IMG/VR virus record: IMGVR_UViG_3300005262_000102
Span: 1-36,134 of that record
Length of the DNA stretch: 36,134 nucleotides
Strand: one strand, 5' to 3'
Origin: a virus
Shown piece by piece: positions 1 through 36,134 of this stretch (the first letter of the stretch is position 1; each line of letters opens with the position of its first letter). The translations under genes were made by a program, and so were the position numbers. The notes under the pieces were generated by a model. The model was not told the DNA's origin, did no database searches, and was given only the letters and a program-made list of their open reading frames with translations.

Positions 1-1278
1 ATGGAGATTACTTTGGCAAAGCTCAGCCACCTGTTAGATGACATTCAGATCCGGCACTGGATCGCCAAAGGCGAATCCGTGGCCAAATCAGACGGCGATG
101 GCCTCACCTTCACGCTCTCGACGGCCGGCACCGCCAGCTGGGTGCTGCGCTATCGCTATGCGGGGCGTCGCAAAGAGGTAACCTTGGGGAACTATCCCGA
201 CCTTGGATTGGCTGCGGCGCGCAAGTTAGCCCGCGAGCAGCGAGTGCACATTGACCAAGGCGGAGACCCCGCCACGGTAAAGCAAGAAGCAAAATCGCGC
301 GCTCGCGATGCATGGCTAATGCGCGATCTTGCAGCAGACTATACGGCAAAGCGCCTGTCTCCTGACGAGTTCGCCCCCGACACCATTAAATACCGCCACT
401 ACGATATAGACCAGGTCATCCTGCCGTATCTCGGCGCCCGCGAGGTTCGGAACGTAACTCCGACTGACGTGGTGGACATGCTCACAAAGTGTGGCCGGAC
501 GTGGACCATCTGCAAACGCATCCTGACATGCACAAGCCAATTATTCGATCATGCCTGTGGCATGAAGATCATTCCGACCAATCCCTGCATGGGAATTAAG
601 CTCAACGCGCTGTTCGGAAAACGTCCTCCAGTAAAGAAACGCGTCATGCTGGACGAGGCCGAGCTGCGGTCCTTCTTGCCCAATATAGATGCCATTGGAG
701 AGGAAAACGCACTTGGCCTCCTGATCCTATTTGCCACGTGCGTCCGATCCAATGAGTTGATTAAGGCGGAAAAGAAGCACCTGAACTTCGTGAATCATAC
801 GTGGTGGGTGCCGGCAGAATCCGTAAAGACGCGGGAAGGATTTTTGGTTCCGCTGGTGCCTGAAGTCGAAGCTTGGTTCCAGAGATTGATCGAGCTGTCT
901 GGCGATTCAAAATATGTGATGCCTACGCGTGAGGGCCGCCGCAATAGAAAGCGACCGGGCGACAACCACGTCGGCAAGACAACGCTCTGGGCAGCGATTC
1001 AAAGAGCGTTCGAACAGGGAAAAATCGAGGTGCAACGCTTCACGCCACATGACACGCGCAGCACGGCCAAAGGTCATATGCGAAATATGGGCATCTCGCG
1101 TGAAATTTCCGAGATCGCGCTGAATCATAAGCTGCAGGGCATGGAGGGCATCTACGACGTGCGCGCGGATATTCCAGAACGCCGAGACGCACTGGTAAAA
1201 TGGGCTCGCTTCCTGATAGCCTGCAAGACCGGCACACCGATCCCCTCGAACGTCATCCCGTTCCGCTCAGCCGCATAG
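1..1278 (+). CDS. int: Prophage tyrosine-recombinase integrase (P4/DUF4102 type)
   Basis: Site-specific recombinase that integrates and excises the prophage. The 425-aa length fits P4-like integrases. An arm-type DNA-binding domain (DUF4102-like) covers about residues 1-95, a core-binding SAM-like domain about 105-200, and the catalytic domain the rest. The active-site set is visible: R249 (C-V-R-S-N-E-L), H350 and R353 (T-P-H-D-T-R), H376 (L-N-H-K-L) and nucleophile Y385 (G-I-Y-D). The start is the first base of the window, so no upstream context supports it. In this family the att site normally lies just 5' of int, often in a tRNA gene, so attL is probably immediately outside the window. 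No excisionase is recognised nearby. Confidence 0.95.
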   Translation: MEITLAKLSHLLDDIQIRHWIAKGESVAKSDGDGLTFTLSTAGTASWVLRYRYAGRRKEVTLGNYPDLGLAAARKLAREQRVHIDQGGDPATVKQEAKSRARDAWLMRDLAADYTAKRLSPDEFAPDTIKYRHYDIDQVILPYLGAREVRNVTPTDVVDMLTKCGRTWTICKRILTCTSQLFDHACGMKIIPTNPCMGIKLNALFGKRPPVKKRVMLDEAELRSFLPNIDAIGEENALGLLILFATCVRSNELIKAEKKHLNFVNHTWWVPAESVKTREGFLVPLVPEVEAWFQRLIELSGDSKYVMPTREGRRNRKRPGDNHVGKTTLWAAIQRAFEQGKIEVQRFTPHDTRSTAKGHMRNMGISREISEIALNHKLQGMEGIYDVRADIPERRDALVKWARFLIACKTGTPIPSNVIPFRSAA

Positions 1279-1399
1279 ATGTCTCCGATCTAAGATTGGA
1301 AAGGAAATAGGACACTCGATATCCGGCGTCGGGTCATCACTTCTGATTCCTCAAAGACATATGCTCAATTACGCGCGTTCGTTCCGGAGGAAAGCTACA

Positions 1400-1654
1400 A
1401 TGCAGCATTCACTTCGATCATCAGGAGCGCCGGCGATGTGGCTCATTCGCTATAAGGATAGAAATGGTTTTCCCCACATCACCTACGTGCAGCAAGAACT
1501 AAAGCCTTCCACATCAGAAGCATTGGAAGCCATACGCAATGAGGTGATGGGAGAAAAATCGAGTAATTTGCAATCTGCGGCGGCAGCAACGTCGCTACTC
1601 ATCGGGCTGACCATCATTAGCATAGAGCAGAGCACCGAATCTGACTTGTACTAG
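1400..1654 (+). CDS. Hypothetical small protein downstream of int
   Basis: 84-aa protein of unknown function. I start it at ATG 1400 because a GGAGG at 1386-1390 sits nine bases upstream; a longer reading from 1361 lacks such a site. The N-terminal half (W-L-I-R-Y-K-D...G-F-P-H-I-T-Y) looks like a short beta-rich module. A small hydrophobic stretch (A-A-A-T-S-L-L-I-G-L-T-I-I-S-I) lies near the C terminus and could be a weak membrane segment. It is separated from int by about 120 bp, has no operon partner and belongs to no family I recognise. Confidence 0.5.
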   Translation: MQHSLRSSGAPAMWLIRYKDRNGFPHITYVQQELKPSTSEALEAIRNEVMGEKSSNLQSAAAATSLLIGLTIISIEQSTESDLY

Positions 1655-1834
1655 CTCAGACTTGATCTGACATGTCCTGTCGGATGAGTTAGAGTTATGA
1701 GAGGCCGCAACCGGCCATTTGCGGACGTTCGCATTCTGTGCGGTTCCTGCTGACGTGATGATTCGCCTGGACAACAATGTAAGGAGTCCTGAGTAGGCTG
1801 GAGAAACGGCACTGCCAATTATCAAGAAGTCGTC

Positions 1835-2179
1835 CTAGTCCGTTGACCGCTGTTTTGCATACATAATTGCATGGCACAGCTGATCATAACGATAAGCTCC
1901 ATATACATATCTGCCAGCTTGGTATGTTACGCCGTAACGTGCCATTTCAGACAGCTCGTCCTTACCTGGGGTGAAAGGTTTGAGCCAGTTGGGTCGAAAT
2001 TCAGTGTCACGCTTGAAATTTGGCATTGATTGGCAAGCACGTGCGTAACGCACCGCATCGTCGAAATGATCATAGCGATATTGGCGATAGGCGTAACGTT
2101 GTCCATCGAAAGTAATTTCAAGCATGGCGGCCAACAATTGGTTGCCATCTTGTATCTCTGATGGCTCAGTGCTCTGCAT
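1835..2179 (-). CDS. Hypothetical protein with two internal repeats
   Basis: About 114 aa with ATG at 2179; the frame stays open upstream to 2197 through GTG/TTG codons. Two segments of about 25 residues resemble each other: one with G-Q-R-Y-A-Y-R-Q-Y-R-Y-D...A-V-R-Y-A and a second with A-G-R-Y-V-Y-G-A-Y-R-Y-D...A-I-M-Y-A. They are joined by a proline- and charge-rich linker. This is an ancient internal duplication of a Tyr/Arg-rich module, and I do not recognise the family. No signal peptide or membrane segment is seen. The gene is isolated on the - strand in the moron region between int and lysis genes. The ribosome-binding site is weak, so the start is uncertain. Confidence 0.55.
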   Translation of the reverse strand: MQSTEPSEIQDGNQLLAAMLEITFDGQRYAYRQYRYDHFDDAVRYARACQSMPNFKRDTEFRPNWLKPFTPGKDELSEMARYGVTYQAGRYVYGAYRYDQLCHAIMYAKQRSTD

Positions 2180-2214
2180 GACGCGCACCTGTTGCAACAG
2201 TCACCCAGTGCTTA

Positions 2215-2499
2215 TCATGTGAGGACATTTGCAGCTCCATTGAGCGCGAGGATTTCGCATCGTGCCTGCATCAAAGTGCTGTAGTCCGCTTCAGCTTGGG
2301 TTTCAAATGCCTCTTCAGGAAAGATGATGGAACGAAGCGTTGGGCGCAACCACGCCAAGCTGGTGTTGTCCGAGGGGGGAGGCATGTGCTTCAAGATAGC
2401 GGTAGAAGCGAATTTCGGAGTGCTGTTCTCGCAATCGAACTGCGCGCATCTGAGAATAATTTTCCAGCCCTGGAACCAGGATACGTTCTGCTTAAGCAT
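2215..2499 (-). CDS. Hypothetical protein, moron region
   Basis: 94 aa from ATG 2499, chosen because AAGGA lies about ten bases upstream and because this start avoids overlapping the gene ending at 2522. A longer reading from 2568 is open. The sequence is mixed alpha/beta with a Trp-rich start (S-W-F-Q-G-W-K) and a C-terminal helix (A-E-A-D-Y-S-T-L-M-Q-A-R-C-E). No domain is recognised. It probably forms a two-gene unit with 2522-2719, since only 22 bp separate them on the same strand. Confidence 0.45.
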   Translation of the reverse strand: MLKQNVSWFQGWKIILRCAQFDCENSTPKFASTAILKHMPPPSDNTSLAWLRPTLRSIIFPEEAFETQAEADYSTLMQARCEILALNGAANVLT

Positions 2500-2521
2500 C
2501 ACAAATCCGTCCTTTTTAGAG

Positions 2522-2719
2522 TTAGGGAGATCGACAGTCCACGACGCGACGAGTTCCCCAATGCCCATACAAAACCCGAGTAATCGTCTCTACCCCGACT
2601 CTCTGGTTGGAGAGATAGGTAGCGGCGAAAGAAACGCCGTGAGTTTGTTTGAGCTGTAAGCCATGCTCGATCTTGGCCATGACGCTAATTCTTTGCCGCC
2701 GTTCAGCTGTACCGTTCAT
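2522..2719 (-). CDS. Small hypothetical protein, possible distant relative of the 4162 and 5430 genes
   Basis: 65 aa starting at ATG 2719, with a strong GGAGG six bases upstream. It is basic and helical. The layout (Arg pair near the N terminus, a central G-V-S, then G-V-E-T-I-T-R-V-L-Y-G followed by R-R) recalls the C-terminal G-V-P-x-H-V-I-x-R-x-x-S-G of the two paralogous proteins at 4162 and 5430. The similarity is weak and is my inference. The good ribosome-binding site is the main support that it is real. Function unknown. Confidence 0.5.
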   Translation of the reverse strand: MNGTAERRQRISVMAKIEHGLQLKQTHGVSFAATYLSNQRVGVETITRVLYGHWGTRRVVDCRSP

Positions 2720-3222
2720 TGCACACCTCCGCGACAAATAGGGAGTTCGGTTACCGACGTGATGCCTAAAATAAACCCAAACCCTTTCGCGTCATTAAAC
2801 CATTTTACAATTCCGGTTTGCATACGCTGCCTTCATCCTTCGTGACATGTGGTCGAGTTATGACGAGCGCCAAACTGCCGAAAGGCACAATTCGAAGAGG
2901 GCGGTCCGGGAAGAATGTGCGACAACTAGCGGAAGCAGCCAGCAATGTGAGGACTTGGCGGAACGTGAATCCAGCATATACCCATACGATACGATTCCCT
3001 AACGCTTTCTCAACTTCTTTTGCGATCATCCTGATTTGCCGTCAAAATCGTTTGCTAGGACATGCTCCAATATTCCACTGGGAATCGTTCGCCCTGACGC
3101 TTTGATTGATGTTAGACTAAGGGTCTATATCTGAGGGGCTGTTAAGGGGCGGTAGCTGTCTCGCAATCGACACTCCATGTCATATCAAGTTTGAGCCAGT
3201 ACATCTGACTTGTAGGCATGAC
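2720..3222. other. Gap without a supported gene
   Basis: About 500 bp between the 2522-2719 gene and the receiver gene. Open frames exist on both strands (for example 2805-3029 on - and 2860-3105 on +), but neither has a convincing ribosome-binding site or a recognisable protein. I see no tRNA, terminator with a T-run or repeat here. Confidence 0.4.
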
Positions 3223-3618
3223 CTAGCGCTGCTCCCCCCTCGCCCGGACTACTGCCCGTTGTATAACCTCCAACAACTCATGCACCTGGGCGGGCTTGGT
3301 TAGCCAGTGAGAAAAGCCACCAAAAGGCAGGGCACGCTCTACATCATGTCCACCCCATCCCGACAAAGCCACAATTGGTACGTGCTGGCGACCAGGAACA
3401 GCCCTCATTGCCTTCGCCGTCTCGAAGCCATCCATACCGGGCATACGGATATCGAGCAAAACCAAATTCGCATCCCATGCCATAAACATCGCTAGCCCAT
3501 CTTCGCCACTGTACGTCACGCGATTTTCAATGCCGTAGCCAGTGAGCAACTCCGACAGCATATCCACGGCGTCGATGTTGTCATCAACGAGGAGAACCTT
3601 GGGGTTGATATTGTTCAC
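3223..3618 (-). CDS. Stand-alone response-regulator receiver protein
   Basis: 131-aa single-domain CheY-like receiver. The acidic pocket D12/D13, phosphoacceptor D56 (L-L-D-I-R-M-P-G-M-D-G), conserved S86 (A-L-S-G) and K108-P109 (L-T-K-P) are all present, so it should be phosphorylatable. No output domain follows; the protein ends after alpha-5. It starts at GTG 3618 with AAGG about eleven bases upstream. No histidine kinase is encoded in the window, so any partner must be in the host. A receiver is not part of the standard phage gene set, so this looks like a captured host gene (lysogenic-conversion cargo). The call is secure at domain level; its pathway is unknown. Confidence 0.9.
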   Translation of the reverse strand: MNNINPKVLLVDDNIDAVDMLSELLTGYGIENRVTYSGEDGLAMFMAWDANLVLLDIRMPGMDGFETAKAMRAVPGRQHVPIVALSGWGGHDVERALPFGGFSHWLTKPAQVHELLEVIQRAVVRARGEQR

Positions 3619-3784
3619 AGCTGTTCAACCTTGTCTCTCCTGGAAGTAATTCAATATACCTTGCTCTTCTCTCGCTCGCCGCACCGCAGCACGTACTTGC
3701 AGTGCTCAAAATTCTTCCCCAAACTGGAAATCGGTTTGAGGCAGATCAAAATCCGCTCAAATTCACTATGCTAGGGTTTACGGC

Positions 3785-3958
3785 ATGGACCTCAAGAGAA
3801 GAATGCACGCAGTCGCCTTGGAGCTGGCCCGTTCACATGGGGTCGCTTTTGCTCGGGCATTTTTCGAAGAGCACTACGCTACAATTAGGAGAACCAAACT
3901 GCAGCGAGACAGCCGTGTGCACAAACTACCGCCCTCCGGACAAGGATCTCCTCGCTAA
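3785..3958 (+). CDS. Short hypothetical protein (57 aa)
   Basis: Small open frame with ATG at 3785 and AGGG eight bases upstream. The product is basic and strongly helical in its first forty residues (K-R-R-M-H-A-V-A-L-E-L-A-R-S-H-G). A longer overlapping frame at 3702-3992 on the same strand has a less protein-like composition, so I prefer this one. It lies alone between the receiver gene and the 4162 gene. Function unknown; support is the ribosome-binding site and composition only. Confidence 0.4.
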   Translation: MDLKRRMHAVALELARSHGVAFARAFFEEHYATIRRTKLQRDSRVHKLPPSGQGSPR

Positions 3959-4019
3959 TGTCTTGGGCAGGTTGGTCGATCTGCTGACTTAGGCTGGCTC
4001 CCGAACCGCTCAACCGCCG

Positions 4020-4096
4020 CTTCAATCTCCGATTGAAAGCGTTTAGTGCGCAGACGTCTGCACACTCGTCAATCGACTTTCTCCCTTGCCGATTGA
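4020..4096. repeat. Two small inverted repeats flanking palindrome copy 1
   Basis: A near-perfect stem-loop (CAATC-tcc-GATTG, extending to GCTT/AAAGC) lies at about 4020-4040. A second pair, TCAATCG (4069-4075) and CGATTGA (4090-4096), follows it. The 16-bp dispersed palindrome sits between them. The word CGATTGAAAG occurs in both elements. The cluster lies directly upstream of the promoter-like TATACT for the 4162 gene, so it may be regulatory; this is inferred from position only. Confidence 0.4.
4048..4063. repeat. Dispersed palindrome, copy 1 (intergenic)
   Basis: GCGCAGACGTCTGCAC: one mismatch (T to C at position 2) from the 16-bp consensus GTGCAGACGTCTGCAC. Lies about 100 bp upstream of the 4162 gene. 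Confidence 0.85.
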
Positions 4097-4126
4097 AAGA
4101 AACTGCAACAATGTGTCTTAGGTCGC

Positions 4127-4132
4127 TATACT
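4127..4132 (+). promoter_or_regulatory. Probable -10 element of the 4162 gene
   Basis: TATACT embedded in CGCTATACTGAA, about 30 bp before the start codon. The same twelve-base word occurs upstream of the paralogous gene at 5430. The -35 is poor. The match between the two paralogues is the main support. Confidence 0.45.
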
Positions 4133-4161
4133 GAACTTAATACACTTTCCGGGAGCGAATC

Positions 4162-4401
4162 ATGGCCACCGTCCCAAGTGCTGACAGGAGACGCGACCAC
4201 GTTACGGCGTTACACGTCCACCAGGGTATCTCAATTTCCCACCTCACGAGTGCAGCAGAGGCGATCCGAGCAATGGTGGTGGCCGGCGTGCCTCAACACG
4301 TAATTACCCGAGTAACCAGTGGTTTTGAGATGCAGCGACGCAGGGACAGCCGTTCGATATGGCCCGGTACAGACAGACGTCAACAAACAGCCGAGCAGTA
4401 G
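4162..4401 (+). CDS. Small conserved protein, paralogue of the 5430 gene (copy A)
   Basis: 79 aa from ATG 4162, with CGGGAG seven bases upstream. It is clearly homologous along most of its length to the protein at 5430. Shared features are R-R-x-D-x-V-T-A-L-H-V near the N terminus, G-I-S-I-x-H-L, G-V-P-x-H-V-I-x-R, M-Q-R-R-R and W-P-G-x-D-R-R at the C terminus. It is probably cytoplasmic and helical, with no membrane segment. The second helical block (V-P-x-H-V-I-x-R-x-x-S-G) could be a helix-turn-helix-like segment, but that is a guess. It has its own promoter-like element and is followed five bases later by a copy of the dispersed palindrome. Function unknown. Confidence 0.65.
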   Translation: MATVPSADRRRDHVTALHVHQGISISHLTSAAEAIRAMVVAGVPQHVITRVTSGFEMQRRRDSRSIWPGTDRRQQTAEQ

Positions 4402-4405
4402 CCAT

Positions 4406-4421
4406 GTGCAGACGTCTGCAC
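4406..4421. repeat. Dispersed palindrome, copy 2 (intergenic)
   Basis: Perfect 16-bp consensus, between the end of the 4162 gene and the end of the broken methylase, which is convergent to it. No T-run follows, so it is not a standard terminator. Confidence 0.9.
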
Positions 4422-4432
4422 TCCTTACCGAA

Positions 4433-5224
4433 TCAGAACAAGCCAGGCGGCTCAGCAGTGCGGTCCCAGCTGTAAATGATCAGCTCCTTGCGGTCCGCCG
4501 CCTTTGCTCCCCCACCGACCGTGTACGCTATGTCGGTGCTATCCATCTGGAACGCGAGAACACGCGTCGGATGTCCGGATGATCGTTCAAGCTTAGTATC
4601 GCCTTCCCCTTCAGCCGCGCCATAAGCTCAGCCATCCGCTCGTACTCAGTTAGCGGAAAATCTACGCCATAGCCTTCGGTCTGCCAGTACGGCGGATCTA
4701 GGTAGAACAGCGTATGAGGCCTGTCATACCGCTCCATGCATTTGTGCCAGTCCATGTTCTCGATATAGGCGCCAGCCAGCCTCAGGTGCGCCGCTGACAA
4801 GTTCTCTTCAATGCGCAGCAGGTTGACGGGAGGTGCTGTCGTCTCAGTGCCCCAGTTCTGCCCATGCACCTTGCCGCCGAAGGCATGCTGCTGGAGGTAG
4901 AAAAAGCGCGCGGCACGCTGGATATCGGTAAGGGTGTGCGGCGGCGTCTCCTGCAGCCACTTGAACACATCACGGCTGGAGAGCGCGTATTTGAACTGGC
5001 GGACGAACTCTTCCAGGTGATTTTTGACGACCCGGTACAGATTCACCAGTTCGCCGTTGATGTCGTTGATCACCTCGACGTCTGCCGGCGGCCGCATGAA
5101 GAACAGCGCGCCGCCGCCGGCGAAGACTTCGACGTAGCAGGTGTGGGAGGGAATTGGGAAAAGAGACGGTCGGCCAGGCGTCGCTTGCGCCGATCCAAGG
5201 GATGATTGGTAATGGTGTTGCCAA
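4433..5224 (-). pseudogene. D12-class DNA adenine-N6 methyltransferase, three frameshifts
   Basis: Remnant of a phage-type Dam-like methylase (MethyltransfD12, about 264 aa if intact). The intended start is TTG 5224, preceded by AAAGG. The first frame gives P-I-I-P-W-I-G, then a one-base loss near 5187-5191 hides G-K-R-R-L-A-D. A second loss near 5145-5147 precedes C-Y-V-E-V-F-A-G-G-G. The central frame (4528-5097) carries V-I-N-D-I-N-G-E and catalytic motif IV D-P-P-Y at about 4687-4698. A third loss near 4554-4556 separates Y-T-V-G-G-G and the C-terminal E-P-P-G-L-F, which ends at 4433. Three lesions within 0.8 kb argue for a decayed gene rather than chance sequencing error. As it stands no active enzyme is expected. 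Confidence 0.85.
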
Positions 5225-5394
5225 GAGTAAACCTTTAAATGCTATCTGTGCTAGACTTCCGCCGCCTCGCGAAGTAGCAGAGCCTTGCTCGGTTCACTGG
5301 CCCTATCAGTGGATTGAGGCTCGGGCGTGCTGTTGACGCAGCACGTCTGAGCGCTCTGTTTTTTAGGGATATTTCCCTTTTGTTTCACTAGCGC

Positions 5395-5400
5395 TATACT
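5395..5400 (+). promoter_or_regulatory. Probable -10 element of the 5430 gene
   Basis: TATACT within CGCTATACTGAA, identical in twelve bases to the element before the 4162 gene and about 30 bp from the start codon. The -35 region is weak. Confidence 0.45.
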
Positions 5401-5429
5401 GAAATCCCAACAAGCGCACGGAGAGGATG

Positions 5430-5672
5430 ATGTCTTCCCTGGATGACTACGAACGCAGACACGATGAGGTCACCGCGCTGCATGTTCGATCTGGAATTTC
5501 GATTCAACATCTAGCAGGCAAACTTGAAGCTCGCCGGCATATGGAAGAGACAGGCGTGCCAGCTCATGTTATTGAACGTATTTTGAGCGGAATTGGTATG
5601 CAACGCCGCAGAGTTCCAAGCACGAAATGGCCTGGCGAGGATAGGAGAAAACGCCCGGTTGAAACAGTATAA
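5430..5672 (+). CDS. Small conserved protein, paralogue of the 4162 gene (copy B)
   Basis: 80 aa. Two adjacent ATG codons (5427 and 5430) follow GGAGAGG; the second has the better spacing. It aligns with the 4162 product from R-R-H-D-E-V-T-A-L-H-V through G-V-P-A-H-V-I-E-R-I-L-S-G, M-Q-R-R-R and W-P-G-E-D-R-R. DNA identity between the copies looks only moderate, so the duplication is old or the copies arrived separately. It lies convergent to the lysis genes ending at 5689 and upstream of the broken methylase on the opposite strand. Function unknown. The conservation of two copies suggests selection on the protein. Confidence 0.7.
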   Translation: MSSLDDYERRHDEVTALHVRSGISIQHLAGKLEARRHMEETGVPAHVIERILSGIGMQRRRVPSTKWPGEDRRKRPVETV

Positions 5673-5688
5673 ATCCAGCTTCCTGCAG

Positions 5689-6204
5689 TCACTTCAGTAG
5701 TTCTTGCTGTTGTCGATAGAACTGCCTCAAGCCGAGGGCTTGCTCGCGCCAGGCGCGGCAGACGGTCGCGTTGAAGACGTCGGTTTCCGCGACTTCAGAG
5801 AGCGGAATGCCGGCGGATTCTCGGTCAACGTCTGAGGCAGGTCCGGGATCGTCACCTGCCCAGGCGGCGTTATATGCGCGCACGAAGCCAACATTGACGC
5901 CATACACAGCATCGTCAGCAGGCGTGACGAACACAGGGACTTGTTTTTCAATCACTTCTCCTTTCAGGTAGATTTTCTGGATGCGGTCGCGGTACTTGAT
6001 TTCGGTCTGCACCACGACCTTGGTCTGCGCCTTGCCGATGGCCACGGTGCGCTCTGCCTGCGCGGCCACGTAATCGAGGTGCTGCTGGCCAGCGCACCGC
6101 TCGCCCTGCAGCAGGCCCAACACATAGACCACCGCCCCCAGGGCGAGCACCAGCAACAGCCGCGCCCACGATGGCACCACAGCGTCACTAAGTTTGTTGA
6201 ACAT
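5689..6204 (-). CDS. Rz-like inner-membrane spanin subunit
   Basis: 171-aa i-spanin candidate that would join the o-spanin to disrupt the outer membrane at the end of lysis. An N-terminal membrane segment (about residues 14-33, L-L-L-V-L-A-L-G-A-V-V-Y-V-L-G-L-L) is followed by a periplasmic, charge-rich helical region (Q-A-E-R-T-V-A-I-G-K-A-Q-T-K). The gene starts 17 bp inside the end of the lysozyme gene. It completely contains a lipoprotein gene in another frame, the hallmark of Rz/Rz1 pairs. The call rests on architecture and position rather than strong sequence similarity. Confidence 0.8.
   Translation of the reverse strand: MFNKLSDAVVPSWARLLLVLALGAVVYVLGLLQGERCAGQQHLDYVAAQAERTVAIGKAQTKVVVQTEIKYRDRIQKIYLKGEVIEKQVPVFVTPADDAVYGVNVGFVRAYNAAWAGDDPGPASDVDRESAGIPLSEVAETDVFNATVCRAWREQALGLRQFYRQQQELLK
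5727..5951 (-). CDS. Rz1-like outer-membrane spanin lipoprotein, nested in Rz
   Basis: 74 aa, read in a different frame and wholly inside the Rz-like gene. It has a basic start, a short hydrophobic segment and a lipobox (M-L-A-S-C) near residue 24. The mature part is proline-rich (T-P-P-G...I-P-D-L-P...N-P-P), as expected for o-spanins. It would be lipidated at the Cys, sorted to the outer membrane, and bind the Rz C terminus. Confidence 0.8.
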   Translation of the reverse strand: MKNKSLCSSRLLTMLCMASMLASCAHITPPGQVTIPDLPQTLTENPPAFRSLKSRKPTSSTRPSAAPGASKPSA

Positions 6205-6712
6205 GTGGCACCCTCCATTCGAAAGTCCTTGCCGTATGCGCGCCAGCCAGCGGCTGCTCGCCCAGGCAGATCCGGCGCTCGAACTGGCGGCGCCTGGTCA
6301 GCCCCGCAACCTGTTTGCCGCCTGCGTGATCCCATGCCAGCAGACCGTTGCACGCGCCGACGTGGTCGCCCTGGTTCAGCTTCTTGAGCAACGAGGAACC
6401 GCAGAAGGCGCCCGCGCCGACGTTGTAGGTGAACAGCACATAGGCGTCGTATTCATGCTGAGCGATCGGCACCCGCAGACAGCGCAACACCGCCGCGCCC
6501 TTCTCCGCCAACTGCGACTCCGTCAGCGCCTTGCACTCGGCCGCCGTATAGACCCTGGTGCGGTCCACGTCCTTGCCGGCGTAGCCCTGGCACACCGTCC
6601 ACACATTCACGACGTCCTCATAGGGCACGTAGCGCGTACCCTCCAGCGAGGTGAGCGCCGCCACCAGCGCAGCGCTCACCAGGGTCAGCCCGAAGCGGTT
6701 AGACGGGCTCAT
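6188..6712 (-). CDS. Endolysin, glycoside hydrolase family 24 lysozyme with SAR-like N terminus
   Basis: 174-aa phage lysozyme that cleaves peptidoglycan glycan strands. The catalytic triad spacing of the T4/P21 type is intact: E24-x8-D33-x5-T39 (L-E-G-T-R-Y...D-V-V-N-V-W-T). The first ~22 residues form a weakly hydrophobic Ala/Leu/Ser-rich segment typical of a signal-anchor-release domain, suggesting Sec export and holin- or pinholin-controlled activation. Cysteines such as C41 may regulate or stabilise the fold. It overlaps the holin gene by 14 bp and the Rz gene by 17 bp in a compact lysis cassette. Confidence 0.92.
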   Translation of the reverse strand: MSPSNRFGLTLVSAALVAALTSLEGTRYVPYEDVVNVWTVCQGYAGKDVDRTRVYTAAECKALTESQLAEKGAAVLRCLRVPIAQHEYDAYVLFTYNVGAGAFCGSSLLKKLNQGDHVGACNGLLAWDHAGGKQVAGLTRRRQFERRICLGEQPLAGAHTARTFEWRVPHVQQT

Positions 6713-6914
6713 CGTCCACCCTCCCCTTGTTCCAGCGCAGGTACAGGGTCCACAGCTTGTCCACGATCAGCAGCAGCAGCCACAGCAGCGTGACGAGCTG
6801 CACCAGGTCCGGCAGCGTGAAGCCCGCAAAGCTCAGGCTGGCAACGACCGCCGGCGGCGCAGCGGTGACGACTTTCTCGGCCACCGTGCTGGCCGCTTCT
6901 TGGGACATAGTCAT
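6699..6914 (-). CDS. Putative holin
   Basis: About 71 aa from ATG 6914, or 69 from ATG 6908. It has one strongly hydrophobic segment (L-V-Q-L-V-T-L-L-W-L-L-L-L-I-V) followed by a basic tail (Y-L-R-W-N-K-G-R). A milder hydrophobic stretch before it (A-V-V-A-S-L-S-F-A-G-F) could make a second membrane helix. It would control lysis timing by permeabilising or depolarising the inner membrane. It lies immediately before the lysozyme, downstream of a terminator-like hairpin, and inside the 3' extension of the upstream frame. No strong ribosome-binding site is seen. Confidence 0.75.
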   Translation of the reverse strand: MTMSQEAASTVAEKVVTAAPPAVVASLSFAGFTLPDLVQLVTLLWLLLLIVDKLWTLYLRWNKGRVDDEPV

Positions 6915-7377
6915 TGCAATCACAGGTAATAAAAAAGCCCGCAGTAGCGGGCTGGTGGAGATAGCGCAGCACGGTCGCGAGCGCGTTGGGATCGAACCGC
7001 CAAGGGTCCGGGATGCCGAGCGCAGCGGCCAGCGCCTCGGAGCAGAACTTGCCGCGCTTCGAATCCGGCACAAAGCCGATCACGAAGTGCAGGTTGCCCA
7101 GCAAGTCATACCGTTCGTGTTCGTGCGCTTCGAACCATTTGCACGCTGCAGGTTCCAGCGCCGCCGGCAGCTCGATGAAGTCCCAATGCTCCGGGTCATA
7201 TTCAATCGCCTTGAAGCGCACTCCACCGTCGATGAACGACGCCGAGGCCGAAAGCCCGTCCGAGAACACAAGCTCACAATGACTGTACGGCCCCCGCATC
7301 CAGCGGCTCACGACGATGCTGTAGAGCCCCTGCAGGCCGGGGCGCGTGCCTTTATAGAACGCCGCGCGGAATGTCAT
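6709..7377 (-). CDS. Permuted papain-like (NlpC/P60 superfamily, YiiX-type) hydrolase
   Basis: The conserved part is about residues 1-140. The first catalytic element is a His in Y-S-H-C-E-L-V and the second a Cys in K-F-C-S-E-A, the order expected for circularly permuted papain-fold amidases of the YiiX/DUF830 kind. It may act on peptidoglycan or another amide/thioester bond during infection or lysis. It starts at ATG 7377 in an ATGA overlap with the upstream gene. After L-R-Y-L the frame runs without a stop through the hairpin at 6937-6952 and across almost the whole holin gene to 6709. The last ~80 residues are therefore probably not a conserved domain, and a lost stop codon is possible. 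Confidence 0.7.
   Translation of the reverse strand: MTFRAAFYKGTRPGLQGLYSIVVSRWMRGPYSHCELVFSDGLSASASFIDGGVRFKAIEYDPEHWDFIELPAALEPAACKWFEAHEHERYDLLGNLHFVIGFVPDSKRGKFCSEALAAALGIPDPWRFDPNALATVLRYLHQPATAGFFITCDCNDYVPRSGQHGGRESRHRCAAGGRCQPELCGLHAAGPGAARHAAVAAAADRGQAVDPVPALEQGEGGR
6931..6952 (-). terminator. Intrinsic terminator-like hairpin before the holin
   Basis: Read on the - strand: GCCCGC-TACT-GCGGGC followed by six T. It lies inside the open frame of the hydrolase and just upstream of the holin start, so it would attenuate lysis-gene transcription unless antiterminated. Confidence 0.7.
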
Positions 7378-8006
7378 TTCAGCCCCTGCGCGATGATGCC
7401 GGCCGCATGCACGATATCGTCATGGGCGGCCTGTGCCCTGGCCACGTCAGCGGCATTGTGGATCGCGTACTTTTTCATGCGCAGCGCGCCCAGCTCCTCC
7501 AGGGCAATGCGCAACGAGTCAGCCTGCATGATGATCAGGTCCGCCGCGTCGCGATAGGCCAGGCCGGCGGCATCCGCAAACGGTGCAATCCATACACCAG
7601 GATCGCCCTGACAGCCGGCAGCGACGAATGCCCGAGCAGCAGCCTCGCGGGCCAGGTACTCGGCATCGAAGCGGAACCAGCGCTGGTAGATGTCCGCGAT
7701 AAAGGAATCAACGGCAGCGGCCAGCGTGGCTTTGACGCTGGCCAGCTCACCGCTGGCCAGATCCTTTTCTTCATCCGTCATCGGCCGCGTGGTCCACGAA
7801 CGCACCCACATGTCGCCATGCAGGACAGGCTCCCCTTCTTCAGAGATCATGCCCGGCACCTGCTGCGGCGGTGTACCGTACAGCGGCATGATGCCAAAGG
7901 CGGCCAGATCCGCGTCGGTGATGACCTGGCCAAACATCACGTTCACCGCAGTGCGAATGTCGCTATGGCCGACGAAGCGACGGCCGGAACTCACTTCCAG
8001 ATACAT
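7374..8006 (-). CDS. Phage tail-fibre-associated protein (hypothetical)
   Basis: 210 aa from ATG 8006, with AAAGGG seven bases upstream. The position directly after the fibre genes and before the lysis region, the helical C-terminal half (Y-R-D-A-A-D-L-I-I-M-Q-A-D) and the absence of membrane segments resemble tail-fibre assembly or fibre-adjacent proteins of Burkholderiales prophages. No catalytic motif is seen. The function is inferred from location only. It is probably translationally coupled to the next gene by a 4-bp ATGA overlap. Confidence 0.6.
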   Translation of the reverse strand: MYLEVSSGRRFVGHSDIRTAVNVMFGQVITDADLAAFGIMPLYGTPPQQVPGMISEEGEPVLHGDMWVRSWTTRPMTDEEKDLASGELASVKATLAAAVDSFIADIYQRWFRFDAEYLAREAAARAFVAAGCQGDPGVWIAPFADAAGLAYRDAADLIIMQADSLRIALEELGALRMKKYAIHNAADVARAQAAHDDIVHAAGIIAQGLK

Positions 8007-8020
8007 GGAATTACCCTTTC

Positions 8021-8863
8021 TTAAAATTCGTCGGCTGTACGTGTGGATGGGTAAGCACGGCCCAAGCCATAGATGATTCGCGCGCCACCGTCACCGCCGT
8101 TGTAGCCACTGGTGATGTAGTTACCAGCGCCGCCACCGCCACCACAGGCCGGCCCAACCGAACCGGCCGTCCCGACTGTGGCGCCAGTGACGATAGACAC
8201 ACCGCCAATGCCATTCGATCCCGCGCCATTGAGCCCTGTACCGCCACCAGATCCTCCGGCCGCTTTACCTGCGGCTCCGGCACCGCCAGACCCGTTTTGG
8301 CCGTTGGGAGCGCTTATATTCGGAATGTTCGTCGCCGCTTGGCCCAACGCCCCATCGCCCGAATAGCCCCCCGCGCTACTGCCGCCAGGACCCGCCAAAC
8401 CAGCACCGTCCCCCGATGCGCCACCACGCCTGCCATTGCCTCCACCAATGTTGGCGTCGTAAGCAGTACCAGTAGAATCGGAAGCCCAGCCACCACCGTT
8501 CGCTTGCAGCAGGATGGTTGTTCCACGCTTGAGCTGCGTCGAACCGCCGGCGTCCCCGGTCTTGTCGCCAACCGCACCGGCAGCACCACCCTTGCCGACG
8601 ACAATGGTTAGCACTTCGCCTGGCGTGACCGGGATCGAGATTGCGTAGCGCAGCGCCCCGCCACCACCGCCGTAGCCGGTACCGTATGGCGAAGTACCCT
8701 CACCACCGCCGCCACCGCCGCCACCGCCAATACCGACAACGCTGATGGAATACACCCCGTCCGGAACGGTCCAGCTGTATGTGCCCGGCTTGGTCCAGGC
8801 GACTTGACCTCGGATGGCTGCTGCAGAGGCAACCATCCACAACCTTTGCGTAGTTCGATCCAT
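8021..8863 (-). CDS. Glycine-rich tail-fibre/adhesin protein
   Basis: 280 aa. A short N-terminal segment (T-K-P-G-T-Y-S-W-T-V-P-D-G-V) leads into a long glycine-rich domain with a run of nine glycines and repeated G-G-x-G blocks. It ends in G-G-A-R-I-I-Y-G-L-G-R-A-Y-P-S-T-R-T-A-D-E. Glycine-rich domains of this kind cap fibres or baseplates of several phages and can fold as polyglycine-II helix bundles presenting loops that bind the host receptor. It is likely the distal receptor-binding part, with the 8867 gene as shaft. The ribosome-binding site is weak and the genes are separated by only three bases, so coupling is likely. Confidence 0.75.
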   Translation of the reverse strand: MDRTTQRLWMVASAAAIRGQVAWTKPGTYSWTVPDGVYSISVVGIGGGGGGGGGEGTSPYGTGYGGGGGALRYAISIPVTPGEVLTIVVGKGGAAGAVGDKTGDAGGSTQLKRGTTILLQANGGGWASDSTGTAYDANIGGGNGRRGGASGDGAGLAGPGGSSAGGYSGDGALGQAATNIPNISAPNGQNGSGGAGAAGKAAGGSGGGTGLNGAGSNGIGGVSIVTGATVGTAGSVGPACGGGGGAGNYITSGYNGGDGGARIIYGLGRAYPSTRTADEF

Positions 8864-8866
8864 CGG

Positions 8867-9766
8867 CTACCCGTTCGCGTAGTTCGGCAGCACCCCGATA
8901 CGCCAGGTCACGCCGCCATTGCTGGTCACGAACACAAACACATGGGTCTTGCCGGTTTGCAGCGTGGGCATGTTCCCGCCCGGAGGCAGGACCGAACTTG
9001 GCCAACCTGCAGCACCGCTGTCGTATTGCATTTCCAGCGTGAAGCTGAAGCCTTGCGGTACATTGCTGAAGGTGAAAGCGACGGTCCCGGCCACTGTCTT
9101 CTTGAAGTAGTTGTAGCCAAGGCCGCAATTGATCTCGCCGGCCGGCAGCGGGCCGACATTGAACTGCGTGTTGCTGGCTGACGTGCCTGCAGGACCGGCA
9201 ACGCCCGATACAGTGATGTTCCAGTCCGTGCGGGTGATGAGCGCCGGACCGATAGCCGTGACGTCCACCGACAGGACGGTGCCAACATACGTCTTCACCG
9301 TGCCGTACATCCATGCATCCTTATTAGCACCGGACACCACCAGCACCGGCACATTCGGCTTGAACTGCTTTGCTGCCTCCACCTGGAACACTTTCACGCC
9401 GACGCCGACAGCCATCTCGGTTGTGCTGAACGTTGTGACCTGCGTACCGGCCGCGGCTGCAGCACTCGCCGCAGCGCTATCCGCACTGGCAGCGGCGTTC
9501 GTCGCGCTGCCGGCAGCCGCCTGCTTGTGTGCTTCGGCCGTTGCGGCTGCGTTGGCCGCCGAGAGCGAACTATCCTGCGCGGCCGACGCGCTGCCATAGG
9601 CATCGAGTGCGTTGTTGTAAACGTTGGTGGCCAGGGCATTGAACAGCGCCACCACGTTGATCAGCCAGGCGATGAAGTCATCGACGCGCTGCTTGAAGGT
9701 GTTGCGGTCGCCGCGTTGCGGCGCCGCCGGCCCATTCGGAATGGGCGTAGGTTGAACTCGTGCCAT
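8867..9766 (-). CDS. Tail-fibre protein, probable proximal/shaft part
   Basis: 299 aa. The N terminus is proline-rich. It is followed by an Ala/Ser-rich heptad-like region at about residues 50-110 (A-A-N-A-A-A-T-A-E-A-H-K-Q-A-A), typical of trimeric coiled-coil fibre shafts. A beta-rich C-terminal half includes a short collagen-like G-P-A-G-T. It starts at ATG 9766 with AAGGA eight bases upstream, overlapping the previous stop by one base (TGATG). Likely trimeric and mounted on the tail tip. Confidence 0.75.
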   Translation of the reverse strand: MARVQPTPIPNGPAAPQRGDRNTFKQRVDDFIAWLINVVALFNALATNVYNNALDAYGSASAAQDSSLSAANAAATAEAHKQAAAGSATNAAASADSAAASAAAAAGTQVTTFSTTEMAVGVGVKVFQVEAAKQFKPNVPVLVVSGANKDAWMYGTVKTYVGTVLSVDVTAIGPALITRTDWNITVSGVAGPAGTSASNTQFNVGPLPAGEINCGLGYNYFKKTVAGTVAFTFSNVPQGFSFTLEMQYDSGAAGWPSSVLPPGGNMPTLQTGKTHVFVFVTSNGGVTWRIGVLPNYANG

Positions 9767-10692
9767 CAGATAAATCCTTGGAGTTTGAATCGGAGGGTTA
9801 CGCGGTCGGAGCCGTTGTAGGTCAACGTCCCTGAGCCCAGGCCGAAACCGCGCAGGCCCGCGTACTCAGGGGTCGAGCTGGCGATCCAGGCGCACGGAAC
9901 GTCCTGCAGGCGCTGGATCGCGTCCAGCACCGTGCTGGCTTCGGAGCGGTCCACCAGCGCGGTCAGCTCCATGTCCGTCGCCTTGTTGCGGCGTTTAATT
10001 TTCGTTTTGCCGAAATCGTCCGTCTTGATGTAGGCGAACGTACGCGGCGTCACCTGCGCCTCGGCCAGCGTCCGACCGCACTCAACACGCGCGCCGACTG
10101 CCATCAGGCCGCACTTCACCTGCCCGGACGCTTTCGTAAGCGTTACCGTGACCTCGCAGTTGAAGTACGGATCGACGTCGCCGATGAACAGGTCCGTCAT
10201 GGGCTTGAAATCGCCCCAGAAATATTCGTCGTAGTCACCCGGCGCCGAGGACTCCAGCTCCTGCACTTTCTGGAAGATCACCGCCCCGCCCGGCTTATCC
10301 CGCACCGTCAGGGTGAGGAAATCCGCGTCAAGGCCTGCGAAGTAGAAATCGCTCGCGAAGCCCGGACGCAGCACCACGCTCATCGGTGAGTCGCCCACCG
10401 TCTGCGTGTTCACCTCGCTGTCAAACATCAACATGCGGTTCGTCACGGTGTCGAGATCGATCCACCAGGGCGTCGTGCCGGCGGTGTTCTCGGGGAGGTT
10501 GGGATCGTGGTTAAGGTTGGTTGCTTTGCCGGACTCGTAAAGCCGGTTTGTGGTCGGGTGCCGCACACGGGCACCCACAGCATAGGTTTTGTCTTTGCTC
10601 CAGGCCTCGTCGGTTTCCGGAACGCTGCTACTCACCAGCATGCTGTTCGTGATCGCGATGGGTTCCACCGCGATCAGAATGGCAGTGCTCAT
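9766..10692 (-). CDS. Tail-tip/baseplate structural protein with carbohydrate-binding-like N terminus
   Basis: 308 aa from ATG 10692, with AAAGGA four bases upstream. Residues 25-80 (A-W-S-K-D-K-T-Y-A-V-G-A-R-V...Y-E-S) resemble the small CBM5/12-like modules found in phage tail proteins. The remainder is beta-rich and matches the general layout of an uncharacterised tail-region protein common in siphophages. It follows the tape-measure gene by 11 bp, where a distal-tail or hub protein would be expected. It contains no protease or lysozyme motif. Confidence 0.6.
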   Translation of the reverse strand: MSTAILIAVEPIAITNSMLVSSSVPETDEAWSKDKTYAVGARVRHPTTNRLYESGKATNLNHDPNLPENTAGTTPWWIDLDTVTNRMLMFDSEVNTQTVGDSPMSVVLRPGFASDFYFAGLDADFLTLTVRDKPGGAVIFQKVQELESSAPGDYDEYFWGDFKPMTDLFIGDVDPYFNCEVTVTLTKASGQVKCGLMAVGARVECGRTLAEAQVTPRTFAYIKTDDFGKTKIKRRNKATDMELTALVDRSEASTVLDAIQRLQDVPCAWIASSTPEYAGLRGFGLGSGTLTYNGSDRVTLRFKLQGFI

Positions 10693-10703
10693 TCGATCCT
10701 TTC

Positions 10704-13700
10704 TTATTCTGCAATTTCGACCAGGAAGGGACCGCCGCCCGCCGACACCTGTATCAGAATTTCCGCCGATGCCGCCGAACTTTCCTGCACCAGTTCCATC
10801 ACCGTTTTCAGCTCCTCGAAGCGAGTGGCCAGCAGCGCGAGCGCGCGGTACATCTCGCCGTTATCCGGGCGGAGAAGTGCCGACGTTTGCGATGCATTGA
10901 AAATTCGAGACGGGCCGGTGACTTCCAGCTCGGGACCGTTCTCGCCAACGAGCCGCAGCCCGCCGCCGAAGTCGCCGCCAGTTGCGTAGCCGGGGATGCC
11001 GAGCGCCTTGAGCCATTCCTGCCAGGTACGGCCGCCCTTCGCGTTCAGCTCCGGCGCCGCGCCTTTGATGAACTCGGCAATCTCAGACGTGTCCACGCTG
11101 GAGCCGAAAGCCTTGGTCCAGAAGGCGTAGCCCTCCGAGTCGGGATCTCGGCCCAGCACCGTCTTGTAGAGATCCGTGACGGAGAAGTTTGTCTTCCCTG
11201 GATCGCTCTGACTCGCGCCGGCCTTGACAGCGCCAAGCGCGGCGGAGAACCCGGCAATGGCAGCGGCAAGGCCCTGCACGCCGTTGTTGATGCCGAGCAG
11301 CTGATCGAGCTGCGCCTTTGCGTTGTTGCCAAGGGCGTCGAGGCTTTCCAGCTCCTTCTTGTAGGCCAGGTCCAGGCTTTCCTTCTGCGCCTTCAACGAG
11401 TCCAGCATTCGCTGCTCGGTCGATACCTTGGTGTCGGTGATACCGGCTAGGCCTGACAGGTCAGATGTGGTCTTGTAAAAGTCGCGGATATAGTCCTGAT
11501 ACGACGAGAACTGATTGCTCGCGTCGCGGGACAGAACCGACAGCACATCCTTCAGCTTATCGGCATCCGGCAGTCCGCCGCCGGCGCGGGCTTTGGCAAG
11601 CACGGATGCCAGCTCAGCCTGCGCGGCGACACGGTCGCCCTGCTCCATCCCCGGCGCCTGCATCCCGCTCAGCGTGCTGCGCAGCGCCTGTGACAGCGAT
11701 TGCAGCTTCGACAGCGATGCGGTAACGCCGTCGATGCTCTTCTCCAGTGCAGACGTCTGCACATCGTGGCGCTTCGTGACCGCGTCACGCTCGACATCAA
11801 GAGCGCTCTGCAGGGTATCCAGCGCGCTCTTGGCACTATCCCGCAGCTGGTCGGTGACGGCCTTGATGGAATCCTTCAGGTAGTCGGCCACCGTCTTGAA
11901 AGCCGGTCCCAGCGCGAGCAGCGCGGTGTATGTCTTCGCGCCTTCGTCCGTGGCCAGTGCGCCGGACTGCGCCAGCTTCAGCACCGCCTCCTTGTACTGG
12001 TCGGCGGTAGTCAGCCCGGTGTAGCCCAGCTTGGCCAATTCCTCGTTCAGCGCCTTCTGCGCCGGACCGATCTGCTCGGCCTTGCTCAGGAAGTTCTGCG
12101 CGAAGAACTGGCTTTGCGCCGCCAGGGCATCGGCGCCGCCGGCAAGTTCGAGCAGGTGCTTGCGCGCCGCCTCGCTTGCCAAGCCGACGGCGCCAAACGC
12201 GGTGCTGGACGTCACACCAATCGCCTCGATCAAAGCGTTGGTAGTGCGGAACTCGGCCGCCACGCGGTTCAGCGCCGCGCTGGTCGATTCCGTCTCGCCC
12301 TTCAGCTTGGCCAGATCCTGCAGCGTGACCGTGGCGCCGAACAGCGCCGGGCCGGTATCGCCCAGCGCCTTTCGGAAGGCCAGAATTGCGCCCGCCTCGG
12401 TGGCCAGCTCCTGCGACGATCCTTTGAAGCCATCGAGCAGGCTCGACAGGCCCGGCGCCACGCCCTCGAAGATCACATTCAGGCGAGCCTTGAACACGTC
12501 CTCCAACTGGCCGTTGGCGTTCGGATTCGCCCCTTCCACGCCGGTGTGAGCAGTCGTGGACTTGCCCGTCACCGCATCCTTGACCGAGGCTTTTTCGGTA
12601 TCCGTCAGGAAGCCCGCCAGCGCATCATCCACGGCAGTGACCGTATGGATGAAGTTCTGGACCACATCCGACTTGCTGCTCATCCAGAACGAAGACGACA
12701 CGCCGAACGTGCCGAAGGCACCAGTCCCGAAGTCGTCGATATACGACTGACCTGTCTTACCCTCGTTCCCGCGCTCATTGATGCTGATCGCACCAGGCTT
12801 ATTGTTGCTGGTGAAGGTCAGCCGCGTGTCCTTCTCCGGACCGTGCCCGAAGATGCCACTGAAGCCAATCAGCGCGGCCGCACCCATCGCTGCCCATCCC
12901 CAACCAGGGATTGCCGCAATCGCCGTGCTGATCTGCGAGCCGGCCGCCAAGCCACTGGCCGCCGCTCCAGCACCCGCTTGCCCGGCAGCGGCTGCCGCCT
13001 GATAGGTAGCAATCGCCTCGCCGGCGGCGGCACCCTGCGACAGGCCGGTGCCCAGCGCGGAGATGTAGGTAGAGCCAGCCAGATTGCCGATGCCGGCAAC
13101 GGCGCCGCCGACATTGGTGAAAGTGCTATATAGGTTGCCCAGGCCTGTGGCAGTCTGCACAGCGTTGGCCGGCGCGCTGCTGCCCACGGTGCCCGTGATC
13201 CCGCCTTGAATCGACGGCTTCAGCACCATCGTCTTGAACAGGTTGACGGCGGTGTCGGCCAGGTTCTTCAGCGGCGCCTTGCCCGATTCGAAGCCGCGCA
13301 TGAGCGCATCGGTCAAGGAATTTTCGATCTGGCCTGCAGCCCGCTTCCATTCGTCTGCGGTAGCCCTTGCCGCGTCCGCCCCAACCTCCTTCAGCGCCCC
13401 CTCGCGTTTCGCAGCGGCCAGGTCGCGCAGCAGCTTGGCCTGCTCACGATAGGTTTCGGACAACTGGCCAGACAGATCGATGCCTTCGGCAATGTCTGCG
13501 TTCTGCTCCAGGAACGCCGCGCGGTCCTCCAGGCGAGCAGCGGTCAGATCCGCAATGCCGCGTGCGTTCAGGCCGATCTGTTCGTTGGAATCGCGCTGCG
13601 CGGTCAACTGCTCCTTCAGCGCGTCGCGGCTGGCCAGTTGACGATCAACAACGCTGGCGAAGGCGTCAGCGGCTGCCCGGTTGTTCTTCACTTCCAGATC

Positions 13701-14744
13701 CAGCAGCTGCCCCTGCAGCTCGATCTGCCGGGTGGTGATCTGTTCATCGATCTGTGCGATCTGCCCGCGCAGTCCGGCCTGCTCCTTCTGGCTGTTCTGC
13801 TTCTTGGCAGCCAGGGCCAGTTCTTCCTGCAGGCCGACCTTGCGCTTGGCCAGCGCTGCCACCTCCAGCTGCGCAACGCCTTCGACATAGTCCTTCTCGT
13901 TGACCAGGCCGGCCGCGTGGTTGGCATTCAGCAACGCCTGAGAACGCTTTTCTACTTCCTCGGTAATGACGCCCCGGCGCTTAATAGCCTCGATCTGCGA
14001 ATCGATGCCGTCGTTGAACAGGTCCGCGTACTTCTTACGGACCTCACCAACGCGCACTTCGATATCGGCTTGAGACTTGCCAGCGGCCGCCCCCAGCGTG
14101 CGGGCCTTGGTGATGTCGGTTTCCAGCTGCTCCTGGCGTGTTTGGTACTTCTCGCCTTCCTTCAGCCACTCAATCCGGGCGTTGTCCAGCTTGTTCGCCG
14201 CGTCCTTGGCCTTGTTGGCCTCGTTCTGCTTGTCGATCTGTCCCTGCAGGTTCGCTTCCTGCTGCCGCAGATCCGGCAGGCGTTCGCGCGCACTGGCCGC
14301 GTTCGCGTAGCTATACAGATTGCGCTGTGCCGCCTTGATGTTCGCCTGGACCTTCTCCAGCTGCTGCTGCAGGGTTTCCTCGCGCCCGATGTTCAGGAAG
14401 TAGTCCCAGGCACCTTTTGCGGCGTCTCCAGCGTCCTTCCATGCCTTTTCAATCGGCCCCAGGTGCGCGAGCGTCTGTTTGGCCCGGTCGCCCATCGCGT
14501 CAGCGTAGGTCTTCTGCGCCAGCGTCGCCGCTTCATCCTTGCGGCCCTGTTCCTCCAGCGACTTGATCTGCTCATATACAGCCGCTGTCAGGAAGTGGTA
14601 TTCATTGCTCAGGCGCTCAGCCGACTGCAGCGGGCTCTCACCCAGCGACTTGAAGTCCTTGGCCATGTCCTGCACGGACTTGCCAACCGCGCGTTGCGTC
14701 TCGACCGTGACCTTGCCGAAATACTCGATGTTCTCGGCTGCCAC
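10704..14744 (-). CDS. Tape-measure protein, C-terminal fragment (gene split by frameshift)
   Basis: The 1346-aa frame from GTG 14744 continues the tape-measure protein begun at 15565. It contains long coiled-coil segments (about residues 100-470), hydrophobic Ala/Gly-rich segments around 530-640, and further helices. A DUF4214-like segment (L-Y-K-T-V-L-G-R-D-P-D-S-E-G-Y) is encoded near 11047-11195. Near the C terminus is G-P-S-R-I-F-N-A-S-Q-T, seen in other lambda-H-type tape measures. The protein sets tail length and is ejected with DNA. True coding in this frame must begin near 14787. The GTG at 14744 is probably not a natural start. A dispersed-palindrome copy lies at 11747-11762. Confidence 0.9.
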   Translation of the reverse strand: MAAENIEYFGKVTVETQRAVGKSVQDMAKDFKSLGESPLQSAERLSNEYHFLTAAVYEQIKSLEEQGRKDEAATLAQKTYADAMGDRAKQTLAHLGPIEKAWKDAGDAAKGAWDYFLNIGREETLQQQLEKVQANIKAAQRNLYSYANAASARERLPDLRQQEANLQGQIDKQNEANKAKDAANKLDNARIEWLKEGEKYQTRQEQLETDITKARTLGAAAGKSQADIEVRVGEVRKKYADLFNDGIDSQIEAIKRRGVITEEVEKRSQALLNANHAAGLVNEKDYVEGVAQLEVAALAKRKVGLQEELALAAKKQNSQKEQAGLRGQIAQIDEQITTRQIELQGQLLDLEVKNNRAAADAFASVVDRQLASRDALKEQLTAQRDSNEQIGLNARGIADLTAARLEDRAAFLEQNADIAEGIDLSGQLSETYREQAKLLRDLAAAKREGALKEVGADAARATADEWKRAAGQIENSLTDALMRGFESGKAPLKNLADTAVNLFKTMVLKPSIQGGITGTVGSSAPANAVQTATGLGNLYSTFTNVGGAVAGIGNLAGSTYISALGTGLSQGAAAGEAIATYQAAAAAGQAGAGAAASGLAAGSQISTAIAAIPGWGWAAMGAAALIGFSGIFGHGPEKDTRLTFTSNNKPGAISINERGNEGKTGQSYIDDFGTGAFGTFGVSSSFWMSSKSDVVQNFIHTVTAVDDALAGFLTDTEKASVKDAVTGKSTTAHTGVEGANPNANGQLEDVFKARLNVIFEGVAPGLSSLLDGFKGSSQELATEAGAILAFRKALGDTGPALFGATVTLQDLAKLKGETESTSAALNRVAAEFRTTNALIEAIGVTSSTAFGAVGLASEAARKHLLELAGGADALAAQSQFFAQNFLSKAEQIGPAQKALNEELAKLGYTGLTTADQYKEAVLKLAQSGALATDEGAKTYTALLALGPAFKTVADYLKDSIKAVTDQLRDSAKSALDTLQSALDVERDAVTKRHDVQTSALEKSIDGVTASLSKLQSLSQALRSTLSGMQAPGMEQGDRVAAQAELASVLAKARAGGGLPDADKLKDVLSVLSRDASNQFSSYQDYIRDFYKTTSDLSGLAGITDTKVSTEQRMLDSLKAQKESLDLAYKKELESLDALGNNAKAQLDQLLGINNGVQGLAAAIAGFSAALGAVKAGASQSDPGKTNFSVTDLYKTVLGRDPDSEGYAFWTKAFGSSVDTSEIAEFIKGAAPELNAKGGRTWQEWLKALGIPGYATGGDFGGGLRLVGENGPELEVTGPSRIFNASQTSALLRPDNGEMYRALALLATRFEELKTVMELVQESSAASAEILIQVSAGGGPFLVEIAE
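11747..11762. repeat. Dispersed palindrome, copy 3 (in tape-measure gene)
   Basis: Perfect consensus inside the tape-measure frame, encoding V-Q-T-S-A within a helical region. Confidence 0.9.
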
Positions 14745-15565
14745 CTGGCCTGTTCCGGCGAGCGCCGCGACCGCTTCCGCAGCCGCGCCTGCGTTCCGAC
14801 CGTCTGGCTGATATTGCGCGCCATATCGGCCAACTGGCCAGACGTCGTCGCAGCGGCGTTGCCGTTCATGATCAGGGCATCCTTGAAGGCGTCCGCCTCC
14901 TTGCTGCCCTGATGGTAAGCAACTGCCAGGCCAACGCCGGCGGCCGCAAGCAGCGTATAGGGGTTGATCAGGCCAACAACGTATCCGGCCAGCGCACGGG
15001 CTGCACCGCCCGTGGAACCGAACGCGTCCCGGAGCTGGCCACCCTGTTGCAGCAGCACCGTCAGCGGCGCTTGCCCGCCTCGCAGCGAGGTGACGATATC
15101 GGTCACTTGCGCCGGCACCTGACGCAGCGCCGCGGCTGTTTGAGCGGCCGATACTTGCACCCGGTTTAGCGACGTCGCCGCGCCAAATACCGACTGGTTC
15201 GCGGAGTCCTGCCGTGTTCGCACTGCTTCCAGCTGGTCCAGATAGGGACGCAGCACGTCGGCATTCACGCCGCGCTGGTTGGCCAGCACTTCAAAGTATT
15301 GGCGCGATCCTCGTTCGCCTGCCTCCATCACAGCGCTCGTGCGCTGGATAGAGGAAATCAGGCTGCGCGTGGACGCCTCAACGCGGTTTGCCGCCTGCCC
15401 GCTGCCGCTGCCCAGGTTGTCGAGCGCGGCTGAGCCTTGCTGGCCCAATGTCGCCAACGAGCGGCCGGTGCGCACGATGGCACCATCAGCACGCTGCAGA
15501 CCGGATTCCACGCCACTGGACTCGACGGACAGCTCAATGCTGGCCGCGCCAATCGTGTTGGACAT
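14609..15565 (-). CDS. Tape-measure protein, N-terminal fragment (gene split by frameshift)
   Basis: Starts at ATG 15565 with GAGGT five bases upstream. The first ~259 residues have the N-terminal features of lambda gpH-like tape measures (S-S-G-V-E-S-G-L-Q-R-A, L-R-G-G-Q-A-P-L-T-V-L-L-Q-Q-G-G, hydrophobic V-V-G-L-I-N-P-Y). At about 14787-14792 one base is missing. The frame then changes to an Arg/Ser-rich tail unlike phage protein, while the expected sequence (A-A-E-N-I-E-Y-F-G) continues in the other frame. Restored, the protein would be about 1620 aa. Either a real inactivating mutation or a sequence error. Confidence 0.9.
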   Translation of the reverse strand: MSNTIGAASIELSVESSGVESGLQRADGAIVRTGRSLATLGQQGSAALDNLGSGSGQAANRVEASTRSLISSIQRTSAVMEAGERGSRQYFEVLANQRGVNADVLRPYLDQLEAVRTRQDSANQSVFGAATSLNRVQVSAAQTAAALRQVPAQVTDIVTSLRGGQAPLTVLLQQGGQLRDAFGSTGGAARALAGYVVGLINPYTLLAAAGVGLAVAYHQGSKEADAFKDALIMNGNAAATTSGQLADMARNISQTVGTQARLRKRSRRSPEQARWQPRTSSISARSRSRRNARLASPCRTWPRTSSRWVRARCSRLSA

Positions 15566-15577
15566 AGATACCTCAAT

Positions 15578-15598
15578 AAAAAAACCGCCCTAAGGCGG
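15578..15598 (-). terminator. Intrinsic terminator-like hairpin between GT and tape measure
   Basis: On the - strand: CCGCC-TTAG-GGCGG followed by seven T (15584 to 15578). It begins one base after the GT reading frame and ends 12 bp before the tape-measure start. Confidence 0.75.
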
Positions 15599-15886
15599 CT
15601 ACTTCTCGCGCATCGCTTCGAGCGCGGCGAATTCCATTGTTCGCAGATCGGCTTCCAGCTCGTCGTATTCGACGTCCGTCAGCTGCATGCGATCCATCTT
15701 GCGCATTGCAACGCCGTAGTCCAGCCCGAGCGGGCCGCCCATCGAAACGCGCCATTGCGTCTGCATGTAGAGGAACAGCCGATAGACCTGTGCGTTTTCC
15801 TCAAACACGATCACGGTCCGGGCGACGTCGTCCTCGGTGAGTCCCCAAGCTTCCAGTTCTTCACGCTTTGGAGGCTTGCTGTACAT
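15599..15886 (-). CDS. Tail assembly chaperone GT extension (DUF1799-like)
   Basis: 95 aa counted from the internal ATG 15886, but more likely made as the C-terminal part of a G-GT fusion by -1 frameshifting at 15907-15913. The frame is open continuously from the slip site (L-I-D-V-A-S-A-M-Y-S-K-P-P). It resembles DUF1799 phage proteins (E-L-E-A-W-G-L-T-E-D-D-V...L-F-L-Y-M-Q-T-Q-W-R). In lambda the equivalent gpGT binds the tape measure and recruits tail tube subunits. The position between G and tape measure is exactly that of T. No good ribosome-binding site precedes 15886, which favours the fusion. Confidence 0.85.
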   Translation of the reverse strand: MYSKPPKREELEAWGLTEDDVARTVIVFEENAQVYRLFLYMQTQWRVSMGGPLGLDYGVAMRKMDRMQLTDVEYDELEADLRTMEFAALEAMREK

Positions 15887-15903
15887 CGCCGAGGCGACGT
15901 CAA

Positions 15904-16335
15904 TCAGTTTTTTTCGCGAACGTGCGCGACGGCTTTCGCATAGGCCTGCGCGATGCGCGTCAGAGAGCCAGGGTTTTCGTCTTCCAGCTGCAGCAGCTTT
16001 TCCTTGCTGAACGCATCGGACAGATCCCAGTCATCGGCGATGTTCAGAACGTGGCCCACCATCACTTCGTCCTGCTTCTCGTATTCTTCGACCGTCGAAA
16101 TGCGCTTCGGCTGCGCGTTGGGGTTGGCCTTCAGTTCAGCGGCAGCTTCCTCGATCTGCTGCTTCACCATCGCTTCCAGTGCGTCGGCTCGGTCGTCCAG
16201 CAGCTTTGCAAACTCCTTGCGGGTACGATACTTGAAGCGGATCTTCATCTCCGCCACGGTTCCGGACAGCAGGATGATTTCGACCGGTTTGACGAAATTT
16301 TCAGGGTTATTGCCAAGGGTGACTTTGTTTGCCAT
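15904..16335 (-). CDS. Tail assembly chaperone G
   Basis: 143 aa from ATG 16335. It is a mostly helical acidic protein with a beta-rich N-terminal part (K-P-V-E-I-I-L-L-S-G...I-R-F-K-Y-R-T-R-K-E-F) typical of lambda-G-like chaperones. The frame ends in R-E-K-N-stop exactly on a slippery heptamer, A-AAA-AAC. A fraction of ribosomes should therefore continue into the GT frame. It would act only in assembly and be absent from mature tails. Its gene follows a hairpin after the tail-tube gene. Confidence 0.88.
   Translation of the reverse strand: MANKVTLGNNPENFVKPVEIILLSGTVAEMKIRFKYRTRKEFAKLLDDRADALEAMVKQQIEEAAAELKANPNAQPKRISTVEEYEKQDEVMVGHVLNIADDWDLSDAFSKEKLLQLEDENPGSLTRIAQAYAKAVAHVREKN
15907..15913 (-). 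promoter_or_regulatory. Slippery heptamer for programmed -1 ribosomal frameshift
   Basis: The zero-frame codons are GAA AAA AAC TGA, so the heptamer A-AAA-AAC is positioned as X-XXY-YYZ immediately before the stop. A -1 slip gives CTG ATT GAC, which enters the GT frame without interruption. This matches the conserved G/GT frameshift of long-tailed phages. Confidence 0.85.
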
Positions 16336-16361
16336 GGTTTTTGTGCTTTCTGTGATCGAAT

Positions 16362-16391
16362 AAAAAAACCCAGCAGGAGCTACCTGCTGGG
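16362..16391 (-). terminator. Intrinsic terminator-like hairpin between tail tube and G
   Basis: On the - strand: nine-base stem CCCAGCAGG / CCTGCTGGG with a five-base loop, followed by seven T (16368 to 16362). The strongest-looking hairpin of the series. It lies between the tube gene stop (16427) and the G start (16335). Confidence 0.85.
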
Positions 16392-16426
16392 CGTAGGGGT
16401 GCCGGTATGGCGCGAGGGCAAAAGGT

Positions 16427-17074
16427 TTAGTTCACGTAGCGAACTGGGCGGGCCTGCAGGCTGAACGAGGACTTCACGGACATCACCTTGCCCTTGGTCA
16501 GGGACGGCGTTTCGTCCAGGGAGAAGATGCCGTTGTAGAGCAGGAACGAGCCGTTCGGCAGCGCCACCACCAGGGCGCGCGGCGAGCGCGCTTCGGCAGC
16601 AGCCTTCAGGGCGATGTAACCTGGCAGCGACGGATCGTCAGCGATCTCGATGGACAGGGCCTGCGCGCTGGCCTTGGTCGGCAGCTGCGTTTCGAAGTCG
16701 TTCTCCAGGAACTCGTACTTCGTGAACTGCATCTCGCCGCCCGAGCTTTGGGTGTCCAGGATCTGCTGGATCTGCTGGCGCGCCGTGATCTTGCGCACGC
16801 TGCCAACGCCGCCGCCCGGCACGAAGCGCGACTGGTCGGAGGTGTCGATGCCTTCCAGGGTGAAGCCGCCGGCGGTTTGTGCCGAAACGCGGCAGATACG
16901 GCCGTTGATCTTCGACCAGCCGGAGGTCACTTCGACCAGGTCGCCGTTGGCCAGGTTATGGCCAGCAGCTTGGCAAACAGCCTGCACCGCGTTCGATACG
17001 GCGGTGATGCTGATCGCGGCAGCGTATTGGGTTGCGAGGGACAGCGTAGCGCCGTCTGGCAGGGAAACAGCCAT
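16427..17074 (-). CDS. Major tail tube protein
   Basis: 215 aa from ATG 17074, with AAGGA seven bases upstream; the frame is open further upstream through the hairpin region, but that extension lacks a start signal. The product is beta-rich (A-S-I/T-A-V patterns; G-D-L-V-E-V-T-S-G-W; S-F-S-L-Q-A-R-P). Its size and position (after the tail-completion gene, before G/GT) match the siphophage tail tube protein, which polymerises as hexameric rings around the tape measure. It is flanked on both sides by terminator-like hairpins, in line with separately tuned high expression. Confidence 0.85.
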   Translation of the reverse strand: MAVSLPDGATLSLATQYAAAISITAVSNAVQAVCQAAGHNLANGDLVEVTSGWSKINGRICRVSAQTAGGFTLEGIDTSDQSRFVPGGGVGSVRKITARQQIQQILDTQSSGGEMQFTKYEFLENDFETQLPTKASAQALSIEIADDPSLPGYIALKAAAEARSPRALVVALPNGSFLLYNGIFSLDETPSLTKGKVMSVKSSFSLQARPVRYVN

Positions 17075-17092
17075 GTGTAAATCCTTTCGGGC

Positions 17093-17118
17093 AAAAAAAT
17101 GGCCGCTCGATGGCGGCC
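17093..17118 (-). terminator. Intrinsic terminator-like hairpin before the tail-tube gene
   Basis: On the - strand: GGCCGC-CATCGA-GCGGCC, then A and seven T (17099 to 17093). It lies between the tail-completion gene (stop 17174) and the tube start (17074). Confidence 0.75.
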
Positions 17119-17173
17119 GTGTTGCGCCCATGACGGGCGATTGTCGTAAGGTCAGCGTTGCGCTGACGGTCGA

Positions 17174-17530
17174 TCAGGTGTCACACCAGACGGTAAAGTC
17201 CTGTCTGGCGCAACGGAGACCCGTTTCCGGGTCGTAGTCAGTAGAGGGGCCGCCCAGGGCGGCGACTTGCATGCCGGGCATGGAGCGCAGCGAGGCGCCT
17301 GCGGCGGCAAGCAATGCCTTCGCTTCGACGCGCGTTTTGGACCATACCGCGAACTGCACGCGGGCGTTCTGCAGGTCCGGCACGGAGCCGTCCAGGAAGC
17401 CGAGCGACTGGCCGCCGACGTCTTGGTACGTGATGTACGGCGCCGCAGCCCCGGCCGGCGCCACGTCGGGATAGACGCGGCTATCGACCAGCGCCTTGAG
17501 CGCGCCGAAGATCAGGGATTCTTCGCTCAT
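17174..17530 (-). CDS. Tail completion/terminator protein (DUF3168, gpU-like)
   Basis: 118 aa from ATG 17530, with GAGG seven bases upstream and a 4-bp ATGA overlap with the previous gene. Typical DUF3168 features are an N-terminal helix (I-F-G-A-L-K-A-L-V-D-S-R-V-Y-P-D-V-A), P-Y-I-T-Y-Q-D-V-G and a C-terminal strand-rich part with Y-D-P-E-T-G-L. It would cap the tail tube after length is set and form the interface to the head. Confidence 0.85.
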   Translation of the reverse strand: MSEESLIFGALKALVDSRVYPDVAPAGAAAPYITYQDVGGQSLGFLDGSVPDLQNARVQFAVWSKTRVEAKALLAAAGASLRSMPGMQVAALGGPSTDYDPETGLRCARQDFTVWCDT

Positions 17531-17988
17531 GCAGCCATCCTCACTTCGCGTAGTGCCTGCGCCATCCGCGCCTTGCCGGCGTCGATGGCTTCCGGGATCG
17601 TGGCCATGGACGGCCGCAAGAACGGATGCGCCGGCGCACGCGATGTGCCGAACTCCACCATGTGGCCGTACGGCGCCTTCCGGTGATTCCAGCTGATACG
17701 GTACAGCTTCCGGGTTGGACCGGACTGCTCAGGCGAGTACGCACGGTAGATGGCGCGCTGCAGGTTCCCCGGAGCAAACAGGTAACGCACGCCGGTTCGC
17801 TTCGAGTCGCGGCCGTAGAAGAAGTGCGCGGCTTCGGATATCGGGGCTCGGATCTGCGCGTCCAGGTACACCACCTTCGCCATCGCGGCAACGCCTTCGA
17901 ACGCCACCTTTTCCCGCACCTCTTCACCATATTGCTTCAGCTGCTGGGACAGCTGCCCCAACTGCGAAATGTCCATCCTGAAGGTCAT
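17527..17988 (-). CDS. HK97 gp10-like head-tail/neck protein
   Basis: 153 aa from ATG 17988, with an AAGGAGGT ribosome-binding site; the start overlaps the previous stop as ATGA. Family features are an N-terminal L-x-x-L-x-x-Q-L-K-Q-Y-G-E-E-V helix, A-P-I-S-E-A-A-H near the middle, and the conserved Y-G-H-M-V-E-F-G-T-S-R-A-P-A-H-P-F-L-R-P motif of HK97-gp10/minor tail proteins. It takes part in joining the tail to the connector. Confidence 0.9.
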   Translation of the reverse strand: MTFRMDISQLGQLSQQLKQYGEEVREKVAFEGVAAMAKVVYLDAQIRAPISEAAHFFYGRDSKRTGVRYLFAPGNLQRAIYRAYSPEQSGPTRKLYRISWNHRKAPYGHMVEFGTSRAPAHPFLRPSMATIPEAIDAGKARMAQALREVRMAA

Positions 17989-18317
17989 CCCACCTCCTTC
18001 GAACACATCAGCAGTAGTGAGCCGTCATCGCGCTCCAGCGGCGAAACAACGCCATATACGACATTGCCGTGCAGCGCGCGCATACCGGCTGTAACTCCCG
18101 GCCTAGCGCGGATCGTGATTCGTGTCTGCACACGCGTCTGATCCGCATTGGCGGACAGGAAGTCACGGGCAGACAGGTCCACGATTTCCGCCCACACCCG
18201 GCCGTCACCGTCAAGGATGACGTTCCGCCAGTCCTCCTGGGGCTGGCCAGCCGCATCCTGGCCAGTAACCTTCTGCTGCAGCAGCAGCCGCTTATTCAGT
18301 CGTATCGACAAGCTCAT
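17985..18317 (-). CDS. Head-tail adaptor (Phage_H_T_join, SPP1 gp16-like)
   Basis: 110 aa from ATG 18317, with CAGGAG seven bases upstream and an ATGA overlap with the gene before. It has a beta-barrel-type sequence: L-L-L-Q-Q-K-V-T-G-Q-D, V-W-A-E-I-V-D-L-S-A-R-D-F at the centre, and R-I-T-I-R-A-R-P-G-V-T. This matches stopper/head-closure proteins that plug the connector after DNA packaging. Confidence 0.85.
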   Translation of the reverse strand: MSLSIRLNKRLLLQQKVTGQDAAGQPQEDWRNVILDGDGRVWAEIVDLSARDFLSANADQTRVQTRITIRARPGVTAGMRALHGNVVYGVVSPLERDDGSLLLMCSKEVG

Positions 18318-18883
18318 AGCTGGCTCCTGCACGAATCGAGCAGACGGTCGATAAACTGGGACTGCCGGGTGCCCCGGTCGGACTGCGTCACTGGATCGAA
18401 CTGGTCCACCAGCTTCGCCAGGATGTACAGCTTCACAGAATCAGGCGTTGAATCCGGTGTCGCACCGTAGCCGCACTGCAACCGCACCGTCACGGCATCG
18501 AACTCGTTGCAGCATTGCGGCCAGTTGCGCCCCGACGCCGGCACCAGCACACTTTCGTAGCGTGTTCGTACCACGCGATACTCCGTCGGCGCCAGGGTCA
18601 ATTCATTGCCCGCCTGATCACGGTAAACAACCTCGGTTACGGCAATGACTGGATGAGGCAGCTTGACGCGCGGCGTGAAGCCGTTCTGGCGCACTTCCCA
18701 GGACTGCTCCATCAGCACCTGGCCAATCTCATGCTCCAGTTCGCTCACGATGCCGGCGAGCCAGATATTGATCATCGCGTCGAGCGCATCGCCGTCCACG
18801 CGCAAACTCGTCCGGGCCGCCTCCAGCGTTACCGGCAGTACCGTAGGCCCGAGCGTGCGCATCTTGGTTCGTTCAATGCGCAT
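18314..18883 (-). CDS. gp6-like head-tail connector protein
   Basis: 189 aa from ATG 18883, with AGGAG six bases upstream. The helical N-terminal half has the pattern of HK97 gp6/SPP1 gp15 adaptors (V-T-L-E-A-A-R-T-S-L-R-V-D...I-N-I-W-L-A-G-I-V-S-E-L-E-H-E-I-G). A beta-rich insert and a C-terminal helix (V-K-L-Y-I-L-A-K-L-V-D-Q-F-D-P) follow. It forms the ring below the portal. Position within a tight connector cluster supports the call. Confidence 0.88.
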   Translation of the reverse strand: MRIERTKMRTLGPTVLPVTLEAARTSLRVDGDALDAMINIWLAGIVSELEHEIGQVLMEQSWEVRQNGFTPRVKLPHPVIAVTEVVYRDQAGNELTLAPTEYRVVRTRYESVLVPASGRNWPQCCNEFDAVTVRLQCGYGATPDSTPDSVKLYILAKLVDQFDPVTQSDRGTRQSQFIDRLLDSCRSQL

Positions 18884-18891
18884 GCGATCTC

Positions 18892-19146
18892 CTACTGGTC
18901 GCCGGTTTGGTCCGCGCCGTCGCCGCCGGCATTGCCGTCAGCAGCCGCGTCGTCGGCGTGCTCCACGATCTCCACGCCAGTGCTACGGCAGTAGATGATG
19001 GCTTCGTCGGTGTCGTCCGCAACGCCTGCCTTCACCAAGGTAGCAGCCACGCGCGCCGGCAGGCTGACCAGGGTATTGGGCTTGTACGACTTGCTTCCGA
19101 TTGGCGTGTCAACGAGAATGCGAACTACAGTTGTCTTGCTGGCCAT
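18892..19146 (-). CDS. Small structural-cluster protein of unknown function
   Basis: 84 aa from ATG 19146, with AAAGGAGG six bases upstream. The N-terminal half looks like a small beta domain (V-V-R-I-L-V-D-T-P-I-G-S), followed by helix residues and a strongly acidic, Gly/Ala/Asp-rich tail. A gene of this size between major capsid and gp6-like connector is common in related prophages. A role in head completion or decoration is possible, but nothing in the sequence proves it. Confidence 0.7.
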   Translation of the reverse strand: MASKTTVVRILVDTPIGSKSYKPNTLVSLPARVAATLVKAGVADDTDEAIIYCRSTGVEIVEHADDAAADGNAGGDGADQTGDQ

Positions 19147-19196
19147 AGAGGCCTCCTTTCACTAGAAGTCGGCGCCATGAGCGGCGCCGATGACGA

Positions 19197-20417
19197 TTAG
19201 GTTGCTGGGTGCTGGTAGGACTTCACAGCATTGACGTCGAGCAGGTTGCCGCCGGCGCGCGCGAACGCCAGGAAACCGACCTGGCCCTTGGACGCGTAAA
19301 CGGAATCTTCAAAGCGGTGCAGCAGCAGTTGCAGCACGTCGCGGATCATGTACTTGGAGTAGTCGCCAAAGCCCAGGGACTTGGCATTTGCACCAGGAAC
19401 CGCCATGTCGTTGTTGATCTGCACGTCCTTGCCGAGCAGCTGGGAAGGCACGCCGGTCTTAATACCGGACTCATAGGAGTCTGCCCAGATCGGGCGACCG
19501 CTGCCGTCCTTGAGCTTGCGGACAACTTTGCGCATCTGTTGGTGCATCTGCCAGCGGCAATCGCCGCTGAGCTGATACGCCTCGTCAATCGATTCCAGCA
19601 GATCCACCAGGTCTTCATAGGTGATGGTCACGGTCTGGCCAGTTGCCCCCACCTTGCCCACGCTTGCCGCAGTTGCCCAGCCAGTCGGCTGGCCGGTGCC
19701 GGTGCCAGTAGTGAAGCCGCGGTTGAAAGTGCGGCCCAGGCGGTCACGGATGCGCTTGTTTACCAACGCAATGATGTCGATGGACGAATCCATCAGCAGC
19801 TCAATCGGGATGGTGATGATCTTCGAACTGGCCTTGAAAGCGTTCAGGCCGGCCGTGCCGAAGGTCGGGTCCTGGCTGGACGCAGCCGTATTTTCTGGAA
19901 CCCATTCGCCTTCTTCAGCGGTGCCATCGGAAGTCGGATAGGACAACGCATTACCCTGCGTGGTCGTGATCTGGCTGGCGACTTCGCGCATGCCGCCGTA
20001 CGCCTTCAGGCTGTCGATCAGTTGCGTCGCCACCGAGCTTTCGACGGTGTAGCCGCCCTGCGCTGGCGTGCCGGTCGAGGTGGTATCGCGGATCGACATC
20101 AGCTCGTCACGGGTCAGCGCGCTGGGGCCTTCGCGCAACAGGCGGTCATACAGCTTGCGGCGTTCGTTCTGAACCTTGTTCTTCGGATCGATCTTGAACT
20201 GGTCAACGTCCTGGAAATTCTCCTCCGCGTGCTCATCCATCACGCGCTGGATGTTGTTGATGTCGCGGTCGCATTCTTCCATGCGGTCCGCCAGGCTATC
20301 GAACTGTTTCTGTTCTGCCGCCGTCCAAATGCGGTCGCCTTTGTTTGCCAGCAGATCGCGCGCCTGACGTGCCAGTTCGTTTTTCTCGTCGCGCTTGGCT
20401 TGGATGCTCATTACCAT
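19197..20417 (-). CDS. Major capsid protein, HK97 fold
   Basis: About 404-406 aa; AAAGG precedes ATG 20417, and a second ATG lies two codons later. The first ~100 residues form a charged helical delta/scaffold domain (K-R-D-E-K-N-E-L-A-R-Q-A-R-D-L-L). The mature HK97-type core follows from about residue 115 (G-G-Y-T-V-E...), with P-domain and A-domain motifs and a C-terminal F-A-R-A-G-G-N. The protease next door would remove the delta domain during maturation. The gene is preceded by a terminator-like hairpin. Confidence 0.95.
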   Translation of the reverse strand: MVMSIQAKRDEKNELARQARDLLANKGDRIWTAAEQKQFDSLADRMEECDRDINNIQRVMDEHAEENFQDVDQFKIDPKNKVQNERRKLYDRLLREGPSALTRDELMSIRDTTSTGTPAQGGYTVESSVATQLIDSLKAYGGMREVASQITTTQGNALSYPTSDGTAEEGEWVPENTAASSQDPTFGTAGLNAFKASSKIITIPIELLMDSSIDIIALVNKRIRDRLGRTFNRGFTTGTGTGQPTGWATAASVGKVGATGQTVTITYEDLVDLLESIDEAYQLSGDCRWQMHQQMRKVVRKLKDGSGRPIWADSYESGIKTGVPSQLLGKDVQINNDMAVPGANAKSLGFGDYSKYMIRDVLQLLLHRFEDSVYASKGQVGFLAFARAGGNLLDVNAVKSYQHPAT

Positions 20418-20444
20418 GGGTATTGCCTTTCGATATCAGAAATG

Positions 20445-20474
20445 AAAAAAGCCCGGTGGATCGCTCCATCGGGC
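20445..20474 (-). terminator. Intrinsic terminator-like hairpin between protease and capsid genes
   Basis: On the - strand: a ten-base stem with one mismatch (GCCCGATGGA / TCCACCGGGC) and a short GCGA loop, followed by six T (20450 to 20445). Lies between the protease stop (20502) and the capsid start (20417). Confidence 0.8.
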
Positions 20475-20501
20475 TTCGTGGGTCCGCTGAGCGCGGAGGT
20501 G

Positions 20502-21251
20502 TTAGTTCGTGGTCAGTTCCAGCAGCCGCAGTCGGTTTGCGTTGGCGGCGCGCTGTACCTGGCACGCTTTCTCATCCAGTGGCTCGCGCTTCGGCGGCGC
20601 CGTCAGGGCCTTCGGCGCCTTTGCGAATGCGGCCACGTTCCAGGCGCCGCGATTGGCCGGTGCCTGCGCTTCACGCTCGTAGGCCAGCAGCACGATCTTG
20701 TCCACGAAGCCGTTGTCCACTGCTTCTTGCGCGGTGAACCAGGTTTCTTCTGCCATCCAGGCGGTAATCTCATCCTCGCTCTTGCCGGTCTTCTTCGCGT
20801 AGTCCGCGACGATAGTGCCGTCCACCTTGTCCAGCAGGCTTGCCGTCTTGGTCAGGTCCTCCTTGTTCCCATATGCGAACGTCCACGCGTTGTGGATCAT
20901 GAAGAAGGCGCCATCGGAGATTTCCGCACTGGCGCACGCCGTGACGATATAAGTCGCGGCCGACGCCGCCAGGCTGTCGATCTGCGCATGGACGTTGCCA
21001 TGCTGCGCGATGGCAGTGGCGATTGCCCGCGCCTCGAACACGTCACCGCCAGGTGAATTGATACGCAGCGATACCTTCTTGTTCGCGAGCTGGTCCAGCT
21101 GCTTGGTAAAGTCGGCAGCGCTGACGCCGAAGTACGGATCGATCACGTCATACAGGTAGATCACTGCGCTCTCGTCACGCACCAGCGTATGAATACCGCT
21201 GCCTTCTCGCCGCGCGTTATCGCGCAGCAGCTGCAGGAGGTGTTTGCTCAT
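20502..21251 (-). CDS. ClpP-like prohead maturation protease (S14 family)
   Basis: 249 aa from ATG 21251, with AAAGG six bases upstream; the frame remains open upstream into the portal gene but without a start signal. ClpP-fold residues are visible: the oxyanion segment I-N-S-P-G-G-D-V at 64-71, nucleophile S97 in S-L-A-A-S-A-A, and H120 in M-I-H-N-A. It would cleave the capsid delta domain and itself during prohead maturation. It overlaps the portal gene by 35 bp. Confidence 0.93.
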   Translation of the reverse strand: MSKHLLQLLRDNARREGSGIHTLVRDESAVIYLYDVIDPYFGVSAADFTKQLDQLANKKVSLRINSPGGDVFEARAIATAIAQHGNVHAQIDSLAASAATYIVTACASAEISDGAFFMIHNAWTFAYGNKEDLTKTASLLDKVDGTIVADYAKKTGKSEDEITAWMAEETWFTAQEAVDNGFVDKIVLLAYEREAQAPANRGAWNVAAFAKAPKALTAPPKREPLDEKACQVQRAANANRLRLLELTTN

Positions 21252-22530
21252 CGTTTGCCTTTCCGTTTTTTGGGTAATACAGGACGTCGCCACCGGCAAC
21301 CGGCGGCAAATTTTTCTTGCGACGCGCCTCATTGAGCGTCATCCAGCCAGGGCCTTGCGAGCCGCCAACCGCCTGACGCATGTAATCAGCCTCGGATTTC
21401 GTATCGCCGGCCAACAGCGCGTCATAGTCATGCGCGACGAAGATCTTGCCGCTGGTGCGATACAGCTTCCGGTTCAGCTCCTGCTTCATACGCGTCATGT
21501 GTGGCAGGCATGTGAACTTGACGAAGCCCAGCACCAGCTGCTCGATGCCGCTGCCCCAGCTGCTGGTGGTCTCCTGCGCGCCGACCATGACGGGCGGAAC
21601 GCCGAACGCGCGGCAGATGTCGATCACCTGGTATTTGCGGCTTGCCAGCAATTCGACGTCGGCCGACGAAAGGCTCAGTTCCTTGATGTCCAGCCCCTGG
21701 GTCAACACCAGCGGCTTGCCCGCGTTCTCCACACCAGAGTATTTTTCCTCATAGGTGCGGCGCAGCAGGTCGATCTGCTCCTCTTCCATCTTGTGCGAGG
21801 CCTTGATCAGGTGCTTCGGCGTCGCGCCATTGGCGAAGAACTTGCCAGAGAAGCTTTCAGCCGCCAGCGCGATGCCGATGGATTGGAACGCCGCATATTG
21901 GATTACCGACATGCCGTTGCGCCCGTCGAAGCCAAAGCCCGGGAAGTGCAGCATGTCGTCTTGATCGCGTCCGTACGGCTTGCCCTCTTCCGGATAGATC
22001 GAATAGCGCAAGCGCCCATCGACCAGATCGACGCACACGCGGTCAGGATGCAGCGGCAGCAACCCGATCACTTCACCGCGCCGGTTGCGCTGGATCTCGC
22101 AGTAACCGTCCCCCCGCAGCAGCATGGACTTCAAAATCCATTCCCACATCGCGGCGGCTGTCCATAGCGCATGGGGCTGCTCGTTGAGCAGATACCAGAT
22201 GTCCGACGCGATTTCCTGCGAATAGCCCACCATCCGCTCGTACACGTTGACGGGCATATCTGCGATGGTGGAGGCAATCAGGCGCACACAGGCATACACA
22301 GTTGAGACGCGCATCGAGCTGGTCTCGGTCACCGCAAAGCCGGATGCAGACTTCGGGCCGCCCAACAGGTCAATAACTTGTGGGTCGCTGGAGCGGATAA
22401 CAGTGCTTGTGGCGGAATCCTGTACAGACGTCTGCACAAATGTCGGCTCGGACCGTTCGCCGGTGTGTGCAGACGTCTGCACATCACTCGGCCCCAATCC
22501 AAACCAGTTTCTTACGGTGTCAATCATCAT
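21217..22530 (-). CDS. Portal protein (HK97 family)
   Basis: About 437 aa. It starts at ATG 22530 (or the adjacent ATG 22527) inside an ATGA overlap with the terminase. HK97-type portal features include V-S-T-V-Y-A-C-V-R-L-I-A-S-T-I-A, G-D-G-Y-C-E-I, H-P-D-R-V, M-L-H-F-P-G-F and F-G-V-P-P-V-M-V-G. The dodecameric ring would form the DNA entry vertex. Unusually, the N-terminal linker carries two copies of the dispersed palindrome 45 bp apart, encoding V-Q-T-S-A and V-Q-T-S-V. Confidence 0.95.
   Translation of the reverse strand: MMIDTVRNWFGLGPSDVQTSAHTGERSEPTFVQTSVQDSATSTVIRSSDPQVIDLLGGPKSASGFAVTETSSMRVSTVYACVRLIASTIADMPVNVYERMVGYSQEIASDIWYLLNEQPHALWTAAAMWEWILKSMLLRGDGYCEIQRNRRGEVIGLLPLHPDRVCVDLVDGRLRYSIYPEEGKPYGRDQDDMLHFPGFGFDGRNGMSVIQYAAFQSIGIALAAESFSGKFFANGATPKHLIKASHKMEEEQIDLLRRTYEEKYSGVENAGKPLVLTQGLDIKELSLSSADVELLASRKYQVIDICRAFGVPPVMVGAQETTSSWGSGIEQLVLGFVKFTCLPHMTRMKQELNRKLYRTSGKIFVAHDYDALLAGDTKSEADYMRQAVGGSQGPGWMTLNEARRKKNLPPVAGGDVLYYPKNGKANDEQTPPAAAAR
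22422..22437. repeat. Dispersed palindrome, copy 4 (in portal gene)
   Basis: One mismatch (G to A at position 3). In the portal frame it encodes V-Q-T-S-V, 45 bp from copy 5. Confidence 0.85.
22467..22482. repeat. Dispersed palindrome, copy 5 (in portal gene)
   Basis: Perfect consensus. Encodes V-Q-T-S-A in the N-terminal linker of the portal. Confidence 0.9.
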
Positions 22531-24197
22531 AGACTTACAAATCCTTGTTCGATACGCTCCTCGCGGAACAGCAGTGCGCGAGCCATCGCGATCAGCATGC
22601 TGACCGGGCCGTCGATCTTCTCCGACTGCTTCTCTTTGGTTGGGTGCTTCAGGCCCGAGAACTTCGAGACGCGCAGGACCACGTTGCTCATCATCCATTC
22701 CATGGCGCTGTTCCCCTCGTGGACAAGCTCGCCGGTCAGCACCAGGTTCTCCACCTCGGTGATGGGCATGGTGAAGTGACTGGACGTTTGCGAGATTTCG
22801 ACCATCGGCAGGCCCGCCTCGACCAGCTTGGTTACGAAATAGCTGGCGAACTTCGGGTCATACGGCACTTCGCGCACATCGAACTTCTTGGAGAAGTCCA
22901 TCAGGTCACGCCGGATTGCGTCAAAGTCGGTAGCGTTGCCTTCGTTGACCAGCAGCTCGCCGCGCTGCTCGTATCGCCTGAAATGGTCGTTCTCTGGTTT
23001 TTCCACCTCTGTCTCGTTGTGATAGAAGCGGAAGAAGACGTAGAACTTTCCCTTGCGCTGGAACACCAGGCAGAGCGAAGCGATATCGCTTTTCTCGGCT
23101 AGGTCCATCCCGATCCAGCACTCTTCGCCGAGGAAGTCTTCCAACGATAGCGATTCGTCCGCGCATTTGCGCCAGGATGCCGTCGCGATCCAGCTTTCGC
23201 CGCCGGCGAGCCAGATGTTCAGGCGCTTGGTCTTGAAGTTGGGCTGTTCGGTCGGTTTGCGTACCGCCGCCTCACAGGCCGACCGCAACCCGGCTTCATA
23301 GACGGAGACGCCCAGGCCGGGATTCGCTTTGGCCCATTCCACTGGATCGGTCCAGTTCTCCGGATCGTCCACGGTGTAGATGATGGCGAGCAGCTCGTCA
23401 TCTTCAATCGATCCCTCCACCACCTTCTTCGCGTAGCAGTGCTGCTCGTATCCGAAGCTGGCCAGGTTGAAGCCAGCCGTCGTGATCTGCCAGAGCAGCG
23501 GCTGCAGCCGGGCGCCGAAGCCACTTTTGATCACGTCGTACACCTCGCGGTTCGGGTGTGCATGGACTTCATCTAGAATGCCGCCGTGGGGGTTCAGGCC
23601 ATCCATGGAATCCGAGTCCCGCCCCAACGGCACAAACTTGTCGGCCTTGCCGCGCACGAACAATTCGCTGCGGCGCTCCGAAATATGGCGACGCAGCGCG
23701 GGGCTAGCCCTCACCATGCGCAGCGCTTCATCGTGCGTGATCTTGGCCTGTTCCAGTTTCGTCGCCGCCGTGTACACCTCGGCCCCGCCCTCCCCGTCAA
23801 AAAAGAAGAGGTACAGACCCACGCCCGCCAGCTTGGTGCTCTTGCCGTTCTTGCGCGGCACCTCTTCCCACACCTCACGGAATCGCCGGGTGCCGTCCTC
23901 CCGCAGCCAGCCGAACGCCAGCGCCACCCAGAACTGCTGCCACGGCGATGGCACGAACGGCTGCCCCGCCCATTCGCCCTTCGAGTGCCGCAGGTACAGG
24001 AAGGATTCCAGCGCGTGCTGTGCGTGGGCATCCGAGAAGACCAGGCCACGGAGATGGCCAGTCTGCAAGTCGCGGTAATGCCGCTCCACTGCCATGCGGG
24101 TCCAGCGGCAGACGGGAATTTCACCGGCAATGACCTGCAGGCCGTACTCGTTCCAGTTGAAGGTCGATTGCGAGGTGTCCACCACTTGGGCGGTCAC
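22527..24197 (-). CDS. terL: Terminase large subunit
   Basis: 556-aa packaging motor (Terminase_1/HK97-type). The ATPase has a Walker-A-like R-K-N-G-K-S-T at residues 115-121 and Walker B I-L-D-E at 207-210. The C-terminal nuclease domain begins near W-I-G-M-D-L-A, with an expected metal-binding Asp. It starts at GTG 24197 with GGAGGG close upstream, in a GTGA overlap with the small subunit. It ends overlapping the portal start, so the packaging genes are translationally coupled. Confidence 0.95.
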   Translation of the reverse strand: MTAQVVDTSQSTFNWNEYGLQVIAGEIPVCRWTRMAVERHYRDLQTGHLRGLVFSDAHAQHALESFLYLRHSKGEWAGQPFVPSPWQQFWVALAFGWLREDGTRRFREVWEEVPRKNGKSTKLAGVGLYLFFFDGEGGAEVYTAATKLEQAKITHDEALRMVRASPALRRHISERRSELFVRGKADKFVPLGRDSDSMDGLNPHGGILDEVHAHPNREVYDVIKSGFGARLQPLLWQITTAGFNLASFGYEQHCYAKKVVEGSIEDDELLAIIYTVDDPENWTDPVEWAKANPGLGVSVYEAGLRSACEAAVRKPTEQPNFKTKRLNIWLAGGESWIATASWRKCADESLSLEDFLGEECWIGMDLAEKSDIASLCLVFQRKGKFYVFFRFYHNETEVEKPENDHFRRYEQRGELLVNEGNATDFDAIRRDLMDFSKKFDVREVPYDPKFASYFVTKLVEAGLPMVEISQTSSHFTMPITEVENLVLTGELVHEGNSAMEWMMSNVVLRVSKFSGLKHPTKEKQSEKIDGPVSMLIAMARALLFREERIEQGFVSL

Positions 24198-24712
24198 TTC
24201 ACCCTCCGGATGCCCATCTCGGCCTTCTGCGCCTTGAACGCAGCGACCGGATCATCGAACAGCGTGCCCTGCGCGCTGGCGGCAATCTCGGCGGCCTGCA
24301 CCTTGTTGAAGGAGATGATCGTCAGGCAGGCTTCCGGCAAGTAGCGCATCAAATCTTTCTTCTGATCGCGCGCCACGTAATAGAGCGGGTGCGGCGTCAT
24401 GTAGCCGTTGCCGCTTTCCATGATGTAGCTGCCGCTATTGCCTTCAGCGTACTTGTCCAACCCGACCTCAGCATCCTCCCACCGGATGTAGGTCTTGACG
24501 ATGATGTGCATCAGCATCGCATCGGTTCGATGGATCAGGCCATACTCCAGCAGCGCCTCCGTCACGTGGCGCCAGATCTTCTTCTCCCTGGGAGACAATT
24601 TGCTCAGCGTATCCGGTATCCGGGATTCGATAACCGCATCAATGCGATCCATCGCAGCTGCCTTCGAGCCATTTACCGACGGCAGGCCGGTCAAACGGGG
24701 CTGCACGCTCAT
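24194..24712 (-). CDS. terS: Terminase small subunit (P27 family)
   Basis: 172 aa from ATG 24712, with AAGGAG seven bases upstream. P27-like pattern: a helical centre L-S-P-R-E-K-K-I-W-R-H-V-T-E-A-L, G-L-I-H-R-T-D-A-M-L-M, and a tail with L-F-D-D-P-V-A-A-F. It recognises the packaging site and positions the large subunit, whose gene overlaps it. Confidence 0.9.
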   Translation of the reverse strand: MSVQPRLTGLPSVNGSKAAAMDRIDAVIESRIPDTLSKLSPREKKIWRHVTEALLEYGLIHRTDAMLMHIIVKTYIRWEDAEVGLDKYAEGNSGSYIMESGNGYMTPHPLYYVARDQKKDLMRYLPEACLTIISFNKVQAAEIAASAQGTLFDDPVAAFKAQKAEMGIRRVK

Positions 24713-24858
24713 AACGGTCTCCTTCCATCAAAAACTGACCCTGTTGATCTGTGGGGGCTAGAAAAAAGACCCCCCCCTATCTGAAAATCCCACCCGCGCG
24801 AAACTTAGGGAACCGCACGGTCTCCAGCCATCGCGGCCAGACTTTTAGGCACCCCCGC
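24713..24858 (-). other. Intergenic gap before terS; possible cos/pac region
   Basis: About 145 bp lacking a supported gene, between the zinc-knuckle gene and terS. It contains GGGGG at 24753-24757 and a run of eight C at 24770-24777 around an A-rich spacer, a potential G/C hairpin. In phages with the HNH-TerS-TerL order, the packaging site often lies near here. That is inference from gene order; no cohesive-end sequence can be proven. Confidence 0.25.
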
Positions 24859-25062
24859 CTATCGGTCGAGGTACGCGCCCTGCGGATTCGCGCGGCGCTG
24901 GCCCAGGCCGCCTGCCGTCTTCGGGCAGAACTGAACGTCATGGTCATTGCTGCCGCAGTAGCTGCACCACAGATTCGCGCGTGCCGCGCTGCCGCCCCAG
25001 GTGGACGGGCAAAGCGCTGTCGGATGCTGCAGTCCGCAATATGCGCATCGCTCAAGACTCAT
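24859..25062 (-). CDS. Small double zinc-knuckle (CCHC) protein
   Basis: 67 aa from ATG 25062, in an ATGA overlap with the HNH gene. Two knuckles are visible: C6-x2-C9-x3-H13-x4-C18 and a canonical C33-x2-C36-x4-H41-x4-C46. Such modules bind single-stranded nucleic acid or mediate protein contacts. The C-terminal tail is basic and disordered (R-R-A-N-P-Q). Coupling to the HNH nuclease and nearness to terminase suggest a role in DNA end processing or packaging; this is inference. Confidence 0.75.
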   Translation of the reverse strand: MSLERCAYCGLQHPTALCPSTWGGSAARANLWCSYCGSNDHDVQFCPKTAGGLGQRRANPQGAYLDR

Positions 25063-25433
25063 ATCGATACTCCATTTCCGAAGCCACCATCCTCGCGGGC
25101 GGTCTTCTTGTCGTGGCACGGCTTACACAGGGATTGCCAGTTCTTGGTGTCCCAGAACAGATCCTGGTCGCCACGGTGTGGTGTGATGTGATCGACCACA
25201 GTTGCAGGCGCGACGCGCCGTTGTCGTTCGCACTCAGCGCAGAGAGGATGGCGAGACAACCAGGTCGCGCGCGCCTTCCGCCAGCGGCTGTTGTAACCGC
25301 GACTGGATGCGGACCCGCGCCGCTCGTCAGTCTGTTGCCGAACCTGCTGGAGATGCTTCTCACAGTAGCCAGGCTCCGCCAGGAGCGCCGCGCAGCCGGA
25401 ATGCCGGCAAGGGACGCGCGCACGAATTGTCAT
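25059..25433 (-). CDS. HNH endonuclease
   Basis: 124 aa from ATG 25433, with AGGAG seven bases upstream. Beta-beta-alpha-metal fold motifs: structural zinc ligands C65/C68 and C103/C106, catalytic D81-H82 (V-D-H-I-T-P-H-R-G), N98 (K-N-W-Q-S-L-C) and H107 (P-C-H-D-K-K). HNH proteins beside TerS/TerL in HK97-like phages work with terminase in cos cleavage and packaging. An N-terminal Cys/His cluster (C9, C14, C24, H27) may bind a second zinc. First gene of the packaging block. Confidence 0.93.
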   Translation of the reverse strand: MTIRARVPCRHSGCAALLAEPGYCEKHLQQVRQQTDERRGSASSRGYNSRWRKARATWLSRHPLCAECERQRRVAPATVVDHITPHRGDQDLFWDTKNWQSLCKPCHDKKTAREDGGFGNGVSI

Positions 25434-25578
25434 GACCTTCTCCTACATCAAACAAATGTCACCGCCCGCGACAAGCAGGAACCGCACGGATGCGGTCGGA
25501 GCCCTCTTGTCCTTGGAAACGTCGGTGACTGCGCCCGTTATTCATACCGCCACTGGGAGCGCGCTGGCGGCCGTCGTG

Positions 25579-25908
25579 TCAGTGTCGAGTTTGGCGCGCC
25601 ATGCGAGCGTCAATAGCGCTCAGGCGTTTGTATGTTGCGAGCAGTTCACGATGCCCGACTTCGCGCCGTGCTGCCATCCAGGCATCGAAGCCCGTCTCAG
25701 CGATGTCCGCTTCGCCTTTGACGAGGTGATACTGACCCAGCACGCGAGTCCACTCCGCGGAGTTGGGAATGGAGGCGTATGACTCGCACTCCACCACGAC
25801 CGGTGCGCCGGCCACGAACTTCACAGTGAACGAGAGCAGGTGATCAGGCAGGCCGAGAAGGCGCGCGATCTGGCTACCCAGTTCATTCGAGGAGGTCAGT
25901 TTGAACAT
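25579..25908 (-). CDS. Hypothetical phage protein upstream of HNH
   Basis: 109 aa from ATG 25908, with GAAAG six bases upstream. The N-terminal half is beta-like (L-L-S-F-T-V-K-F-V-A-G-A-P-V-V-V-E-C-E-S-Y) and the C-terminal half helical and basic. No family is recognised. It stands between a terminator-like hairpin at 25943-25966 and the HNH gene, so it may be the first gene of the late transcript. Confidence 0.6.
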   Translation of the reverse strand: MFKLTSSNELGSQIARLLGLPDHLLSFTVKFVAGAPVVVECESYASIPNSAEWTRVLGQYHLVKGEADIAETGFDAWMAARREVGHRELLATYKRLSAIDARMARQTRH

Positions 25909-25940
25909 GATGTCTTTCGGTGAAAGGCGTACGCCAAAAG

Positions 25941-25966
25941 AAAAGGCCCGCGCAGTGGCGGGCCTT
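25941..25966 (-). terminator. Terminator-like hairpin between the early-left and late gene blocks
   Basis: Perfect nine-base arms AAGGCCCGC / GCGGGCCTT with a six-base loop, and a TTTT-C-TTTT run on the - strand. It separates the 26096-26635 gene from the late genes. A late antiterminator could act here. Confidence 0.75.
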
Positions 25967-26095
25967 CTACTTGTTGCGCTTTAGCCGAGCGCGCGCCTCC
26001 ACGAAGGAGACGCCTGATCGGCTAAAGGCTCGGGGCATCCCGGCAGACAAGTTGTAGGGCGAATGTTAGCGGCGTTCAAAAACAATAATCAAGAT

Positions 26096-26635
26096 CTATT
26101 TTTCGACAGCAGCGGAATGAATCGCGTCAACGCTACCTACTTTCGCCAGGATCGCCTTGATGTCGCGCTCGGCTTTCGACACCACCAGTTCGACGTGTGG
26201 ACCGCGCACGCCCTTGAGGAAGCGACGCAGTTGCGACACCGGCCAGCGCTGAATGTAGAGGCACTTCAGCGCCTGCCGCGCGTTGTTGTCGCCGAGGGTG
26301 CGCCATGCCGCCTCCACCAGCCAGCCGTCCAGTTCATCGGCTGAGACCAGCGGGCTCAAGGGTTTGATCCGCTCATCCATCACGTCGCTGGCCGGCGCAG
26401 CTTCCGACGTACGCAACTGGACGTACAGCTTCGCCCAGCCAGCGCAATACTGCGACGCGCCACCGGCGGACGCCTTGCCATGCACCACCTTGCGCCAGTT
26501 CTCCATGCGCGCCAGGAACTGCTCCTGCTGCCGCGATGCACACCCGCCGGCCTCAGTGCGCGGACGCGGCGCCACGTTCAATTCAGCCTCAACCTCGGAA
26601 AACTTCATCCCACCCACCTCAATCTCCACGCCCAT
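26096..26635 (-). CDS. Possible late-gene regulator (Q-position protein)
   Basis: 179 aa from ATG 26635 (AAAGG), or possibly from the later in-frame ATG 26608 (GAGGTGGG). The C-terminal third (L-G-D-N-N-A-R-Q-A-L-K-C-L-Y...R-F-L...V-V-S-K-A-E-R-D-I-K-A-I-L) has the spacing of a sigma-region-4/antiterminator-Q-like helix-turn-helix ending in an A-E-R-x-I helix. It lies at the junction between replication and late genes, directly before a strong hairpin, which is where Q is expected. The family assignment is not certain. Confidence 0.5.
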   Translation of the reverse strand: MGVEIEVGGMKFSEVEAELNVAPRPRTEAGGCASRQQEQFLARMENWRKVVHGKASAGGASQYCAGWAKLYVQLRTSEAAPASDVMDERIKPLSPLVSADELDGWLVEAAWRTLGDNNARQALKCLYIQRWPVSQLRRFLKGVRGPHVELVVSKAERDIKAILAKVGSVDAIHSAAVEK

Positions 26636-26679
26636 TCGCTACCTTTCTCATTTTCCGCCGCCCTTACCTCGTTCTCATT

Positions 26680-26938
26680 CCGTCTAACCTCAAGAAGGTT
26701 GGCCTTTTAGGTTAGACGGCTACAACCCGCATCAATGCTATGTCTGTCTAACCTCCTAACCCGTCTGACTCATTTTCAATGTTTGCAAATGCACACCGAG
26801 TCATAGCTGTCCGTCGCGCACGTATACGCGTGACGCGCATATGCGTGCGCGGCTTGGTTGGCGAGGTTGGACGGTTGGACGAAGCCTTTATCCATGCGGG
26901 TTTCGGCCGTCTAACCTCAGAATATGCAGGTTGGACGG
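26680..26938. repeat. Iteron-like array AGGTTRGACGG, candidate replication origin
   Basis: Five perfect copies of AGGTTRGACGG in mixed orientation: 26680-26690 (-), 26709-26719 (+), 26864-26874 (+), 26907-26917 (-) and 26928-26938 (+). Weaker copies lie at 26744-26754 (-), 26761-26771 (-) and 26872-26882 (+). The clusters flank an inverted repeat at 26816-26850. The array lies next to the replication primase-helicase gene, the usual place for a phage or P4-like origin. Not a CRISPR: spacing is irregular and orientation is mixed. Confidence 0.7.
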
Positions 26939-27074
26939 ATTGCCCAAGATAGGCGAATGGACTGGCTTCAAAGGCCAACGCCATCACCTTTTCCGCACGC
27001 GGATATTCCGCACACGATCCCTGGTGAGGCGCAGGCATTGCGCCGCGCTTCTGATTGATCTGGCCGACGCTCAT
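26748..27074 (-). CDS. Hypothetical small protein overlapping the iteron array
   Basis: 108-aa frame starting at ATG 27074 in a 4-bp ATGA overlap with the primase stop. This is the same coupling seen at most junctions here and the main reason to believe it. The first ~60 residues look protein-like (R-A-E-K-V-M-A-L-A-F-E-A-S-P-F-A-Y-L). The remainder is Arg/Thr-rich and is encoded by the repeat array, so the true product may be shorter in related phages. Function unknown. Confidence 0.4.
   Translation of the reverse strand: MSVGQINQKRGAMPAPHQGSCAEYPRAEKVMALAFEASPFAYLGQSVQPAYSEVRRPKPAWIKASSNRPTSPTKPRTHMRVTRIRARRTAMTRCAFANIENESDGLGG
26816..26850. repeat. GC-rich inverted repeat within the iteron array
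   Basis: Fifteen-base arms GCGCACGTATACGCG and CGCATATGCGTGCGC pair with two mismatches across a five-base spacer. It is centred between the left and right repeat clusters. It could extrude a cruciform or hairpin acting as an initiator, primosome or termination site. Confidence 0.65.
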
Positions 27075-29581
27075 TGCGCGTCTCCATGGCTGTCCACCCC
27101 TTGCTCCGCTTCCGCAGCAGGACGCTCGTAATACCACTCGCGCGCACCACCCGTCTCTCGCTTCTTGATCCAGCCGAACTTGCGCATGATCGCGCCCACG
27201 CGCATGGTCTCCGCCCTGGCCGGCCCGAGCTTGGACATCTCGAAATGGAGCGCCTTGGTGAGCAGCTCCCGTGCCGTGACGCTCTTGAGCTTCCCCGAAA
27301 GTGTTGGCTTCCCGTCCGAGTCTTTCCCCTCCACATACTCGTAAAGGCGGCCGCGCCACGGATCAGGAATTTCCCGGTCATCCTGCATCGGATCGATCAG
27401 GCGGCGCTGCTGATCAAATGTTGGCCACCATTGCACGCCAGTCTTCATCAGCGCAATGGCCTCACCGAACAGGTGGTCCCGATCCGCCTTCAGAGCCTCG
27501 ATGTCGATCTTGCCCGTGTTAACTGGCCAGAACCGCCTATTGCCCGTCGAGTCCTTGAAATATGCATCCTCGTTGGTCGTCGCTGCGAAGGCGCACCGAC
27601 GCGGGACACTCTTCATACGGCGACCGTACGGCTCCCGGAAACGATCCACCGTGCTGGACATAAACGCTTTAATAGCAGTGACTTCAGAGCGGTTGAATTG
27701 CTCCAGTTCGGCCACCTCGTACAGTAGGACACCCTGGATCGACAGATAGCCGTCCTTCTCCCCCATCCTGAACGGCGTGTCCGCGAACCAGTCACCACCC
27801 AACACTTTCAATGCCGTGGACTTACCTTGACCTTGCCCGCCCTCAAATACCGGAGCGTGGTCATTTTTCACGCCCGGCTTGTAGCCGCGCATGACGATGC
27901 CGATAAAGAACATGGTCGATACGAGACGCATGTACTCGGAGTCGTCGGCGCTCCAGTAACGCGTCAACGCTGTCGCGACGCGCTGCTGGCCATCCCACGA
28001 TGCCGCGCAGTGGTCCAGATAGTCCACAACTGGATCGAAGGCGAACTCTCGGGCGGCCTGAGCAACGCCACGTTCGATGTCACCCATCGCCGCGACGACC
28101 AGTCCATACTTTTTCGCCACGTACATGCCGAGGCGGAAGTCGTCCGACTCCGTCCACTCGCCAGGCGTGGTTGGCCACGGCGCCTTGCGCCGCTTGACTT
28201 GCAGTCCGGAAAAAAGATCTAGGGCGACGAGGCCACGCAGCTCCTTGTCATGCTGCATGACCAAGTACACGTTCTCTCGACACCCCTTCACACCACCGTT
28301 TGCAGTCGCGATCAGGTTGTCCCGCAAGGAGCCATGTAGCTCATCGCCTGCGCCAGCCGGTAAAGGGGTAGAAGCGGAATCGAATTGGTCCGCCATCTGC
28401 TCTCTCACCCACGCCGGCACAGCATCGGCTGTGGGCTGGTTCGGAAGCTGCTGTGCCTCTTGAGCAGATGCCAATGCAGGGCGCAGCTTCGTAGTCCAGG
28501 CAATGACCTCCTCCTCGGTTGCCCCGCCGTCGATCAGGTCAGCGATGTCCCAGCCATCTGGCAACTCGCCTGGCGCAGGAATGTCCACCATGAACACGTT
28601 GCAGCCCTGCGCACCCAGGATTTCAGCGATCTTAATCATCGCACTCACACCTGGCTGCTCGTGCTCTGGTATGAGCTGGCCTGCATGCTCGTGCCCCTCC
28701 TTGTACCGTTTCGCATCCGCGTCCGGCCACAGAATCACATCACGATTGCAAATGGCTGACCAATCCGCCTTCTTCACCGCCTTGCTGCCACCCGACCAGG
28801 AAACCACTTCGAATGCGTCATGAACCGTAGGCATCGACACGGCGCGGTCCACACACTTCTCACCCTCAACAACAAGCACCGGCACGTCCATACGCTGCGG
28901 GCCGCGCTGATACAGCGGGCGAGGCTCAGGAAACGCAAGCCATCGCCATTCGGACGCACCGGTATCAGCTCGCTTTGCGTACACGCATGGCAGCACTTCC
29001 TTGCCTTTGCCGTCGGAACGGATGAAGCGGAAGACTACACCAAGCAGCCTCCCTTCAGCGTCGCGGTATTCCCAACTGGCTTCCGGACGACCACGTACGA
29101 CGTGTGCCTTAGGGTACGGGCCAGCAGAGTCCGGCACAGGCAAGATAGGGGTCCACGGCGTGCGTTTTTTTTCCTCGGCAGGTGCTTCTACCCCTTTGTC
29201 CGCTTGCGCAGGCGCGTGATTAGGTCGTGGTTGCACCAGCTTAATAGGTGCCTTCGGCTTACCTTTATGCGTACCGGTATCGGAAAGGGTGATGGAGAGC
29301 CGCTCGGCGAGCGCTTTGCACGCTTGACCAGGCTTCAAGTCGTGGATAAAGGCATAAAGCGAGATTAGATCGCCGCCGGCTGCGCCGTCGGAAAAATCTG
29401 ACCAAACCCCGGCCTTGTCCCCTGTAAGGCGCACGCGCAAAGACTGCCCTGCTTCGCCAGCTCGCGAACCAACGCAATACTCGCTCCCCTCCTTTACGCC
29501 GTTCGGGAACCACTCCTGAAGGAGTGTATGAATAGAGTCGAGCGCTACGCGCCCGACTAAGGAAAAATCGTCCAGCGTCAC
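27071..29581 (-). CDS. Phage replication primase-helicase (toprim plus VirE/SF3-like ATPase)
   Basis: 836 aa from ATG 29581, overlapping the upstream stop as ATGA. The N-terminal ~130 residues resemble a primase-associated nucleic-acid-binding domain. A toprim-like segment begins near residue 235 (V-L-V-V-E-G-E-K-C-V-D, later W-P-D-A-D-A). The C-terminal VirE-type ATPase has Walker A G-G-Q-G-Q-G-K-S-T near 579-587, then E-V-A-E-L, and sensor-like A-A-T-T-N-E-D-A-Y-F and N-R-R-F-W-P. It should prime and unwind the phage origin, probably the adjacent repeat array. No separate helicase loader or polymerase is encoded, so the host replisome would complete synthesis. Confidence 0.92.
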   Translation of the reverse strand: MTLDDFSLVGRVALDSIHTLLQEWFPNGVKEGSEYCVGSRAGEAGQSLRVRLTGDKAGVWSDFSDGAAGGDLISLYAFIHDLKPGQACKALAERLSITLSDTGTHKGKPKAPIKLVQPRPNHAPAQADKGVEAPAEEKKRTPWTPILPVPDSAGPYPKAHVVRGRPEASWEYRDAEGRLLGVVFRFIRSDGKGKEVLPCVYAKRADTGASEWRWLAFPEPRPLYQRGPQRMDVPVLVVEGEKCVDRAVSMPTVHDAFEVVSWSGGSKAVKKADWSAICNRDVILWPDADAKRYKEGHEHAGQLIPEHEQPGVSAMIKIAEILGAQGCNVFMVDIPAPGELPDGWDIADLIDGGATEEEVIAWTTKLRPALASAQEAQQLPNQPTADAVPAWVREQMADQFDSASTPLPAGAGDELHGSLRDNLIATANGGVKGCRENVYLVMQHDKELRGLVALDLFSGLQVKRRKAPWPTTPGEWTESDDFRLGMYVAKKYGLVVAAMGDIERGVAQAAREFAFDPVVDYLDHCAASWDGQQRVATALTRYWSADDSEYMRLVSTMFFIGIVMRGYKPGVKNDHAPVFEGGQGQGKSTALKVLGGDWFADTPFRMGEKDGYLSIQGVLLYEVAELEQFNRSEVTAIKAFMSSTVDRFREPYGRRMKSVPRRCAFAATTNEDAYFKDSTGNRRFWPVNTGKIDIEALKADRDHLFGEAIALMKTGVQWWPTFDQQRRLIDPMQDDREIPDPWRGRLYEYVEGKDSDGKPTLSGKLKSVTARELLTKALHFEMSKLGPARAETMRVGAIMRKFGWIKKRETGGAREWYYERPAAEAEQGVDSHGDAQ

Positions 29582-29991
29582 GCAGCTGCCTTCTCTCCGA
29601 ATGGCACATACACATCCCCCATGCGCGAAGGGATTTCGCGGTAGTCCAGCGCACCAGGGCGCAGCACCATCGCGCTACGGCTACGCAGTGGGCGATTCAC
29701 GATGGCTGTGCGCGGTGCGGCCGGCACGCCCTGATATTTTGGCGCAGCAGGCTGATCTGACTGGACGAAGCGCTCGCCCTCCTTGGTGATCTCCACACCC
29801 TTCGTGCAGATACGAGCCAGGCCGGCGCCGCACAGCGCACCAATTACTTCCTCTTCGAATTGGACGCGGCCGCGAGTCCAGCCGACGCGTGCCGCGAGGG
29901 TCGCCGGGAGGACTGCAATGCGCGCCGCAAACAGCGTAATCAGCGTATTCGCCGGCACGGTGCCGCGGCGCGGTAGGTTATGCTTAGCCAT
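29578..29991 (-). CDS. Hypothetical protein upstream of the primase
   Basis: 137 aa from ATG 29991, with AAGGA six bases upstream. A small winged-helix-like segment (F-E-E-E-V-I-G-A-L-C-G-A-G-L-A...V-E-I-T-K-E-G-E-R-F-V) precedes an unstructured basic stretch (R-P-L-R-S-R-S-A-M-V). It is coupled to the primase by an ATGA overlap, so a replication-initiation or accessory DNA-binding role is plausible. No family is recognised with certainty. Confidence 0.65.
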   Translation of the reverse strand: MAKHNLPRRGTVPANTLITLFAARIAVLPATLAARVGWTRGRVQFEEEVIGALCGAGLARICTKGVEITKEGERFVQSDQPAAPKYQGVPAAPRTAIVNRPLRSRSAMVLRPGALDYREIPSRMGDVYVPFGEKAAA

Positions 29992-30089
29992 GTGTGATCC
30001 TTGATGCGCGGATTGCGCATCTCATATGTAGTTTGGGAAAGTCCACCGAGTAGGCGGATTCGAATGCTTCAATATTGCTTCGTGTTTGG

Positions 30090-30533
30090 TTACTTCTCGG
30101 CCATTTCTTCCAAGCGTGCCGCCAGCTGCTGCATGGCTTGATTCGTTCGATAAATGGCAGCCCTCACGCGCTCGATTTCCTCTCGGTCCACACGACCATC
30201 CGCCAACGTGCGGTTGACTTCTGTTCCAACGTCGCCATTGCTGGTCCAAACCTGCGTCACGAGTTCTAATACAGCCAAGTCAGAGGAGACCGCATCTGCA
30301 TCAACCCGAACGCATACATGGCTGTGATTTGCAGCGAGCGCATGTAAAACGCTCATATCTCCGGTGAGACCCATTGCGCGATCCACATCCTCTAACGTGG
30401 GCTTGTTACTGAGTGAGTTGACATTGGCCTTATTGCGCAGGATTGCCGCAGACAGTCCCATACGCGGAGCAAGCGCCTCGCATCCCCCAGGAGTTCCATG
30501 CACTGTTTGGTAGAAAGCATCAAAAACGTTCAT
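30090..30533 (-). CDS. Phage regulatory protein CII (CP76 family)
   Basis: 147 aa from ATG 30533, with AGG seven bases upstream. The family pattern is clear: a start of V-F-D-A-F-Y-Q-T-V-H, then G-G-C-E-A-L-A-P-R-M-G-L-S-A-A-I-L-R-N-K, a helix-turn-helix-type region, and a C-terminal V-R-A-A-I-Y-R-T-N-Q-A-M-Q-Q-L helix. CP76 proteins in related prophages influence the lysis-lysogeny choice by activating repressor or integrase promoters. It follows the Cro-position gene in the leftward early operon. Confidence 0.88.
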   Translation of the reverse strand: MNVFDAFYQTVHGTPGGCEALAPRMGLSAAILRNKANVNSLSNKPTLEDVDRAMGLTGDMSVLHALAANHSHVCVRVDADAVSSDLAVLELVTQVWTSNGDVGTEVNRTLADGRVDREEIERVRAAIYRTNQAMQQLAARLEEMAEK

Positions 30534-30617
30534 GCGCTAACCTAAAAATAAAATGATGTAAATAACAACCTGATACGGCAAACTGACTCCATGTTCATGT
30601 CAGAAAGCACCGCCAAC

Positions 30618-30962
30618 TCAATGCTCGTCATCACTAAGGAATCTGCCCACTACAACACCACGATCAGGCACCGTATCGAAAACCTGAGTCGGAGAAGGCA
30701 GTTGCCTTCCGCCGTGACCACGCTCCCTTTCCACGGCATCGGTGCTGCGCTTGAGACTGGCGGGCGGCATCCAAATGTCCGGCCGAAGTTCATGAAGGGT
30801 CAATTTCGGTTCAGCAACAGCGAGCGCCCTGCAAAGTTTTGGCCCCGGCCGCCGATGACCGCCTCCAATTAAGTAGAGGTAGCCCACAGATGAGCCGACA
30901 GCGATAGCAAGCGCCTTACGCTCGTCCTGCGTTGCTTGTCTAAGGTAGGTTTTCATGTCCAT
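30618..30962 (-). CDS. Cro-position DNA-binding protein (YdaS/Cro-like)
   Basis: About 114 aa from ATG 30962; another ATG lies at 30956. The N-terminal ~60 residues resemble short YdaS/Cro-like helix-turn-helix proteins (Y-L-R-Q-A-T-Q-D-E-R-K-A-L-A-I-A-V-G-S-S-V-G-Y-L split by a turn, then R-R-P-G-P-K-L-C-R-A-L). The C-terminal part is unrecognised. It is divergent from the S24 repressor across three operators. A possible promoter, TTGATG-17 bp-TAAAGT on the - strand, would place the transcript start almost at the ATG, so leaderless translation is possible. Confidence 0.7.
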   Translation of the reverse strand: MDMKTYLRQATQDERKALAIAVGSSVGYLYLIGGGHRRPGPKLCRALAVAEPKLTLHELRPDIWMPPASLKRSTDAVERERGHGGRQLPSPTQVFDTVPDRGVVVGRFLSDDEH

Positions 30963-30970
30963 GGGCAAAC

Positions 30971-31036
30971 TTTACCTAAAAGATAAACCTACATCAAGGA
31001 TTATTTATCTTTTTGGTCATTTATCTTTTGGCTAAA
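30971..31036. promoter_or_regulatory. Immunity operator region, three ~17-bp operators
   Basis: Three related sites: TTTACCTAAAAGATAAA (30971-30987), the reverse-oriented TTTATCTTTTTGGTCAT (31004-31020) and TTTATCTTTTGGCTAAA (31020-31036). They lie between divergent repressor and Cro-position genes, as in lambda OR. The leftward promoter candidate TTGATG (30992-30997) and TAAAGT (30969-30974) overlaps the leftmost site. Confidence 0.8.
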
Positions 31037-31055
31037 AACATTGATCATCCGTTTT

Positions 31056-31787
31056 ATGACACCAATGAAGAGAGAAGACGTTAGGCGCGAAAACGCGCGC
31101 AGACTTGCGGCAGATGCTGGCGGGTTGACGGAGTTCGCCCGCAGAACCGGAATGGAGAATTCCCAAGTCAGTCAAATCATTGGCAAAAATCCAACGAAAA
31201 ATATCGGCAATATCGTCGCTTCGCGAATCGAACTGGCGTTCGACTTGAATGAAGGCGCCCTGGACACACCGCCAATGGGCCAAGATGCGATACTCGACAG
31301 TGCAGCAACTATCACTTCTGCTTTCGCAGGAGCGCGAGCCGTTACTGTCGCGGAAGACGATTCGCCACACCACGTTCAAGTTCCAAAAGTGACACTAAAG
31401 CTCCAAGCAGGCGTGACCGGGATCGAAACGGAGCCCGACCTTCGAGATGGAGGCACGCTGGGTATTGCCCGCAGCTGGATCGAACGTAAAGGCTTCGATC
31501 CGAAAAATCTCATCGCCATACAGGTTCGCGGCGAAAGCATGGAACCGACCTTTTACGAAGACGACACCGTTGTAATTAATCTCGCCGACAAAAGACCTGT
31601 TGATAATGGGGTTTACGCGGTCAATTACGAAGGTGAGGCTGTTGTAAAGCGACTTTCTCGCGATGCAGGTCAATGGTGGCTGATGTCTGACAATCCAGAT
31701 CAACGCAAATACTTCCGCCGCGCATGCCAGGGAAATCGCTGCATCATCGTCGGACGGGTTGTTCGTCGAGAGGGTGACAATTTTTAA
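31056..31787 (+). CDS. CI/LexA-like prophage repressor with S24 peptidase domain
   Basis: 243 aa if started at ATG 31056; ATG 31065 is also possible and no clear ribosome-binding site is seen. The N-terminal helix-turn-helix (about residues 15-55; L-T-E-F-A-R-R-T-G-M-E-N-S-Q-V-S-Q-I-I-G) is followed by a linker. The C-terminal S24 domain has autocleavage site A118-G119, catalytic S161 (R-G-E-S-M-E-P-T) and K198 (V-V-K-R-L). It should therefore be RecA-inducible. It represses the early promoters through the TTTATC...GGTAAA-type operators on both sides of its own transcript. Confidence 0.94.
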   Translation: MTPMKREDVRRENARRLAADAGGLTEFARRTGMENSQVSQIIGKNPTKNIGNIVASRIELAFDLNEGALDTPPMGQDAILDSAATITSAFAGARAVTVAEDDSPHHVQVPKVTLKLQAGVTGIETEPDLRDGGTLGIARSWIERKGFDPKNLIAIQVRGESMEPTFYEDDTVVINLADKRPVDNGVYAVNYEGEAVVKRLSRDAGQWWLMSDNPDQRKYFRRACQGNRCIIVGRVVRREGDNF

Positions 31788-31794
31788 GATCGTT

Positions 31795-32145
31795 ATGCGC
31801 GCTGCTATTTCCACTCTGCTCCTGGCTTCCGTTACTCTATTGGCCGGAGCGGCCACATCAAAGCCCAAGTCGTCACCCACGCTGGCAGTAATCGACGCCG
31901 CACAACGAAAAGTCGTCGCAATACTGAATGATCCCGAGTCAGCGCGCTTTCGCGACGTTGGAATCTCTCCAAGCACCAAAGCAGTTTGCGGCTTCGTGAA
32001 TGCGAAGAACGCCTATGGCGGCTATCCTGGGTTTAAGCGCTTCATCGTTACCGAAGCGATGACCAAAATCGAAGGAACAGACGCGGCAGCAATGGACTAT
32101 CGCTGGCTTGAGCTCTGCGACGACTCCGTCCCTTCCAAACCCTAA
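31795..32145 (+). CDS. Secreted small protein co-transcribed with the repressor
   Basis: 116 aa from ATG 31795, seven bases after the repressor stop. A Sec signal peptide is evident (R-A-A-I-S-T-L-L-L-A-S-V-T-L-L-A-G-A-A), so the product is probably periplasmic. The mature part has D-P-E-S-A-R-F-R-D-V and V-C-G-F-V-N-A-K-N-A-Y-G-G-Y-P-G-F, a pattern I associate with small periplasmic proteins of unknown function in proteobacteria. Two cysteines may form a disulfide. Expression with the repressor means it would be made in the lysogen, so it is a candidate conversion or superinfection-exclusion factor. Confidence 0.8.
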   Translation: MRAAISTLLLASVTLLAGAATSKPKSSPTLAVIDAAQRKVVAILNDPESARFRDVGISPSTKAVCGFVNAKNAYGGYPGFKRFIVTEAMTKIEGTDAAAMDYRWLELCDDSVPSKP

Positions 32146-32196
32146 TCTAGCAATTCAACTTTTGGGATAAATACAACGCTTCCGCTCGCCCTGCAT

Positions 32197-32247
32197 TTTA
32201 ACCTTTTTGATAAATAATCCTTGCGGCATATTTATCTTTTAGGTAAA
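32197..32247 (+). promoter_or_regulatory. Rightward early promoter with two repressor operators
   Basis: TTTATCTTTTAGGTAAA at 32231-32247 is the exact reverse complement of the operator at 30971-30987. TTTAACCTTTTTGATAAA at 32197-32214 is a related site, one base longer. A promoter -35 TTGATA (32207-32212), 16-bp spacer and -10-like TATTTA (32229-32234) is overlapped by both. An extra half-site GATAAA lies at 32166-32171. Confidence 0.8.
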
Positions 32248-32272
32248 GTTTCTCTATCGAAGGTTAACTACG

Positions 32273-32704
32273 ATGGAGAAACAGTTGAACACACCTTTCC
32301 TGCCAGCCGGCATTCCCGCGCCCCCACCTCCTGCCGATCTGATCAACCGCTTGCTGCAGCAGGCATTCTCGCCATCGCTACGCAGGCTAGAGCGAAGCCC
32401 CGAGTATTTGGACGGAGTGCGCGCCCTCCTGCGCCAACAACTAGTCGGCAAACCGTTGACATGCCCGCACAACCCCGGCAGCGCAGAAGCAGACGCATTT
32501 TTCGCCGGGGTGGCTGAGGGACGCTCCATCTATGCTCAGCACCTGGCCGTTGCTGAGCGGTCACATTCCAGTGACGTTGACGCGTTCGCTGGCCTCAAAG
32601 GGCACGACTATATAAAGGCCCGCAACTTAGCTCCGCAAATTCAAAGGATTGTGCAGACGTCTGCACATGCTTTGTCGGCGACAGTTAACAAGGTGGCGGA
32701 ATGA
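32273..32704 (+). CDS. Hypothetical early protein 1
   Basis: 143 aa from ATG 32273, with AAGG nine bases upstream. First gene of the rightward early operon, directly after the repressed promoter. The N terminus is proline-rich (P-A-P-P-P-P-A-D), followed by helices; F-F-A-G-V-A-E-G-R-S-I-Y recalls single-domain phage early proteins of unknown function. The C-terminal segment contains a palindrome copy encoding V-Q-T-S-A. It overlaps the next gene by an ATGA. Confidence 0.7.
   Translation: MEKQLNTPFLPAGIPAPPPPADLINRLLQQAFSPSLRRLERSPEYLDGVRALLRQQLVGKPLTCPHNPGSAEADAFFAGVAEGRSIYAQHLAVAERSHSSDVDAFAGLKGHDYIKARNLAPQIQRIVQTSAHALSATVNKVAE
32651..32666. repeat. Dispersed palindrome, copy 6 (early gene)
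   Basis: Perfect consensus near the C terminus of early protein 1, encoding V-Q-T-S-A. Confidence 0.9.
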
Positions 32705-33213
32705 GCGCCATTACCCTGCCCTCGCTCGATGGCTCGCTGCTGGATCACGCCGAGAAATTACTGGCCAGCATGACCAGCGTGCTGGATGCGGCGAACAATG
32801 CAACCTCTCTGCTCTCGCAAGCGGGCTTCGCCGGCATGCGCGGCGATACCGCTGACGATCTGCGCCAGGCACTGGTCGTACACGGCCACCTACTCCATCA
32901 ATTCAATGTCACCGTGCGTACCCTTAGCGGCGTGACCACGTTCTGCACTCGCGCATCAACTGCGAGTGCAGCCGCAGAGCGCGCGATGGAACAGCACGGC
33001 GACGATGCCTGCGGCGTCACGGTCACGCAAACCGCGCTAAGCCGCATCGCCCTCGCAGCTGCTCATCGCGCCCTGAAGATCAAGTGTTCACTGGATCAAG
33101 CGCTGGACGATCCCTCGCTTCGCGTTGCGATACGAGCCGTCGCTCGTAAGTACCCTGCCCGATCCGCCAACACCACCGATTTCAAATCCCTCGCGGCGAA
33201 CGACCGCAATTAA
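32701..33213 (+). CDS. Hypothetical early protein 2
   Basis: 170 aa from ATG 32701 in a 4-bp overlap with the preceding gene. It is almost entirely helical and Ala-rich, with no membrane segment or zinc motif. Nothing identifies its function. The tight coupling and shared promoter suggest it works with early protein 1 or the ParB-like protein 13 bp downstream. Confidence 0.65.
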   Translation: MSAITLPSLDGSLLDHAEKLLASMTSVLDAANNATSLLSQAGFAGMRGDTADDLRQALVVHGHLLHQFNVTVRTLSGVTTFCTRASTASAAAERAMEQHGDDACGVTVTQTALSRIALAAAHRALKIKCSLDQALDDPSLRVAIRAVARKYPARSANTTDFKSLAANDRN

Positions 33214-33226
33214 CCCTGGAACCTCT

Positions 33227-35413
33227 ATGGCAACTGAACTCACCCTTATCCCGGCGCCGCAGTTGGTGCCCAATGGCTTACCAGCCGTACTCAACGAATT
33301 GAAGATGGAAGACGGCAGTAGCTTCGGCCACTTTAACGTGACGCACCTGGTCAACTCTCCAGGCAACCGCAAGCGCTTCAGCGAAGACGGCCTGCAACAG
33401 CTTGCCGCATCGATCCGCGAAAAGGGCGTCGCACAGCCGATCCTGATCCGCCCTCTTCCAGCAGCCGAGGATGGCACGCCGCGATGGGAGGTCATCGCCG
33501 GCGAGCGCCGCTGGCGCTCTTCGGTGATGGCGCCAATCAACCATATCCCTGCCACCTGCCGTCCCATGACCGACCAGGAGGCCGACGAACTGCAGATCCT
33601 TGAAAACTTGCAGCGAGAAGATCCGCATCCACTGGAGGAAGCGGAGGGATACGAGCGCATGATGCTTAAGCACGGCTACTCTGCCGACCAACTGGCCGAA
33701 CGCGTCAAGAAAAGCCGGGCATACATCTATGCCCGAATCAAGCTGTGCGCCCTGTCGCTCAGCGTGCGCGAGTCGTTCCTGGACAACGCTATCCCTGCGT
33801 CCACTGCGCTGCTGATTGCCCGCATTCCAGTACCTGGCCTGCAGCAGCAAGCATTGGCAGAAATTCTGAAGCCACAGTTCAATGGCGAGCCGATGTCCTA
33901 CCGTCAAGCAGTAGCGCACATCTCGCGCTGCTACACACTTGAACTGGAGAGCGCCCCATTCGATATCACGGACGGCAAACTCGTTGCCGACGCCGGCAAT
34001 TGCCTCAAGTGCCCCAAACGCACCGGCAACCAGTCTGAAATTTTCAAGGACGCGAAAAGTGCAGACGTCTGCACTGATACGGCATGTTTCGCCGAGAAGA
34101 AGGCGGCGCACTATCAGCGCATCGAACTGATTGCATCGAAGCGGGGTACCCCAGTGTTGGAAGGCGAAGCCGCCGCAGTAGCACGTCGCCCGGCCTGGAC
34201 TGGCGCCGGCGATCTGGTCATCGGCGCGACTCATCTCAGCACATTTGAGCGCGTGGCACCAGGCACAGGCATGAGCGGCAGCGTGTATGAACACCTGGCA
34301 GCTGAAGAGCGCCCGACTCCGGTCAAGTATCTGAAGGACGACGATGGCGAACTTGAGGCCGTGTACAAGCGATCAGATGTCCAGAAGGCGCTGGAGAAGA
34401 AAGGCGCTTGCGAAACCAAATCTGCACGCGAGAAGCGCTTGGCGAAAGAGGCCGAGAACCCGGCCCCTCAGGCCAAACTGAACAAAGCCCAGGAAGCCGC
34501 ACTTGCGCAACAAAAGGAACGCGAGGACAAGCAGCGCCGCGCAGACGCCATGACGCTGGAGCGCGTCACTCGCTACCGCAAGCTGCGCGCACACATCAGC
34601 ACCGTTGGCGGCTTGAACACTCCAATGCTGCGCGAACTGGCCAAGGCGATGGTCCGCGACTGCAATATCTCCTGCAGCCTCCCCGACGATCTGATCGGCG
34701 ATCTGTATGACTTCGAGCGGGACGATGAATCGGTTTGCGCCTACATCGACCAAGCTGACTATCCAACGATTCAGCTGCTGATGATGGACTTGATCGTGGG
34801 CGAGAACCTTGGCGTAGGCATCTGGGATCTGGACGACGCCCCGGCGCCCTCCTACCTCGCTGTACAAACCATGGCCGATGCCGAGGGCATCGAAGTTATG
34901 CCGGTTGACCTTGCACTTGCTGGCATCGACATTGATGCGCTGGAAGATGCCGTTGATGTGCGCAATGCCATCACAGAAAACGTTGAGCACCTGAGTGCGG
35001 TGGCGGCGCACATCATCGACAAGGCACCGCACCACCTGTCGAACGTGGAGGTCGCAGCGAACAGCCTGGGTTACTTCCACAGCACCGAAGGCTGGCAAAA
35101 GAAAGTCACCCCTGAGCAGTCGGACAGCGTCGAAGAAGTTAAGGACACCGGGCTGAACGGATTTGAGGCAATTGCTCCGACAGCTGCACCGGCTCGCGCC
35201 AAGCTGAAGCTAAAAGTTAAGACTGAAGTCGTGCACACCGAACCGGCCGGCCCTGTGATTAAGGTCCGCAAGAACCGCGCAGCCCAAGTGCAGACGTCTG
35301 CACCGTTGACGGCAGCCACTGCGACATGGACGCCACCCAACGCCGATCCGAGCGCCCCCGGCCCGACCGCCGCCTGGCCATTCCCCACGAAGCGCCAAGG
35401 TGCCCAACTATGA
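33227..35413 (+). CDS. ParB/RepB/Spo0J-family protein with Cys cluster
   Basis: 728 aa from ATG 33227. The N-terminal ParB/Srx domain contains G-E-R-R-W-R at 92-97 and E-N-L-Q-R-E-D at 126-132. A helix-turn-helix at about 152-171 (S-A-D-Q-L-A-E-R-V-K-K-S-R-A-Y-I-Y) follows. A probable zinc cluster is C259-x2-C262...C282-x4-C287. The long C-terminal part is charged, with a coiled-coil-like Lys/Glu/Ala segment and a linker near the end. No ParA partner is present in the window, so classical partition is doubtful; regulation or a nuclease role is possible. Two dispersed palindromes lie inside the gene (34059-34074, 35288-35303). Confidence 0.9.
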   Translation: MATELTLIPAPQLVPNGLPAVLNELKMEDGSSFGHFNVTHLVNSPGNRKRFSEDGLQQLAASIREKGVAQPILIRPLPAAEDGTPRWEVIAGERRWRSSVMAPINHIPATCRPMTDQEADELQILENLQREDPHPLEEAEGYERMMLKHGYSADQLAERVKKSRAYIYARIKLCALSLSVRESFLDNAIPASTALLIARIPVPGLQQQALAEILKPQFNGEPMSYRQAVAHISRCYTLELESAPFDITDGKLVADAGNCLKCPKRTGNQSEIFKDAKSADVCTDTACFAEKKAAHYQRIELIASKRGTPVLEGEAAAVARRPAWTGAGDLVIGATHLSTFERVAPGTGMSGSVYEHLAAEERPTPVKYLKDDDGELEAVYKRSDVQKALEKKGACETKSAREKRLAKEAENPAPQAKLNKAQEAALAQQKEREDKQRRADAMTLERVTRYRKLRAHISTVGGLNTPMLRELAKAMVRDCNISCSLPDDLIGDLYDFERDDESVCAYIDQADYPTIQLLMMDLIVGENLGVGIWDLDDAPAPSYLAVQTMADAEGIEVMPVDLALAGIDIDALEDAVDVRNAITENVEHLSAVAAHIIDKAPHHLSNVEVAANSLGYFHSTEGWQKKVTPEQSDSVEEVKDTGLNGFEAIAPTAAPARAKLKLKVKTEVVHTEPAGPVIKVRKNRAAQVQTSAPLTAATATWTPPNADPSAPGPTAAWPFPTKRQGAQL
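34059..34074. repeat. Dispersed palindrome, copy 7 (ParB-like gene)
   Basis: Perfect consensus, but in another frame: it encodes A-D-V-C-T within the Cys cluster, including ligand C282. Confidence 0.85.
35288..35303. repeat. Dispersed palindrome, copy 8 (ParB-like gene)
   Basis: Perfect consensus, encoding V-Q-T-S-A in the C-terminal linker of the ParB-like protein. Confidence 0.9.
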
Positions 35414-35490
35414 CTCGCCTGCTCGACGCAGCCATGTTCCTCATCATCGCCACCTGCAGTGCCTTCCTGGTGCTGCTGGTGACCGGATAA
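35410..35490 (+). CDS. 26-aa single-pass membrane peptide
   Basis: Starts at ATG 35410 overlapping the ParB-like stop (ATGA). After a short basic start (M-T-R-L-L-D) almost the whole peptide is one hydrophobic helix (F-L-I-I-A-T...F-L-V-L-L-V-T-G). Coupling by overlap and a clean membrane segment support it as real. The size is like phage membrane effectors or toxins, but the function is unknown. Confidence 0.5.
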   Translation: MTRLLDAAMFLIIATCSAFLVLLVTG

Positions 35491-35508
35491 CCGCAACGAA
35501 CGATCAAT

Positions 35509-35928
35509 ATGAACGCTTTCAAAAATCATACACAAGTCCCCGTCCTGCCGACGCCCACGGAAGCGCTCATCGCGTCGCTGGCCATCGAGCTGCAGGCCGC
35601 TGAGCAGATCATCACGGAAATGCATCGCGTCACCCACACTACGCAGCGGCTGGCCTTCCTGCATGAACTGAGCAAACGCGGCGTGGTTGAGGATGAAGCA
35701 TTGCGCACGTCCGAACGAAAGGCCGTGCTTGCACTGGCGAAGGCTTTTCAAGCACCCTCGCCCGAGGCTCAGGTTGCTGAACTGCGCCACGCCAACGAAA
35801 CGGCAGAAGGCGCTGTACGTACTGCTGTTGGCGCCGTCAAAAGTGCCATTGAGCATCTGCACTCGCTTCAAAGGCAGTCCATGCGCTACGCGGCAATTTC
35901 CCTGCGCGATTCGGAGCTGGCGCAATGA
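35509..35928 (+). CDS. Hypothetical early protein 3
   Basis: 139 aa from ATG 35509; the ribosome-binding site is weak. It is an all-helical, Ala/Glu/Arg-rich protein (L-A-I-E-L-Q-A-A-E-Q-I-I-T-E-M), probably coiled-coil. No recognised domain. It is followed by another gene in an ATGA overlap. Confidence 0.65.
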   Translation: MNAFKNHTQVPVLPTPTEALIASLAIELQAAEQIITEMHRVTHTTQRLAFLHELSKRGVVEDEALRTSERKAVLALAKAFQAPSPEAQVAELRHANETAEGAVRTAVGAVKSAIEHLHSLQRQSMRYAAISLRDSELAQ

Positions 35929-36134
35929 TTCGGGTCGAAGGTAAGACCATCCCTCTCGCAGCAGTCACGGCACTGCTGCTCCGCAGCGCTGACATCTCAA
36001 AACGCCTGCGCACAGTCGCGGGCCAAAGCATCATCAAGCCGCCGGCAATCGATCTGGAGGCAGCGGATCACATCGACAAACTGGCTGCGCTGCTCGCCGA
36101 GCTGCTCGACACGCCACAAAGCAAAAAGGAATAA
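35925..36134 (+). CDS. Hypothetical early protein 4 (end of window)
   Basis: 69 aa from ATG 35925, ending on the last base of the window. The first residues are beta-like (I-R-V-E-G-K-T-I-P-L), then helices (D-H-I-D-K-L-A-A-L-L-A-E-L-L). It completes the coupled early operon as far as it can be seen; further genes, attR and host DNA should follow outside. No function is recognised. Confidence 0.65.
   Translation: MIRVEGKTIPLAAVTALLLRSADISKRLRTVAGQSIIKPPAIDLEAADHIDKLAALLAELLDTPQSKKE

Follow-up and report, generated by a model that had tools for sequence, protein, structure and literature searches.

What is the function of the short repeats that lie directly behind a primase-helicase gene in the viral record IMGVR_UViG_3300005262_000102? 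In a sequence-only reading of this DNA the repeats, AGGTTRGACGG in both orientations, had been taken for a candidate phage origin. The window analysed here comprises the whole record of 36,134 nucleotides, and comparison with related loci gives a probability of roughly 0.87 that the prophage starts its replication at this array, by means of its own primase-helicase, whose gene is located directly upstream.

The repeats and the adjoining primase-helicase gene

The array consists of five exact copies of the repeat and three weaker ones, as had been noted from the sequence: 26744 with one mismatch, 26872 with two mismatches and the more degenerate GAGTCAGACGG at ~26761(-) (Table 1). Beyond these five, no exact copy is found in the entire 36,134-bp record, and a reversed control pattern does not occur at all. 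In 34 non-redundant homologous regions the iteron density amounts to 6.9 per 520 bp versus 0.25 in shuffled sequence, which confirms the AGGTTRGACGG repeats as a genuine and strongly non-random feature.

The array occupies a gap of 435 bp between the primase-helicase gene and the next gene (26096-26635, minus strand). Among 20 relatives, the small open reading frames overlapping the array are mostly interrupted by stop codons or frameshifts, and the gap is therefore non-coding. The small reading frame in which the array had appeared to lie is thus spurious, and a coding role for such frames is ruled out by their lack of conservation. The exact DnaA box TTATNCACA is absent from the record, and matches with one mismatch exist, none of them within the gap.

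Both domain and structure matches agree with the earlier identification of the neighbouring gene product as a TOPRIM and VirE primase-helicase. Its VapE-like domain is matched by Pfam at 7e-70, and among solved structures the protein comes closest to PriRep1 from a staphylococcal island (PDB code 7pds, sequence E 1.2e-44, fold E 1e-16). The middle part of the protein resembles the DnaG primase core (fold E 1e-4), and the DnaG zinc-finger model is still matched by a few relatives. In the structure model, which is of moderate confidence (mean pLDDT 67.6), the C-terminal part is predicted to adopt a winged-helix-like fold. Primase-helicases of the VapE/VirE type are widespread among phages and satellites, with matches in more than 1000 phage records, and a DNA search of the replication half of the window against phages gave no match. 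A gene for a CII-like (CP76) regulator is located just upstream of the replication genes (30090-30533, minus strand), and likewise in several relatives.

Table 1. Features of the repeat array and its surroundings, in positions of the window.
Feature	Position	Strand	Description
Primase-helicase gene	27071..29581	-	836 aa; adjoins the array
Primase-helicase domains			degenerate DnaG-like zinc region; TOPRIM primase; VapE-like helicase (525-736); predicted C-terminal winged-helix-like part (~740-820)
Structured element	26983..27028	-	CCAGGGATCG-variable hairpin-CGGAAAAGG; between primase stop codon and half-array A
Parts of the element			outer stem CACC/GGTG; internal loop AGGGAT / GAAAA; variable inner hairpin
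Half-array A	26864..26938		iterons 26928(+), 26907(-) and 26864(+), exact; 26872(+), degenerate
Convergent pair of A	26872/26907		35 bp apart
Inner motif of A	26890-26900		ATCCATGCGGG
Alternating purine/pyrimidine tract	26815..26851		37 nt, one break; same site as the hairpin of the sequence-only reading
AT-richer segment of the centre	26772..26814		AT ~0.53 vs 0.40 for the record
Half-array B	26680..26771		mirror of A; iterons 26680(-) and 26709(+), exact; 26744(-) and ~26761(-), degenerate
Convergent pair of B	26709/26744		35 bp apart
Inner motif of B	26727-26737		CCCGCATCAAT

Mirrored half-arrays and the alternating centre

The iterons are arranged in two half-arrays, which are mirror images of each other on either side of a centre of ~90 bp and, read in the coding direction of the primase gene, follow the order - + (-)- centre + + - +. 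A convergent pair at 35 bp is present in 21 of the 34 non-redundant loci, while 500 random placements yield a mean of 1.5 and a maximum of 6. Between the paired sites a second short motif is present, which reads CCCGCATGGAT in the close family and is mirrored too. Nearly the same spacing is found with different repeats: Marinobacter phage PS3 carries the iteron GGGTGACC in the spacing -21+35-9- and Pseudomonas phage U5 the iteron GTGGGACA in the spacing -21+34-8-. Convergent pairs also occur in two VirE phages of staphylococci, at distances of 35 and 33 bp, as single matches that may have arisen by chance. A convergent 35-bp unit that outlasts the replacement of its iterons points to a rule set by helicase assembly, and this rule would predict where such origins are located.

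In the clade formed by L127, L131 and L155 the downstream gap harbors an alternating tract of 28-32 nt with few canonical iterons, and a mirrored inner motif similar to ATAAATCAAT replaces CCCGCATGGAT.

The alternating purine/pyrimidine tract in the centre is the longest in the window. Alternating runs of at least 20 nt are present in 66% of 44 non-redundant origin regions as compared to 0.4% of 5622 background windows, and runs of at least 30 nt in 39% of these regions and in none of the background windows. The run sits between both 35-bp units in all 31 loci where both units are recognised, the alternation being conserved while the underlying sequence varies. Its steps are mostly CG/GC and CA/TG, which favour Z-DNA and easy unstacking. 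With this mainly GC-rich tract and only a modestly AT-richer stretch beside it, the centre is less AT-rich than that of classical origins; origins of the SaPI/PriRep type possess an AT-rich region between the iteron sets. The tract may play a role in origin opening, and it permits a direct test of whether DNA that is Z-prone and not AT-rich can unwind as an origin element.

The hairpin that had been described amid the array coincides with this tract. An inverted repeat indeed exists there (16-nt arms, 88% identity), and its folding beats that of shuffled sequences (z -2.6). However, the centre folds below z -2 relative to dinucleotide shuffles in just two of 29 origin regions, the present one included; the hairpin is therefore considered incidental, and a cruciform as a conserved central feature is ruled out.

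Association of the array with the primase gene

In all 25 loci retrieved from IMG/VR by a protein search, down to a protein identity of 40%, the array directly follows the primase gene. Conversely, a search of IMG/VR with the repeat pair only, which is blind to the protein, retrieved 28 contigs with an adjacent primase gene in 27 of them; the remaining stretch (L056) begins 150 bases ahead of the repeat pair, and the primase of the same contig is contained in another stretch (L113). When the comparison is extended to 80 viral loci and 16 genome loci, with hosts including Duganella, Janthinobacterium and Noviherbaspirillum, the same iteron is found in nearly all, down to ~37% protein identity. 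The conservation seen in these comparisons establishes that protein and array belong together. Persistence of the repeats beside homologous primases had been named as a test of the candidate origin, which the complete agreement among the 25 relatives supports.

The direct downstream position has one exception, L211, where an insert of 3.4 kb (~2990-6430) with other genes lies between primase and array, and hairpin element, iterons and alternating run are kept together. By eye, the cargo genes of this insert encode one Fic-like and one antirepressor-like protein. No such array is recognisable just downstream of the primase in L161 and phage Mica, and VarioGold and Aval show weak repeats only.

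An intergenic array with a CII-like regulator encoded upstream could also be an operator array, where a phage regulator would sit on the repeats and control the downstream genes or the primase operon. This is improbable, since the genes beyond the array change among relatives while the array remains with the primase, no sigma-70-like promoter is found in the 435-bp gap, and mirrored halves around a long centre do not correspond to the layout of an operator. The palindromic units and the inverted repeats flanking a centre would be compatible with a partition or recombination site, either centromere-like or for resolution, yet the constant neighbour is a replication initiator and not a partition protein or recombinase, and the integrase is encoded at the opposite end of the record, so that this reading is less probable still. 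A packaging (cos/pac) site with a small terminase bound to the repeats, which for cos would be expected beside the terminase gene at the packaged ends, is highly improbable despite HNH and terminase genes 1-2 kb downstream, as the array tracks the primase, the repeat-only search gave no other location, and the annotated cohesive end of VarioGold is situated beyond the HNH gene, ~2 kb from the primase (an indirect argument, the repeats of VarioGold being weak).

The hairpin element, the proposed initiation and related systems

Apart from the iterons, the region contains a structured element with covarying pairs (Table 1): 31 cells are double-changed versus 10.7 ± 3.3 after shuffling, with none of 500 shuffles as high. 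A compensatory exchange is seen in one clade, which has GATGG...CCGAAAAGG in place of the GATCG...CGGAAAAGG of the others. On the primase-sense strand G-U pairs are frequent, with hardly any of the A-C pairs that would correspond to them on the antisense strand, and thus the structure belongs to this strand, either as RNA or as single-stranded DNA. The corresponding covariance model detects the element at distant origins. In a motif-only scan of IMG/VR the primase is located upstream in 73 of 74 contigs, the remaining one looking like a chance match, and about nine contigs from element-only scans, which lack both an adjacent primase and iterons, resemble chance matches as well. Rfam gave nothing at the gathering threshold for the element, merely chance-level matches up to E 5. 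Two facing iterons make up the inner hairpin itself in a second clade. As the element stays with the array in L211, it is part of the origin region and not merely of the primase message. Tandem copies, two at one origin, are observed in L116 (6126-6226) and L137 (5874-6056).

Large inverted repeats next to an element that behaves as a structured strand might suggest that the entire array is an RNA structure. This is about as improbable as a packaging site: facing iterons show no covariation at their A/G position, many relatives having G in the outer copy and A in its partner, and it is the sequence of the iterons that is conserved, in both orientations and with fixed spacing, like sites for a protein.

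In the preferred reading as a replication origin, the primase-helicase would bind the iterons (AGGTNRGACRG) through its predicted winged-helix domain at the C-terminus, and the mirrored half-arrays, each around its convergent pair, would place two hexamers head to head. Both helicases would then open the centre, aided by the alternating tract and the neighbouring AT-richer stretch, and travel outward, with priming carried out by the TOPRIM domain of the same protein. The hairpin element would act together with the origin and may be a single-strand priming or loading site or a structured RNA, which makes it a candidate for a new structured RNA or primase-loading site.

Phage P4 possesses a primase-helicase fusion with iterons (alpha, ori and crr), the second cis element crr being kilobases away from ori. 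A P4-like layout had originally been assumed for the present locus, which indeed shares the fusion and the iterons; however, here a single bipartite array adjoins the gene, the iteron is different and the helicase domain is of the VapE type. A second, crr-like cis region was not seen in the record, which may be incomplete, and all five exact iterons fall within one cluster of 259 bp. With a helicase nearest to SaPI PriRep1 and one array directly downstream of its gene as in SaPIs, P4 is the looser comparison, and the locus is best read as a replication origin of SaPI/PriRep type.

SaPIs (SaPI5 Rep, PriRep1; 7pds) resemble the present locus in the homologous helicase and in the iterons directly downstream of the gene, and three of their characteristics, a location directly downstream of the initiator gene, a SaPI Rep homologue and multiple short iterons, are found here. 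According to a secondary description, the iterons of SaPI origins follow the helicase gene directly and are bound by the C-terminal domain, apparently by two hexamers (PMC7581432), which the mirrored halves would fit. In SCC origins, too, an iteron array directly follows the gene of the helicase and is bound by the C-terminal domain of that protein (PMC7581432). At the putative origin of SCCmec Cch2, a self-loading helicase binding via its C-terminal domain (PMC7581432), repeats are also located downstream of the helicase gene, there as three short direct repeats, whereas here eight mirrored sites are distributed over two halves. In contrast to the TOPRIM/DnaG-like primase of the present protein, that of SaPI5 belongs to the AEP family according to the same source (PMC7581432). 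Further differences from SaPIs are the other iterons, the GC-rich alternating purine/pyrimidine centre and the covarying hairpin element.

The virE/VapE phages of Staphylococcus and Pseudomonas and Marinobacter phage PS3 share with the present locus iterons immediately downstream of the gene and convergent pairs at 33-35 bp, with one small gene between helicase gene and iterons in the Pseudomonas phage, but their iterons are different and the match to the hairpin element is no better than E 0.5. The literature search yielded no paper on origins of VapE/VirE phages. Within the literature searched, there is about an even chance that these origins share a seemingly undescribed architecture with fixed spacing and swappable iterons, a Z-DNA-prone tract replacing the classical AT-rich unwinding element, and the covarying hairpin CCAGGGATSG...CSGAAAAGG, which would be either a regulatory RNA of the origin or a site dedicated to priming or loading on the single strand. 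Repeats directly after the virE/helicase gene are also seen in phages of Staphylococcus, Paenibacillus, Acutalibacter and a gut host (L065, L223-L226), their sequence differing from phage to phage.
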